Source: Ekhidna sp.
GTDB taxonomy: Bacteria > Bacteroidota > Bacteroidia > Cytophagales > Cyclobacteriaceae
Reading direction: 5' to 3'
Length of the DNA: 57,889 nt
Assembly (NCBI GenBank): GCA_014323825.1
Contig: JACONI010000058.1
Span: forward strand, 5,155 to 63,043
Position numbers and translations under genes: made by a program. Shown in pieces: positions 1 to 57,889 of this stretch (position 1 is its first letter; every line of letters begins with the position of its first letter). A model generated the notes under the pieces. It had not been told where the DNA came from. It was given only the letters and a program-made list of their open reading frames with translations, and did no database searches.

Positions 1-1054
1 GCGTTCAGTTCAGCTTTAGTGACTTCACACTGTGCCGTCACTTCCGAGAGGGAGGGTGCGTCCGTCCGTATGGGGATTAACTCATCTTGTGCGATGCTCC
101 AGTTATATTTCATGGTGAGTATGTCCCTTCCCGCTTTTCCTCTACAGGAGTACTTATCCGGTGCAGAGAAGGTGATGCCGGAGGGGATTTTAGTCTCGCC
201 CGCATTTGTGTCTAAGGTGCTCCATCCGATGAGGAGTTTATCGTAGTTTTCGGAAGACATGGAGGTATTAAGTAAAAACATGTTGTTCATATCCGTCACA
301 TTGCTGATGTCCCATCTGCTGAGGTCTCCGTTGAAGACAGTCAAAAAAAACATGCTATTCATATTCGTCACCTTGCTTACGTTCCATTTGCTGAGGTCTC
401 CGTTGAAGGTAGAAGCCCGGAACATACCTCCCATATTTGTTACCTTGCTTACGTCCCATCTGCTGAGGTCTTCGTTGAAGGAAGCATCAAAAAACATCCT
501 TCTCATATCCGTCACGTTTGAAAGATCCGGGGTGCCCGCCCCATCGTCAATGGAGAGGTTGTTGCAACCCACAAAAGCGTCTCTCATGGAAGCCCACTGA
601 ATATCACCCCACTTTTTGATAGAGCGTATCTGCCTCGCCTCGGTAGTCAATGTGTAACTTCCAAAGATATTAGTTTCCCCGAAACGGATACGCGGAAACG
701 TTCCGCTGATGGTAATGGTGTAGGTGTCTGCTGAGGTATAGGTATGTGAGGGAGGAGTCGCATTAGTATGTGTGGTAATATCCGATCCGTCACCCCATTT
801 TACGTTGTAATTGTAAGTTTCCCCATCAACGGTAGGAATGGTAACAGTTTCATTGTCAGAAGTTGTTTGCCAGGTAGTGATGAAGGGTTTGGGTTCAGGT
901 TCGGTCTGTGCCTGCCCGAAGAGTGCGAGGAGGAATGTGGAAATGACAAGAAAGGTATTTTTTGGAGATAAGATTATACTATGGGGGGGGGGGGCATTAA
1001 ATTAAGCCCGTACAGCCCTTTTGACGGCGTTTGTGACGTGTTCTTTCTATCCAT
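1..1054 (-). CDS. BspA-like (DUF285) surface protein, 5' part, out of frame at a C12 tract
   Basis: The minus strand encodes a secreted protein whose C-terminus lies beyond the window. It has a hydrophobic signal segment (FLVISTFLLALFGQAQ), a PKD-like stretch with WGDGSD, then four repeats of the type DLSRWDVSKVTNM..MF, the hallmark of DUF285/BspA surface proteins. The frame is open from base 1 to about 995. There is no ATG in this frame at the 5' end. The ATGs at 1052-1054 and 995-997 share another frame and run into a stop (TAA) just after twelve Cs (983-994). Ten or thirteen Cs would join the ATG at 1054 to the signal peptide. I infer phase-variable expression, OFF in this assembly; a homopolymer sequencing error is the alternative. 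The family is known for adhesion and host or matrix binding, but the role here is unknown. Confidence 0.85.
983..994. repeat. Poly-G/C homopolymer tract (12 bp)
   Basis: Twelve consecutive G on the plus strand (C on the coding strand) lie between the start codon and the signal peptide of the BspA-like gene. Changing the count to 10 or 13 restores the frame. Confidence 0.95.
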
Positions 1055-1369
1055 GATGTTTTTTGATATTTTTTTATTTAACGTGCTCATAGCTTTTTAT
1101 TTTAGTTCTTAATGAAATCGTAAGATACGAAGTTATATTATTTTTTTGATTTGTATTATAAAATCTGAATTTTTTTAGAAAGTTATGTACCGGTGCTTTG
1201 AGAGAAATAAAAAAGCCCCCTCTCGCTCCATCATTTAAAACAAAACTAAAATTATACAAAATTATTACAAAACTGCCAGATGAATCTTGCAAGTGAGGGG
1301 ACTCTATTTTAAATCAAAAATTATAAGTTGTGAGTTTAGTTTATAATTTTCATAAATTCAACACTTCAT

Positions 1370-1578
1370 GAAAAAATAATTGATGTGCTTATCTGTCCAA
1401 GGCATCCAAATACTTCTTCGGAGGAAATAATAAGACATTATTTATAGCAGGAACGGATGTATTAGGCTCTCATACGATCCACGCACACGCTTTCGTAAGA
1501 CCTGTAAAAAAGGGCATTATCCGGGGTAGAAATCAATTGAAAGGTAAGGCTCAGACTGAAAAATGGAATAAAACCTGA
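1370..1578 (+). pseudogene. Possible remnant of an SMP-30/gluconolactonase-like gene end
   Basis: One plus-strand frame reads KYFFGGNNKTLFIAGTDVL and ends at a TGA at 1576-1578. This resembles the C-terminal FGG..KTLFI..T..LYSI pattern of SMP-30/gluconolactonase family proteins. The upstream part sits in another frame and there is no start codon, so it would be a decayed 3' fragment. The resemblance is from memory of the family pattern and is weak. Confidence 0.25.
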
Positions 1579-1652
1579 ATAGTCATGTTCTCGGATAAAT
1601 GGAATTTGGATGGTCTTCTATGCTTTTTGCCAAGTAGGTAAGAAATCTGAAC

Positions 1653-1806
1653 AGAAATTGTCAATAGCACAAAAAATTTTGATGATTTTAATATTTGACA
1701 GCATAGGTAGATTTTTAGTTCATTGATGAATATTCAAAATGTTAGTATACTAAAAGTCTACTTTAAAAAAAAAAATTACACTTGCTTACACCAAACTCAC
1801 GTTATT
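1653..1806. repeat. Copy 1 of ~155-bp interspersed (MITE-like) repeat
   Basis: About 90% identical by eye to 5731-5887, including TCAATAGCACAAAAAATTT and TTAGTATACTAAAAGTCTAC. It ends in an outward-facing terminal sequence (ACCAAACTCACGTTAT) that matches the inverted ends of the second copy. The left terminal repeat is not found here, so this copy is truncated. Confidence 0.8.
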
Positions 1807-1867
1807 TAAGTAAAAACTGTCAATTTATCTTAGAAAGGATCAGTTTTGGTCTTCACACAATCATATC

Positions 1868-3121
1868 ATGCCAACTAAAGCAGTTATTATTTCCATAGGA
1901 GATGAGATTTTATATGGCCAGACACTTGACACAAATGCACATTGGATCAGTGGAGAGCTAAACAAAGCCGGAATTCAAGTAGAAAAAAGATACACCATAG
2001 GTGATAGAAGGGAAGAAATTCTATCCACACTCAAAGAGGCTGAGGAAAGAGCAAAGATCATTCTAATTACAGGAGGTTTAGGCCCTACAAGTGACGACCT
2101 CACCAAACCTTGCTTACTTGAGTATTTTGATACATATCTCGTGAGAAATGAAAGTGTATTAAACCACATTATAGAGCTTTTCACTACCAGAGGCAGAGAG
2201 GTGACAGAAGTAAACAAAGCACAGGCTGATATTCCGGCAAATGGCAAAGCAGTTCCAAATATCTTAGGGACAGCCCCGGGAGTGTGGATTGAAGAAAACG
2301 GAAAGGTTTTTGTTTCCATGCCAGGGGTTCCCTATGAAATGCAACAAATGATGACAGATACCGTCATCCCTCAACTCAGGGAAAAGTATGTGAAAGGAGA
2401 GTTACTCCACCGCATGATCCGTACGATTGGCATTCCCGAGTCTGCCCTTGCGAATATGATCCGGGAATGGGAAACCAATCTGCCGAAAGCAATCAAGCTC
2501 GCATACTTACCTACTAAAGGAAGCGTTAAATTGAGGCTTACGGCAAAAAGGGAAGATGAGGATCATTTCCAAACACAAAAATTGATCCAAGAGGAGATCA
2601 ATAAGGTACTGCCAACGATAGAAAAATACGTCTATGGCTTTGACGATGAGGAAATAGAAGAAGCAATTGGAAGAATGCTTTTAGAAAGTAAGATGTCCCT
2701 ATCAACGGCCGAAAGCTGTACCGGTGGATATTTATCTCATAAGATCACCTCCGTCCCCGGTAGTTCTCAGTGGTATGAAGGAGGTTTTATCCCCTATTCC
2801 AATAAGTTTAAGAACGAACAACTCCGGGTACCTCTTGAAATGTTAGAAGAACATGGGGCTGTTAGCAAACCGGTTGTTTTAGTATTGGCCGAGAACGTAA
2901 GAAAAGCATTCAACACATCTATTGGAGTTTCAATCAGTGGCATAGCCGGGCCAACCGGAGGAACAGAAGAAAAACCGGTAGGGACCGTATGGATTGGATA
3001 TTCGGACCAGCGTAAAACAGTAGCTAAGAAGTTTCTGTTTACAAAAGACAGGCTGATCAACATCCACTACACAGCAATGGCTGCCCTAGATATGATAAGA
3101 ATAAATCTGACAAAGGATTAG
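1868..3121 (+). CDS. cinA: CinA family nicotinamide-nucleotide amidohydrolase / competence-damage protein
   Basis: 417 residues, the usual full length for two-domain CinA. The N-terminal MoaB/MogA-like domain begins SIGDEILYGQTLDTN and has GGLGPTSDD near residue 70. The C-terminal deamidase domain (about 250-417) carries STAESCTGG near residue 280 and SGIAGPTGG near 357. CinA hydrolyses nicotinamide mononucleotide to nicotinate mononucleotide in pyridine nucleotide salvage and the N-terminal domain is linked to ADP-ribose pyrophosphatase activity; both are family knowledge. The start ATG follows an AT-rich leader. A 2-oxoacid dehydrogenase E2 gene follows 51 bp downstream on the same strand. 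Confidence 0.95.
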   Translation: MPTKAVIISIGDEILYGQTLDTNAHWISGELNKAGIQVEKRYTIGDRREEILSTLKEAEERAKIILITGGLGPTSDDLTKPCLLEYFDTYLVRNESVLNHIIELFTTRGREVTEVNKAQADIPANGKAVPNILGTAPGVWIEENGKVFVSMPGVPYEMQQMMTDTVIPQLREKYVKGELLHRMIRTIGIPESALANMIREWETNLPKAIKLAYLPTKGSVKLRLTAKREDEDHFQTQKLIQEEINKVLPTIEKYVYGFDDEEIEEAIGRMLLESKMSLSTAESCTGGYLSHKITSVPGSSQWYEGGFIPYSNKFKNEQLRVPLEMLEEHGAVSKPVVLVLAENVRKAFNTSIGVSISGIAGPTGGTEEKPVGTVWIGYSDQRKTVAKKFLFTKDRLINIHYTAMAALDMIRINLTKD

Positions 3122-3130
3122 TAAAATTAT

Positions 3131-3138
3131 TATCTTTG
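3131..3138 (+). promoter_or_regulatory. Bacteroidetes-type -7 promoter element (TATCTTTG)
   Basis: A perfect TAnnTTTG match 34 bp before the E2 start codon. The -33 element is not recognisable, so the call rests on the -7 box and position. Confidence 0.45.
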
Positions 3139-3172
3139 AAAGCAAAATAAACAATTCAAAACAAAATATTAT

Positions 3173-4501
3173 ATGGCAGTGATAGAAATGGTAATGCCCA
3201 AGATGGGAGAAAGTGTGATGGAAGGGACTGTACTTTCATGGCTAAAGAATGTGGGGGAAAATATTGAAGAAGACGAATCCATTCTAGAGGTAGCCACAGA
3301 CAAAGTAGACACGGAAATACCGGCAGCACACGCCGGCATATTGAAGGAAATCCTTGCTCGGGAAGGAGACACTGTTGAAGTAGGTAAGCCGATTGCCATC
3401 ATTGAAACAAAAGGAGATGCGGCTATACCTTCACCAAATCCGGCTAACCCACAGCAGGATCCGGTTGAAAAAGCAGAAGAACTACTTGAAACAGCAATGG
3501 CAACTGTATCAGGATCAAGCAATGGAGATGGCACTCCCCGAATTTCCGAATCCGGGAAATTCTTTTCCCCACTCGTAAGAAGCATCGCCAAAGAAGAGAA
3601 TATTTCAGTTGCTGAACTGGAAGCACTTCAAGGTTCAGGCAGCGAAGGAAGGGTAACCAAATACGACATCCTTGCATACGTAAAAACAAAGAGAAAAAGA
3701 GATCAAGTGGCTGCAATGCCTACTCCGGACGTACAGTCGGCCGGTGCGATGCCCTCAGCCTCTCAACAACCAATACTTACTCCCGCAGAGGGAGCCGATG
3801 AAATCATTGAGATGGATCGTATGCGGAAGATGACTGCCGAGCGAATGGTTGCCTCAAAGCAGATTTCTCCCCACGTAACCTCTTTCGTTGAGGCGGATGT
3901 CACAAAAGTCGTTGCATGGAAAAATAAAGCAAAAAATAAATTTCTGAGCAGAGATGGCGTAAAATTGACTTTCACACCTATTCTGATCGAAGCAATCGTT
4001 AAAGCCATCAGAGACTTTCCAATGATCAACGTACAGGTAGAGGGGGATAATATTGTGAAGAAAAGAGCAATCAATATTGGAATGGCAACGGCATTGCCTA
4101 CGGGAAATCTGATCGTTCCGGTAATCCACAATGCTGATCAATTTAGTTTAATAGGTTTGACCAAAAAAGTGAATGACATCGTTGCAAGGGCCAGGAGCAA
4201 TAAACTAAAACCGGATGAACTCCAAGGAGGAACCTATACCGTTTCGAATGTGGGTTCATTTGGAAACGTCATGGGCACTCCGATTATTATGCAGCCTCAA
4301 GTAGCTATTATGGCGATAGGAGCTATTCAAAAAAAGCCCTCAGTAATAGCAACTCCGGAGGGTGACATGATTGGAATCAGAAGTAAGATGTTTCTTTCAC
4401 ATAGTTACGACCACCGGGTAGTTGACGGAGCACTTGGAGGTATGTTTGTAAAGAAAGTTGCAGATTACCTGGAGGCTTATGACCTCAAAAGAGCGGTTTA
4501 A
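3173..4501 (+). CDS. 2-oxoacid dehydrogenase E2 component (dihydrolipoyl acyltransferase)
   Basis: 442 residues with the standard E2 order: one N-terminal lipoyl domain (1-80) with the lipoyl-lysine motif EVATDKVDTEI (Lys44), a Pro/Ala/Ser-rich linker, a peripheral subunit-binding domain (about 128-172), a second linker, and the acyltransferase core ending in SYDHRVVDG (about 411-419) with the catalytic His and Asp. It would transfer acyl groups from lipoamide to CoA in a pyruvate, branched-chain or 2-oxoglutarate dehydrogenase complex. The E1 and E3 genes are not adjacent, so the substrate cannot be fixed. A branched-chain role is plausible but unproven. Confidence 0.92.
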   Translation: MAVIEMVMPKMGESVMEGTVLSWLKNVGENIEEDESILEVATDKVDTEIPAAHAGILKEILAREGDTVEVGKPIAIIETKGDAAIPSPNPANPQQDPVEKAEELLETAMATVSGSSNGDGTPRISESGKFFSPLVRSIAKEENISVAELEALQGSGSEGRVTKYDILAYVKTKRKRDQVAAMPTPDVQSAGAMPSASQQPILTPAEGADEIIEMDRMRKMTAERMVASKQISPHVTSFVEADVTKVVAWKNKAKNKFLSRDGVKLTFTPILIEAIVKAIRDFPMINVQVEGDNIVKKRAINIGMATALPTGNLIVPVIHNADQFSLIGLTKKVNDIVARARSNKLKPDELQGGTYTVSNVGSFGNVMGTPIIMQPQVAIMAIGAIQKKPSVIATPEGDMIGIRSKMFLSHSYDHRVVDGALGGMFVKKVADYLEAYDLKRAV

Positions 4502-4617
4502 ACAATATTTTTGCAGGAAATTAAAGTAATCTCCTTGAATTACTTTGAAACAAACGCTCACAATGTAAATAGATTGTGCATCCGATAAATACACGACATT
4601 TGAGTTTGGAACAAACA

Positions 4618-5589
4618 ATGAAAATTTTGAAACGTGTTAAGTTAGTATGGATGAGAGGGATTTTAGTCGGAATCCTAATTTTAATGAACTGTGAGTTTAG
4701 TAGTGCACAAAAACACTCTTTCTCCCGAGAACTACAGGTTGAAAACGATAATGATGCTTACACACTCAACTTGAACCGAGATCAGTACTACAGCAACGGC
4801 GTAGCCATTCGCTACAAGATATTGAGGGACTCCACTCCTTCCAATCCCGGACTTTTGAAAGTGATACGTTCTTACGATATCAACCATCGTATATTCACCC
4901 CAAAGCGACTTTGGTGGACCGAAATGGAGGAACTTGACCGTCCCTATGCCGGTCAGATTAGTCTGGCTGCATCTAATCAGTATTACTTCAGGCGTGGAGC
5001 TTTTCTAAGAGCAAAACTGGAGATCGGATGGATGGGCCCTGTCTTGAAAACGGCAGACCTCCAATACAACTGGCACAAAACCTTTGGAATGCAGCTACCC
5101 CTGGCATGGCAATACGAGATCAATAATGGCCCCATTATCAATACCTATGGCACTTATGCTATCACCGTGGCTGCAATGGATAATCTTGACCTGACCACAG
5201 AATCAAACCTCGCTTTAGGCACTACGTTCACTCATGTAAGGCAAGAGTTTATGATTAGGTTTGGATCCTTCAAACCCATTCAAAAATCTACTCAATACAA
5301 TGGAGTACTTGGGATAGAAAATAAAGGACCGAGGAACCACGAATTTTACTTCTTCATCAGCCCGGGAGTGGAATATGTAGGTTATAATGCCACCATTGAA
5401 GGACAATTGATTGGAGCCTCATCAAACTACACTGAAGAGCGTGTTTCATGGGTATATCAGACACGAGCCGGAATTATGGCCAGTTGGACTAAGTTTGATT
5501 TTGCACTTCTTTACTACCGAAGAACAAAGGAGACCACCGAAGCCACCTTTCATAAATACATTGGCATCCGAATGAGTCAACGGTTTTGA
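4618..5589 (+). CDS. LpxR-like (DUF2219) outer-membrane protein
   Basis: I take the ATG at 4618 because it begins a clear signal peptide (MKILKRVK, hydrophobic core, cleavage after SSAQ). The mature protein has the DUF2219/LpxR signatures ENDNDAYT, DQYYSNG and ELDRPYAGQISL, followed by alternating beta-strand-like segments and a C-terminal phenylalanine (MSQRF) typical of outer-membrane barrels. Characterised LpxR is a calcium-dependent lipid A 3'-O-deacylase in the outer membrane; the N-terminal Asn/Asp pair matches its calcium-site region. A conserved His lies in the NWHKTFG segment. Enzymatic activity here is inferred from family membership only. Confidence 0.8.
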   Translation: MKILKRVKLVWMRGILVGILILMNCEFSSAQKHSFSRELQVENDNDAYTLNLNRDQYYSNGVAIRYKILRDSTPSNPGLLKVIRSYDINHRIFTPKRLWWTEMEELDRPYAGQISLAASNQYYFRRGAFLRAKLEIGWMGPVLKTADLQYNWHKTFGMQLPLAWQYEINNGPIINTYGTYAITVAAMDNLDLTTESNLALGTTFTHVRQEFMIRFGSFKPIQKSTQYNGVLGIENKGPRNHEFYFFISPGVEYVGYNATIEGQLIGASSNYTEERVSWVYQTRAGIMASWTKFDFALLYYRRTKETTEATFHKYIGIRMSQRF

Positions 5590-5594
5590 CATAA

Positions 5595-5887
5595 ATTAAC
5601 GTGAGTTTGATATAATTATCTTCTTCCAAGAGGTAATATTAGTTGTGTAGTATCACAAAAATTCATTTTGAAAGATGGCTTTTTGCTTAGCAACAGCCTT
5701 TTTGTTGATAGAAGAGCACGAAATCCTGGAAGAAATTGTCAATAGCACAAAAAATTTCGATGATTTTAGTATTTGATAGCATGGGTAGATTTTTAGTTCA
5801 TTGATGAATATTCAAAATGTTAGTATACTAAAAGTCTACTTTTTTTACAAAAGAAATTACACTTGCTTACATCGAATTCACGTTAAT
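5595..5887. mobile_element. MITE-like element with ~20-bp terminal inverted repeats
   Basis: Left end ATTAACGTGAGTTTGATATA (5595-5614) matches the reverse complement of the right end (5868-5887) at 17 of 20 positions. No coding capacity inside. The right 155 bp recur at 1653-1806. This is the signature of a non-autonomous miniature element; the parent transposase is not in the window. Confidence 0.6.
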
Positions 5888-5899
5888 ATAATTTTATTG

Positions 5900-5974
5900 T
5901 GGGCCCTACCGGATTCGAACCAGTGACCCCCTGCTTGTAAGGCAGGTGCTCTGAACCAACTGAGCTAAGGGCCC
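5900..5974 (-). tRNA. tRNA-Val (anticodon UAC)
   Basis: The minus strand folds into a complete cloverleaf: acceptor stem GGGCCCT/AGGGCCC with discriminator A, D-arm TAGCTCAGTTGGTTCAGAGCA, anticodon stem CCTGC/GCAGG with loop CTTACAA, and T-arm with GGTTCGAATCC. The anticodon is TAC, reading valine codons. No CCA is encoded. It lies between the MITE-like element and murF. Confidence 0.97.
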
Positions 5975-6170
5975 TTTCTTAAAAAGCATTGCAAAAATAG
6001 CTTTATTTCAATTATTCGCAAGTGCTTTAGAAGCATTTTAATCCAATGCCCTAAAAAGAAATTGATTGAACAGATGGATTGTTTTTGAAATCGCTCACTG
6101 CCTGATTAATAAAATTATTAGAGATAACTTCCTCATCTGATCCATAAATCAAAAACAAATTATATCTCTA

Positions 6171-7430
6171 TTATTCAAAACTTTTAAGTATTGTTTCTAA
6201 CTCGATCGAACGAGATGCTTTCAAAAGGACGGTGGTATCTGATAATTTCAATTCTTCAAGCCTTTTTTCTAACCCTTCCTTCGAGTCAAAGTGATTAACC
6301 TCATCTGTAGCCTGTCCTATTTTTTCACCTACCGAGAATACCTTTACACCTAACTTTTTCGCATAATTCAAAATCTCCCGGTGGTGTTCATTCGGGTTTT
6401 CCAACTCATTCATATCTCCAAGGATAGCCAGCTTTTTCCCTTCCTGCTCAGCAAGGTTATCCAGGGCTGCCTTCATAGAGTCGGGGTTCGCATTGTACGC
6501 ATCTAAAATAATGGTGTTGCTGCCTTTTTTTAATAACTGGGAACGAGCGTTTTCAGGTTTATAGGAGGCCAGTGCTTTAAGAATCGTTCTTTCGTCAATT
6601 TCAAAATATCTGCCAACTGCTGCGGCTGCAGCCATGTTTGGGTAGTTATATCTCCCAATCGTTTGTGTGTCCTGAGTTTGATCATTAAGTGAAACGGTTA
6701 GGAAAGGGCTTGAGGAGAGCAGCTTAAAATCATCCTCCGGATACCTGATCGGCGATTGAAATCGCTTTGCCATATTGGACAGTACCGAGTCGTTCATGTT
6801 AATGAACACCTGCCCGTCCGTCTTTCTTAAATAATTATAGAGCTCACTTTTGCCCCGAATCACCCCCTCAATTCCGCCAAACGTTTCCGTGTGTGCTCTA
6901 CCTATATTGGTGATCAAGCCGTGTGTAGGCTTGGCCATCAGGCATAATTTAGCAATTTCTCCCACATGGTTTGCTCCCATCTCAATGATAGCTATTTCCA
7001 CCTGGGGATGGATGTGCAGCAGGGTGAGCGGCACTCCGATATGGTTATTATAATTTCCCTGCGTACAGTGAATGATATATTTCGTTTCAAGGACTTTGGA
7101 GATCAATTCTTTGGTGGTCGTCTTTCCATTAGATCCGGTAATCCCGATTACCGGCCGCTTGAATCGATTTCTATGGAAAATCGCAAGGTCCTGAAGTGCC
7201 TTTAGTCCGTTTTCGGTCAAAATGACTCGCTCATCACTAACGTATTTTTCATCATCTACTACAGCGTAGGAAGCTCCTTTTTCCAAAGCCTGAGCAGCAA
7301 ACTGATTTGCATTGAAATTGGGACCTGAAATAGCAAAGAACAGATTATTTTCTTTGAGGGTACGAGTATCAATAGAAACACCTTCACTTAATAAAAACCT
7401 GGAGTAAAGAAATTCAATGGAGTTTCCCAT
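6171..7430 (-). CDS. murF: UDP-N-acetylmuramoyl-tripeptide--D-alanyl-D-alanine ligase
   Basis: 419 residues, close to the length of Bacteroidota MurF. The N-terminal domain contains SIDTRTLKENNLFFAI, the central ATPase domain has the P-loop GITGSNGKTTTKE (about 96-108) followed by NYNNHIGVPLTLL and EMGANHVGEI, and the C-terminal domain has LDAYNANPDSMKAAL. It adds D-Ala-D-Ala to UDP-MurNAc-tripeptide in the cytoplasm, the last soluble step of the peptidoglycan precursor. The first ten codons and upstream region are duplicated at 8242-8312. Confidence 0.96.
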   Translation of the reverse strand: MGNSIEFLYSRFLLSEGVSIDTRTLKENNLFFAISGPNFNANQFAAQALEKGASYAVVDDEKYVSDERVILTENGLKALQDLAIFHRNRFKRPVIGITGSNGKTTTKELISKVLETKYIIHCTQGNYNNHIGVPLTLLHIHPQVEIAIIEMGANHVGEIAKLCLMAKPTHGLITNIGRAHTETFGGIEGVIRGKSELYNYLRKTDGQVFINMNDSVLSNMAKRFQSPIRYPEDDFKLLSSSPFLTVSLNDQTQDTQTIGRYNYPNMAAAAAVGRYFEIDERTILKALASYKPENARSQLLKKGSNTIILDAYNANPDSMKAALDNLAEQEGKKLAILGDMNELENPNEHHREILNYAKKLGVKVFSVGEKIGQATDEVNHFDSKEGLEKRLEELKLSDTTVLLKASRSIELETILKSFE

Positions 7431-7472
7431 GGCTGCAAAAGTATCTCATATCTTAGAGGCGATATGTATTTA
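7401..7472. repeat. Direct repeat, copy 1 (murF 5' end)
   Basis: About 71 bp covering the first codons of murF and its upstream region, repeated at 8242-8312 in the same orientation with two mismatches. The two copies flank about 770 bp. Confidence 0.92.
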
Positions 7473-7698
7473 ACATGCGTTTGACGAACCATTAAGGATA
7501 AAAATGTGCATATAATCGGGTTCATTTAATAAATAAAGTCATCAGTAGCAGGAAATTTTTTACTTCTTGATAAACTTTAGTAAGCAGTCGGCCGGTGGTT
7601 GTACCAAGTACATCCCGCTTCGCAGGGAGTAAGAATAATGCAAATGAAAAAAACCTAACAGAACTAGAGATGATATAAAAATGTAGTATAAACTACAC

Positions 7699-8022
7699 CT
7701 AGAGAGAGTTCTTCACTAAAAGATGATCATACAACTTATCAAACCTTTCGTTTAGGCTTCTAAAGTTGTCATTCATATCGCGGCTTATAGCATCCTGACC
7801 CTTTTCCAATCTCCCCTGTCCTTTTTCCAAACACTCAACTTTAGTTTTAACCTCAGTTGTTACTTTATCGTATTCCCTTACATTGTCCATTAATTTATCA
7901 TGGTCCTCTTTTCTTTCTATATTGGACTCTTTTATTTTATTGTCTAACCTTTTATAAAACCACCCCAAACCACCAAGTATAGTTACCCCGATTGAAATTA
8001 AAGTTACAGTTATTGTCTCCAT
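7699..8022 (-). CDS. Small membrane-anchored coiled-coil protein
   Basis: 107 residues of unknown function. An N-terminal membrane segment (ITVTLISIGVTILGGLGWF) is followed by a charged helical region with heptad character (LEKGQGRLEKGQDAISRDM). A TAATTTTG -7 box lies at 8044-8051 (minus strand), 22 bp upstream of the start. The architecture resembles small holin-associated (XhlA-like) proteins, but I do not recognise a family. It sits alone inside the segment bracketed by the murF direct repeats, so it is likely acquired DNA. Confidence 0.65.
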   Translation of the reverse strand: METITVTLISIGVTILGGLGWFYKRLDNKIKESNIERKEDHDKLMDNVREYDKVTTEVKTKVECLEKGQGRLEKGQDAISRDMNDNFRSLNERFDKLYDHLLVKNSL

Positions 8023-8043
8023 CTCTAAAAATTAAACATAAAA

Positions 8044-8051
8044 CAAAATTA
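8044..8051 (-). promoter_or_regulatory. -7 promoter element (TAATTTTG)
   Basis: TAnnTTTG match on the minus strand, 22 bp before the 107-residue coiled-coil gene. No clear -33 box. Confidence 0.4.
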
Positions 8052-8076
8052 ACACACTATTAATTAAAAGTTTTAA

Positions 8077-8225
8077 TTATTTTAACAACTTACCTGTAAA
8101 GGCCGTTCCGTCATCAAAATCAGCTACTACTATAAAGACCCTCATTCAAACCGGTTACATCATAGCTGTTACGAGTTAATTCATTAGTACTAGCTGTTTT
8201 AACCCAAATTATAAAGCTCAACTGA
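8077..8225 (-). pseudogene. Frameshifted T9SS C-terminal sorting-domain remnant
   Basis: On the minus strand one frame reads STNELTRNSYDVTGLNEGLY, then a single-base shift continues VVADFDDGTAFTGKLLK and stops at 8077-8079. The pattern V..GL..GLY....DG....GKLLK is typical of the type A T9SS sorting domain. There is no upstream gene body, so this is only the tail of a decayed secreted protein. Confidence 0.5.
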
Positions 8226-8241
8226 AACAGAGGATGGAGCC

Positions 8242-8312
8242 GGAGTAAAGAAATTCAATGAAGTTTCCCATGGCTGCAAAAGTATCTCATATCTTAGAGG
8301 CGATATATATTT
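8242..8312. repeat. Direct repeat, copy 2 (detached murF 5' end)
   Basis: Second copy of 7401-7472. Here the murF start region leads into no murF body and abuts the upstream side of the small plus-strand gene at 8318. Confidence 0.92.
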
Positions 8313-8317
8313 ACTAA

Positions 8318-8503
8318 ATGGAGATTAGAATGTTACGGTTCTTTGCTTTCGCGGGAATTGTCCTCACACTCATTTTAAGTATTTGGTACACCATCAAATC
8401 CTACCATGAAGGGAATCCGAAATGGATTTATCTAATTATGACCTTTGGGGTAGCAATTCTTTTGACTACTAACCTGATTAAGCCTGGCAGACAAAAAGAC
8501 TAA
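8318..8503 (+). CDS. Small two-helix membrane protein
   Basis: 61 residues with two predicted membrane helices (FFAFAGIVLTLILSIWYTI and WIYLIMTFGVAILLTTNLI) separated by a short polar loop and ending in a basic tail. Its stop codon overlaps the recR stop by a few bases in a convergent arrangement. The function is unknown. Confidence 0.6.
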   Translation: MEIRMLRFFAFAGIVLTLILSIWYTIKSYHEGNPKWIYLIMTFGVAILLTTNLIKPGRQKD

Positions 8504-9108
8504 TCCTGATTAAAGATCGTCCGGGTTGCAATACTCCGCCCCAGGGTGACCTCATCCGCAAACTCTAACTCACTGCCAACGGGGATCCCTCTTGCAATTG
8601 TGGTAACCTTCACATTTTCCTCTTTTAACAGCCTGGTGATATAAAATGAGGTGGTGTCTCCTTCCATGGTGGTGCTTAGTGCCAGGATGATCTCCTTAAC
8701 CTGATCATCTGATTTGACACGATTTATCAAAGACCCGATATTCACATTTTCGGGTCCAATCCCATCCACAGGAGAAATTCTGCCTCCAAGTACATGAAAA
8801 AGTCCGTTGTACTGACCCGTACTCCTGATTGCCAAAACATCCGGGGTATCTTCTACCACACAGATCGCAGAGGTATCCCGATACGCATTCCGGCAAGTGC
8901 AGTCTTCCGTATCTGCGATGATGTGGCAGATCGTACAATACTTAATATTCTCCCTTAAATCTCTTAAAGCAAGTGATAAGTCGGAGGTGAAGTTTTCAGG
9001 CTGCTTTAGCATGTGCAGCACTAATCTTAAAGCTGTCTTTTTACCTATTCCGGGAAACTTTGAGATGGCCTCAACAGCCCGCTCAATTAATAAAGAAGGG
9101 TACTCCAT
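8500..9108 (-). CDS. recR: Recombination mediator protein RecR
   Basis: 202 residues, the typical RecR length. The N-terminal helix-hairpin-helix is visible in ISKFPGIGKKTALRLV, the zinc finger is C58-TIC-H..C70-TC, and the Toprim domain includes ICVVEDTPDVLAI followed by the GGRISPVDGIGPE segment. With RecO and RecF it loads RecA on gapped DNA. Its start ATG overlaps the clpS stop (TAATG), so the two are co-transcribed. Confidence 0.97.
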   Translation of the reverse strand: MEYPSLLIERAVEAISKFPGIGKKTALRLVLHMLKQPENFTSDLSLALRDLRENIKYCTICHIIADTEDCTCRNAYRDTSAICVVEDTPDVLAIRSTGQYNGLFHVLGGRISPVDGIGPENVNIGSLINRVKSDDQVKEIILALSTTMEGDTTSFYITRLLKEENVKVTTIARGIPVGSELEFADEVTLGRSIATRTIFNQD

Positions 9109-9392
9109 TAAACAATAGCTGCTTTAATTCCGGCATCTGCAATCCCCTCACGCATTGGCCTGAGATCTTCATACATGCCTTTTTTTACGGAGCATTTTCC
9201 TTTATAGTGAATAAGGTAAGTGCACTGCTCTGCCTGATGAACATCGTGCATGCAGACTTTGATCAGCGTGTTGATCACATGTTCGAATGTGTTGAAATCG
9301 TCATTATACACCATCAGATCGCGGAAGTTATCCTGATCAGTAACATCTGCAACCAGTACATCTTCTTGAATATCAGATTCGAAATTCATCAT
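9108..9392 (-). CDS. clpS: ATP-dependent Clp protease adaptor ClpS
   Basis: 94 residues containing the ClpS core VYNDDFNTFEHVINTL, with the N-end-rule substrate pocket DD and the downstream HVH-type segment CMHDVHQAEQ..LIHYKGKC. It delivers N-degron substrates to ClpAP/ClpCP. The start has two consecutive ATGs; either could be used. A TAATTTTG -7 box (9405-9412, minus strand) lies just upstream. Confidence 0.93.
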   Translation of the reverse strand: MMNFESDIQEDVLVADVTDQDNFRDLMVYNDDFNTFEHVINTLIKVCMHDVHQAEQCTYLIHYKGKCSVKKGMYEDLRPMREGIADAGIKAAIV

Positions 9393-9404
9393 TACGATTT
9401 ATCA

Positions 9405-9412
9405 CAAAATTA
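9405..9412 (-). promoter_or_regulatory. -7 promoter element for clpS-recR (TAATTTTG)
   Basis: TAnnTTTG match 12 bp before the clpS start on the minus strand. No convincing -33 element. Confidence 0.35.
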
Positions 9413-9478
9413 ATAATTGCCTTTTAATTCCTCGAATGCCTAATTTGCAAGATTGATCATTTTTAAGACTAAGACAAT

Positions 9479-10915
9479 ATGAATCCCATTTTTACGGGCT
9501 CAATTATTCTTGGATATTTCATACTTTTAATCGGTATCTCTTTCCTAACGTCTAAAAATGCCGGTTCATCAGCTTTTTATACAGCCAATAGAAACTCAAA
9601 ATGGTACCTGGTAGCCTTTGGAATGATTGGAGCATCCCTCTCGGGTGTCACCTTTATATCTGTGCCGGGAGAGGTTGCCGGCTCTAACTTTTACTATTTC
9701 CAGGTGGTTCTGGGGTACTTACTTGGTTATTTCGTAATCGCAAGGGTACTGCTCCCCATCTACTACAAACTTAATCTTGTTTCCATCTATACTTACTTGG
9801 AAGAACGCTTTGGTTTTTGGTCCTATAAATCGGGCGCATTCTTTTTTCTCCTGAGTAGAGTGATCGGGGCAGGCTTTCGTCTTTTTCTGGTGGCCGGAGT
9901 TTTGCAGATCGCCTTTTTTGATACTTTCAATCTCCCCTTCCGGGTCTCCGTACTTTGCACGATTTTACTTATCTGGCTTTATACGTTCAGAGGGGGCATC
10001 AAAACAATCGTCTGGACGGACACTTTGCAAACATCTTTCATGTTGATAGCAGTAGTTGTCAGTATTCTGTTTGTCAAAGAGGAGCTTTCATGGAACTGGT
10101 CAGAATTGACTTCAAACCTATTCCGGGACCAACGGTCCACAATCTTCAATTGGGAATGGCAAAGTGAGAGAAACTTTTTTAAACAATTCTTCAGCGGTGC
10201 TTTCATTGCCATTGTAATGACAGGACTTGATCAGGACATGATGCAGAAGAATCTGACATGCAAAAATATAGGAGAGGCTCGGAAGAATATCTTCTGGTTT
10301 TGTATCATTCTGGTGGTGGTCAATTTTCTTTTCCTGAGCCTCGGGGTATTGCTGTATCAGTTTGCAGAGACTGCTAACATCCCAACCCCTGAACGATCCG
10401 ACAGTCTTTTTCCTTTCCTTGCAGTTAACCACTTTTCAAACTTTGGTTCCATAGTCTTTTTACTTGGAATAACAGCAGCAGCATTCTCTAGTGCCGACTC
10501 TGCGCTCACAGCTCTCACAACCTCTTTTTGTATAGATTTTCTGGGATTTAAAAAGGAAAATTTTGATGAGGGAGAGAAACTTAGGATGAGCATTCACTTT
10601 GGGTTTTCAGCTTTGCTCTTTTTAGTGATCCTCATTTTTGAAGCAATAAATGATCAAAGCGTCATCAATTCAATATTTATTGCAGCCGGCTATACATACG
10701 GCCCCCTTTTAGGGCTTTTTGCCTTTGGAATTTTTACCAAATGGGAAGTGAAAGACAATTGGGTTCCGGCTATTTGCTTAGTCTCACCAATACTGAGCTA
10801 CATTATCAATATAAATTCCGAATCATTGCTTGGAGGATATAAGTTTGGATTCGAAATCCTAATTCTTAACGGGTTACTGATGTTTTTGGGGCTTATATTG
10901 TTGAAGAAATCATAA
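9479..10915 (+). CDS. Sodium:solute symporter (SSS family)
   Basis: 478 residues, almost entirely membrane helices (about 13). The N-terminal pattern SAFYTANRNSKWYLVAFGM..GASLSGVTFISVPG is characteristic of the SSS/SLC5 family, and TAAAFSSADSALTALTTSF matches the conserved sodium-site helix. It would import a small organic solute with Na+. The substrate cannot be deduced. The gene stands alone between clpS (divergent) and an FAD/Fe-S dehydrogenase 250 bp downstream. Confidence 0.9.
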   Translation: MNPIFTGSIILGYFILLIGISFLTSKNAGSSAFYTANRNSKWYLVAFGMIGASLSGVTFISVPGEVAGSNFYYFQVVLGYLLGYFVIARVLLPIYYKLNLVSIYTYLEERFGFWSYKSGAFFFLLSRVIGAGFRLFLVAGVLQIAFFDTFNLPFRVSVLCTILLIWLYTFRGGIKTIVWTDTLQTSFMLIAVVVSILFVKEELSWNWSELTSNLFRDQRSTIFNWEWQSERNFFKQFFSGAFIAIVMTGLDQDMMQKNLTCKNIGEARKNIFWFCIILVVVNFLFLSLGVLLYQFAETANIPTPERSDSLFPFLAVNHFSNFGSIVFLLGITAAAFSSADSALTALTTSFCIDFLGFKKENFDEGEKLRMSIHFGFSALLFLVILIFEAINDQSVINSIFIAAGYTYGPLLGLFAFGIFTKWEVKDNWVPAICLVSPILSYIININSESLLGGYKFGFEILILNGLLMFLGLILLKKS

Positions 10916-10917
10916 CC

Positions 10918-10938
10918 CTTACATCAAACTCACGTCAT
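10918..10938. repeat. Solo end of the MITE-like repeat
   Basis: TTACATCAAACTCACGTCAT just after the symporter stop matches the right terminal sequences at 1787-1806 and 5868-5887. No internal element sequence accompanies it. Confidence 0.5.
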
Positions 10939-11165
10939 TTTAATAAAACAGGATTTCGTTTACGGGAAGAAAGTATGTGATAGTTAAACAAATTATCAAA
11001 AATAGATTTTGGAACTTATCAAACGGATATTAAGAATCATCATCACAGAAAAGCACCGGAACAGGATATATGGAAGATGAAAAGCTAAAGAGCGTTGGAA
11101 ACGGGAGTTCCAACTTTCAATCAAATCTTTATCTTTTAGCTTTTTCAATCAATTAGATTTGAAGT

Positions 11166-14027
11166 ATGAATTGGGACGCACTGGGGAAGTCACTGGAAGG
11201 AGAGTTTTACACTGAAGAATCAATTAAACGGATTTACGCAACAGATGCTTCGGCTTACAGAGAAATTCCCGAGGCTGTTGCCATACCCAAACATGAGGAA
11301 GACCTTAAACAACTGATCCGTTTTGCCCTCGAAAATCAAACTTCTTTAATTCCAAGGGCAGCAGGTACATCTCTGGCGGGGCAGGTAGTAGGAGGCGGAA
11401 TCATCGTAGATGTCTCAAAGTACTTTACAAAAATTCTCAAGATAAACGAAGAGGAAGAGTACGTTTGGGTGCAGCCGGGGATGGTAAGAGACGAACTTAA
11501 TCGGGTACTGGTTAAACGAGGTTACTTCTTTGCCCCTGAAACCTCCACTGCCAGTCGTGCTACGATTGGCGGGATGATTGGTAATAATTCCTGTGGTTCA
11601 AATTCTGTTGTATACGGCAGTACAAGGGAACACCTTCTGGAAGTCAGGGCGTTACTTTCTGACGGGTCTGAGGTTCATTTTAAAGAAGAAGAAACACTTA
11701 GCGGATCAGGAGAATTAGAGAAGAAGCTCTATTCAACTATTTCTGAAATGCTTACTGATGAAGATAATGTAAATCGAATCAAAAAAGACTTTCCTAAACC
11801 CAACATTCCGAGAAGAAATACGGGTTATGCACTGGATATCCTGGCAGAGATGAAGCCTTTTAATCCGGATGGTAAGCCCTTCAACTTTTGCTCCCTGATT
11901 GCAGGGTCCGAAGGCACCTTAGCCTTTGTAACTGCGGCTAAGTTGAAATTGACTAGGCTTCCGGGCAATTACAAAAGACTGGTGTGCATCCATTGTAAAA
12001 CCATTGAAGAAGCCCTACAGGCTAACCTGACGGCACTCCGGTACAGTCCGCATGCATCCGAGCTCATGGATCATTACATCTTGGAAGCCACCAAGCGAAA
12101 CATTGAACAATCTGAAAATCTGTTTTTTGTAGAAGGAGACCCGGCAGCCATCCTGCTGGTAGAAATTATCCGGGATACGGAGGACTCAGCAGACCTGATC
12201 GTCCTTAATCTTTTAGCAGAACTTGGACAAAAAAGACTGGGCTATGCCTTCCCCGTGGTAAAAGGTGATGACATCGGGAGAGTGTGGTCTTTAAGAAAAG
12301 CAGGACTCGGACTTCTATCCAATATTCCGGGTGATATCAAGCCGGTTCCGGTCATAGAAGATACTGCGGTTGATGTTCGGGAACTGCCCGATTATATTGC
12401 AGAGTTCAACGGAATTTTAAAAAAACATGATCTTTACAGTGTGCATTATGCACACGCCGGGTCAGGGGAATTGCATTTAAGACCTTATCTGAATCTGAAG
12501 GATAAAAAGGGTAGAGAACTGTTCCGAACGATTGCCGGAGAGATTGCCAACCTTGTAAAGAAGTATGATGGTTCACTTTCCGGGGAGCATGGAGACGGTC
12601 GGTTAAGAGGCGAATTCATTCCCAAAATGATTGGAGAGGAGAATTACCGGCTTTTAAAAGTTATCAAGAAGACCTGGGACCCAAACAACATCTTTAATCC
12701 CGGAAAGATTATTGATACTGTACCTATGGATACATCCCTCCGCTATGCGGAGAATCAGGAAACAAGAGCGTTTGACACGGCGTTTGACTTCTCTAAAGAT
12801 CAGGGTATTCTCCGTGCAACGGAGCAGTGCAACGGCTCCGGAGACTGTCGAAAGTCAGCATTGGCGGGTGGCACTATGTGCCCGAGTTATCAGGCCACAC
12901 GAGATGAAAAGGACACCACCCGGGCCAGAGCAAACATGCTGAGAGAAGTGCTCACAAGGTCAGAGAACCCCAATCCTTTCTCCGAACCTCAAATAAAAGA
13001 AGTGCTTGACCTTTGCCTCTCTTGCAAAGGGTGTAGGAAAGAATGTCCCTCGAATGTGGACATGAGTAAACTTAAAGCCGAATGGCAGTATCAATCGTAT
13101 AAAGAAAACAAGCCATCCGTCAGGACAAAACTGATCGCCGGTTATTCCAAAAGCATTTCGGTTTTTGAATCGGCCCCGTGGGCCTACAACCTGACCCGAA
13201 ATCTATCAAAGCCTGTGCTCGGATTTTCACCACATCGCTCGATTCCCAGGATGTCTTCCTTCACTTTAAGGAAGTGGTTTCACAAAAAATTTCGCTCACT
13301 TCAGATCAAACCCAAAAAGAAAGTCTACTTCTTCTTTGATGAATTTACGAACTACCTGGATGTCGAAATCGGAAAGAAAGCGATCATACTGTTAGACCGC
13401 ATGGGTTATGAAGTGAATGACGCAAATCACGCACCAAGCGGAAGGGCTTACCTTTCCAAAGGATTTTTGGACGAGGCTAAAAAATATGCAGAAGAAAACG
13501 TAAGGTTGTTTTCCAATCTTGTTTCCGAAAAAGCACCGCTTATCGGGATAGAACCTTCAGCTATTTTAACCTTCCGGGATGAATACCCTGATTTACTTCG
13601 GGATAAGCTTCAGAAGGATGCCGGATTTATTGCTGAAAATACATTCACCATCGAAGAGTTTTTAGCCAATGAACTTGAAAGCGAAAGATTGAAGCCGGAA
13701 GATTTTATGAGAAAGCGGCAAAAAATCCTGGTTCATGGGCATTGCCATCAAAAAGCGCTCTCTTCTATGGTTCCTACAAAGAAAATCCTTAAAGCTGCGG
13801 GACATGAAGTACAGATCATTCCAAGTGGCTGCTGTGGAATGGCAGGCTCTTTTGGCTATGAAAAAGAACACTATGAAGTATCAATGAAAATAGGGGAACT
13901 GGTACTCTTTCCAAAAGTGAGAGAGGCAGAAGAAGATACCCTCATTCTTGCTTCCGGTACTTCCTGCCGCCACCAAATCCTGGACGGAACGGGTAAGACA
14001 GCCAGACATATTGTGGAGATTTTATAA
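11166..14027 (+). CDS. FAD-linked oxidase / Fe-S protein fusion (YdiJ-like 2-hydroxyacid dehydrogenase)
   Basis: 953 residues fusing a GlcD-type flavoprotein to a GlpC-type Fe-S protein. The FAD part (1-530) has IPRAAGTSLAGQVVGGG and GGMIGNNSCGSNSVVYGSTRE, and HAGSGELHLRPYL in the substrate domain. The ferredoxin part has two Cys clusters, CNGSGDCRKS..GTMCPSY and CLSCKGCRKECPSNVD (about residue 617). The C-terminal part has HGHCHQKAL and a CCG motif in SGCCGMAGSFGYE (about 887). Relatives include E. coli YdiJ, reported as a D-2-hydroxyglutarate dehydrogenase, and D-lactate dehydrogenases. The exact 2-hydroxyacid is not determined by sequence. It probably passes electrons to the quinone pool. 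Confidence 0.9.
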   Translation: MNWDALGKSLEGEFYTEESIKRIYATDASAYREIPEAVAIPKHEEDLKQLIRFALENQTSLIPRAAGTSLAGQVVGGGIIVDVSKYFTKILKINEEEEYVWVQPGMVRDELNRVLVKRGYFFAPETSTASRATIGGMIGNNSCGSNSVVYGSTREHLLEVRALLSDGSEVHFKEEETLSGSGELEKKLYSTISEMLTDEDNVNRIKKDFPKPNIPRRNTGYALDILAEMKPFNPDGKPFNFCSLIAGSEGTLAFVTAAKLKLTRLPGNYKRLVCIHCKTIEEALQANLTALRYSPHASELMDHYILEATKRNIEQSENLFFVEGDPAAILLVEIIRDTEDSADLIVLNLLAELGQKRLGYAFPVVKGDDIGRVWSLRKAGLGLLSNIPGDIKPVPVIEDTAVDVRELPDYIAEFNGILKKHDLYSVHYAHAGSGELHLRPYLNLKDKKGRELFRTIAGEIANLVKKYDGSLSGEHGDGRLRGEFIPKMIGEENYRLLKVIKKTWDPNNIFNPGKIIDTVPMDTSLRYAENQETRAFDTAFDFSKDQGILRATEQCNGSGDCRKSALAGGTMCPSYQATRDEKDTTRARANMLREVLTRSENPNPFSEPQIKEVLDLCLSCKGCRKECPSNVDMSKLKAEWQYQSYKENKPSVRTKLIAGYSKSISVFESAPWAYNLTRNLSKPVLGFSPHRSIPRMSSFTLRKWFHKKFRSLQIKPKKKVYFFFDEFTNYLDVEIGKKAIILLDRMGYEVNDANHAPSGRAYLSKGFLDEAKKYAEENVRLFSNLVSEKAPLIGIEPSAILTFRDEYPDLLRDKLQKDAGFIAENTFTIEEFLANELESERLKPEDFMRKRQKILVHGHCHQKALSSMVPTKKILKAAGHEVQIIPSGCCGMAGSFGYEKEHYEVSMKIGELVLFPKVREAEEDTLILASGTSCRHQILDGTGKTARHIVEIL

Positions 14028-14104
14028 AGTTCAGAATTACTTTTTATAAATAATATCCGGACGGGCATAACAAACCCGCAATGAATTAAATCACTCAGCT
14101 GCTC

Positions 14105-15088
14105 CTAACCGCCCAGTGGTTTGTACTGAGAAAGCCTGAAAATTTTATTTGCATCTGTTTCCTTCATCAACTCGGTCACGGAAACTCCGGTCTTCTCCGC
14201 ATAGGCATTCACAATTTGCCAGCCCACCCATCTGCCGATGCGCCCCGGACATTTATCGCCTATCTCATAAACATTTGGCCGTTCGCCTAAAAATTTCTGC
14301 TTCATTTGGTGGTTCGTCTCAAAAAGTAATTTATTCTCAATGAAGTTCGCCCAGATGACCTTATCATGAGCAAAAGAGTCGTTCCACTCTTCCTGCGTAT
14401 ATCCAATCAGGATATTTTCCGGTGTGCATGGCAGGATTTTACTCAGTAAATAGTAAGACTTACCGTAGTCAATCATCTCGGACAGCATCGTCTCTCCGGA
14501 TGAAGTAAGGATGTATTGACTTGAAATGAACTGCATAATAACGGCCGGGAGGTGTTTTGTATCATACCTCCTGAGTAGGTAACCCGGGATTTGCTGTGGT
14601 TTGTAAACTGCCCGGTAGCCAATGAAATAGTCCAGTCCAATGATGATTCTTTCATTGTCAAAGTACAAATCTCCGTTTTTTTTCAGACCGGTCACCACCG
14701 TTTGGACTTTAGGTATCGAAATACCGGCATAATAAGATTTTAAGCGGCCAAAAGACGCTTCCAATACCTGAATGGTATTCGAGTTATTAAATGCTTGTAT
14801 GGATGCTTTGTAAAGGGAATCAAATGAAGGATCATGATATAAACCAAAAAGGCTTTCAGCTAAAAGCCCACCCGACGGATATTGGTCTGCATCAAGAAAG
14901 AGCCTAGCAAAATCCGGGTATTTGGAAAGCACACGCTGCACCTCGTCATTTGATTTTGCAGCATAAAACTCCTGCTCAACCCTTGTGACTTCCAGGGAGA
15001 CCGGCACCGGCACAACACTCTCCCGGCACCCGTCACCTGAACAACCCGAAAACAAAACCAAAGAAATGATTAGGAGGAATCCCCGCAT
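14105..15088 (-). CDS. gldB: Gliding motility lipoprotein GldB-like
   Basis: I choose the internal ATG at 15088 because it directly begins a lipoprotein signal (MRGFLLIISLVLFSGC, lipobox LFSGC). The remaining protein matches the GldB family in length (about 327 residues) and in its conserved C-terminal segment PGRIGRWVGWQIVNAY, as well as PDFARLFLDADQYP near the N-terminus. GldB is a lipoprotein needed for gliding in Flavobacterium and linked to the T9SS machinery. It is divergent from the PorT-like gene 84 bp away. Confidence 0.85.
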   Translation of the reverse strand: MRGFLLIISLVLFSGCSGDGCRESVVPVPVSLEVTRVEQEFYAAKSNDEVQRVLSKYPDFARLFLDADQYPSGGLLAESLFGLYHDPSFDSLYKASIQAFNNSNTIQVLEASFGRLKSYYAGISIPKVQTVVTGLKKNGDLYFDNERIIIGLDYFIGYRAVYKPQQIPGYLLRRYDTKHLPAVIMQFISSQYILTSSGETMLSEMIDYGKSYYLLSKILPCTPENILIGYTQEEWNDSFAHDKVIWANFIENKLLFETNHQMKQKFLGERPNVYEIGDKCPGRIGRWVGWQIVNAYAEKTGVSVTELMKETDANKIFRLSQYKPLGG

Positions 15089-15172
15089 AGTCGCTATTTT
15101 TGAACACAAATCTAGGTTCACAGACCGTTTAAATCATCGAAAAAATAACGGACTCTTTTAAATGACTAAACC

Positions 15173-15799
15173 ATGAAACGATTAAGCATTAAAAGCATTT
15201 TCTTTCTCCTGTTTATTATTTCAGCAGTTAGCACCTCTGCACAAACCCGGCTTGGAGTGAAACTCGCACCTGTGGTCACATCCAATCGGGTAACGAATGA
15301 TGCCCAATCGGTGGACAATGACGGGGCTGCTTTTAAGATGTCAGTCGGGCTCATCGTAGACAAACCGCTCTCGGACACTTATTTTTTAAGCTCGGGATTG
15401 GTTTATATTCCGAAGAAAGCGGCTTTTCGCACGGATACAACCTACTCCGAAGAGTACTCATTACAATACTTGCAGATACCACTGACATTAAAACTGTTTA
15501 CAAATGAGATGGCTCCCGACTTTAAAGCATATTTTCAGATGGGTGGAAGTTTTGAGGTCAAAGTGTTTGAAGAAGAGGAAGACCCGGACCATTTCGCAGT
15601 GAAAAGTTTTAATCCGATAGACTTCTCCGTCATTTTAGGAACAGGCATTGAATATAGGGCAGGGATTAACACCACACTTTTTGGAGGAGTCTCCTACCAA
15701 AGGGGGCTGATCAATGCAGTGAACGAAACAGATGCACGGGCAGATGATTTACAAATCCGAAATACCGTCCTTTCTATTGATCTGGGGGTGAAGTTTTAG
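15173..15799 (+). CDS. PorT-family outer-membrane beta-barrel protein
   Basis: 208 residues. A signal peptide (MKRLSIKSIFFLLFIISAVSTSAQ, cleavage after SAQ) is followed by short amphipathic strands (LGVKLAPVVTSNRV, YFLSSGLVYIPKK, YLQIPLTLKLF, NTTLFGGVSYQRGLINAV) and a strand-like C-terminus ending in F (SIDLGVKF). This is the usual PorT/outer-membrane protein beta-barrel layout of Bacteroidota. Its specific function is unknown; PorT itself is a T9SS component. Confidence 0.75.
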   Translation: MKRLSIKSIFFLLFIISAVSTSAQTRLGVKLAPVVTSNRVTNDAQSVDNDGAAFKMSVGLIVDKPLSDTYFLSSGLVYIPKKAAFRTDTTYSEEYSLQYLQIPLTLKLFTNEMAPDFKAYFQMGGSFEVKVFEEEEDPDHFAVKSFNPIDFSVILGTGIEYRAGINTTLFGGVSYQRGLINAVNETDARADDLQIRNTVLSIDLGVKF

Positions 15800-16306
15800 T
15801 GCCGGAAAAACCAAGTCATTTTAACTGATTTTGTATTTCTAAAGCGAATGCTTCGCCAAAGCAAAAATGCCCGCTGACCGGACTAAAATAACTCCCGAAC
15901 GCTTTGCGAAGCATGCGGTGGAAGCGGCTGTTTGAGGAGGGAGAAAAGGCGGGGGTGTTTATTGCTGAGGAAGCAGGTAATCAGGAATTTAAAGTTATAT
16001 AGTATTGTAGTACAGCGGCCTTCATACACGTTGTTATCAATTATTTATTCTTAAATTTTTTTGACCCACAATTGTTACAGTAACCTATAAAAAACATTTT
16101 TTTATCAAATAAATATATTAAATTGCAAGCATATTTAAAGGTAATGATGAACTTATATGTAGTGATTTTTGTTACAATTAAGTATACATTTATCTGAATT
16201 TAAAATGCTCATGACAAAATATAAGCGATAGTTGTCAGCGGTTAACAAATACGCTTATACAAAATGTTGTAGGTATGGCTATGAAGTATAAAAATGATAA
16301 CATATT
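15800..16306. other. Intergenic, repeat fragments then AT-rich leader
   Basis: 15839-15935 contains pieces of interspersed repeats: GAATGCTTCGCCAAAGC also occurs, in variant form, at 43261 and 57759, and GACCGGACTAAAATAACTCC recurs at 17355. From 16020 on the DNA is strongly AT-rich, marking the start of an island. No gene seen. Confidence 0.6.
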
Positions 16307-16516
16307 ATGAGTAAAAAAATAAACATAAATGTTAGACAATTTTCCGGTTCTTCCGTACCTGTTGGAAGTAAGATGGGAAAAGTGCTTATAAATAGTGTTG
16401 ATTCAAGAAGAATATCTGATGCTATTATAAAAGTAATTTCCAATGGGGAACCTCAAACTGTAGAGCTTTCCGAATCTACTAAAGAAGATTTAAAAGCTGC
16501 AAAGGCTGGCGGCTAA
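16307..16516 (+). CDS. Small hypothetical protein
   Basis: 69 residues, basic N-terminus (MSKKININVRQFSGSS), a helical middle (RRISDAIIKVIS) and a Glu/Lys/Ala-rich end. No recognised domain. It is in AT-rich DNA and lies 4 bp before the GTG of the next gene, so the two form an operon. The function is unknown. Confidence 0.6.
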   Translation: MSKKININVRQFSGSSVPVGSKMGKVLINSVDSRRISDAIIKVISNGEPQTVELSESTKEDLKAAKAGG

Positions 16517-16520
16517 ATAA

Positions 16521-17283
16521 GTGGAAATTGCACTAGGCGGAATAATAATTCTTGTAATTTTATTACCCGGCATTTCATTTAGAAAAGGATTTTTTTCGGA
16601 AGAATTTTCAACTCAATATACGATCAAAGACTTTTTTAGTCTTTTCGTAAATACTCTTTTTCCAAGTTTAATCATTTACTTATTAGCATTACCAATTATC
16701 TATTTTGTTGGATATTGTTATGACTCTGAGGTTTTATTAGGTATTCTAAGTTCAAATGATGAGTTAGTTAAGCAGTCAATAAATAATATAGATAAATTCA
16801 AATATGAAATTATAGGTTTTCAATTCGTTATCAATGTAATTTCTTTTGTATTAGGTTTAAGACTTAAAAATATTATTTTAAAACATTCTTTAGATGCAAA
16901 ACATAAATTTTTTAGATATAAAAATATAGGGCATTACCTTTTAACAGGTAAATTTATATTATTTAAAAGGTCTCAAATTGATTTAAAAAAAGACAGAGTA
17001 AAGGATATAGATATAACTTTTGTAAACGCAGCCGTACAAGCCGGAGAAAATGTTTTTATATACACAGGTATATTTAGTTGACTATGAATTATCTGAAGAA
17101 GGGAACTTGAACCTTATTTACATAAAATATGCCTTTAAAAAACGAATTAACGAAGCAGTATTCAATGAAATCAAAGGGCATACCTTAATTTTAAAATATG
17201 AAAATATTATCAATTTAAATCTAACATTTATACAGTCCAAGGAAAATAGTGACGGAGATATTACGCTAAGAATGATAGAATAA
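16521..17283 (+). pseudogene. AT-rich membrane protein gene, frameshifted near its end
   Basis: The first frame (GTG at 16521, stop at 17081) encodes N-terminal and central membrane helices (GGIIILVILLPGISF, FPSLIIYLLALPIIYFVGY, IGFQFVINVISFVLGL) and ends VFIYTGIFS. The adjoining frame continues YLVDYELSEEGNLNLIYIKY to 17283, which reads as the natural continuation. Removing one T from the TTT at about 17070 would merge them into about 253 residues. I do not recognise the family. It could be a recently broken gene or a sequencing error. Confidence 0.6.
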
Positions 17284-17406
17284 AGTACTTCTCACAAAAA
17301 AGCACTAAAATACGCACTCAACATTTATTTTTTTGCAGTGATTTCCTTAAACCCTGACCGGACTAAAATAACTCCTGAACGCTTAGGGTAGAAATCTTGA
17401 AGGTCT

Positions 17407-17438
17407 AAAGTATCCTTTTTTCTTAAAGTTAACTTTTG
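17407..17438. repeat. Left arm of a 32-bp inverted repeat
   Basis: AAAGTATCCTTTTTTCTTAA... matches the reverse complement of 19944-19975 at 31 of 32 positions. The two arms enclose about 2.5 kb with two small membrane genes, the first REP block and the RAYT gene. Confidence 0.85.
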
Positions 17439-17463
17439 GAAACTTTCCCCCTTTCCAAAAGTT
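17430..17463. repeat. REP-type hairpin B (AACTTTTGGA...TCCAAAAGTT)
   Basis: Palindromic arms AACTTTTGGA and TCCAAAAGTT around a short loop. Related hairpins occur at 18210, 43230 and 57729. Confidence 0.8.
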
Positions 17464-17584
17464 TCTTAGCATGTTGCCGTTCTTCCTCATCGCTTTCACC
17501 CACAAGAAGGTAAATCCACAAACCACCCCCTGAGAATCTGCGCCCGGCTGCGCAATCAGCGGGAGTAAGAATATAAAGGTGCAA

Positions 17585-17631
17585 TTACAAACGACACCGA
17601 CCGGGCTGGGGCTTTGCCCCTTTGCTTAATG
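17585..17631. repeat. Repeat C, copy 1 (GGGCTTTGCCCC)
   Basis: AACGACACCGACCGG followed by GGGCTTTGCCCCTTTGCTTAATG. It recurs at 18294-18339 with small changes. The GGGC...GCCC part can form a hairpin. Confidence 0.75.
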
Positions 17632-17757
17632 AATAAAAAACCGGTAATAACAACAAAAAATCGTATCTTTATGTCGGATTAAAAATTAAAAGTAACTTAC
17701 ATACTCACTTATCGTAGAAATTACTACATACTAAGTGTACGGTTACCATTAATTATT

Positions 17758-18144
17758 ATGAATACCATAGAAATACTAAGTCGGCTTGAAGGCGTGAGGT
17801 TCACTACCGAACAAGCTCGTGTTATCGGTGAAATTTTTGAAGCACATCATACGCAGATGGCTACAAGAGACGATATGAAAATAATCCGAGAGGAACTAAA
17901 AAACACGGCTACTAAGGATGAATTAAAAGCAATGCGGGAGGAACTAAAAAACACGGCTACTAAGGATGAATTAAAAGCAATGCGGGAGGACTTTAAAATG
18001 ATGCGGGAGGATTTTAAATACATGGTCACTAAAGAGGAATTAAATGCCGGTATTGCTAAAGCCAAGTACGATTTGGTGCGGTGGATTGTCGGGGCAGTCA
18101 TTGTGAATGGACTGATTGCGACACTTTTGAAATTCTTTGGGTAA
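17758..18144 (+). CDS. Coiled-coil protein with C-terminal membrane anchor
   Basis: 128 residues. The N-terminal half (IEILSRLEGVRFTTEQARVI) leads into a charged coiled coil, then a C-terminal membrane helix (LVRWIVGAVIVNGLIATLL). The layout resembles DUF1640-type coiled-coil proteins. Within the coil a 16-residue unit (REELKNTATKDELKAM) is perfectly duplicated, corresponding to a 48-bp DNA direct repeat (about 17888-17985). Function unknown; one of several small coiled-coil/membrane proteins in this accessory zone. Confidence 0.65.
   Translation: MNTIEILSRLEGVRFTTEQARVIGEIFEAHHTQMATRDDMKIIREELKNTATKDELKAMREELKNTATKDELKAMREDFKMMREDFKYMVTKEELNAGIAKAKYDLVRWIVGAVIVNGLIATLLKFFG
17888..17985 (+). 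repeat. 48-bp tandem duplication inside a coiled-coil gene
   Basis: Two near-identical adjacent 48-bp units starting GAGGAACTAAAAAACACGGC. The length is a multiple of three, so unit gain or loss would keep frame. Confidence 0.85.
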
Positions 18145-18209
18145 CCATATACCTCCAAAAAACAACAAACCCTAAACGCAGCAACCCTCAAAGTTTAAAT
18201 AAATAACTC

Positions 18210-18240
18210 ACTTTTGGTAAGTTACCAACTTCCCAAAAGT
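18210..18240. repeat. REP-type hairpin B, divergent copy
   Basis: ACTTTTGGTAAG and CTTCCCAAAAGT arms just after the coiled-coil gene. Confidence 0.65.
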
Positions 18241-18293
18241 TCCCAAGCCTGTTTTCACTTTCCCGGAGTCAATACCAAGTGCTATCCGGGGGT

Positions 18294-18339
18294 AATTGCC
18301 AACGACACCCGGCCAAGGGCTTTGCCCCTTTGCTTAATG
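18294..18339. repeat. Repeat C, copy 2
   Basis: AACGACACCCGGCCAAGGGC, then TTTGCCCCTTTGCTTAATG, matching 17585-17631. It overlaps the 3' end of the next minus-strand gene. Confidence 0.75.
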
Positions 18340-18621
18340 GAGAAATTGTCCTACGATAGACGCTAAAACAGAAACAAGCCCAACAACAGCAATTAAAATT
18401 TTAATACTGTTGTTTTGTGTATTGATCTGATTAGAAAGCATGTCTAATTTTTGTTCGAATGTCTGTGCTTTTAAGTCCATAAGTTTCAAAATGGCTTCAG
18501 AAGTATCCGCTCCTACTTCTTTATCAAGTTTACGAATTTCAGTTTGAATTTGTTCAGCATACCCAACGTGCCGCTTTACCGAAAAAAGGACATTATTAAA
18601 TGATATTAGACAACCCTCCAA
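18334..18621 (-). CDS. Small coiled-coil protein with C-terminal membrane helix, 5' end uncertain
   Basis: Up to 95 residues: coiled-coil region (YAEQIQTEIRKLDKEV..FEQKLDMLSNQINTQNNS) and a C-terminal helix (IKILIAVVGLVSVLASIVG). The only upstream start is a TTG at 18619-18621 inside a REP half-palindrome and next to a RAYT fragment, so the original 5' end may have been replaced by the insertion. The first ATG in frame is near residue 48. Function unknown; the layout is the mirror of the 107-residue protein at 7699. Confidence 0.5.
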   Translation of the reverse strand: MEGCLISFNNVLFSVKRHVGYAEQIQTEIRKLDKEVGADTSEAILKLMDLKAQTFEQKLDMLSNQINTQNNSIKILIAVVGLVSVLASIVGQFLH

Positions 18622-18732
18622 GGTTTTTATCGTTATGAAAAGATCCTTTCAAAACATTTCAGCAACCTTTTTAATTCCTATACAAAGGCATATAATAAAG
18701 TGTGACAGCGGAAAGGAAGCCTATTTATTCCA
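18610..18732 (+). pseudogene. Fragment of a RAYT transposase gene
   Basis: Bases 18617-18732 are about 90% identical to 19543-19658 of the intact RAYT gene (AAGGTTTTTATCGTTATGAA onward) and are preceded by a REP half (CCCTCCAAGG). Only about 40 codons remain and the frame is broken. The fragment separates two small minus-strand membrane-protein genes. Confidence 0.85.
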
Positions 18733-18882
18733 GTTTTGTATTCTCCAAATGATCTGGATGATGATCCAAATCGTAGAAAAAACCCCAACGACAACAGCCA
18801 CCCAATCCCTAACTTCTGACAGATAGATCGTAAATGAAAGGATAGCTACTAAAATGGTGTCACTAAACGTACTCTTCATCAT
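18721..18882 (-). CDS. Small holin-like two-helix membrane protein
   Basis: 53 residues starting with ATGATG at 18877-18882: MMKSTFSDTILVAILSFTIY, then a turn (LSEVRDW) and a second helix (VAVVVGVFSTIWIIIQIIW) with a basic tail ending at TAG 18721-18723. The size and two-helix hairpin recall phage holins, but no family is recognised. The last codons lie within the RAYT fragment, so the original C-terminus may have been altered. Confidence 0.5.
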   Translation of the reverse strand: MMKSTFSDTILVAILSFTIYLSEVRDWVAVVVGVFSTIWIIIQIIWRIQNWNK

Positions 18883-18995
18883 ATCATTCGTTTCCAAACC
18901 CCGAAAATGTAATCACATTTTAATTACAAATAAAAGCATGTGCTATATAAAAATCCATGAAAAATAGCCAAAACAACACAGCAAACCCAAAAAAA

Positions 18996-19265
18996 ACCTC
19001 CAAGGTTTCACAACACCTTGGAGGTTTAAAATAAACACCGCAGCAAACCCAAAAACCTCCAAGGTTTTTCAAAACCTTGGAGGTTTAAAATAAACAACAC
19101 AGCACCTCCAAAAAACCTCCAAGGTTTCCCAAAACCTTGGAGGTTTAAAATAAACACCACAGCAACCCAAAAAAAACCTCCAAGGTTTCACAACACCTTG
19201 GAGGTTTAAAATAAACACCGCAGCAACACCAAAAAACCTCCAAGGTTTTCAAAACCTTGGAGGTT
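18996..19265. repeat. REP satellite array, left block (5 units)
   Basis: Five tandem ~60-bp units. Each has a palindrome AACCTCCAAGGTTT - short loop - (A)AACCTTGGAGGTT and a conserved linker AAAATAAACACCGCAGCA followed by an A-rich run. The last palindrome abuts the RAYT gene region. Confidence 0.97.
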
Positions 19266-19320
19266 GCTATCGGCATCCGGCTATAAAATATTAAATCCAA
19301 AGCTATCTTTGAGAAAACTC

Positions 19321-19917
19321 ATGGAACCCTTCACCTTCTACCATATCTACCACCATGCCAACGACCCCGAAAACCTCTTTCGGAGCGATGAGAATTATCG
19401 GTTCTTTTTGGAGAAATGGGCGAAATACATTGAGCCTGTAGCGGATACCTACGCCTATTGCCTGATGCCTAATCACTTACATGCTTTGATTAAGGTGAAG
19501 GATGAAAAGGATATTTTAAACCTTCGAGGTTTTCAAAACCTCGAAGGTTTTTATCGTTATGAAAAGATCCTTTCAAAACATTTCAGCAACCTTTTTAATT
19601 CCTACACAAAGGCATATAATAAAATGTTCCATCGGAAAGGAAGCCTATTTACTCCAAACTTTAAAGCCAAAGAAATCACCTCCGATGCCTACTTCACCAA
19701 TATCATCTTTTATATCCACCATAACCCCCTTCACCACGGATTATGCAGCCATATTGCGGATTGGCCGCACAGCAGCTATCATGCGCTCATTTCCGATAAA
19801 CTCACTCGGATTAAACGGCAGGAAGTACAGGGATGGTTTGGCACGAAGGAAGCACTTCGAAAATTTCACGATCAGGCTATCAAAGGACTGGAACAACTCG
19901 AAAATAAATTTACCTAA
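19321..19917 (+). CDS. REP-associated tyrosine transposase (RAYT, IS200/Y1 HUH family)
   Basis: 198 residues from the ATG at 19321, where the RAYT-like start MEPFTFYHIYHHANDPENLF begins. The HUH motif is in YCLMPNHLHALIKV and the probable catalytic tyrosine in FYIHHNPLHHG. RAYTs are single-strand DNA transposases thought to mobilise or maintain REP palindromes. The gene is flanked on both sides by REP arrays. A perfect 16-bp-stem palindrome lies inside the coding sequence (19518-19550), translated as NLRGFQNLEGF without breaking frame. The ORF is complete and probably active. Confidence 0.93.
   Translation: MEPFTFYHIYHHANDPENLFRSDENYRFFLEKWAKYIEPVADTYAYCLMPNHLHALIKVKDEKDILNLRGFQNLEGFYRYEKILSKHFSNLFNSYTKAYNKMFHRKGSLFTPNFKAKEITSDAYFTNIIFYIHHNPLHHGLCSHIADWPHSSYHALISDKLTRIKRQEVQGWFGTKEALRKFHDQAIKGLEQLENKFT
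19518..19550. repeat. REP palindrome inside the RAYT coding sequence
   Basis: Perfect inverted repeat with 16-bp arms (AAACCTTCGAGGTTTT) around a single C. It resembles the array palindromes but with CTTCGAGG in place of CTCCAAGG. Confidence 0.95.
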
Positions 19918-19943
19918 CCCTTAGTCTTCAATAAGAAACTTCA

Positions 19944-19975
19944 CAAAAGTTAACTTTAAGAAAAAATGATACTTT
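19944..19975. repeat. Right arm of the 32-bp inverted repeat
   Basis: Reverse complement of 17407-17438 with one mismatch, placed between the RAYT stop and the right REP block. Confidence 0.85.
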
Positions 19976-21886
19976 AACCCTCCAAGGTTTCACAACACCT
20001 TGGAGGTTTAAAATAAACACCGCAGCAAACCCAAAAAACCTCCAAGGTTTCACAACACCTTGGAGGGTTAAAATAAACAACACAGCAAACCCCAAAAAAA
20101 CCTCCAAGGTTTTTCAAAACCTTGGAGGTTTAAAATAAACAACACAGCAACACCGCAGCAAACCCAAAAACCTCCAAGGTTTCACAACACCTTGGAGGGT
20201 TAAAATAAACACCGCAGCAAACCCAAAAACCTCCAAGGTTTCACAACACCTTAGAGATTTAAAATAAACACCGCAGCAACACCAAAAACCTCCAAGGTTT
20301 CACAACACCTTAGAGATTTAAAATAAACAACACAGCAACACCAAAAACCTCCAAGGTTTCACAACACCTTAGAGATTTAAAATAAACACCGCAGCAAACC
20401 CAAAAAAACCTCCAAGGTTTCACAACACCTTGGAGGGTTAAAATAAACAACACAGCAACACCAAAAACCTCCAAGGTTTCACAACACCTTGGAGGTTTAA
20501 AATAAACACCGCAGCAAACCCAAAAACCTCCAAGGTTTTCCAAAACCTTGGAGGTTTAAAATAAACACCGCAGCAAACCCAAAAACCTCCAAGGTTTTCC
20601 AAAACCTTGGAGGGTTAAAATAAACAACACAGCAAACCCAAAAACCTCCAAGGTTTTCCAACACCTTAGAGATTTAAAATAAACACCGCAGCAAACCCCA
20701 AAAAACCTCCAAGGTTTTCAAAACCTTGGAGGGTTAAAATAAACAACACAGCAAACCCCAAAAAAACCTCCAAGGTTTCACAACACCTTGGAGGTTTAAC
20801 TAACGAAAACACAGCAAACCCAAAAACCTCCAAGGTTTTCCAAAACCTTGGAGGGTTAACTAACGAAAACACAGCAAACCCAAAAAAAACCTCCAAGGTT
20901 TTCCAAAACCTTGGAGGGTTAAAATAAACAACACAGCACCTCCAAAAAACCTCCAAGGTTTCACAACACCTTGGAGGGTTAAAATAAACAACACAGCACC
21001 TCCAAAAAACCTCCAAGGTTTCACAACACCTTGGAGGGTTAAAATAAACACCACAGCACCGCAGCAACCTCCAAGGTTTCACAACACCTTAGAGATTTAA
21101 AATAAACAACACAGCAACACAAAAACCTCCAAGGTTTCACAACACCTTGGAGGGTTAAAATAAACACCGCAGCATCAAAAAAAACCTCCAAGGTTTCACA
21201 ACACCTTAGAGATTTAAAATAAACAACACAGCAAACCCCAAAAAAACCTCCAAGGTTTTCAACACCTTGGAGGTTTAAAATAAACACCACAGCAAACCCC
21301 AAAAAACCTCCAAGGTTTCACAAAACCTTGGAGGTTTAAAATAAACAACACAGCAAACCCCAAAAAAACCTCCAAGGTTTCCCTACACCTTAGAGATTTA
21401 AAATAAACACCGCAGCAACACCAAAAACCTCCAAGGTTTCACAACACCTTGGAGGGTTAAAATAAACAACACAGCAACACAAAAACCTCCAAGGTTTTGG
21501 AAAACCTTGGAGGTTTAAAATAAACAACACAGCAAACCCAAAAACCTCCAAGGTTTCACAACACCTTGGAGGGTTAAAATAAACAACACAGCAAACCCAA
21601 AAACCTCCAAGGTTTTCAAAACCTTGGAGGTTTAAAATAAACAACACAGCAACACAGCATCAAAAAAAACCTCCAAGGTTTCACAACACCTTGGAGGTTT
21701 AACTAACGAAAACACAGCATCCCCAAAAAAACCTCCAAGATTTCACAACACCTTGGAGGGTTAAAATAAACACCGCAGCAAACCCAAAAAAAACCTCCAA
21801 GGTTCACAACACCTTAGAGATTTAAAATAAACACCGCAGCAAACCCAAAAACCTCCAAGGTTTTCAAAACCTTGGAGGTTTAAAAG
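19976..21886. repeat. REP satellite array, right block (about 32 units)
   Basis: About 1.9 kb of head-to-tail ~60-bp units. The palindrome core is CCTCCAAGGTTTCACAACAC then CTTGGAGG or the variant CTTAGAGAT; linkers are AAAATAAACAACACAGCA, AAAATAAACACCGCAGCA or, rarely, AACTAACGAAAACACAGCA, plus CAAACCCAAAA. Linkers are repeated too, so this is a satellite and not CRISPR. Because the period is near a multiple of three, long spurious minus-strand frames occur. Confidence 0.97.
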
Positions 21887-21933
21887 AAGTTTCAAACCTC
21901 CCCAGCCTATTTTTTTATCACGCTTCCGGCTTG

Positions 21934-21969
21934 TAAAAAAAAAGAGGCCGGTTATGATAACCGGCCTCT
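21934..21969 (-). terminator. Intrinsic terminator of the cadherin-repeat gene
   Basis: On the minus strand the hairpin GAGGCCGGTTA/TAACCGGCCTC is followed by a run of nine Ts. It lies about 80 bp after the stop of the large lipoprotein gene. Confidence 0.9.
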
Positions 21970-22047
21970 CATCTTTAATTCAAAAAAACCTATCGCCATT
22001 ACAAAGCCTCCTCACGGCTATAAACAAGGAGTGCCGATGATCAATTA

Positions 22048-25000
22048 TTATTCAGTAAAATTAACTGTGATAACTGCTGTGCTGGAATCACCATCGTCGT
22101 CTGAGACTGTTATTTTAACTAAGAAAGGCGACTTTGATACACCACCCTTATTAGCAGTATTTTCTGCACGGACCTGAAACTTATTCCTATCAACAATCTG
22201 AAACCAGCGAAAGAAATTTCTGATCCTATACGTCAGTGAACTTTCATTATCATCATCATCAGTGCCGTTAAGAACCGTGATTGGAGTGCCCTTAGAATCA
22301 GAGCTTACAGCTACATCAAATGTCTGATCCGCTAACACCGGCGCATCATTCACATCCGCAATGGTAATGGTGATATTCTGCGGGTCGCTGTTGTTCGTCC
22401 CGTCGTTGGCCGTTATCGTTATATTATATGTACGGTCCGTATTTTCATCTTGGGGATCTTCATAATTATTAGAACCGTCAACAAAGTGTAACTCAGCTGT
22501 ACCCGCACTTTCGTTGGCTGATTCGATCGTGAAATCATCCGAATCCGTTCCCCCGATAACGAATGTGATTGAACTTCCGTCGTCAGCGTCAGAGGCTTCT
22601 AAGAGCAGCCCTGTATATGAGATGTTTTCGTCCAAATTTATCGCAGCAGCTGATGACGTAATTGTCGGAACGTTATCATTCACATCCATAACGGTAACGG
22701 TGATAGCCTGCGTAACATCGTTCTCCCCGTCACTTGCCGTTACCACTACCTCATACATATTATTAGTGCCCATATCACCGGGATTTTCATAATCCGGTGC
22801 AGCAATGAAAGTCAATTGCCCGTTGTCTGAGTCAATTTGGAACAGGTCCCTATCCGCTCCTCCACTGACTGAATACTCGATCGATGCAGTCCCATCATCA
22901 TCGTCAGCCCTTACAGTCAATACCGTAGTCGTATTTTCCGGTACGTCTGCACTGGTACCCGAACTAAAAGCCGGACTGAACTCATTCACATCGTTCACCG
23001 TAATGGATAAGGTTGTTCTTACACTCATCTGTGGGCTTCCATTATCCGTAGCTACTACCTCAAGGTCGTAACTCGATTTGGTTTCAAAGTCGAGGCTCAT
23101 CCCTGCTGCAACTTTAATATTCCCATCCGAGTCTATATCGAAATCCGTATTATTATCTCCGGTGAGGGAGTAAGTCAGCATCTGCCCGTCATCGGGGTCT
23201 GTAGCTGTTACCGTTGTGATAGGAAGTGTATCATCCGGTGTAGCATCTTCATCCACCGATATTCCCGTAGTGCCGCCATTGTTAAACGTTGGTGCCCGAT
23301 TCGCCGGTGCTGCCGCAGTGACCATAATGGTGATATTTAACATGGCTGTCAGCGGAGTAGTAGCATCATCATCCGTAGCGGTTACGGTAAGAGTGACGTC
23401 TCCGGGATTAAGTGATCCATTATTATCAACGGCAATGACTCCGGTGGGGCTTATTTTAAAACCATCGTTTCCGGGATTGCCATCTGAGATGGCATACGTT
23501 GGCGTGCCGTCGGTATCGTCTTCATCCGTTGCAGTAACTGTCACCACCTGTGTATCTTGAGCGGCATCTTCAGCCACAGAAAGTGTTGCAGTTACCTCAG
23601 CAAACACGGGTGCCTCATTCACATCGTTCACCGTGATGGTGACCACACTCTCAGCTTTTCCCCCAGCTTCATCCGTAGCGACTACGGTAAGCATATAATC
23701 CTCCGTGCCCTCATGGTCAAGGGTGGCACCGCTTTTAACAGTGATTTGTCCCGAGGTGCTAACTATATCAAAATTACTATCAGCCACTTTGATGGAATAT
23801 CTAATTTCATTATCGTCACCATCAGAGTCGGTAGCCACAACCGGTGCCCCTACATTCCCCATTGTGACATTTTCATCTACACTGCGCGTTGCAGTGCCTC
23901 CCTCGTCAAACGTTGGTTTCGCATTGACCATCACATTAAACATGTCATTAACAGTACCTCCGTTATTGTCATTGGCCGTCACGGTGATGGTGGCGGTGCC
24001 TGTCCCTGCATACGTAATGACCAAGTTATTATTGTTTACATCTACAGTCACCACACCCGTAGTGCCACTGACCGCAGTGTAGGTCAGTTCATCGTTATCT
24101 GCGTCAGTGAATACAGAGGACAGGTCAAGGGTGATCGGATCAAAGCCTTCTGTTTCTTTCCGGTCAGCAATCTCGTTGGCTACCGTCGGGGCGTTGTTCC
24201 CGCTACCTTCATCTACAACATCCGTAACGGTAATGGTGATATCCTGCGGGTCGCTGGTGTTCACTCCGTCGTATGCCTCTACCTTTACCACATATTTATT
24301 ATCATCGGCCGCATCACCGCCCACATCAGTGGGATTTTCAAAATCAGGAGCCGACAGGAAAGTCAAAACTCCGCCAGTACTAAGACTGAATTTGCCATTG
24401 TCTGTTGTTCCTCCTGAGACGAAACGGAACGTGATTACTTCTCCTGTTCCGTCTGCGTCAGTGGCTGTTAGGGTCAGCACTGTAGTGGATGTAGAAGTGT
24501 TCTCCGGCACACTTGCCGTGGCACTTGAAGTAATTTCCGGTGCTTCATCATTCAGATCGTTCACCGTAATGGAGAAGGTGCGTGTTTTCTCAGATGGCGG
24601 GGTTCCATTATCCGTAGCTACTACGGTAAGGGTGTAATTCGAAGTGGTCTCAAAGTCAAGGCCGCTAGTTCCGACGGTAATTTGTCCCGACATTGCATCT
24701 ATTGAAAAATCATCAGAATTAGTTCCTCTAAGGGAGTAAGTCACATCCTGCCCTACATCATTGGCATTAGCCGTGAACTGCCTGACATTCGTATTCGCTG
24801 CAACACTTTCATCTAGAGTTTCTAATGCAGTGCTACCTGAGGTAAACGTTAGTGGCGTATTCGGTGCTACGACACTAATGGTGATATTTACCGTGGCTTG
24901 CCTCCTTGTGGCAACATCATCATCATCCGTAACGGTTACGGTGAGGTCATAATTAGTACCGGCGGCACCAAGGGTAGCCGAGTTTGAAACGGTAATCTGC

Positions 25001-26835
25001 CCATCATCATCTATTTCAAAATTACCATTACCAGTACCACTCAGAGTATAAGTCAGCGTCTGCCCGGTATCTGCGTCCGTAGCCGAAATCGCAGTCCCAA
25101 CTTCATCACCACCACTGGCATTTGCAGCTACGGTAAAGTCGATTGAAGCAACGTCTCCAATCATCGGATCGTGTTCATTCACATCGTTCACCGTAATGGC
25201 GAAGGTGACAGTGGCTGTTCCCCTATCTTCATCCGTAGCGGTTACGGTAAGGGTGTAACTCGAAGTGGTCTCAAAGTCAAGGCCGCCACTTCCAACGGTA
25301 ATTGCTCCCGTGGCCATATCTATTACAAAATCATTGTTACTATCACCGTTGGTGATGGCATAAGTGATGTTCGTATCTTCGCCATCTTCGTCCGTAGCTG
25401 TTAACGTTTTGACATCACTGTCTGACCCCACATCTTCATCCAGCGTTACCCCCAAAGTGCCGCCAGCTGCAAACTTTGGCGGAACATTCGGTGCCGTGAC
25501 ATTAATAGTAACTTCGGCCTCGGCTGTCAGCGGAGTAGGATTCTCATCATCACTGGCGGTTACGGTGAGGGTATACATGTCCCCATTCTTGCCGGTAAGG
25601 TCTTTTGCAACGGAAATTACTCCCGTATTTGTATCTATTTTAAAATCATCGTTGGTATTGCCGCCGGTAATTTCATAAGTCGGCGTGTCGGTATCGTCTT
25701 CATCCGTTGCACTCACCGTCACCCCTATCGGAACATCTACAGCGGTATTTTCAGGCACGTCCCGTGTATATGCATCAGTAGCAAACACGGGTGCCTCATT
25801 CACATCGTTCACCGTGATGGTGATAGCGGCCTGAACTGTCGTATTTGAACCGGCGGCATCCGTAGCGGTTACGGTAAGGGTGTAACTTCCCGTGCCCTCA
25901 TGGTCAAGGCTTTTTCCTTGTGCGATGGTAATTTGTCCGTTGTTATCTATTGCGAAAACATCGCCGGTATTTCCGCCGGTGATGGCATAAGTAATGGCAT
26001 CGCTCTCGGGGTCCGCAGCCTGAACGGCAGCCCCGACGTTACTTCCCGCAGCGGCATTCTCGGCTACTTCACGCATTGCATCGGCAAACGTTGGCGGCTG
26101 ATTCACTGCCGGTGCTGCCGTTGCCGTGACCGTAATGGTAACGGTGGCGTCATCTTTCAGCGGAGTAGGACTCTCATCATCACTGGCGGTTACGGTGAGG
26201 GTATAGGTGTCCCCGCCCTTGCCGACAAGGGATTTTGCAACGGCAATTAATCCCGAAGCTGCTATTTTAAAATCATCGTTGGTATTGCCTTTGGTGATTG
26301 CATAAGCCGGGGTGTCGGTATCGTCTTCATCCGTTGCTTTCACCGTCACCACGTTCTCATTTACAATGGCATTTTCAGCCACGTTCCCTGTATATGTATC
26401 AGCGGCAAACACGGGTGCTTCGTTTACATCATTAACGGTAACAGTCATTGTGGCCGCAGCCGCCAATTTCCCGGGGTCTTCTACCTGTACCGTAAGGCTG
26501 TAACTCCCCGTGGTCTCATGGTCAAGGTCGGCATTGGCTGCAACGGTAATCTGCCCATTGCCTCCGTTTATTGCAAAATAACCGTCGCCATTACCTGCGG
26601 TGATGGAATAGGTCAGTTTACCCTCCTCGGCATCCGTGGCCTTAACCATCCCGACCTGCGTGTCGGCAGCAGAGTTTTCATCTACGGCAAAATTTTGATT
26701 TTGAATTTCCGGTTTCTTGTTGGCCGGACTGTCATCATCTCCACAGGAGATGAAGAAGAGTGTCATTCCAATCGCTGCAACTGCATAAATGTACAGTATG
26801 CGCTTTTTTATTAGCTGAACTGTGTTCGGTTTCAT
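22048..26835 (-). CDS. Giant cadherin-repeat surface lipoprotein
   Basis: 1595 residues. A basic start and hydrophobic segment (YIYAVAAIGMTLFFISC) end in a lipobox, followed by GDDDSPANKK, an acidic sequence typical of surface-exported Bacteroidota lipoproteins. The rest is about 15 cadherin domains of ~100 residues, each closing with the ITVNDVNEAPVF type linker and carrying calcium-binding DEN, DxD and DVNE motifs. It ends at VNFTE with no T9SS sorting domain. Cadherin repeats suggest calcium-dependent adhesion or matrix binding at the cell surface. Internal repeat segments are nearly identical in DNA, allowing recombination between domains. Confidence 0.93.
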   Translation of the reverse strand: MKPNTVQLIKKRILYIYAVAAIGMTLFFISCGDDDSPANKKPEIQNQNFAVDENSAADTQVGMVKATDAEEGKLTYSITAGNGDGYFAINGGNGQITVAANADLDHETTGSYSLTVQVEDPGKLAAAATMTVTVNDVNEAPVFAADTYTGNVAENAIVNENVVTVKATDEDDTDTPAYAITKGNTNDDFKIAASGLIAVAKSLVGKGGDTYTLTVTASDDESPTPLKDDATVTITVTATAAPAVNQPPTFADAMREVAENAAAGSNVGAAVQAADPESDAITYAITGGNTGDVFAIDNNGQITIAQGKSLDHEGTGSYTLTVTATDAAGSNTTVQAAITITVNDVNEAPVFATDAYTRDVPENTAVDVPIGVTVSATDEDDTDTPTYEITGGNTNDDFKIDTNTGVISVAKDLTGKNGDMYTLTVTASDDENPTPLTAEAEVTINVTAPNVPPKFAAGGTLGVTLDEDVGSDSDVKTLTATDEDGEDTNITYAITNGDSNNDFVIDMATGAITVGSGGLDFETTSSYTLTVTATDEDRGTATVTFAITVNDVNEHDPMIGDVASIDFTVAANASGGDEVGTAISATDADTGQTLTYTLSGTGNGNFEIDDDGQITVSNSATLGAAGTNYDLTVTVTDDDDVATRRQATVNITISVVAPNTPLTFTSGSTALETLDESVAANTNVRQFTANANDVGQDVTYSLRGTNSDDFSIDAMSGQITVGTSGLDFETTSNYTLTVVATDNGTPPSEKTRTFSITVNDLNDEAPEITSSATASVPENTSTSTTVLTLTATDADGTGEVITFRFVSGGTTDNGKFSLSTGGVLTFLSAPDFENPTDVGGDAADDNKYVVKVEAYDGVNTSDPQDITITVTDVVDEGSGNNAPTVANEIADRKETEGFDPITLDLSSVFTDADNDELTYTAVSGTTGVVTVDVNNNNLVITYAGTGTATITVTANDNNGGTVNDMFNVMVNAKPTFDEGGTATRSVDENVTMGNVGAPVVATDSDGDDNEIRYSIKVADSNFDIVSTSGQITVKSGATLDHEGTEDYMLTVVATDEAGGKAESVVTITVNDVNEAPVFAEVTATLSVAEDAAQDTQVVTVTATDEDDTDGTPTYAISDGNPGNDGFKISPTGVIAVDNNGSLNPGDVTLTVTATDDDATTPLTAMLNITIMVTAAAPANRAPTFNNGGTTGISVDEDATPDDTLPITTVTATDPDDGQMLTYSLTGDNNTDFDIDSDGNIKVAAGMSLDFETKSSYDLEVVATDNGSPQMSVRTTLSITVNDVNEFSPAFSSGTSADVPENTTTVLTVRADDDDGTASIEYSVSGGADRDLFQIDSDNGQLTFIAAPDYENPGDMGTNNMYEVVVTASDGENDVTQAITVTVMDVNDNVPTITSSAAAINLDENISYTGLLLEASDADDGSSITFVIGGTDSDDFTIESANESAGTAELHFVDGSNNYEDPQDENTDRTYNITITANDGTNNSDPQNITITIADVNDAPVLADQTFDVAVSSDSKGTPITVLNGTDDDDNESSLTYRIRNFFRWFQIVDRNKFQVRAENTANKGGVSKSPFLVKITVSDDDGDSSTAVITVNFTE

Positions 26836-26912
26836 AATAACATTAACTTATAACTTATTTAATTTAAAATTTTTAAAAATGGGAGATATGACCCTTAAAG
26901 TATTTGATACTA

Positions 26913-26920
26913 CAAAATTA
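26913..26920 (-). promoter_or_regulatory. -7 promoter element of the cadherin gene (TAATTTTG)
   Basis: TAnnTTTG match about 78 bp upstream of the start on the minus strand, in an AT-rich leader. Confidence 0.4.
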
Positions 26921-27077
26921 CAGACACAATTGTTTATAAAAAAGTTGGTTTTAAAAAAAAATAAAAATTATTATTAAATAGCTATAGTATGCGTGAAGTA
27001 AAAAAGGCAAATGTCCACTTGCGTTTTCTTCCGAGCCCTCTCTAAAAAGCGGATTAAGCGCTGCGGGGAGGAGTAAC

Positions 27078-27242
27078 AACGGCTGTTTTTATTCGGTCTC
27101 ATACGCATTTCCTGTTATTTTCCGGATTTGATATGCAGGTGTATTGATGGGGACAGGCTCAAAATGGCGTGATTTTTCTTGTAATAAATATAGTTTGACC
27201 AATGTTGTATTGGCCATTTCTTTAGACATGGCTGCTCCAAAT
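27078..27242 (-). pseudogene. Detached 3' end of an STT3-like gene
   Basis: 165 bp, 156 identical to 28347-28511. It encodes the last ~50 codons (FGAAMSKEMANTTLVKLYLL to ITGNAYETE and stop) with three amino-acid differences from the intact gene; the other changes are synonymous or after the stop. There is no upstream gene body. The pattern fits a donor allele's gene end brought in or left behind by insertion. Confidence 0.9.
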
Positions 27243-27388
27243 TTTTATTATGTGTGGCAACCTTGTATATATCTCGCCGCTTCTTCCCCCTCTATAGCCA
27301 TCTTAACGGCCTGTTTGGTTTAAGGAAATTGCTGCAAATAAATAAAAGGTTGAGTACACTCTGCTTTAATAACTTATACGTAATTAAA

Positions 27389-27729
27389 TTAATTCTTAAG
27401 ATTTTTTATTTTAAAATAACCCTTTAAAACAATATACATTAATCCTAAAACATTTAGCGTCGTTGTTCCCAATAAAACAGAAAGGACTGTATCTGACAAA
27501 TAGATGTAATTATGATTAAAAATAAGTATAAGTAAAACAAATAATAAATAAAATGAAACAGTATTCTTCACCCATCGTGTTAAAATATTTCGATTTAATG
27601 TATCATCTTTATATCTCTGATTTTCATAACGTTTTTTTGCGAGTTTAAATCGTCTGAATCTATATCTTGGTCTTGTGAGTTATTGCTTGTTTTAGATAAA
27701 ACAGAATCTAAATTCTTGTATTCGGACAT
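27389..27729 (-). CDS. Putative membrane toxin (PanT-like) partner, frame interrupted at an A7 tract
   Basis: The ATG at 27727-27729 lies 3 nt after the stop of the Panacea-domain gene, so translation is coupled. The zero frame gives MSEYKNLDSVLSKTSNNS...NSQKN and stops after 44 residues. At A AAA AAC (27631-27637) a -1 shift, or one more A, leads into KKRYENQRYKDDTLNRNIL, followed by two membrane helices (VSFYLLFVLLILIFNHNYIY and VLSVLLGTTTLNVLGLMYIVL), about 114 residues in all. Small membrane proteins are known partners of Panacea antitoxins. Programmed frameshift, inactivation or sequencing error are all possible. Confidence 0.6.
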
Positions 27730-27732
27730 TAA

Positions 27733-28200
27733 TTAAAACTTAATAGTTGAAAAATAATCTTTTATTAATTTATCATCTATTTCCGCGTTCCAATTAAAAC
27801 CTTTTTGTTTTGTCATTAAATCCCAGGGACTATCTTCTGAGTGAGACCACTCGGATAACTGGGAAGCACTATATTTTGAATAATTATCAATTAAATGATT
27901 AAAAAAATCAGTTACTTCGTTATCTTTTTTTATTTCAGAGAATTTTGGGTCGTCAATTGAAATAATATCCGAATAACTAACTTTCTCTCTTGTTTTTGGA
28001 AAAACGGGGCCATAAGGCCAAACCTTAGGTTGTTCGGAAATTAAAACTCTATTTTTATCCGAAAGAAAAAAACCATACGCCATATATAGGAACTTCTGTA
28101 CTTTAGTAATGTTTAGCACCTTATTTTTACTGTATGCTAGTGCTAGAAGATATTCAGCTATAAGAACACTATCGTATTGAGATGATTCTGTTTCACTCAT
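27733..28200 (-). CDS. Panacea-domain (DUF4065/SocA-like) antitoxin
   Basis: 155 residues. The pattern IAEYLLALAYSKNKVLNITKVQKFLYMAYG, then EQPKVWPYGPVFP, is the core of the DUF4065/Panacea domain: an N-terminal helical region where a partner is bound and the conserved GPV segment. Panacea proteins neutralise diverse toxins in type II systems. The downstream coupled membrane protein is the likely toxin. A TATTTTTG -7 box (28231-28238) lies upstream. The AT-rich module sits between duplicated STT3 gene ends, so it was probably acquired. Confidence 0.85.
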   Translation of the reverse strand: MSETESSQYDSVLIAEYLLALAYSKNKVLNITKVQKFLYMAYGFFLSDKNRVLISEQPKVWPYGPVFPKTREKVSYSDIISIDDPKFSEIKKDNEVTDFFNHLIDNYSKYSASQLSEWSHSEDSPWDLMTKQKGFNWNAEIDDKLIKDYFSTIKF

Positions 28201-28230
28201 GGTTTAATAATTTTGTTTTGATCATTTGTA

Positions 28231-28238
28231 CAAAAATA
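28231..28238 (-). promoter_or_regulatory. -7 promoter element of the Panacea module (TATTTTTG)
   Basis: TAnnTTTG match 31 bp before the antitoxin start, with a TTTA at the expected -33 position. Confidence 0.5.
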
Positions 28239-28346
28239 AGTAAAAGTACCTATACTATAAAAAAACAGCTAAATCAATAAATACAGGAGTATGCGTCCTT
28301 CACAAGCGGAGGTGTTCGCTTGTGCGCTTGTCCGGGCTGCTATCCA

Positions 28347-28511
28347 AACGGCTGTTTTTATTCGGTTTCATATGCATTTCCTGTTATTTTCCAGATTTGA
28401 TATTTAGGTGTATTGATGAAAACAGGCTCAAAATGGCGTGATTTTTCTTGTAATAAATATAATTTGACCAATGTTGTATTGGCCATTTCTTTAGACATGG
28501 CTGCTCCAAAT
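28347..28511. repeat. Direct repeat: 3' end of the intact STT3-like gene
   Basis: Same 165 bp as 27078-27242, here joined to the full gene. The two copies flank about 1.1 kb with the toxin-antitoxin module. Confidence 0.9.
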
Positions 28512-30505
28512 CTCTTTTTTTTATTCCACTGGAAGATAAAGCGGTCGTCTTTTCCGGCATACATCCGCCGGGGCTTGGGGAACGTTTTTTTTACGGTTTC
28601 CACCCCGTTAAAGGTTGAAAGGGATTGAAAATATCTGGGCTGATTGAAATATTTTGCAGTGCCTGTTTTAGTATTTAAACTGATTTGGTTGTTTTTTATT
28701 TGACTTCCCTGTTCATTCAGTGCTTCAAACGTGAGAAAGAGAGGCAGTCCTTTGGTCAGGCCGGTTTTTAAATCCGAATTCCCCTGCTTAAACCATGCTG
28801 CTGTTTGTGTCATTTTGTAATGAATGAATAAATAGATATCTTCGGATTGTTCGGGGAATAAAAAAGAAATCCATTCTTCGGTGCCGGTTAGATCGGGTGC
28901 TTCGGGGAGCATCCCTTTTTGCTGCTGAGTTTGCAGCCATTCTTCAGCTGCTGACGGACTATAGGTTAAAACGGTCTTTAAAAATTCGAATGTTTGCTCT
29001 ACACCGGAAAAGGTATCATATAGCGTAGTCATACCTTCCTTTCCGCGTTTGTTGTAAAATCGCATGAAATTAGCCGACACTTCCGGGTTCTCCGCTGCTA
29101 ACGGGAAAGAGACGTAATAATAAAATTCCCCGTCGCTGAATTCACCGTCTGCATAGGTGCCTCTGTTTAAATAATGCTGTATCTGATATCCCATATCCCA
29201 ATCTGTCCAGATATTAGCATCCTTTGGCGTATATTTATCTAAAGCATTTAACAGGTGTGTATTTTCAAATGCGGACGGTTTTTCGTGTCCGTCGGTGATG
29301 GTTTTATAGTTAGCGGCAATACCGATTATTGCTATTACCAAAGTGATAATAACAGCTAAACTTGGTTTTATTCTTTTTTTGAGGTTGAAGAGTATTTGTA
29401 TGCAATACCCCATGCCCATTGCCAGTATGGGTGCTGAAAATAATATAAATCGGTTGCCTGCAAAAAAAGGAGCTATTATCCCCAGTAAAACGGGAATAGT
29501 AAGGAAAAGTGCTTTTAGTCTCATTTTCCAACATAAAGCCACTATTCCAACTAACATACTTATAGAAATAAATTTATTGTTTGATGTTTTTTTTATGAAA
29601 GTATCAAGACCTGCGGCATCCAGTTCAGCAACAGATAAGTTATTCGGGAATGCGTTATTTGTTTTACCGAGGATTAAACGAACATAAGCCATTACTTCAT
29701 CTCCAATGAGGAGGGCACATAGTAAAATAATCAGGCTTAAAATGCCATATTTAAGCCTTTTTTTGGTCGTATAAAAAAAGATAATGGCTGCCGAAAGCGG
29801 GACTACTCCGGAAAGCACCACCACACTTGGAGCCGTATTCCACCAGATAATGAATAAGAAAGAATTTAAAAATCCCAGTCCCAGGTATACATAACGATGC
29901 TTGTTTTTTATCTCGGCAAAGCGAAAAAATAAATAGCTGTTGAGCAATACAAAGACTACGTTTAAACAATCAGTATCGAATACACCGATACGTGTTCTGG
30001 TAACATACGTTAAAGAAATTACGGAAAACAACGCTGTGGTTAAAGCAGCAATTTTGTTAAAATGTAGTTTGAGGCAGAACACAAACATTAACGGTGCTAA
30101 TAAGGAAGCCGAAAAAATGGGCAAAAAGAGGGCAACAGTAGCAATAGGGACCTTGGTAATGCTGCTTATCAGGGAGGTCAAAACCGATATTAGCGGCGGA
30201 ATGGCCGGGGCCTGCATTCCATTAGGCACCCGTCTGTTTTCCTGAAGTTTATCATAAGTTCCTTCCTGAATTTCTTTAGCGATTTGCAAATAATAATAAC
30301 TGTCAAAATTTGCCATTTGCCATTCTCCCCGGTATTGAAAAAACGGACTTTTCTTTTCCCATGAATAAAAATCTTCAAAACGTAAAAAAACAGCAAACAA
30401 AACGATGGCTGTCAGTAAAAGCCCGGGGATCCACACATCAATATACTGTTGATTATGATTTTTCAAAATACCTTCCGAAGATGATTCGGTAATTTTTTTT
30501 GCCAT
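28358..30505 (-). CDS. STT3/PglB/AglB-like oligosaccharyltransferase
   Basis: 715 residues with about 12-13 N-terminal membrane helices and a soluble C-terminal domain. STT3 signatures are visible: FDSYYYLQIAKE (about 67-78), TRTRIGVFDTDCLN around 175, and WTDWDMGYQIQHYLNRGTYADG around 433, corresponding to the WWDYG acceptor-binding motif in variant form. STT3 proteins transfer lipid-linked oligosaccharides to asparagine in the periplasm. A glycosyltransferase gene occurs 2.5 kb away, but no full glycan cluster is present. Activity and acceptor sequon are inferred. The 3' end is duplicated. Confidence 0.85.
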   Translation of the reverse strand: MAKKITESSSEGILKNHNQQYIDVWIPGLLLTAIVLFAVFLRFEDFYSWEKKSPFFQYRGEWQMANFDSYYYLQIAKEIQEGTYDKLQENRRVPNGMQAPAIPPLISVLTSLISSITKVPIATVALFLPIFSASLLAPLMFVFCLKLHFNKIAALTTALFSVISLTYVTRTRIGVFDTDCLNVVFVLLNSYLFFRFAEIKNKHRYVYLGLGFLNSFLFIIWWNTAPSVVVLSGVVPLSAAIIFFYTTKKRLKYGILSLIILLCALLIGDEVMAYVRLILGKTNNAFPNNLSVAELDAAGLDTFIKKTSNNKFISISMLVGIVALCWKMRLKALFLTIPVLLGIIAPFFAGNRFILFSAPILAMGMGYCIQILFNLKKRIKPSLAVIITLVIAIIGIAANYKTITDGHEKPSAFENTHLLNALDKYTPKDANIWTDWDMGYQIQHYLNRGTYADGEFSDGEFYYYVSFPLAAENPEVSANFMRFYNKRGKEGMTTLYDTFSGVEQTFEFLKTVLTYSPSAAEEWLQTQQQKGMLPEAPDLTGTEEWISFLFPEQSEDIYLFIHYKMTQTAAWFKQGNSDLKTGLTKGLPLFLTFEALNEQGSQIKNNQISLNTKTGTAKYFNQPRYFQSLSTFNGVETVKKTFPKPRRMYAGKDDRFIFQWNKKKRFGAAMSKEMANTTLVKLYLLQEKSRHFEPVFINTPKYQIWKITGNAYETE

Positions 30506-30900
30506 AGTTTTCGGGTATTCTATTTTATATCGCCGACTTCCGGTTATGATGAGTAGAGATTGGAAAGTCCCAGCCTCTCCGACTGCTCAAAGCTGCGTCT
30601 TCGCTCAAATATATCATTTGCGGCAGACTTCCTCATCTCCACGAAAATTATACTGAACGATAAACTCTCATTCACAGCTACAAAATCACTCAAACCGGGT
30701 ACAGGTATTTATTTTGCTTTCGCAGCGTTTTCCGGCATCAAATTCTGAAATATTAATAAAATCAGTTCGATTCTTATAAATCAAAGCTCCATATTGTTTT
30801 AATCGGATGTCAAATTTTTTATAATTTTTATTTATTTTGAAATAAATACTATTTTTTAATCTATTATGAATCATATTTGCTGATAAAATAAATATATTAA
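30506..30900. other. Intergenic region with a coding-like remnant
   Basis: The minus strand has an open stretch (30544 to about 30715) ending ANDIFERRRSFEQSERLGLS..., without a convincing start, which may be a gene remnant. The remaining 200 bp are AT-rich leader of the Lrp gene. Confidence 0.4.
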
Positions 30901-31395
30901 ATGAAAATACAAACATCAAAAGTTAAGTTAGACAGCATTGACAGGAAGATTCTTGAGATTTTGCAATCAAACGCTAAAATTACAAATGCTAAGTTATCAA
31001 AAGACATCGGACTGTCTCCGGCTCCTACACTCGAGCGTGTAAAAAAAATGGAAACCTCCGGAGTTATTAAGAGCTATCATGCAAATCTGGACACCGGTAA
31101 GATTGGACTTGACATACATACCTTTGTTCAGGTTAATTTGAAAGACCATAACAAAAAGAATGTTGATTTATTTCTGAGTAAAATAAACAAAATACCCGAG
31201 ATAATTGAGTGTCATCATATTACAGGTTCCAGTGATTTTATGCTTAAAATAGTTTCGGTCAATATCCAATCGTATCAGAAAATCATACTGGAAAAAGTAT
31301 CCGAGATTGACGTGGTAGATGGCTTGCAGTCAATGGTTGTCCTATCAACACTCAAAGATAGTAAAGCAATTCCTGTCGCTGAAAATGAAAGCTAA
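30901..31395 (+). CDS. Lrp/AsnC family transcriptional regulator
   Basis: 164 residues. The N-terminal winged helix begins DSIDRKILEILQSNAKITNA with recognition helix around LSPAPTLERVKKME, and the C-terminal RAM domain contains CHHITGSSDFMLKIV. It would bind DNA as a dimer or octamer and respond to an amino acid. Its stop overlaps the start of the phosphoribosyltransferase gene by about 11 bp, so the two are one operon. Confidence 0.92.
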   Translation: MKIQTSKVKLDSIDRKILEILQSNAKITNAKLSKDIGLSPAPTLERVKKMETSGVIKSYHANLDTGKIGLDIHTFVQVNLKDHNKKNVDLFLSKINKIPEIIECHHITGSSDFMLKIVSVNIQSYQKIILEKVSEIDVVDGLQSMVVLSTLKDSKAIPVAENES

Positions 31396-31873
31396 TCAAA
31401 TTCTTTCCTCTTCTAAAGTAGATCAGATCGTTCAGCGAATGGCCTATCAGATCTATGAAAACAACATGGAGGAGGAGATTGCATTGATTGGTGTTGATAA
31501 CGGAGGGAGGAAACTAGCTGAGCGCATTGATGTGACGCTTACTGAAATTTCCGGAGAAAAATCAATCTGTTACACCATTTTACTTGATAAAGAGAATCCT
31601 TTAAGCAAAGAAATTTCATTGGATGCAGCCATCTCCGAGTTGGAAGGGAAAACTATCATTCTTTGTGATGATGTGCTGAATACCGGGAAGACGCTGGCTC
31701 ATAGTTTGTCCAGGCTTTTATTGCTGAAAGTTAAAAAAGTAGAAACGGCTGTTTTGGTACTTAGAGCACATGGTAAGTTTCCCATTTATGCGAACTATAA
31801 AGGATACGAACTCTCTACTACTATCAATGAACATGTTCAGGTGATACCGGGGGAAGGTGTGTTTTTAAGCTAA
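31385..31873 (+). CDS. PyrR-like phosphoribosyltransferase
   Basis: 162 residues from the ATG at 31385, chosen because it gives the standard start MKANQILSSSKVDQIVQRMAY. The PRPP-binding loop is IILCDDVLNTGKTL near residue 95, and an IGVDNGGRKLAERI segment precedes it. PyrR-type proteins are uracil phosphoribosyltransferases and, in some bacteria, regulators of pyrimidine operons. Whether this one binds RNA is not visible. Confidence 0.85.
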   Translation: MKANQILSSSKVDQIVQRMAYQIYENNMEEEIALIGVDNGGRKLAERIDVTLTEISGEKSICYTILLDKENPLSKEISLDAAISELEGKTIILCDDVLNTGKTLAHSLSRLLLLKVKKVETAVLVLRAHGKFPIYANYKGYELSTTINEHVQVIPGEGVFLS

Positions 31874-32913
31874 TAATCTTTGTATAGATTGGGCTTTCGG
31901 GTGAGCATTTCCAAGCTCATGGCTACCAGTGCTCCCATATTATGACATTCCAGAAAGTCCGGTTCTTCGTAGAAATCGGCAAGCTCCTTCCCTAACCTTT
32001 GAATATTTCCGGTATTGGACAGCTTATCTTTTTTCATTACGCCCAAAAGATCCTCTACCCTGGCTCGCTCCACCTTCAATCTGTTGGCAATATTGGAGCG
32101 TTCTTCACGCTGATACTGTCGCACAGTCTCGGGAGTCATGTGCTTAAGACCCATTTTAATAATGGGGTTGTTTTGCGCATAATACTGAGGAAGATAAATC
32201 GCTCTTCTTCCTTCGTGCGATTGTTGATCAAAATCAATCGCTCTCAGTCGGTACTCTACATCTTCAAAATCAGGCGTAATATCAACTACAAAATTGCTGG
32301 AGTGCATATCTCCAAGAAGTCTGACAAAACATCTTTCATTAAACTTTACAAACTCTTTGGCAAGTCGTATCTGATTTAAGTGTGGATCGTTAAGGTATCG
32401 CTTGATAAAATGATCGGCAGGCACACCTACGATGTGTTCCTCAATCAATGTTTCTTTATTGACCAGATAGCTAAGCTTGTTTGGAGATAACAAATGCTCC
32501 AGTTCCAAACCATAGATTCTGGAGGCATCAGCCTTTTTTATGTAAAAATAATCAAAGTTGTCATTGATCTGATTTACCACTCTTATCCTAAAGGGTTTGG
32601 TGTTTCCATAGACACATAGATTGACCTGGTCAATCACCAAGTGATCCATTACGGAAAGGTCCCCGTCAGCTCTGAGGATGGCATAGATTTTTTTGAGTGA
32701 GGCATAAATGTCGCTCATGTCTCCCTGAGGGTAGAAAACGGTTTCCCAAAGCGTATCCTGCCCGAATTTATCATACTGGGGAATTGAGTTATCATAACGG
32801 ATAAGGTCAGAATAATAAATAGGCAAGTGGATTTCCCTGTCGTACTTATTGATGTAACTCCGCAGGTGATTACTGATGGAAAAGCTTTCTTTTTTCTTGC
32901 TTATAATCGCCAT
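31870..32913 (-). CDS. Hypothetical protein with kinase-like active-site motifs
   Basis: 347 residues of unknown function. The segment LLGDMHSSNFVVD (about residue 195) followed by LRAIDFDQQSHEG (about 225) resembles the catalytic loop (GDxHxxN) and metal-binding IDFD of aminoglycoside-phosphotransferase-type kinases. The N-terminal half, with alternating strands and helices, would hold the nucleotide lobe, but I see no clear Gly-rich loop. No membrane segment or signal. It ends convergent with the phosphoribosyltransferase, overlapping its stop by 4 bp. Confidence 0.55.
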   Translation of the reverse strand: MAIISKKKESFSISNHLRSYINKYDREIHLPIYYSDLIRYDNSIPQYDKFGQDTLWETVFYPQGDMSDIYASLKKIYAILRADGDLSVMDHLVIDQVNLCVYGNTKPFRIRVVNQINDNFDYFYIKKADASRIYGLELEHLLSPNKLSYLVNKETLIEEHIVGVPADHFIKRYLNDPHLNQIRLAKEFVKFNERCFVRLLGDMHSSNFVVDITPDFEDVEYRLRAIDFDQQSHEGRRAIYLPQYYAQNNPIIKMGLKHMTPETVRQYQREERSNIANRLKVERARVEDLLGVMKKDKLSNTGNIQRLGKELADFYEEPDFLECHNMGALVAMSLEMLTRKPNLYKDY

Positions 32914-32963
32914 AAATGCTTATTTGGTTCAACCTGATACAAGCAGATTTATTCATTTGACAA

Positions 32964-34043
32964 CTACTCTCCGGTAAGCAATAGTAAGAACATTTGTTCT
33001 GTTTTTGCAGCCCACTCCCGAAAAGAAGCTTTCACCGCTTTGTGGTCAGGAAGATAATTCAATAAGAGATCTAAGTCAAAGGTCCGGCTTGAAATACCGG
33101 CACCGGCTTTTTGTGCATCAAGTGCATTGCAGGACTGTTCATAGTGTCCTCTTACGGGGATCATCAGAACGGGCTTTCCTAAATACATGGCTTCACAAAC
33201 AGATTCAAAGCCGGCAGTGGTTAAGTAGCCGCGGCATGAGGCCATGAAATCAATAAATTTTACCTCATCAAGCGTATGAAATGTCAGGTTTTTATGAACC
33301 TTCAATTCTTCGGGGGCCTCTTTTTTATCCCAAAAGCAATGCATGGGAATCTCCGGATATTTTGAATGAAACGTTTCTACCTGTTCTGCATATCCATGAT
33401 TAACGATATAGACCAAAAAATGATTACTCTGGCTGCCTTCTTTCTGCCTGACAGCTTCTCTAAGAAGCGGAGGAACGATAAACAGCTTTTTATCGGGTTC
33501 ATTTTGCATCGGTTGAAAGGAAAGGCACAATAGTTTTTGAGCTTTGCAGCCTGCCAGTTTATTACCCGCCAATAATGAAAACCGATCATAGATGCGGCCT
33601 TTGGGGAACTCAAAAGCGGAGTGATTCAGTAAAAACTGGTGTGCTAAAGCGATGTGCTTAACATCTCTTTTTCCAAGTAAAAAATAAAGCCCCCCTAAGA
33701 AATCATAAAAGTTGATAACTGCATCCGGGCTTTCTTTTTTAATCAGCTTATCCATTTCCTTAACGCCCCTTAAAAAAGTCTTTACTTTGGAAAAATTGAC
33801 AAGTAATGTTTTGAAAATATTTACGGATTTACTCTGCCTGTCTTTAACAAAATTCGGACTTTCGATTTGAGTAACAGGTGCCTTGATATTGTCTTCAAAA
33901 AATTGCGGCAATGGTCTCTTTTTACTTTTACCTACGATTACATGTGCTATTTGATGTCCGTTTTTATGGAGTATCTGAAAAAGCGCAATGGCTTGCGTCA
34001 AGTGGCCTCTTCCTTCTCCCTGAACGATAAAAATGAATTTCAT
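32964..34043 (-). CDS. MurG/GT-B type glycosyltransferase
   Basis: 359 residues. The N-terminus MKFIFIVQGEGRGHLTQAIA has the GxGH-type nucleotide-sugar transferase loop, and the C-terminal half contains YLTTAGFESVCEAMYLGKPV, the typical donor-binding GGxxxxxEAxxxGKP motif of GT28/GT1 enzymes. It would transfer a sugar from a nucleotide donor at the cytoplasmic membrane face. Acceptor unknown. It is transcribed in the same direction as the kinase-like gene 50 bp downstream. Confidence 0.85.
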   Translation of the reverse strand: MKFIFIVQGEGRGHLTQAIALFQILHKNGHQIAHVIVGKSKKRPLPQFFEDNIKAPVTQIESPNFVKDRQSKSVNIFKTLLVNFSKVKTFLRGVKEMDKLIKKESPDAVINFYDFLGGLYFLLGKRDVKHIALAHQFLLNHSAFEFPKGRIYDRFSLLAGNKLAGCKAQKLLCLSFQPMQNEPDKKLFIVPPLLREAVRQKEGSQSNHFLVYIVNHGYAEQVETFHSKYPEIPMHCFWDKKEAPEELKVHKNLTFHTLDEVKFIDFMASCRGYLTTAGFESVCEAMYLGKPVLMIPVRGHYEQSCNALDAQKAGAGISSRTFDLDLLLNYLPDHKAVKASFREWAAKTEQMFLLLLTGE

Positions 34044-34205
34044 TCCTGATGGTAAGTTAAGGGTTTTTAGGGATAAGTGATTTGATCTATCCCTTACGCC
34101 GGATATGGATTTTATCTGTGCTTTTCATATTGAATCGTAGTTTGAAATTACGATTAGCGGGGGCCGGATAAGTAAGCTGAAGAACTTTCATTGTTTTGAA
34201 ATTCT

Positions 34206-34213
34206 TAACTTTG
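34206..34213 (+). promoter_or_regulatory. -7 promoter element of the PIN module (TAACTTTG)
   Basis: TAnnTTTG match ending 6 bp before the GTG start, implying a leaderless or nearly leaderless transcript if real. Confidence 0.35.
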
Positions 34214-34218
34214 AAGAA

Positions 34219-34684
34219 GTGAAGAAAATTCGGATTTATATTGATACTTCTGTTTTTGGAGGGTTCTTTGACGAAGAGTTTGAAGAGTTTACCAAACCGC
34301 TTTTTGAGCGGATAAATAAAGGTGAATTTTCATTATTATATTCAACTCTCACACAAGATGAACTGGAAAATGCTCCTGATAAAGTAAAAGACTTAGTAAG
34401 AAATCTTAGAACAGAGTTAACCGAATTCGTAGAGGAAACTGAAGAATCGATTGAATTGGCTTTAGCATATATTTCCGAAAAAGGAGTTGGCAAAACAAGC
34501 TATGCTGATTGCCTCCATATTGCCCTGGCAACTATTAACAGAGCTGACCTGTTAATTTAGCCGGAACTTCAAACATATCGTAAATATTGAGCGAATTCGC
34601 GGATATAACTCCATTAACATAAAGAATGGGTATAAAGAACTTGAAATTCGTTCACCAAGGGATTTAAGGCATTATGAAGATTAA
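34219..34684 (+). pseudogene. PIN-domain toxin, frameshifted
   Basis: The first frame (GTG 34219, stop 34560) encodes KKIRIYIDTSVFGGFFDEEF and SYADCLHIALATINRADLL, with the acidic residues of a PIN ribonuclease domain. A single surplus T in the ATTT at about 34556 breaks the frame; the natural continuation SRNFKHIVNIERIRGYNSIN then RSPRDLRHYED ends at 34684. Together it would be a complete ~155-residue toxin. The antitoxin start overlaps its end. It may be inactivated, or the indel may be an error. Confidence 0.8.
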
Positions 34685-34829
34685 GACAGAAAAGGAATTT
34701 GACGCAGTGGGTTTCATGAGAGCACAACGAGACTCACTCAGTAAAAAACTCAGTAAAATGACGAAAGAGGAAATTTTAGCATACTTTCGTAAGAAACGCT
34801 TGGCAAAGGGAGTAAAACCATGTGCATAA
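34674..34829 (+). CDS. Antitoxin partner of the PIN toxin
   Basis: 51 residues: MKIKTEKEFDAVGFMRAQRD, then SLSKKLSKMTKEEILAYFRK and a short basic tail. The small helical layout (F.AV..MR..RD..S....M..EE...Y) matches antitoxins found next to PIN proteins in Bacteroidota and Cyanobacteria. It overlaps the frame-corrected toxin end by 11 bp; the toxin-first order is unusual among VapBC systems. Confidence 0.7.
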   Translation: MKIKTEKEFDAVGFMRAQRDSLSKKLSKMTKEEILAYFRKKRLAKGVKPCA

Positions 34830-34881
34830 CAGATGCCATCATCCATAAGCTAACTGCGCTAATAAGCAATTTTCAGTGCAA

Positions 34882-34937
34882 AACACCGGACTTCGCATCC
34901 ATTTAAAAAGGTATGCTCACCGATCCTGTCCGGTGTT
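34882..34937. repeat. Nested inverted repeat (AACACCGGAC...GTCCGGTGTT)
   Basis: Perfect 10-bp outer arms with an inner GCATCC/GGTATGC pair, between the antitoxin and the convergent histidine kinase gene. It could act as a bidirectional terminator, but there is no T-tract. Confidence 0.5.
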
Positions 34938-35011
34938 AAGTGGCAAAATTGAGCTGTGCTAAAATTCCTCTTGATGAACTAATTAATAGCTGCTATTTAT
35001 GCCATTAGGCA

Positions 35012-36376
35012 CTAGGAGGCAAACTTAAGGAGAAACTCGGTGCCCTCCCCGATTTGAGATTTGGCCGATATGTTTCCTCCGTGGTTTCTCATGATTTGTT
35101 TGGAGAGGCTCAGCCCGATACCGGACCCATTCTTCTTCGTGGTGAAAAATGGAATAAATATCTTTTTCAATGCTTCTTCTTCAATACCTGTTCCATTATC
35201 GGCGACGCGGATGAATGCTCCTCCGGAGGGGTAAGACATGGCAGTAATCGTCAGGGACTTATGCTCCTTTTCACCCTGCACCAATGCCTGTATTGCATTT
35301 TTTACAACGTTGATAATGACTTGCTCTATTTGTTCCTTGTCAATATTTATTGTGAGGTTCGGTTTTACTGAAACATCAACGATGATGCTGTTTACTTCAA
35401 TATCCTGCCTTAGAAGTAAAAGGACATGAGAGATAACTTCATCTACTTGAATACACTTGAAGTTGGGGAGCTTGATCCGAGTCATATTTCTAAAATCAGA
35501 AACAAACTTTATCAGGCTTTTGCTTCTATTATGAATCGTTTTCATTGAGAGGTAGAAGTCTTCTATCGTATCATTTTGAATCTGATTAATTTCGGAACCG
35601 TTTTGCAAAAAGTTATTTAGCTCTTTCTCCATCGTTTGGGCAAGTGAGGAAATAGGCGTTACCGAGTTCATGATTTCATGCGTAAGGACACGAATCAGAT
35701 TTTGCCATGCTTCCATTTCCTTTTCTTCAAGTTCCGACTGGATGTTTTGCAAGGAGACTAACTTGAAGGTCTTCTCTCTTAGAGATAGTTCAATGGCATA
35801 AACTGCAAGCTGTACTTCTTCATCATTTTTAGTGATCTTGACAAGATCACGACCACCTGTTTTCAGATCCCCGAACAATGCTGTAACATTGGGATGATCT
35901 CTTGAGATTTGCTTAATGTTTTTGACAAGGTTCATACCCAGTAATTTCCTGGCGGCATTATTCATGATCTGCACTTCTCCCCGCGCATCAAAGGTTATAA
36001 TTCCAATTCCAATGTGTTGAACGATGGTCTTCAGGTATTGATGCTGCGCCTCATCATCGGCTCGAATTTCTCCGAATTTCTTTAATATGCCGCTGAGGTC
36101 ATGGTAAAGCAGGTTTCTGCCGGACTTCCTTTTCTTCTCCGGGCGGGTATTGATGAAATCGTCATAATGAATGCTTTCAAGAAAATGAATAATCTCACGA
36201 TTTGATTTTTCCAAAAATGAATATAAATAATAAGTCTGTGCTATCAGTATAAAGAAAACCAGAAGTTTGGTAAAGAAATAAGCATCAGCGTAGTACAATG
36301 AGGTAAATAGAAGTATGGTTACAATCAATAATATCAGTCTTACAAGAAGCTGAAATCTGAAGGGTTTAAAGATCAT
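35012..36376 (-). CDS. NtrB-type sensor histidine kinase
   Basis: Start set at the ATG 36376, which begins MIFKPFRFQLLVRLILLIV and overlaps the regulator stop by 11 bp. About 454 residues: two N-terminal membrane helices, a PAS domain (IGIGIITFDARGEVQIMNNA), the H-box LTHEIMNSVTPISSLA (about 230), N-box VIINVVKNAIQAL, G1 VADNGTGI and G2 KKNGSGIGLSLSKQI. It would autophosphorylate on His and pass phosphate to the sigma-54 regulator encoded just upstream. Signal unknown. Confidence 0.93.
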   Translation of the reverse strand: MIFKPFRFQLLVRLILLIVTILLFTSLYYADAYFFTKLLVFFILIAQTYYLYSFLEKSNREIIHFLESIHYDDFINTRPEKKRKSGRNLLYHDLSGILKKFGEIRADDEAQHQYLKTIVQHIGIGIITFDARGEVQIMNNAARKLLGMNLVKNIKQISRDHPNVTALFGDLKTGGRDLVKITKNDEEVQLAVYAIELSLREKTFKLVSLQNIQSELEEKEMEAWQNLIRVLTHEIMNSVTPISSLAQTMEKELNNFLQNGSEINQIQNDTIEDFYLSMKTIHNRSKSLIKFVSDFRNMTRIKLPNFKCIQVDEVISHVLLLLRQDIEVNSIIVDVSVKPNLTINIDKEQIEQVIINVVKNAIQALVQGEKEHKSLTITAMSYPSGGAFIRVADNGTGIEEEALKKIFIPFFTTKKNGSGIGLSLSKQIMRNHGGNISAKSQIGEGTEFLLKFAS

Positions 36377-37745
36377 ATTTCTCCAATCTACGATACAAGG
36401 AAGCACGGGTGAGGCCTAGTTCTTCTGCTGCTTTTGAAAGGTTACCCTCGTATTTACTCACTACCTTTCGAATGATGGCCTTTTCCATGTCTTCCAAATT
36501 ATATGAATCCGGTTCGGGGCTGACATCGGCCTCCGGTTTTTGAGCGAGAAAGAAAACGTCCTCCGGCATCAATTGATTGTTATCACTCATGATGACCGCT
36601 CTTTCAATTGCATGTTGGAGTTCTCTGATGTTTCCCGGCCAGGGATACTTCCGTAGCTTGGAAACGGTAGAGGCTGCTACGCCGTCAATACTTTTCCTGT
36701 ATTTGTTTGCATACATTTTCACGAAATGGTTCGCAAGCATCTCCATATCTTCCATTCTTTCCCTTAGAGGAGGAAGTTGTATTTCTATCGTATTGATCCG
36801 GTACAATAAGTCCTGTCTGAAGGCATTTTCTTTAACCATTTCATAAACAGGCATATTGGCAGCACTAATCAATCTAATGTCGACCGGAATTTCCTGATGA
36901 GTACCAATTCGTGTGATTTTTCTACTCTGAATAGCTGTTAGGAGCTTAGACTGGAGCGGCGGGCTTAGGTTGCCGATTTCATCAAGGAAAAGCGTCCCTC
37001 CCGAAGCCACCTCAAACCTTCCCGCTCTGTCTTCTTTTGCATCGGTGAATGCCCCTTTTTTATGTCCGAAAAGCTCACTTTCAAACAAAGATTCGGTGAG
37101 TGCTCCCATATCAACGCCTATGAATGGCATGTCTCTTCGAAGCGATTTTTGGTGTATCGTGCGTGCAACCATCTCCTTGCCGGTACCGTTTTCACCCAGT
37201 ATCAAAACATTGGCATCGGTTGCAGCTACCTTATCAATGAGTTTAAATACTTTCCCGATGGCATCACTTTCTCCAATAATATCTTTAAATGCTTTGCTGA
37301 TATCAGCCTGTAAGGTCTTGCTCGTTTGTTTTAACTGGCTTACTTCTTTATAACTCTTCTTGAGTCGGGCTGCGCTTGACAGCGTTGCAAGCAATTTTTC
37401 ATTTTGCCATGGCTTCAAAACAAAATCCGTAGCACCTGCTTTCAATGCACTTACAGCCATTTCAACGTCGCCAAATGCAGTGATTAGGATGACAACCGCC
37501 TGAGAATCTCTTTCTAATATTTGTTCCAGCCAGTAAAACCCTTCCTTACCACTGGTGGTGTCCTGACTGAAATTCATATCAAGTAAGATGACATCAAAAG
37601 CATGATTATTCAACAGGAAGGGAATCCTTCTTGGGTCTTTCTCAATCACTACCTCTTTGATGTGTCTTTTAAGGAGCATTTTCGCAGCTAAAAGGACATC
37701 TTCATCGTCATCAACAATTAAGATTTTATCTACTTTTTCTTCCAT
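36366..37745 (-). CDS. Sigma-54-dependent response regulator (NtrC family)
   Basis: 459 residues in the order receiver domain (phospho-acceptor Asp56 in DVILLDMNF), AAA+ domain with Walker A GENGTGKE (about 180), Walker B GGTLFLDEIGNL, and a C-terminal Fis-type HTH (NLSKAAEELGLTRASLYRRL). The sigma-54 contact loop reads GAFTDA, not the canonical GAFTGA. It would activate sigma-54 promoters; targets are unknown, though the adjacent efflux operon is a candidate. Confidence 0.95.
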   Translation of the reverse strand: MEEKVDKILIVDDDEDVLLAAKMLLKRHIKEVVIEKDPRRIPFLLNNHAFDVILLDMNFSQDTTSGKEGFYWLEQILERDSQAVVILITAFGDVEMAVSALKAGATDFVLKPWQNEKLLATLSSAARLKKSYKEVSQLKQTSKTLQADISKAFKDIIGESDAIGKVFKLIDKVAATDANVLILGENGTGKEMVARTIHQKSLRRDMPFIGVDMGALTESLFESELFGHKKGAFTDAKEDRAGRFEVASGGTLFLDEIGNLSPPLQSKLLTAIQSRKITRIGTHQEIPVDIRLISAANMPVYEMVKENAFRQDLLYRINTIEIQLPPLRERMEDMEMLANHFVKMYANKYRKSIDGVAASTVSKLRKYPWPGNIRELQHAIERAVIMSDNNQLMPEDVFFLAQKPEADVSPEPDSYNLEDMEKAIIRKVVSKYEGNLSKAAEELGLTRASLYRRLEKYDL

Positions 37746-37839
37746 CCCGAATGCTTTACACTAAATTAAATTACTACAATGATGCCAATTATTAAAAACC
37801 GGTATTCCAGCATTTTAAAGCTGTTACGTTGATTTTTAC

Positions 37840-37855
37840 TGTTCAATATTGAACA
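37840..37855. promoter_or_regulatory. Perfect 16-bp palindrome upstream of the response-regulator gene
   Basis: TGTTCAATATTGAACA, about 95 bp before the regulator start and 33 bp after the TolC stop. A likely operator, possibly for the NtrC-type regulator itself. Confidence 0.5.
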
Positions 37856-37887
37856 ATAAATCTAAGGATTCATTAAAAAACGAACAC

Positions 37888-39324
37888 TTATTGAATCCCC
37901 AAAAATGGAATACCTATCGTATAGTTGTATTCAACTTTACTCTTCTCCCATTTAATTAAGGCATCATAATATTCATTCTGAGCCTCTATGTATTTGTCTT
38001 GCTGAATGTTAAGCTTAAAAATATCCGTTTCACCATTTTGCAGGTTTATAATTTCGGCTTCTAAGAGGAAGCGGTAGTTATCCGAAACTCCTGCGTACTG
38101 ACCCAGAAGGTCTTCAAATGCAATGCTTTGAGTATAAATGGCAATAATATTATTTTTTATGGTAAGCCGGTTATCAGCCATTTCAAATTCGTTACTTTGA
38201 ACTTTAAGTTGTGTCTGTTGTAGTTTACCACGTTCTTTTCTTAATAAAATCGGGAATGAAAAGTCCAGGCCCAACTTATAATTCTCACCGAAATCTAATG
38301 TTTCGGATTTAAAATCCTGATTAACGGGGGCATTTATAAATGAATAAGAAAGATCAACTTGAGGCTTTAGACTTTCTCTTGCCCACCTTAGCCCCGCATT
38401 CAGTTGATTTCTTTTTCCCTCAAGTTTGTTTATCTCCGGATGGTTTTCAAGAGCAAACTGAATGTCGTTTTTCAATGATTCTTCAGAAGGTGTTTGAAAC
38501 AGACTTTCAGCACCCGGAACGACATTGGGTTGTATTTCCAGCGGCACCAGATTTGCCGACCAAAGATGTTTCCCTAAATTCAACTTTGCTACTTCAAAAT
38601 CTGCCTGAGCTTTTCTGAAGTCTACCGTTCTTTTTTGAAGGTTGATTTTAGCCTGTAGCGTATCCACGACTGCTGCTTCTCCAAATTCATAATCTATGAT
38701 CGTCCGATTGAATAGATCTTGTGAGAGCTGAATGGCTTGCGATAATAGCATGCGTTGCTGATAAGATACATACCATTCCCAATAGTCTTTAATAACGGTA
38801 AGTAGGATTTTGTTAGTGGCTTTCACTCTCTCCGCCTCTGCAATTTGGGTAAAACTTTCAGCCTGCCTGATTGCATTCCTTCTCTCATCGAAGAAAAGCC
38901 CTTTGCCCAGAGGGATGGCCACACCTAATTGAAGTTGTTCAAAATTATCCTCCTCCGGAATCTTGTTTTGAGGATTGATAAATGTGCCCTCATTTCTAAT
39001 AAATTCTATCTTCGGATCAAGACCTATCCGGGTAGGAATTTTGAAGGTAGTGGTAAGCAGGTCATAATACTCCGTCTCTTTGAAGTTTTTCAAATCGTAA
39101 TCAACTTCCAGTTTAGGGTCTAACCGGCCTCTTGCCATTCTTAAATTAGCTTCTGCATCCCGTGAGAAGAGTTCTGCCTGCTTTACAACAGGGTGGAAAG
39201 AAAGCGTCATGTTCATCACATGCGCTAAAGAAAGAACGATGGTATCTTGTACTTTCAACGTATCTTGTCCATCTACTTTAAAAAACAATATTGAAGAGAG
39301 GAGTGCGAGTCCTATTTTTCTCAT
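37888..39324 (-). CDS. TolC-family outer-membrane efflux protein
   Basis: 478 residues with a signal peptide (MRKIGLALLSSILFFKVDGQ) and two outer-membrane efflux repeats rich in long helices, e.g. AINLQKRTVDFRKAQADFEVAKLNLGK-type coiled segments and LDFSFPILLRKERG. It forms the outer-membrane channel of a tripartite exporter with the HlyD-like and ABC proteins encoded upstream. Its start overlaps the HlyD stop by 4 bp (39321-39324). Confidence 0.93.
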   Translation of the reverse strand: MRKIGLALLSSILFFKVDGQDTLKVQDTIVLSLAHVMNMTLSFHPVVKQAELFSRDAEANLRMARGRLDPKLEVDYDLKNFKETEYYDLLTTTFKIPTRIGLDPKIEFIRNEGTFINPQNKIPEEDNFEQLQLGVAIPLGKGLFFDERRNAIRQAESFTQIAEAERVKATNKILLTVIKDYWEWYVSYQQRMLLSQAIQLSQDLFNRTIIDYEFGEAAVVDTLQAKINLQKRTVDFRKAQADFEVAKLNLGKHLWSANLVPLEIQPNVVPGAESLFQTPSEESLKNDIQFALENHPEINKLEGKRNQLNAGLRWARESLKPQVDLSYSFINAPVNQDFKSETLDFGENYKLGLDFSFPILLRKERGKLQQTQLKVQSNEFEMADNRLTIKNNIIAIYTQSIAFEDLLGQYAGVSDNYRFLLEAEIINLQNGETDIFKLNIQQDKYIEAQNEYYDALIKWEKSKVEYNYTIGIPFLGIQ

Positions 39325-40655
39325 TTTTTCTTTCCGGTTAATGAAGGGATCTCATCCTCATAAAGCGTTGCAGGAAAACCATTCATGTTTCGCCAGATCT
39401 CATACCAGATAGGTACATCATGAAGCATAACCCAGCCCTTTGCGCCTGATCCGAGCCGAAGTTGGTCGGGCCAGGGCTCATCTTCTTTATCCGGCTTTAC
39501 AATTATCCGAAAAAGCCCATTTTGATTTTGTACACGGTCTATGATGGCTACTTCTCCTCCAAAAGTTCCGATAGACGCATTAGCCCAGCCGGAAAAGGCC
39601 AAAGCAGGCCACCCGTCAAATTCAACACGTACCTTTCTGCCCACGCTGAGTAATGGAATATCCATCGCTTTGATGTACATCTCGAAAGCAATATCTTCAG
39701 ACTGCGGTAAAATAGTAGCTACGGCATCACCTTCTTTAATCGTTTCACCTAAGCCCACTTTTACGGCTTGAACAAGGTATCCTGACTGAGGTGCTATGAT
39801 TTGATACTGAGACTGCCTGACTTTAACATTGGTGAGCTCGTTTTCCATTTTTGAAATCTCCGCTCTGGTTTCATTCAGGCTCGCTATGGTTTCATTCAGA
39901 TCAGACTGGGCCTTGCTGATTTTATCCGTGTATTCTGCATCTATAGATGCTAACTCAAGATTTGCGTTTGCCAAATCCGCTTTTCGTTGTAACCATTCAT
40001 TTTCCGCTTTTAAGAGTTTTGCGTTGCTTGCCTGATACTTGGTTTCAATTTCCTGATATTTAGTAAGTGTGATGTTACCGGCATCAAACCGATTTTTATT
40101 TCTTCCAAACATACTCTCCGCATTGGTGAAGTTGACCTTTTCTGCCAGATAAGCTAAGCTGTCAGCCTCCTGCTTAAGTTCAGCTTGTCTAAGTTTATTC
40201 CGGGCTTGTGAGTTTTTTGCAATAAGGGCATTCTGCAACGCTTGAATTTGCATTCGCAAAGCTGCTGTCTTGTTTTCTTTTGCTAAGCCGGCATTTCTTT
40301 TTGCAGTGAGCTGCTCTTCCATTCTGGGAACGATGTCCGGATCGAAAAACTTATCCTTGATCTCTGAAATGGTCAATATAGTATCCCCCGCATTTACGTA
40401 ATCACCTTCAATGATATACCATTTGACAATTCTGCCCGCAATCGCAGACTCAACCATCTGCGGTCGATTTTCAGGGCTGAGGGCGGTAAGTTTTCCATTA
40501 CCCCTTATGTTTTGCTGCCACGGCAGGAAAAGGAAGAGGATGAATATAGCAACGATTATGATAAGCACTTTAGCAACCGCTCTCCCGATTTCAGGAGTTT
40601 TTAGGGTTCGAAGCGAATAGAGTTGTGACTCTGCCAGTTTATCAATGTTATTCAT
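39321..40655 (-). CDS. HlyD-family membrane-fusion protein
   Basis: 444 residues. One N-terminal membrane helix (VLIIIVAIFILFLFLPW) then the lipoyl-like barrel half AIAGRIVKWYIIEGDYVNAG, a long coiled-coil hairpin (about 110-270), and the second lipoyl half QYQIIAPQSGYLVQAVKVG, with a C-terminal beta domain. It bridges the ABC transporter in the inner membrane to TolC. The stop and start codons of the operon members overlap, so expression is coupled. Confidence 0.94.
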   Translation of the reverse strand: MNNIDKLAESQLYSLRTLKTPEIGRAVAKVLIIIVAIFILFLFLPWQQNIRGNGKLTALSPENRPQMVESAIAGRIVKWYIIEGDYVNAGDTILTISEIKDKFFDPDIVPRMEEQLTAKRNAGLAKENKTAALRMQIQALQNALIAKNSQARNKLRQAELKQEADSLAYLAEKVNFTNAESMFGRNKNRFDAGNITLTKYQEIETKYQASNAKLLKAENEWLQRKADLANANLELASIDAEYTDKISKAQSDLNETIASLNETRAEISKMENELTNVKVRQSQYQIIAPQSGYLVQAVKVGLGETIKEGDAVATILPQSEDIAFEMYIKAMDIPLLSVGRKVRVEFDGWPALAFSGWANASIGTFGGEVAIIDRVQNQNGLFRIIVKPDKEDEPWPDQLRLGSGAKGWVMLHDVPIWYEIWRNMNGFPATLYEDEIPSLTGKKK

Positions 40656-42820
40656 CAGTAAATATCTTTTAGAATATCTTCTTTTTTAATCAGCTCATCA
40701 AATGCTCCGATAGCCTTCACCACTCCATCATCCAGAAATAATACTTTATCACAGGCGGCCATCACCAAAGGATCATTTGAAACAACGATCAGAGTCCATT
40801 TCTTGGTTGCATTAGTGAGCATTTCAATGAGTTTCAATCTTTCGCCCTTAGTGAAATTGTTGAAAAAATCGTTGAGGATGAGCATTGCCGGACGCTTGGC
40901 CAGACACCTTGCCAATACCAGCTTATTAACAAAAGAAGAGGAGAAACCTTTACCCCCGCTCAGCATTTCAGTATTTAAACCATCCGCAAGTTGATTGATT
41001 TCATCCATCAACCCTACTTCATTCATTGCGTTCAGAGCATCATTGATATCGGAAGTGGGTTTGCCAACCAGGATATTATCAAGTAGCGAACCCTCGAAGA
41101 TAGCCTCCTGGGACACATTTTTCCCGATTTTGTCCCTTATGTAGGTAGCATCCAAATCTCTCAGTGAGTAACCATTATAGGTCATAACTCCTTTAAAATT
41201 CAGATGAATACCGGCTATGATATTGGTAAGTGTTGTTTTACCCGCACCGCCTCCGCCGCTTATGCAAAGAGAGCCTCCTTTCGGAATATCAACAGAAATG
41301 TTCTTTAGAGAAGGAGAAGTTGCCCCGGGATAGGTATATGATACGTCATCCAATACAACGTGATACCCGTCTTCAAGTTGAGAAACGGGAATATCTATAC
41401 CGCCCGTGGACTCAAGCGGAATATCTGTGACATGAGAAATTTTATCCACTGCAGTAAGCATGTCATAGACCACATCCATGTACATGATGATCTTTTCCAC
41501 AGAGGCAAGCACAAGGATGATGATTACCTCGGATGCGACAAACTGACCTAAAGTTATCTCCCGTTGAACCACCAGTATCGTTCCCAATATCAACAGCCCG
41601 CCCGTTATTACGGCTTTAAATAACAGGATAAATGAATATTGTGAAATAAGCACTCTGAAGTGCTTCCCTCGGTTTTCGAGGTAGTTATTTACTAAATAGT
41701 CCGTTTTTCGTAAAGGCAAAACGGTATTTCCCGCTAATTTGAATGAATACAGCGTTCTTGCCATTTCTTCAAGCCAATACACGACTTTGTATTTGTATTT
41801 GGATTCCTTTATTGAACTTTTCAACCCCTTAGGCCCGGTCAGGTAAAAAATCAGAAACAACAGCCCCAAAAGACCTAACCCGAATACAACAAAAAACGGG
41901 TGATAAAATGAAAGTAACAACAGTCCGAAAAATATCTGGATAATACCTGTGGACAGATCAATTAAAATTTTGGGAAGGCCCTTTTGAAGAGTCAGCACGT
42001 CAAAAAAGCGGTTCATTAACTCCGGCATGTGGAGGTTGAGCACTTCCTCCATTTTAATTCGGGGAACCCTGAATGCAAACTCAAAAGCTGCTTTCGTGAA
42101 GACCCTCCTTTGTAAATACTCTACTATTGTGATTTGGAGTACCTGTAATATACCGGTTCCTAAAGTTCCTGCTATGATTAAGGTAATGAGCAAATAAACG
42201 GAACTGAAGACTACCCCGCCCGATATCAACTCTACAGCCGCTTGGATACCTAATGGCAGCGTTAAACTGACCAAACCGATGAGTGCGGCATAGACATAAA
42301 CAAAAAAGATATCTTTTCTATCTGAAGAAAGAAGTTGAAACAATCTGCGGAGAGGTGATATCTTTTCCCCTTCATCTCTCCCATTGATAAAACTTTGATA
42401 TGCAAAACATGAAAGCGTTAAGATTTCTCCTTTCGAATTAAGAGAAAAATTAATGTTCTCTATTCCTTCTATTTCAACTTTCCGCATTTCTCCTTGAGGA
42501 GTAATAAATTCAAGAACGGTCTTTCTTCTCTCCTGTCGGATAAACGCCGGATGAAATCCATCTTGTGCTATGAAGACAATCAGAGGTGTCCGGTTATCTG
42601 TCATGAGTTCCTTGAGCGAACTTCTGTCAAGGTATTTTTCTATCAGTACGATACCCGCTTCATTGCCGGCTTCAATAAAATCTCTCTGGAATTCAAAAAT
42701 CTCTTCGTTAGCATAGCTTCTTGAGATGATATCTACCTTATTCAGGTTAGAAATATTCAAATCGATCTTCAGTTTGCTGGCACACTCTTGAAGACATCTG
42801 ATAATCTGCTGATTGTTCAT
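40655..42820 (-). CDS. Type I secretion-like ABC transporter with degenerate ATPase motifs
   Basis: 721 residues: an N-terminal cytoplasmic domain (1-160) in the position of a C39-like domain, six membrane helices, and one ABC domain. Walker A is intact (GGGGAGKTT, about 523) and the Q-loop is present (NVSQEAIFEGSLLDNI), but the signature reads LSGGKGFSSS, Walker B reads LILND where LILDE is expected, and the H-loop position reads VSND. Thus the Asp/Glu pair and the switch His appear replaced. No second ABC gene is in the operon. It would export a peptide or small molecule through HlyD/TolC, or have a regulatory, low-turnover role. Confidence 0.9.
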   Translation of the reverse strand: MNNQQIIRCLQECASKLKIDLNISNLNKVDIISRSYANEEIFEFQRDFIEAGNEAGIVLIEKYLDRSSLKELMTDNRTPLIVFIAQDGFHPAFIRQERRKTVLEFITPQGEMRKVEIEGIENINFSLNSKGEILTLSCFAYQSFINGRDEGEKISPLRRLFQLLSSDRKDIFFVYVYAALIGLVSLTLPLGIQAAVELISGGVVFSSVYLLITLIIAGTLGTGILQVLQITIVEYLQRRVFTKAAFEFAFRVPRIKMEEVLNLHMPELMNRFFDVLTLQKGLPKILIDLSTGIIQIFFGLLLLSFYHPFFVVFGLGLLGLLFLIFYLTGPKGLKSSIKESKYKYKVVYWLEEMARTLYSFKLAGNTVLPLRKTDYLVNNYLENRGKHFRVLISQYSFILLFKAVITGGLLILGTILVVQREITLGQFVASEVIIILVLASVEKIIMYMDVVYDMLTAVDKISHVTDIPLESTGGIDIPVSQLEDGYHVVLDDVSYTYPGATSPSLKNISVDIPKGGSLCISGGGGAGKTTLTNIIAGIHLNFKGVMTYNGYSLRDLDATYIRDKIGKNVSQEAIFEGSLLDNILVGKPTSDINDALNAMNEVGLMDEINQLADGLNTEMLSGGKGFSSSFVNKLVLARCLAKRPAMLILNDFFNNFTKGERLKLIEMLTNATKKWTLIVVSNDPLVMAACDKVLFLDDGVVKAIGAFDELIKKEDILKDIY

Positions 42821-42832
42821 TTGGAGATGGTT

Positions 42833-42961
42833 TTAAAAATAAGCGTTGATTTCATAAATCAGAGCAGTACTTTGACCGACAATCCGCCAGCCTGAATCAC
42901 TGGTTTGAGGGTCTCTTAAGTAAAGAGAAGGGTTCGGATTGGGCTGAAGTTGTGCTGTCAT
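42833..42961 (-). pseudogene. Truncated N-terminus of a TetR/AcrR-type regulator
   Basis: 42 codons ending 12 bp before the ABC transporter start. The part LYLRDPQTSDSGWRIVGQS, then TALIYEI, resembles the first helix region of Bacteroidota TetR regulators (LRDP..S.LGR.I...S..LIYEIG) that commonly precede such ABC-HlyD-TolC operons. It stops before the recognition helix. A TATATTTG box lies 18 bp upstream. It may be a decayed repressor or now only a leader peptide. Confidence 0.5.
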
Positions 42962-42979
42962 TTAAAATAATTCTACTTC

Positions 42980-42987
42980 CAAATATA
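42980..42987 (-). promoter_or_regulatory. -7 promoter element of the efflux operon (TATATTTG)
   Basis: Perfect TAnnTTTG match 18 bp before the truncated TetR-like frame; it should drive the ABC-HlyD-TolC operon. Confidence 0.5.
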
Positions 42988-43229
42988 AGGGGGTTACTAT
43001 TATACGGAATGGCATTTGTATTGATTGTGATTTTTTTTGAATGGACTTCGGCTGAATTTTAATAGCATCCGTCCTTTTTTTATTTTGAACTTTTGACCCC
43101 GACCAGGGTAGAATGGCAAAAAAAGCATTGTTACTTAGCCCTGCTTAGTATCCTCCTGCAATGATCATTGTTTTTATTTAAAACGTACAGTGGTGAAAGC
43201 GATGAGGAAGATCAGCTCCCTGCCAGGAA

Positions 43230-43260
43230 ACTTTTGGAAAGGTTGAAACTTTCCAAAAGT
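43230..43260. repeat. REP-type hairpin B
   Basis: ACTTTTGGAAAGG and AACTTTCCAAAAGT arms, nearly identical to 57729-57759, with the same following sequence. Confidence 0.85.
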
Positions 43261-43485
43261 GAATGCTTCACCAAAGCAGAGAGGACTGCTGCGATGCTAT
43301 CGTCGTTAGTTAAACCTTGAAGGTTTCTACGGATGTGATTTGTAGATTTACTTTCTTGTAAAGTGTTTAGGAGTCATTGCGATCCGTTCAGCGGTTATTG
43401 TTGAGCATTCAGCGGTTGTAATGCTGATCTTAAAAAACAATCCATTAAATATAATCAGGTAACAGTACCCTTTTTCCTATCATGA

Positions 43486-44595
43486 TTATCCAAATATCTC
43501 TCTAAGCTTTGCTTCCAGTCCCGGGCCTCTCAGGTTCTTTGCGATGATCCTTCCCTCCGGGTCGATCAGATAGGTGGCAGGGATGGAATGAATCTGATAG
43601 GTTTTGGCGGCGCGGCTGTTCCAGAACTTCAAGTCAGAAATATGCAGCCATGGCAGTCCGTCCTGCTCAATAGCTGTCAGCCATGCGTTTCGGGTTCTAT
43701 CCAACGAAACGCCAAGTATTTCAAAGTTCTCGTCAGCATATTTATTATACATTCTTACGACATTGGGGTTCTCCGCCCGACAGGGCCGGCACCATGCCGC
43801 CCAAAAATCAATAAGCACATATTTTCCTTTCAGTGAACTCAGACTTATCAGGTCTCCGTCGGGGTTTGGCAGTACGATATCCGGGGCGTTTGCACCGATT
43901 GCCAGCGTTCTCCCGGATTCAATCCGTGCCAACAGGTTTTTAACATGGAAGTTGTCGGGGATTTCCTTTTTTAATGCCCGTGCCACACTATCAATGAATG
44001 CGTAATTATTGTTTGCATCGATCATCTGCAACCCGTAGACGGCAGCAAGAGAGGGTGCTGCTTCCCATATCAGTTGTTTCAGTTCTTTCTCTGTTTCTAC
44101 TCCGAGCCGGATCATCTTATTAACCGCAGCGTTATAACTGTGGACATCACCACTTCTTTTTGCTCGAAGCTGAGCCTGTTGATATTGAGCACGTTCCTCC
44201 CGGTAAGCCTGCATTACAATATCCATTTGGTTCTTGAATTCGGAATCATAAGATCCGGAGACTTCACTAAACCCTTGAGGGTCATTACCGTGTGCATTTA
44301 TAATGACTTCACTTTCTTTACCTGTGAGGATGACCGGGACGTACTGCCGGTCATTAAAATTGAGTTGATAAAATGAGGGCTCCGTTATCGGAACATACAT
44401 TGTATAGTTCCCATTTTCGTCCGGCGCGGTCGTATCCACTCTGAAAGTACCTGCTTCATCTATTCTCTCCAGATAGATTTTGCTATTATCCGAATAATTT
44501 TCTAATTGTCCTGACAATTTTACTCCATCCTCAACTTTACTTCCGCTGCAAGCGGTGAATAAAACGGCTGTAAAAACCCACAATAAACGTCTCAT
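43486..44595 (-). CDS. TlpA-like thioredoxin lipoprotein with DUF4369 domain
   Basis: 369 residues. The lipoprotein signal is MRRLLWVFTAVLFTAC. The N-terminal half is a DUF4369-type beta domain (KLSGQLENYSDNSKIYLERI), and the C-terminal half is a TlpA/ResA thioredoxin fold with active site FWAAWCRPCRAENP (about 268) and cis-Pro segment HSIPATYLIDPEG. It would act as a periplasm-facing thiol reductase, for example in cytochrome c maturation or stress. It lies 31 bp downstream of alaS on the opposite reading end, in the same direction. Confidence 0.92.
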   Translation of the reverse strand: MRRLLWVFTAVLFTACSGSKVEDGVKLSGQLENYSDNSKIYLERIDEAGTFRVDTTAPDENGNYTMYVPITEPSFYQLNFNDRQYVPVILTGKESEVIINAHGNDPQGFSEVSGSYDSEFKNQMDIVMQAYREERAQYQQAQLRAKRSGDVHSYNAAVNKMIRLGVETEKELKQLIWEAAPSLAAVYGLQMIDANNNYAFIDSVARALKKEIPDNFHVKNLLARIESGRTLAIGANAPDIVLPNPDGDLISLSSLKGKYVLIDFWAAWCRPCRAENPNVVRMYNKYADENFEILGVSLDRTRNAWLTAIEQDGLPWLHISDLKFWNSRAAKTYQIHSIPATYLIDPEGRIIAKNLRGPGLEAKLREIFG

Positions 44596-44626
44596 ATTTT
44601 TATATTTTGTTTGATAACAAATATTG

Positions 44627-47233
44627 TCAGTAAATCATTTCTTTGCCAGCATTCAGTGCTTTTTTCAGCCCTGAAATGTCCTTTCCTCCCGCTGTGGCAT
44701 AAAAAGGCTGTCCACCCCCTCCTCCTTTGATCTCTCGAGCCATAGGTCGGATGAGCTCATTTGCATTCATTCCTTCACTCACAAGATTATCCGAAAGCAT
44801 GACCGTAAGCACAGGCTTATTGTCAATACTAGCTGCGATGAGCAATACCAGATTCTCTACTTCTCTTCTAAGGTCAAATGCCAATTGTTTTAAACTCTCC
44901 TGATTCGGGAAATACCCTTCGTAAATGATCAGGTTTTTTCCATTTTTATCTTCTATCTCCTTCTTTAATTCCTTCTTTATCCGGACGATCATCTTGTTGC
45001 TAAGTTCACTGATTTTCTTTTGGATGGATGTGTTTTCATCCATAAGTTTTTTTACTGTCTCTTTGACTTTAGGGGTTTTGAGCATCCCTTCTATATCAGC
45101 AATAACCGACAGTTTGTCTTCGTAGAAGTTGATCGCTTCCCGAGAGGTGACCGCCTCAATTCTCCTGACACCTGCTGCGCTTGATCCCTCACTTACAATC
45201 TTAAACAGACCTATATTTCCGGTTTTGGGGACGTGCGTTCCTCCGCAAAGTTCTACGGAATAGTTTGGATCAAATGTGATCACGCGTACAAAGTCCCCAT
45301 ACTTCTCACCAAACAGTGCCATAGCCCCCATTTCCTTCGCCCGATCAATTGGCACATTTTTCTGTTCATTCAGTGTAATATTAGCGCATATCTTCTCATT
45401 TACCATTCGCTCAACTTCTTTGATTTCATCAGAGGTCATTTTCGCAAAATGAGAGAAATCGAACCGTAAGATTTTGTCATTTACTAATGACCCCTTTTGG
45501 CGGACATGGTCGCCCAGGACGCTCCTCAAAGCTGCATGTAAGAGGTGCGTAGCTGAGTGATTATTCTCTGTTGATCTTCTTTTATACTCGTCAATAACTC
45601 CCTTTACACTTGTTTCGAGAACGGAAGGTAGTTTTTCGGTAAGGTGGACGATTAAATCATTTTCCTTTTTTGTATCCAGCACCTCAATTTCTTCATCTCC
45701 GAATTGCAAATACCCCGTATCTCCCACCTGCCCTCCGCTTTCTGCATAAAATGGAGTGGTTTCCAGTACCAGTTGATATCGAACTTTATCTTTTTGTTTA
45801 ACTTCTCGATATCGCAACAGTATCGTATCCGTTTCAAATTCCGTGTAACCTGAGAACCGGATTTCGTGCCCTTCATTAACAACGGTCCAGTCGCCTGTGG
45901 TTTGTTTACCTGCAATTTTAGATCGGTTTTTTTGTGCCTCCATTTCCTTTTCAAAACCGATCCGGTCTACTTCCATTCCATTTTCTTTTGCAATCAGCGC
46001 AGTAAGGTCTAATGGAAACCCATAGGTATCATAAAGTTCAAAAGCCATACGTCCATCTATTTTATGCGAACCTGATTTGGTGATGCTCTCCAGCTTTTTC
46101 AGGCCATTTTCAAGTGTTCGTAAAAAAGAGACCTCTTCCTCTCCGATTACTTTTTGAATAAACTGCTGCTGTTGTGTGAGTTCAGGGAAGACATCATCAA
46201 ACTGCAATGCCAAAACCGTGATCATCTCATTCAGGAAAGGTTTTTTTAATTCAAGAAAAGTGTAGCCATACCGGACGGCTCTTCTCAGAATTCTTCGAAT
46301 GACATAGCCCGCTTTGTTATTGCTCGGCAGCTGCCCGTCTGCAATTGCAAATGCGATTGCCCGAATATGATCGGCAATCACCCGAATCGCTACATCCGCC
46401 TTCTCATCATCACCGTATGATTTTCCGGCTCTTTTAGCAATCCATTGAATTAATGGTTGAAATAGGTCCGTATCATAGTTAGATTCTTTTCCCTGAACAA
46501 CCATCGTCAAACGTTCAAGGCCCATTCCCGTATCAATATGTTTTTCAGGAAGGTCTTCAAGTAATCCATTCGCTAAACGGTTGTATTGGATAAAAACCAG
46601 GTTCCATATTTCCACAACCTGTGGGTGGTCTTTATTGACCAAATCGCTGCCGGGGATTTGATCTATTTCCGATTGAGGTCTTAAATCAATGTGTAATTCC
46701 GAACATGGTCCACACGGTCCGGTATCTCCCATTTCCCAGAAGTTATCCTTTTTGGTACCACTTAAAATATGCGCCCCCGGAAGGAACCTGTTCCAATAGT
46801 TTGCGGCTTCATTATCTCCGGTCAGGTTTTCATTCTTATCTCCCCCGAAGAAGGTAGCATAGAGCCGCTCTTTGGGCAGTTTCAAATTATCAACTAATAA
46901 TTCCCATGCCCATTCAATTGCTTCTTTTTTAAAATAATCTCCAAATGACCAGTTGCCAAGCATCTCAAACATTGTATGGTGATAAGTGTCCATACCTACC
47001 TCTTCCAAATCGTTATGTTTTCCCGAGACTCGGAGACACTTTTGTGTATCTGCCACACGCCTGACATCAGCAGGTTTATTTCCAAGGAAAAAATCTTTGA
47101 ACTGATTCATTCCTGCATTCGTAAACATTAACGTTGGATCATTTTTAATTATAATCGGTGCAGATGAGACAATCTTGTGAGACCTTGATTCAAAGAATTT
47201 AAGAAAGGTTTTTCGTATAATTTTAGCGTCCAT
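44627..47233 (-). CDS. alaS: Alanyl-tRNA synthetase
   Basis: 868 residues, full length. The class II aminoacylation domain begins IRKTFLKFFESRSHKIVSSA and contains FTNAGMNQFKDFFLG; the editing domain has the metal-binding HSATHLLHAALR (about 556) and CGGTHV (about 663); the C-terminal oligomerisation domain includes GGGGGQPFYATAGG. It charges tRNA-Ala and clears mischarged Ser/Gly. Essential housekeeping gene, intact. Confidence 0.98.
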   Translation of the reverse strand: MDAKIIRKTFLKFFESRSHKIVSSAPIIIKNDPTLMFTNAGMNQFKDFFLGNKPADVRRVADTQKCLRVSGKHNDLEEVGMDTYHHTMFEMLGNWSFGDYFKKEAIEWAWELLVDNLKLPKERLYATFFGGDKNENLTGDNEAANYWNRFLPGAHILSGTKKDNFWEMGDTGPCGPCSELHIDLRPQSEIDQIPGSDLVNKDHPQVVEIWNLVFIQYNRLANGLLEDLPEKHIDTGMGLERLTMVVQGKESNYDTDLFQPLIQWIAKRAGKSYGDDEKADVAIRVIADHIRAIAFAIADGQLPSNNKAGYVIRRILRRAVRYGYTFLELKKPFLNEMITVLALQFDDVFPELTQQQQFIQKVIGEEEVSFLRTLENGLKKLESITKSGSHKIDGRMAFELYDTYGFPLDLTALIAKENGMEVDRIGFEKEMEAQKNRSKIAGKQTTGDWTVVNEGHEIRFSGYTEFETDTILLRYREVKQKDKVRYQLVLETTPFYAESGGQVGDTGYLQFGDEEIEVLDTKKENDLIVHLTEKLPSVLETSVKGVIDEYKRRSTENNHSATHLLHAALRSVLGDHVRQKGSLVNDKILRFDFSHFAKMTSDEIKEVERMVNEKICANITLNEQKNVPIDRAKEMGAMALFGEKYGDFVRVITFDPNYSVELCGGTHVPKTGNIGLFKIVSEGSSAAGVRRIEAVTSREAINFYEDKLSVIADIEGMLKTPKVKETVKKLMDENTSIQKKISELSNKMIVRIKKELKKEIEDKNGKNLIIYEGYFPNQESLKQLAFDLRREVENLVLLIAASIDNKPVLTVMLSDNLVSEGMNANELIRPMAREIKGGGGGQPFYATAGGKDISGLKKALNAGKEMIY

Positions 47234-47373
47234 TAGGGTGTAGAAAAAATTAGAATGTTAATATTAAAATCTTGCGATGATGAAAAATTGTAAATAATCC
47301 ATAACTTGCGGTAAAAATTTAGACTACCATATAAATAAAGTTTAACGCAAAGCTAAGTTAACCCTATTAACCT

Positions 47374-48357
47374 ATGTCTAAAATTAAGTATTACTACGAC
47401 ACGAAATCGTGTAGATATGAACGAATAAAAGTATCCGGATGGGATGTTTTTATTAACCTGATGGGACTTTTAGTTGTATCATCCATTATAGGTTTAAGCA
47501 TTTTCTTCGTAACCGATCATTATTTTGAGTCCCCTACCAAGGCCGCTCTCAGAAAGGAAAATGAAGAACTTAAGCTCTATTACAACATTCTTGAAAAAGA
47601 TATGAAAGAAGTCAGTCAAATGCTGATAGTACTGGAAGAGCGAGATGATGATATTTATCGAGTGATTTACGGAGTAGAGCCGATTCCTGATGAAATCAGG
47701 ACTGCCGGGGTCGGGGGAGCTAACAAATACAGAGCTTTATTAGAAAAAGGATTGAAGCGAGAAGAGTTGATCGTTGGTAATCTTAAAAAAATAGATCATC
47801 TTAAAAAACAGATATATATACAGACCAAGTCTTATGATGAAATCATGGATATGGCTAAAAACAGAGAAGAGTTTCTCGCCAGTTTACCTGCCATTCAACC
47901 GGTATCAAATACAGAATTAAAAAGATTAGCATCCGGTTTTGGGATGAGAATGCACCCTATTTATAAGGTAAGGAAAATGCACGCCGGAACGGACTTCTCC
48001 CTGCTAACCGGTACACCGGTATATGCTACAGGAAATGGGGTTATTGAGTTTACAAAAACACAGTTTTCGGGTTATGGAAAACATATTAAGATTAAACATG
48101 GATTTGGTTATCAAACACTTTATGCTCATTTAAGTGAATTCCTTGTTCGTCCCGGCCAAAAAGTAAAAAGAGGGCAAGTAATCGGTTATTCGGGAAATAC
48201 CGGCGGGTCTACAGCACCTCACTTGCACTACGAAGTAATTAAAGACGGTAAAAAGGTAAATCCGGTAAATTATTTCTATCGGGACGTAACAACTGAGGAA
48301 TACTCGGAAATCCTCAGACTATCATCCATTGAGAATCAATCCCTGGGTAATTATTAA
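47374..48357 (+). CDS. M23 family peptidoglycan endopeptidase
   Basis: 327 residues: an N-terminal membrane anchor (VFINLMGLLVVSSIIGLSIFF), a coiled-coil linker, and a LytM domain with the zinc ligands in MHAGTDFSLLTGTPVYATG (about 202) and HLHYEVIKDGKKVNPVNYF (about 283). It would cleave peptide cross-links in the periplasm. It is divergent from alaS, a frequent arrangement in this phylum, and starts a run with CapA, MerR and dprA. Confidence 0.94.
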   Translation: MSKIKYYYDTKSCRYERIKVSGWDVFINLMGLLVVSSIIGLSIFFVTDHYFESPTKAALRKENEELKLYYNILEKDMKEVSQMLIVLEERDDDIYRVIYGVEPIPDEIRTAGVGGANKYRALLEKGLKREELIVGNLKKIDHLKKQIYIQTKSYDEIMDMAKNREEFLASLPAIQPVSNTELKRLASGFGMRMHPIYKVRKMHAGTDFSLLTGTPVYATGNGVIEFTKTQFSGYGKHIKIKHGFGYQTLYAHLSEFLVRPGQKVKRGQVIGYSGNTGGSTAPHLHYEVIKDGKKVNPVNYFYRDVTTEEYSEILRLSSIENQSLGNY

Positions 48358-48428
48358 GAAAAAAGAACTATTATAAAATCGGTCAGTTTGGTTGACTGCT
48401 TATTTTTTTGCCTTTGATTTGTTCTTTA

Positions 48429-49616
48429 ATGCCAAAAGTTTTAAGTGTACTTAGCCTAGTCTTATTCATTTATTCCTGTAAGATTGTACGTGTCCCAAAA
48501 ACTATTTCCATTCCTGTTTCTAAAACAGATGCCCCACAAGTTTGGGAAAGAGACAGTGTTTATCTTATTACTCAACAGGGTGATACACTATCCGGCCTGA
48601 ACCGGGAAGTCGAGATTCAAATTTCAAGGCTACTTCCGGATACAGTTACAATAATGGGTGTCGGTGACATCATGACAGGTACAAATTTCCCGAGTAAAAG
48701 CTATCTACCTTCTGATACAGGCAGGTATTTATGGAAAGAAGTTGCGCCCATTTTACAAAGTGCCGATATTACTTTCGGTAACTTAGAAGGGGTCATTCTA
48801 AATGAGGGAGGAGAACAGAAAGAATGCAATAATCCGAAACTTTGCTACCTCTTCCGATCTCCTGAATATCTCGCCGGGAACTTTATTGAATCCGGGTTTG
48901 ACCTCATGAGTGTTGCAAACAACCATGCGAATGATTTTGGAAAAACCGGAAGATTAAACACGCAAAGAGTACTGGATTCATTAGGGATTGCTCATGCGGG
49001 ATCAATAGAGCAACCTTACACTATTCAAAAATTCGGTCATTTAAAAGTAGGTTTTTGTGCATTTGCTCCAAACAGAGGGGCTTTCAGCATTCACCATACT
49101 GAAAATATTAAAAGTGTCATTCAACATCTTAATTCACGATCTGATATTGTTATAGCCAGCTTTCATGCAGGTGCGGAAGGAGCAAAACATCGGCATGTCA
49201 CCCGAGAAAGGGAGTACTACTATGGTGAAGACAGAGGTAACGTTTATAATCTTGCTCACCTGATGATTGATAGTGGTGCAGACATCGTCTTTGGACACGG
49301 CCCGCATGTTGTAAGAGGGATTGAGGTTTTTCAAAATAAGGTGATTGCCTATAGTCTGGGCAATTTCCTGACCTACGGACGTTTCAATCTCAGAGGATAT
49401 GCGGGGGAGGCTCCCATCCTGGAATTGAAAACAGATGCGAGCGGAAAATTTCTTTCAGGGCAAATTCACTCATTCAGACAGCATTATGATTCAGGCCCCG
49501 GAATTGATTCAAATTTCTCTTCGTTAAAAACGATTCAACAACTATCTTTGGAAGACTTCCCTGAAAATCCTATTACCATAGATGATAGCGGAAGCATTCA
49601 ATATTTGAAACAATAA
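48429..49616 (+). CDS. CapA-family (PgsA-like) metallophosphoesterase-fold lipoprotein
   Basis: I use the ATG at 48429, since it gives a lipoprotein signal (MPKVLSVLSLVLFIYSC); the frame also extends upstream to a TTG. About 395 residues. Motifs of the CapA family are GVGDIMTGTNFPSK, FGNLEGVIL, SVANNHANDFGKTG, and FGHGPHVVRGIEVF. Named after poly-gamma-glutamate synthesis CapA, but in Bacteroidota the substrate is unknown. It probably sits on the periplasmic or outer surface. Confidence 0.9.
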   Translation: MPKVLSVLSLVLFIYSCKIVRVPKTISIPVSKTDAPQVWERDSVYLITQQGDTLSGLNREVEIQISRLLPDTVTIMGVGDIMTGTNFPSKSYLPSDTGRYLWKEVAPILQSADITFGNLEGVILNEGGEQKECNNPKLCYLFRSPEYLAGNFIESGFDLMSVANNHANDFGKTGRLNTQRVLDSLGIAHAGSIEQPYTIQKFGHLKVGFCAFAPNRGAFSIHHTENIKSVIQHLNSRSDIVIASFHAGAEGAKHRHVTREREYYYGEDRGNVYNLAHLMIDSGADIVFGHGPHVVRGIEVFQNKVIAYSLGNFLTYGRFNLRGYAGEAPILELKTDASGKFLSGQIHSFRQHYDSGPGIDSNFSSLKTIQQLSLEDFPENPITIDDSGSIQYLKQ

Positions 49617-49635
49617 AAATAATACCTTTTATTCG

Positions 49636-49971
49636 GTGCCTTATAAAGAAAAAGAGATTGAGAAGAAATACTACACCATTGGTGAAGTAGCTGACGAACT
49701 GAAAGTAGCTACATCTCTCATTCGTTTCTGGGAAAGTGAGTTTGATAACATTAAACCGAAAAAAAACAGAAAAGGTAATCGTCAGTTTACTAAAGAAGAC
49801 CTTCAAAATGTTAAACTCATCTACCATTTGGTAAAAGAAAAGGGTTATACTCTACAGGGTGCCCGCAATTACATTGCAAATGGAGGTACTGATGACTCTG
49901 ATAAAATGGAAGTAATTGAAAAATTAAATGCTCTTCGAAATTTTTTAGTTGAAATCCGTCAACAACTTTAA
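49636..49971 (+). CDS. MerR-family transcriptional regulator
   Basis: 111 residues from a GTG at 49636; an upstream ATG is not available. The winged helix KYYTIGEVADELKVATSLIR, then FWESEFDNIKPKKNRKGNRQ, is a clear MerR HTH; a short dimerisation helix follows. No metal-binding Cys is present. It lies 20 bp after the capA-like gene and 7 bp before dprA, so is likely in one operon. Confidence 0.92.
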   Translation: MPYKEKEIEKKYYTIGEVADELKVATSLIRFWESEFDNIKPKKNRKGNRQFTKEDLQNVKLIYHLVKEKGYTLQGARNYIANGGTDDSDKMEVIEKLNALRNFLVEIRQQL

Positions 49972-49977
49972 TCAACA

Positions 49978-51069
49978 ATGTCAGAACTGGTTTCACAGAT
50001 CGCACTGGATCTTATTCCGGGAATTGGAAATCACGGAGTAAAACAACTTATCAGCTATTGTGGGTCTGCTCATGAAGTGTTTAACGCACCCAAAAAAAAG
50101 TTGCTAAAAATCCCGGGCGTAGGTGAAAAACTTGCAAAAGTAATCGTCAACAGCAAATCATTTAGTGCCGCCGAAGAGATCATTTCTAAGACAGAAAAAA
50201 TGGAAGCCGGGATTCTTCATTATACTGATAAGGAATACCCGGAAAGGCTTAAAAACACTCCGGACGCACCTAATCTGATTTATGTAAAAGGCCCCGGAAT
50301 CCTTAACCCCTCCAGGTGTATCGCGATAGTGGGAGCCAGAAAAGCGACTGAGTACGGAAAAAGGATTACAGAAAAAATAATTTCAGACCTCAGAGAACTT
50401 GATGTAACAATCGTCAGTGGTCTTGCCTATGGCATTGATATTCAAGCTCATAAAGCCTGTATGAATAATAAGCTGCCTACACTGGCAATCCTTGCAGGCG
50501 GCCTGGACATGATCTATCCTTCAACCCACAAAAAATATGCAGAAGAGCTTCAGAACACCGGGGCAATTTTGACCGAAAGTATTCCGGGTACTAAACCTGA
50601 CAGACACTTATTCCCTGCCAGAAATCGAATTATTGCAGGGATGACTGATGCAACCGTTGTGGTAGAGGCGGCTGAGAAAAGCGGAGCATTAATTACAGCG
50701 CATATTGCCGATTCTTACAATCGAACTGTTTTTGCAGTGCCCGGAAATGTGGGTAATAATTACTCGGAAGGAACCAACAGACTTATCGCCTCTCAGAAGG
50801 CATTGATTTACACAGGAGTTGAGGATCTTATTTATCACCTTAACTGGGATATTGATCAAGGAGAGAAACCTCTCCAAACAATTCCCGATTTACCGGAAGA
50901 GGAAAAACTGATTTTTGAATTATTATCAAAAGAAAATGAACCTATTGAAATTGACCTGATCGCTATCAAAACTCAAATTCCAATCAATAAAGTAGCCTCT
51001 CTTTTGTTGAATCTTGAGTTTCAGAACCTGATAAAAAGTTTACCCGGAAAGAAGTTCGGGCTGAAATAA
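49978..51069 (+). CDS. dprA: DNA-processing protein DprA
   Basis: 363 residues: an N-terminal helix-hairpin-helix region (LLKIPGVGEKLAKVIV), the Rossmann-like DprA core with IVGARKATEYGKRI, SGLAYGIDIQAHKA (about 148) and LAGGLDMIYPSTH, then PARNRIIAGM, and a C-terminal winged helix. DprA protects incoming single-stranded DNA and loads RecA during transformation. Together with cinA and recR it suggests a DNA-uptake capability, though no uptake machinery is seen here. Its stop abuts the convergent HMG-CoA lyase stop without a gap. Confidence 0.96.
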   Translation: MSELVSQIALDLIPGIGNHGVKQLISYCGSAHEVFNAPKKKLLKIPGVGEKLAKVIVNSKSFSAAEEIISKTEKMEAGILHYTDKEYPERLKNTPDAPNLIYVKGPGILNPSRCIAIVGARKATEYGKRITEKIISDLRELDVTIVSGLAYGIDIQAHKACMNNKLPTLAILAGGLDMIYPSTHKKYAEELQNTGAILTESIPGTKPDRHLFPARNRIIAGMTDATVVVEAAEKSGALITAHIADSYNRTVFAVPGNVGNNYSEGTNRLIASQKALIYTGVEDLIYHLNWDIDQGEKPLQTIPDLPEEEKLIFELLSKENEPIEIDLIAIKTQIPINKVASLLLNLEFQNLIKSLPGKKFGLK

Positions 51070-51915
51070 TCAACCAAAAACAGCGGGAACCATAGCCATA
51101 GCTCCCTGAAATTTTTGCTCAGAAATACCTGTTTCTATCCCATTTTGATTGAAATACCGAAGTATTTTCTCTGTAGCCACATTGCCGATAAGGTCATCTT
51201 TGGCCATCGGACACCCTCCAAATCCTTTGATCGATCCATCCACTCTTCTACAGCCGGCTTCATAAACTGCCTTCACCTTTTCATCAATGGTGCCCGGCGT
51301 GGAGTGCAGGTGTGCACCAAATTCAATATGAGGGAACTTGGGTATTACCGTGGTAAATAAAATTTCTATTACCGCAGGCTCTGAAACACCAATTGTATCT
51401 GCCAAAGAGATAACCTGTACTTCAAGCTTATCTAGTTTCTCAATAAATTCCATAACATACTCCATCTCGTAGGGGTCTCCATAAGGGTTGCCAAAGCCCA
51501 TGGATAAATAGACCGCCAAAGTCTTCTCATTATCTTGACATAACTCCTGCATTTGAGCGAGATCATTAAATGCGTCTTCAACGGATCGATGGGTGTTGCG
51601 TCGCTGAAAAGTCTCTGATAGTGAAAGCGGATAGCCTAAGTATTGAATTTCATCAAATCGGCAAGCATCATTTGCTCCCCTTAGATTGGCAACGATTGCA
51701 AGCAGCTTAGATTTGGTGTTACTCAAGTTCAGACCGGCCAGCACTTCTTCGGTATCCTTCATCTGTGGAATTGCCTTAGGCGAGACAAAACTGCCAAAAT
51801 CAATGGTATCAAAGCCCACCTCAAGTAACTTATTAATATACGCTATCTTTTTCCGGGTGGGAATAAAGCTTCGTAAACCTTGCATCGCATCTCTCGGACA
51901 CTCAATGATTTTCAT
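51070..51915 (-). CDS. Hydroxymethylglutaryl-CoA lyase-like enzyme
   Basis: 281 residues, TIM-barrel of the HMGL/DRE family. Visible motifs: ECPRDAMQGL at the start (catalytic Arg-Asp), GADA-type segment near GAHLHSTPG with the metal-binding HLH, and the signature GFGGCPMAKDDLIGN with the catalytic Cys. It would split HMG-CoA to acetoacetate and acetyl-CoA in leucine breakdown. It is the last gene of the SAM-riboswitch operon, 10 bp after metF, which is unexpected for this role. Confidence 0.9.
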   Translation of the reverse strand: MKIIECPRDAMQGLRSFIPTRKKIAYINKLLEVGFDTIDFGSFVSPKAIPQMKDTEEVLAGLNLSNTKSKLLAIVANLRGANDACRFDEIQYLGYPLSLSETFQRRNTHRSVEDAFNDLAQMQELCQDNEKTLAVYLSMGFGNPYGDPYEMEYVMEFIEKLDKLEVQVISLADTIGVSEPAVIEILFTTVIPKFPHIEFGAHLHSTPGTIDEKVKAVYEAGCRRVDGSIKGFGGCPMAKDDLIGNVATEKILRYFNQNGIETGISEQKFQGAMAMVPAVFG

Positions 51916-51925
51916 TTCATCAAAA

Positions 51926-52879
51926 CTAAAAGAATTTAGTCGCTATTTTATGGATACTTTCTGATTTACCCATACTGTAAAAGTGTAAAACCGGAACACC
52001 TGCATCGATCAACTCTCTGCATTGTTGGATCCCCCACTCCACACCCACTGCTCTAACTTCGGCATTATCCTTACATTTCGCCACTTCTTGTTCGAGTTCC
52101 TCCGGCACATCTATTTTAAAAATTTTTGGAAGGATAGTAAGATGGCTTTTGGTCGCAATCGGCTTTATTCCGGGAATAACAGGAACATTGATCCCCATTT
52201 TTTTACAGTCCTCCACAAATCTGAAATAGCACTTATTATCAAAAAACATTTGAGTGACTATGTATTCCGCACCTAATTCAACCTTTTTCTTCAGCCGTTT
52301 CAGATCGAAATTCATATTTGGTGCTTCAAAATGTTTTTCGGGATATCCGGCTACTCCAATGCAGAAATCCGAAGGAATTGCATTTTCCAGTTCATCGTCC
52401 AGGTACACCCCTTTATTCATTTCATCGATCTGCTGCACGAGGTCGGCGGCATAAGCATTACCATCCGGTTCGGGAACAAAAGCAGGCTCGGATTTAATGT
52501 GATCCCCTCTCAGCGCAAGGACATTGTCTATCCCCAGGAAATTCAGATCAATTAACGCATTTTCTGTCTCTTCTTTGCTAAAGCCTCCACAGATAATATG
52601 TGGAACAGCGTCTGTTGCGTAATGATTTTGAATAGCAGCACAAATACCGACTGTTCCCGGTCTTTTCTTAATGCTCCACTTTTCCAAAAGCCCATTTTCA
52701 TGCTCCTTATAAACGTACTCCTCCCTGTGATAAGTCACATCAATAAAAGGAGGCTTGAATTCCATTAAAGGATCAATCTGATCGAAAAGCCCCTTAATGC
52801 TATCGCCTTTTTTAGGAGGTATTATTTCAAAGGAAAATAAGGTGCTTTCCGACTGACTGATATGTTCTGTAATCTTCAT
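51926..52879 (-). CDS. metF: Methylenetetrahydrofolate reductase
   Basis: 317 residues. The N-terminal [18 protein letters not shown], the [11 protein letters not shown] segment and [14 protein letters not shown] are characteristic of MetF, with [13 protein letters not shown] near residue 210. It reduces 5,10-methylene-THF to 5-methyl-THF with FAD, supplying MetH encoded upstream. Start overlaps the metH stop (52876-52879), showing translational coupling. Confidence 0.97.
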
Positions 52880-55515
52880 ATTTCATAATTCAAATTTGGT
52901 GCAAGCCACTTCTCGGCTTTTTTAACGCTTATACCCTTTCGATTTGCATAATTCTCAACCTGATCTCTATCTATTTTACCAAGACCAAAATATTTAGCCT
53001 CCGGATGTGCAAAATAGAGTCCTGATACTGAAGATGCCGGATACATGGCAAATGATTCAGTTAAAGTGATGCCTGTATTTTTCTCAACTTCAAGTAAATC
53101 AAACAAAGTCCTTTTTTCGGTATGGTCGGGACATGCGGGATAACCGGGAGCCGGTCTAATCCCTTGATATTTTTCTCTGATCAGGGATTCATTATCATAA
53201 TTCTCCTGAGCGGCATATCCCCAAAGTTCCTTTCGGGTTCTTTCGTGCATCAGTTCAGCAAAAGCCTCTGCCAATCGATCCGCAAGGGCCTTGACCATAA
53301 TCTCGTTATAGTCATCGTACTGAGATTTATACTCCTCAATGAGTTTTTCAATTCCTACCCCTGCCGTTACCGCAAAACCACCTAAATAGTCTTTCGATCC
53401 TTCACTCAGAAAATCTATTAATGAAAGGTTGGGAACTCCCTGCGCTTTCTTACCCTGCTGACGTAAAAAGTGAAATTTGCTGATTTCTTTGCCTTCTTTA
53501 AATACGACCAAATCATCTCCATTCCTCTCTACCTCAAAAAGGCCAATCACTGCTTTTGCTCTTAAAAGCTTATCTGAAATGACTTCATTAAGCATAACTC
53601 GGGCATCATCATATAGCTTCTTTGCCTCCTTCCCTATTGTTGGATTTTCCAGAATTGACGGATATTTTCCTTTCAGCATCCAAGTAGAAAAGAAAGGAGT
53701 CCAATCAATATATTTTTCTATTTTTGAGAGATCATAATCTTCAAATACAGTGATGCCCGGTTGATTAGGCTGATAGATATGAGGCTCAATCTTCAGTCCA
53801 TTTTTAATCGCAGATAAATATGGAATATAAGCCTTGGCTTCCGTCCTGCTTGCATGGTTCTCTGCCAATTCCAGGTATTCGGATTTGATCCTCTCACGGT
53901 ACTCGGGTGATTTATCAGAAAGCAGATTTGTTGAAACTCCTACACTTTTGGATGCATCTAATACGTGAACTACTGTATTTTCATATTTTGGAGCAATCTT
54001 AACAGCAGTATGAATCCTGGAAGTGGTAGCACCTCCTATTAATAGCGGTGTTTTCATTTTCCTTCGCTGCATTTCTTCTGCTACGCTTACCATCTCATCT
54101 AAAGATGGAGTGATCAAGCCGCTCAACCCAATAATATCCGCACCTATTTCCTCTGCACGATCTAATATCTTGTCTGCCGGCACCATTACACCCATATCCT
54201 CAATATCAAAATTATTACATGCCATGACTACCCCAACAATGTTCTTTCCAATGTCATGAACATCCCCTTTTACAGTTGCTAACAGAATTTTTCCTTTTGT
54301 ACTTCCCGATGACTTTTCCCGCTCAAGAAATGGTGTCAGGTATGCTACTGACTTCTTCATCACTCTTGCACTTTTCACTACCTGTGGAAGAAACATCCTG
54401 CCACTTCCGAAAAGGTCGCCAACTACGTTCATCCCATCCATTAGCGGCCCTTCAATTACTTTAAGCGGACTTCCAATCTTTTGTTTTGCTTCTTCCGTAT
54501 CCTCATCAATAAAGTCAATAATTCCTTTCACCAGTGCATGAGCCAGCCGCTTCTCCACACTGTCCTCCCTCCAACTGAGGTCTTCAACCTTTTGCTTTCC
54601 ACTTCCCTTCACATTCTCGGCAAAACCAAGAAGTCGCTCCGTAGCATCGGGTCTCCGATTAAGCAATACATCCTCTACATGTTCCAGCAGGTCTTTCGGA
54701 ATCTCATCATAAACCTCTATCATGCCGGCATTCACTATTCCCATATCCATTCCTGCCTTTATGCCATGATATAGGAAAGCAGTGTGCATGGCCTCTCTCA
54801 CCACGTTGTTTCCTCTAAATGAAAAGGAAACATTACTTACACCTCCACTTACTTTGGCACCCGGTAAGTTCTCCTTAATCCAGGCGGCGGCTTCAAAGAA
54901 ATCAACCGCATTTGAATTGTGCTCTTCAATACCTGTGGCGACAGGAAAAATATTTGGATCAAAAATGATGTCTTGGGGTGGGAAATCAACTTTATCTATC
55001 AGTACCCGATAACTTCTCTCACAAATTTCTACTCTGCGATCGTAGGAATCTGCCTGCCCCTGTTCGTCAAATGCCATCACAACCACAGCTGCTCCATACC
55101 TTTTAACTTTCCCGGCCTGCTCTATAAATTCGTCCTCTCCTCCTTTCAGACTGATTGAATTTACTACGGACTTTCCCTGAACGACCTGAAGTCCCGCCTC
55201 AATAATCTCCCATTTTGAGGAGTCGATCATCATTGGAATTCTTGCGATCTCAGGTTCTGAGGCCACAAGATTGAGAAATCGAACCATTGCAGCTTTACCG
55301 TCCAGCATCCCTTCGTCCATGTTCACATCCAGAATTTGAGCTCCTCCTCTCACCTGATCCAGTGCTACTTCAAGTGCCTCACCATATTCTTCTTCAGCTA
55401 TCAATCTTGCAAACCGTCGAGAACCGGTAACATTAGTTCGCTCACCAACATTCACGAAGTTGGAATATTCGTTAATAATTAATGGCTCAAGACCGGAAAG
55501 GATAAGAGGTTTCAT
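52876..55515 (-). CDS. metH: Cobalamin-dependent methionine synthase, folate/B12/activation part
   Basis: 879 residues comprising the three C-terminal modules of MetH: pterin-binding domain ([16 protein letters not shown], about 24-39), cobalamin-binding domain with [11 protein letters not shown] (about 418; His is the lower B12 ligand), and the AdoMet activation domain with [14 protein letters not shown] (about 788). The N-terminal homocysteine domain is a separate gene upstream (4-bp overlap). The split is common in Bacteroidota and both halves are intact. Confidence 0.97.
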
Positions 55516-56513
55516 ACCGGTACTTCCCCTTTCCTAGGCTCAAACTGAGCAGCTAAGTCAACTATTTCAGCAATATGATCAGGAGTGGTACCACAGCAGC
55601 CCCCAACAATATTTACCAGTCCGTCATCTAAAAATTCTTTGATTTGATCTCTCATTTGTTCGGGAGTTTCATCATACTGACCAAACTCGTTTGGAAGACC
55701 GGCATTCGGGTGTGCACTGACGAAAAAAGCTGATTTTTCACTTAGTATCTTTAAATACGGTCGAAGCTGCCTGGCTCCCAGCGCACAATTCAATCCCACA
55801 CTTAAAAGGTCTGCATGAGAAATAGAAGCTAAGAAAGCCTCCGTCGTTTGCCCCGAGAGGGTCCTGCCTGATGCATCTGTTATTGTCCCCGATACCATGA
55901 CAGGTATATCAATTTCTCTCTCCTCCTTAATCTCCTCTATCGCAAACAGTGCAGCTTTAGCATTTAGCGTATCGAAGACGGTTTCAACCAGGAGAATATC
56001 CACCCCCCCATCCAGTAGTGCTTCAGCTTGCTGCTTGTATGCAGCCCGCAAATCCTCAAAAGTTACTGCCCGAAAACCCGGATCATTTACATCAGGAGAT
56101 AAGGACGCAGTTCGGTTAGTCGGCCCCATTGATCCGGCTACAAATCTAGGCTTATGAGGCTCCTTTTCCGCAAAGTCTATAGCCGCTTCTTTTGCAATCT
56201 TCGCTGACTGAAAATTCAGTTCATATACCCATCTTTCCAGCTCATAGTCAGCTTGTGCAATGGTCGTACCGGAAAAGGTATTTGTTTCAGCTATGTCTGC
56301 ACCCGCTTTGAAATATTCAACATGTATTTCTTTTATGATATCAGGGCGGGTAACTGAAAGTAAATCATTGTTACCCTTCAAAAATTTTGGATGGCTTTTA
56401 AGCTCTTCATTTCTAAAGTCCTCCTCTTCCGGTTTGTGTTGTTGTATCATGGTGCCCATTGCACCGTCTAGCACCAGGATTCTTTCTCGCAGTATTTCTT
56501 TGATATTACTCAT
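55512..56513 (-). CDS. metH: Cobalamin-dependent methionine synthase, homocysteine-binding part
   Basis: 333 residues covering the homocysteine S-methyltransferase domain. It begins [19 protein letters not shown] and has the zinc ligands in [13 protein letters not shown] (about 243) and [11 protein letters not shown] (about 304). It binds and activates homocysteine for methylation by the B12-bound half. It is the first gene behind the SAM-I riboswitch, with a 4-bp overlap into the second half. Confidence 0.96.
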
Positions 56514-56545
56514 CTCCAGCTATTTTACTTACCAGAGAATTTTTT

Positions 56546-56655
56546 CCGGAGGGATTACTCATCTTTCCGGGAGTTAGCACCGAAAGCCTCCTCTTTTTAG
56601 GAGGAAAGGTTGCTAAGACGTCAATGGGCCCAATCCCTCGGTCTTTCTTGATAAG
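56546..56655 (-). promoter_or_regulatory. SAM-I (S-box) riboswitch of the met operon
   Basis: On the minus strand CTTATCAAGAAAGACCGAGG starts the aptamer: P1 pairs CTTATC with GATGAG (56558-56563), P2 pairs AAGAC with GTCTT, TTAGCAACC and GGTGCTAACTCC are the conserved core, and CCTCC/GGAGG forms another hairpin. Just downstream, AATCCCTCCGG (56546-56556) is complementary to CCGAGGGATT in the core, giving an alternative structure that should form without SAM. It would repress metH-metF when SAM is plentiful. Confidence 0.92.
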
Positions 56656-56661
56656 TGATTG

Positions 56662-56669
56662 CAAATATA
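56662..56669 (-). promoter_or_regulatory. -7 promoter element of the met operon (TATATTTG)
   Basis: Perfect TAnnTTTG 7 bp before the riboswitch P1, so transcription would begin right at the aptamer. Confidence 0.6.
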
Positions 56670-56712
56670 CGCCTAAATGTTTTTCAGAAAACTTTAGTTC
56701 CTTTGTATATTA

Positions 56713-57621
56713 ATGAAGCTGGCCGCTATAGATATTGGTTCGAATGCCGTTCGCCTTCAAATCACTAAAGTGATTGAATATGAGAAGATCATAACATTTA
56801 AGAAGCTCGAATACGTTAGGTTTCCTTTACGTCTCGGTCATGACGTTTTCACAAGCGGAAGGATAAACGAATGCAATAAGAAGCGTTTCTTTAAGCTAAT
56901 GTCCGCTTACAAAAATTTGATTGACCTCTATGAGGTTGATTCCTTTTACGGGTGTGCTACTTCCGCCATGCGTGATTCGGAAAATGGACATCAGATCATT
57001 GATCAGGTAAGAGAAAGTATGGACTTGCCCATAAAAATAATATCCGGAGAAGAAGAGGCTGAGATGATCAATAAGGCAATCCTCTCTTCGCTTGACAACC
57101 AAAACTACATACATATTGATGTGGGAGGCGGCAGCACGGAGCTAAACATTTATCAAGATCACCAAAAAACCCATTCCAAATCCTTTAAGATCGGAACGTT
57201 AAGGAAATTAGCACAGATGGGGAGTGAAGAAAAATGGGAAGAGATGAATATATGGGTTCGAAGTCATACCGTGCCAAAAGGAAAGAAAATAACTGCGGTC
57301 GGTACCGGTGGAAATATCAATAAACTGTTTGAATTGTCTAATCCTGTGACTAAATCAAGAAGGATGTCTATTAACAGGCTTCAAAGAACACAAGAGGTAC
57401 TGAAAAATCTTACCGTGGATGATCTCTTAAATAAACTTCAACTTAATCCTGATCGGGCTGACGTTATAATTCCTGCCTCTGAAATTTATCTTTCCGTAAT
57501 GCAGAATGCCCGTGCAAAGAACATCCTGGTGCCGGACGTAGGGTTGAAAGACGGTATCAACCATTATATGTATGAAACACATTTTCCGACAGGCGATAAA
57601 GTTTTTGAATTGAACAATTAA
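56713..57621 (+). CDS. Ppx/GppA family phosphatase
   Basis: 302 residues, the shorter exopolyphosphatase/guanosine pentaphosphatase form. The ASKHA phosphate loop DIGSNAVRLQI is at the N-terminus, YGCATSAMRDSEN and ISGEEEAEMI follow, then DVGGGSTELNIY (second loop) and AVGTGGNINKLFE. It would hydrolyse polyphosphate and/or pppGpp. It is divergent from the met operon. Confidence 0.93.
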   Translation: MKLAAIDIGSNAVRLQITKVIEYEKIITFKKLEYVRFPLRLGHDVFTSGRINECNKKRFFKLMSAYKNLIDLYEVDSFYGCATSAMRDSENGHQIIDQVRESMDLPIKIISGEEEAEMINKAILSSLDNQNYIHIDVGGGSTELNIYQDHQKTHSKSFKIGTLRKLAQMGSEEKWEEMNIWVRSHTVPKGKKITAVGTGGNINKLFELSNPVTKSRRMSINRLQRTQEVLKNLTVDDLLNKLQLNPDRADVIIPASEIYLSVMQNARAKNILVPDVGLKDGINHYMYETHFPTGDKVFELNN

Positions 57622-57728
57622 ATTGGCTGCTCAGGAGTTATTTGAATCTTAAAACGCTTGTTTCCCTACATGCATTGGGAAAATCAAAACAGGCACCGGC
57701 AAAGCCAAAAATATACTTTGGCAGTGGA

Positions 57729-57759
57729 ACTTTTGGAAAGTTTGAAACTTTCCAAAAGT
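57729..57759. repeat. REP-type hairpin B
   Basis: Perfect 13-bp arms ACTTTTGGAAAGT/ACTTTCCAAAAGT around TTGAA, followed by GAATGATTCGCCAAAGCGGA as at 43261. Confidence 0.9.
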
Positions 57760-57813
57760 GAATGATTCGCCAAAGCGGAGAGGGCTTCTACGCTTTGCTG
57801 TCGTGGTCATTTA

Positions 57814-57845
57814 AACCTCCAAGGTTTGGGAAACCTTGGAGGTTT
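57814..57845. repeat. Solo family A REP palindrome
   Basis: AACCTCCAAGGTTT GGGA AACCTTGGAGGTT, the array unit without its linker, 36 kb away from the array. Confidence 0.92.
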
Positions 57846-57889
57846 TGTGGTGCTGTCGATACCTGTCGGGTTCAATTAGTCACGCCTTT

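Follow-up and report, generated by a model that had tools for sequence, protein, structure and literature searches.

The window, by which we mean the whole stretch of 57,889 nucleotides of Ekhidna sp. DNA analyzed here, carries an export operon in the order ABC transporter, HlyD-like adaptor and TolC-like channel, followed by an NtrC-type regulator and a kinase (Table 1). The gene for the 721-residue protein is the sole ABC gene of the operon; no second ABC gene lies there, in agreement with the sequence-only reading, which had described a single ABC subunit. The ABC-adaptor-channel order is found at 40 of 40 relatives' loci, and the NtrC-type regulator adjoins the operon at 6 of 20 long-form loci; the sensor histidine kinase accompanies it in this subset of relatives. 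A TetR-type gene stands ahead of the ABC gene in relatives, and TetR_N (Pfam) is recognized in their copies.

Table 1. Features of the exporter locus in the window.
Feature	Position	Strand	Details
TetR-type regulator gene remnant	42833..42961	minus	42 codons; read from sequence
ABC exporter with degenerate nucleotide-binding domain	40655..42820	minus	721 aa, ATG start; ORF and Pfam
C39-peptidase-like N-terminal domain	42377..42820	minus	residues 1-148
Transmembrane domain	41411..42355	minus	residues 156-470; family's most conserved part
Coupling helix 2	41732..41752	minus	residues 357-363, with F360 and K361
Charged stretch in TM6	41492..41530	minus	E431, E442, K443
Degenerate nucleotide-binding domain	40658..41368	minus	residues 485-721
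Walker A, intact	41231..41257	minus	residues 522-530
Signature position, FSSSF for LSGGQ	40931..40945	minus	residues 626-630; P-glycoprotein and family alignments
Walker B, LILND-type for hhhDE	40868..40882	minus	residues 647-651
H-loop position, Asn for His	40775..40777	minus	residue 682 (N682)
HlyD-like periplasmic adaptor (membrane fusion protein)	39321..40655	minus	444 aa; Pfam HlyD_3 44.9 bits
TolC-like outer-membrane channel	37888..39324	minus	478 aa; Pfam OEP 3.8e-35
NtrC-type sigma-54 response regulator	36366..37745	minus	Pfam
Sensor histidine kinase	35012..36406	minus	Pfam HATPase_c

The ABC protein has the HlyB-like layout of a C39-like domain, a transmembrane domain and a nucleotide-binding domain (NBD). 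Pfam detects ABC_tran at 54.3 bits and ABC_membrane at 28.2 bits (cut-off 28), and curated NCBIfam cut-offs are missed (LssB, 150.5 of 693.1 bits; HlyB, 121.1 of 725.55). In a Foldseek search with the AlphaFold2 model (pLDDT 88.8, pTM 0.81) HlyB (8dck_A) ranked first over 724 columns, and VIA-align identified the ABC exporter fold with Z ~30 to ABCB1, MsbA and TM287/288. The N-terminal domain had no match in a Pfam scan; residues 1-150 were modeled separately at pLDDT 91.1, and the domain aligns with HlyB 7sgr_A (VIA-align Z 11.5, rmsd 4.3, 124 aligned), the ComA peptidase 5xe9_A (Z 10.6, rmsd 3.1, 123 aligned) and the isolated C39-like domain 3zua (Z 10.4). Its near-invariant columns are limited to F44, P79, F83 and P91, and because it carries no conserved Cys or His it is probably non-catalytic. 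This domain is missing from the short and NBD-less forms of the family.

Within the NBD, Walker A, whose Lys is K528, is intact and the Q-loop Gln is present as Q571, as had been proposed. The Walker B pair, earlier read as Asn-Asp, is N650 (Asp position) and D651 (catalytic-Glu position) by alignment, and the H-loop position is likewise the Asn that the earlier reading had named. Alignments to P-glycoprotein and to the family place no Glu or His elsewhere in the protein; relocated motifs were rejected on this basis, and the degenerate site survives. LSGGK (~620-624) was rejected as the signature, with F626-S-S-S-F630 aligning under LSGGQ. The earlier statement that the signature lacks its Gln was thus correct as to degeneracy but likely rested on LSGGK, and FSSSF is more degenerate than that statement allowed.

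Conservation of this pattern in relatives had been put forward as the mark of a distinct subfamily, and the pattern is indeed family-wide. Among 151 homologues gathered by their membrane domain and scoring above the search cut-offs (147 distinct, since the C-terminus is identical within four pairs), 10 retain the catalytic Glu, 4 the His and 1 both; because the changes are conserved across the family, the degenerate motifs are not chance. LILND and SNDP are conserved within the window protein's branch. Asp, Glu and His are kept in 10 of 12 relatives from other classes of the phylum, and the same motif reading of 20 ordinary ABC exporters, taken as controls from the genomes of NBD-less relatives, returned the Walker A Lys, Walker B Asp and His in 20/20, with Glu in 11 and Asp in 9 at the catalytic position. 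Judged from sequence, the putatively motor-decayed exporters are a widespread family. The homologue of Ekhidna lutea (L189) is 77% identical, Novosphingobium aromaticivorans DSM 12444 has a degenerate copy with its operon partners (SARO_RS19820 to SARO_RS19810), and L107 belongs to the relatives whose motifs are intact.

Of the 151 homologues, 140 retain the Walker A Lys, Ser/Thr follows it in 118, and the A-loop residue is aromatic in 144 (Tyr 91, Phe 53). In the window protein's branch the NBD is under purifying selection (dN/dS 0.06 in one pair, L127/L152), and because it is well conserved there it does something in that branch. These features would suit an exporter powered by ATP binding, or a slow ATPase, in which each ATP-driven NBD dimerization delivers one stroke and slow hydrolysis or exchange resets the cycle; TmrAB is reported to translocate by ATP binding alone (PMC13040083), and the relatives that lack an NBD would then be a side branch with changed function. 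We consider such a mechanism unlikely, as the signature and the Walker B Asp have changed along with the catalytic Glu and the His, several more branches have lost the Walker A Lys (at least six changes, NBD loss included) and the NBD is deleted at 71 loci. Of the mechanisms raised earlier, a nucleotide-gated exporter is possible for members that keep Walker A, such as the window protein, and slow hydrolysis fails for relatives without an NBD or Walker A, though a weak activity is possible in the window protein. The window protein itself retains an NBD with Walker A, an observation that runs against a non-ATP reading.

Loss of the NBD in relatives is the main result and goes beyond the earlier view. 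At 71 loci in 70 genomes the NBD is absent, and a membrane domain of 329-465 aa abuts or overlaps the adaptor gene, which lies on the same strand at 71/71 loci at a distance of -41 to +118 bp; the TolC gene is present at 70/71, the remaining locus stopping at a contig end. No NBD gene lies between the membrane-domain and adaptor/TolC genes at these 71 loci. A set of 58 loci was picked mostly for short frames and was therefore left out of prevalence. The NBD-less rows form one clade (support 99, 16 rows) within the degenerate-NBD clade (support 97), and a 159-row tree that includes all 71 again places NBD loss as one change; the trees derive from quick searches and were rooted by choice on intact-motif relatives, and the 159-row tree used LG+G4 without a mixture. 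Two candidates were rejected as NBD-less: the gene in G708 (L199) is broken by a contig end and was not counted, and the one in G998 (L289), next to a contig edge, still carries part of an NBD.

Lost domains and motifs, together with the TetR gene remnant upstream, might suggest pseudogenes in the course of being lost, a reading that we find scarcely credible. Against it, the 71 NBD-less genes are intact, stand in the operon, form one clade and are spread over four family-level groups; membrane-domain identity to L079 is 51-71% (eight NBD-less rows), and dN/dS values of 0.04, 0.08 and 0.15 in the three of five pairs with usable dS, which was saturated in many pairs compared, indicate purifying selection. 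It was on the low dN/dS that pseudogene decay was rejected.

Alternatively, the ATPase might act in trans, contributed by another ABC protein or by an NBD encoded on its own elsewhere. Other ABC exporters are present in the 15 genomes searched, and at one locus (L256), left out of the 71, the family NBD is a separate gene that shares 25 bp with the adjacent gene for the membrane domain; L256 is the only operon with such a split NBD, and this arrangement was rejected for the NBD-less operons. A profile search of 13 of the 70 NBD-less genomes found no free family NBD, the best score being 191 bits, the level of ordinary exporters, except for a second degenerate copy at 253 bits in one of them (G167); the same profile gives 307 bits for the window protein's NBD and 316 for its nearest relative's. 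On this search of 13 genomes, movement of the NBD elsewhere in the genome was rejected. The operon's own gene is the only family ABC gene there, both in the window and at the relatives' loci surveyed for gene order, and the coupling-helix-2 segment is eroded wherever the NBD is missing (16 aligned rows), which together make supply in trans very improbable. No second family member was found in the window's genome, where other exporters are present. This absence, an operon without another ABC gene and the existence of NBD-less relatives all count against the earlier suggestion of a partner ABC protein.

In the AlphaFold2 model coupling helix 2 sits between helices 308-355 and 368-418, and residues 361-370, in and after this helix, match the family consensus at 0.06 in NBD-less rows versus 0.65 in the others; none of the 32 blocks scores lower. 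The position of K361 is Arg in 16/16 NBD-less rows and also in L118, L205 and L206, in which Walker A is lost. Coupling helix 1 and the segment that follows (E267, N270-D274, K280) are conserved even without an NBD. The tables of coupling helices and buried charges cover 16 of the 71 NBD-less rows.

Charges within the membrane helices are retained in these 16 proteins. The TM6 residues lie in a hydrophobic 19-mer (427-445) and are near-invariant in the 151 degenerate homologues (position 431, Glu 150 and Asp 1; 442, Glu 149 and Asp 2; 443, Lys 150); other buried charges are D288 in TM3, K402 in TM5 and E234 close to TM2's cytoplasmic end. They are mostly missing in 20 ordinary ABC exporters (18 of the motif-reading controls and two exporters of the window's genome), with the D288 position acidic in 5/20, and the E442 position has a Glu counterpart in ComA. 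Since intact-motif relatives share these charges, they need not mark ion coupling. A passive or substrate-driven conduit, in which the membrane domain either forms a gated pore or anchors the adaptor and TolC while substrate leaves downhill or is pushed by another force, would account for a motor that is gone while all other parts are retained, and for a coupling-helix-1 segment kept with nothing to couple to. That no residue of the protein is more invariant than the charges within the membrane helices speaks against a conduit, which we judge improbable.

We favor, with modest confidence, an ABC exporter that ATP hydrolysis has ceased to drive; it is probably coupled to ions, as SbmA is, and the stages of its decay can still be seen. 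Because the motor has been decayed or deleted while the pump and its partners were kept, the family is probably powered by a source other than ATP; the energy source itself is one that we infer. The protein would be the inner-membrane pump of a three-part channel of ABC protein, adaptor and TolC, built like HlyB and presumably descended from ATP-driven ancestors. Its hydrolysis machinery (catalytic Glu, H-loop His and signature) has decayed in the window protein's lineage and Walker A too in some branches, and one branch has lost the whole NBD with the docking segment of coupling helix 2. Decay and NBD loss therefore suggest transport independent of ATP hydrolysis, which presumably no longer takes place. 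An ion gradient, most likely of protons, may energize export through the membrane-buried charges E431, E442, K443, D288, K402 and E234, and the window protein's NBD, which looks capable of binding nucleotide, probably gates or stabilizes the dimer.

Exporters of the HlyB/PCAT1/ComA type share the whole-chain layout, fold, C39-like domain and HlyD- and TolC-like operon partners of this family, which differs from them in lacking the catalytic Glu, H-loop His and LSGGQ and in having relatives without an NBD. In EmrAB-TolC and related MFS tripartite pumps an ion-driven inner-membrane pump feeds an adaptor and TolC; that pump is an MFS protein, whereas the one described here is ABC-derived. In heterodimeric exporters (TM287/288, TmrAB, TAP) the catalytic Glu is likewise lost and the H-loop is often altered as well (PMC7756269), but they keep one good site, and the operon's only ABC gene here has none. 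Transport by the membrane domain alone, using an ion gradient, is reported for NBD-truncated MsbA and LmrA, the NBD-less MsbA moving ethidium with a pH gradient (PMC4979069); those were man-made laboratory constructs, whereas the truncation here is natural and kept.

SbmA/BacA (SLiPT) resembles the NBD-less clade in having a membrane domain of the ABC-exporter type without an NBD, in the loss of coupling-helix sequence (helix 2 here) and in buried acidic residues; those of SbmA form a glutamate ladder that couples to protons, and the nearly invariant charges of this family may differ from it in position and role. SbmA is proton-driven, is believed to derive from an ABC protein that had an NBD, and is described as having lost its coupling helices (PMC13316013). 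In contrast, the window protein keeps its NBD and has coupling helices in its model, and its NBD-less relatives keep the coupling-helix-1 segment; the family operates from an exporter operon with adaptor and TolC, whereas SbmA/BacA are peptide importers, and groups by sequence with NHLM/ComA/PCAT-type exporters. The Pfam SbmA model gave no match for the window protein at E 0.001, nor, at E 1, for L079 and L090, which lack an NBD, and SbmA is absent among the 50 fold-search matches listed for the window protein. Relatives with a degenerate NBD survive here, and none are reported for SbmA in the consulted sections of its description (PMC13316013). That paper aside, a literature search of limited scope found no degenerate or NBD-less exporter of the ABC-adaptor-TolC operon type.

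On how a primary pump could turn into a secondary pump, the SbmA authors speculate that an NBD-bearing ABC ancestor became separated from its NBD (PMC13316013). We put at slightly better than even the chance that this operon family forms a natural series from ATP-driven to ion-driven exporter, and an ABC-derived, ATP-independent class of tripartite pump that arose separately from SbmA. The series would lead from an intact motor through a binding-only NBD and an NBD without Walker A to proteins with neither NBD nor coupling-helix-2 docking motif, all stages presumably still feeding adaptor and TolC. Because the stages coexist in living bacteria with the same operon, assays can set the losses of catalysis, binding, domain and docking site side by side. 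These findings further suggest that "ABC transporter ATP-binding" annotations in many Bacteroidota, some Gemmatimonadota and some sphingomonads denote proteins that are not ATPases.

The sequence-only reading held that the ABC protein of this export operon has a degenerate ATP-hydrolysis site, which proved correct and is conserved among relatives. Its residues were read correctly: Walker A is kept, Q571 is present, and N650-D651 and N682 replace the Asp-Glu pair and the H-loop His, respectively. The signature is indeed degenerate, but LSGGK, probably the motif then taken for it, sits just ahead of the true site, FSSSF at 626-630. Among 151 homologues (147 distinct C-termini), chosen by membrane domain without use of motif state, the Walker A Lys is found in 140, the Walker B Asp in 31, the catalytic Glu in 10 and the H-loop His in 4, with Glu and His occurring jointly in 1. 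Asn-Asp in place of Asp-Glu is a fixed pattern in the branch around the window protein (49/151), 38 of these 49 homologues having Asn for the H-loop His; the 12 relatives from the phylum's other classes all carry Asp-Glu, and 10 of them His as well.

Features of the window operon and one further large reading frame
Feature	Position	Strand	Remarks
TetR-type regulator gene remnant	42833..42961		42 codons; just before the ABC gene
ABC exporter ORF	40655..42820	minus	721 aa; ORF reading
HlyD-like adaptor	39321..40655		directly after the ABC ORF, ends touching or overlapping
TolC-like channel	37888..39324		after the adaptor, ends touching or overlapping
NtrC-type regulator, then kinase	35012..37745 (both)		after the channel gene
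Large ORF	22048..26835	minus	1595 aa; could be a surface protein

On a tree of 105 rows the Walker A Lys is also lost in L098, in L118 and L206, in L205, in three Gemmatimonadota loci and in two sphingomonad loci, at least six changes with the clade lacking the nucleotide-binding domain (NBD) included; in this count the residue of Aureibacter L232 at the Lys column was scored as kept, and that locus is without a recognisable Walker A. The order of decay differs in Gemmatimonadota L179, L183 and L185, where the H-loop His is present and the Walker A Lys has become Glu or Ala. On Novosphingobium aromaticivorans pNL2 and a Sphingobium baderi plasmid (L229, L231), the ABC protein of an ABC-HlyD-TolC operon lacks Walker A, Walker B and H-loop.

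Homologues occur in 82/98 genomes of the window's family (E 1e-40), 92/118 of its order (1e-90), 76/296 of its phylum (1e-90) and 191/395 of its class (membrane-domain profile, 1e-60). Carriers include Ekhidna, Fulvivirga, Pontibacter, Siphonobacter, Salegentibacter, Saprospiraceae, Flavobacteriales and some Gemmatimonadota, and the gene is plasmid-borne in Persicobacter, Aureibacter, Riemerella and sphingomonads. The order ABC-adaptor-channel was found in all 40 loci compared.

Searches of the order and phylum returned membrane-domain-only matches in frames of ~340 aa. The NBD-less set, compiled from loci with flanks from the order, phylum and class searches and from samples around NBD-less genomes, holds 71 genes (329-465 aa) in 70 genomes. 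An adaptor gene lies beside each of the 71 on the same strand (-41 to +118 bp), and a channel gene is present at 70, the remaining locus being at a contig end. In the samples around NBD-less genomes, such genes occur in 27/81 genomes of one family, 28/61 of one genus and 12/101 of a family from another order, as counted from the sample listings and then checked on the fetched loci; the order sample adds three cases. All 71 fall in a single clade within the degenerate-NBD group (16 of them in an earlier tree). Run on 13 NBD-less genomes, the family NBD profile scored no hit higher than ordinary exporters do, apart from a degenerate second copy in G167. The most economical reading is that the family stopped using ATP hydrolysis and that one clade dropped the motor. 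G167 holds NBD-less and NBD-bearing operon copies together (L089 and L092), and G891 holds two NBD-less copies and a longer one (L253 and L254). At L256 the family NBD is its own gene and shares 25 bp with that of the membrane domain, which reflects either a real split or a sequencing frameshift.

The membrane domain was divided into ten-residue blocks, and each block was compared across 151 rows with an NBD and 16 without. In the NBD-less rows the match to the family consensus falls to 0.06 in block 361-370, which covers part of coupling helix 2 and the residues following it; in the model we take coupling helix 2 to be the helix at 357-363 between TM4 and TM5. The second-lowest block is 321-330 (0.19). 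K361 is Lys in 142/151 homologues, 12/12 relatives with mostly intact motifs and 18/20 ordinary exporters, and Arg in 16/16 NBD-less rows and in L118, L205 and L206, all without Walker A. The coupling-helix-1 segment, however, is conserved in the NBD-less rows, which counts against a simple story.

E234, D288, K402, E431, E442 and K443, within or near the ends of hydrophobic stretches, are nearly invariant whether the NBD is present or absent. At these positions uncharged residues are commonest in the 20 ordinary exporters, with the exception that 5 of them have Glu in place of D288. Most intact-motif relatives also have the six charges, which would therefore be a pre-existing feature; the SbmA authors say likewise of YddA and its partial glutamate ladder (PMC13316013). 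MsbA without its NBD is reported to have moved ethidium using a pH gradient (PMC4979069). Because of the near-invariant charges and this precedent, we prefer proton coupling as the presumed energy source of the family.

The AlphaFold2 model of the window protein, built with 77 named relatives, has a mean pLDDT of 88.8, and HlyB is the top Foldseek match to the whole chain. The N-terminal 150 residues, modelled separately, align with HlyB at Z 11.5 and resemble C39 peptidase-like domains; neither Cys nor His proved conserved when this domain was compared across the family. By fold the protein is a HlyB-like exporter variant, but we do not file it as a working HlyB-like member because its Walker B, H-loop and signature, when tested, departed from those of that group. 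It lies outside the SbmA family, and the exporter may work like SbmA.

Clustering placed a TetR-type gene in the neighbourhood of 14/20 long-form loci, and the TetR_N domain was confirmed in L060 and L079. The gene is full-length in relatives such as L059-L062, where by coordinates it overlaps the ABC start. Such a neighbour is more readily reconciled with an efflux-type system than with protein secretion. In 6/20 long-form loci the operon has the NtrC-type regulator and kinase as linked neighbours, which in two of these loci (L074, L077) lie on the opposite strand.
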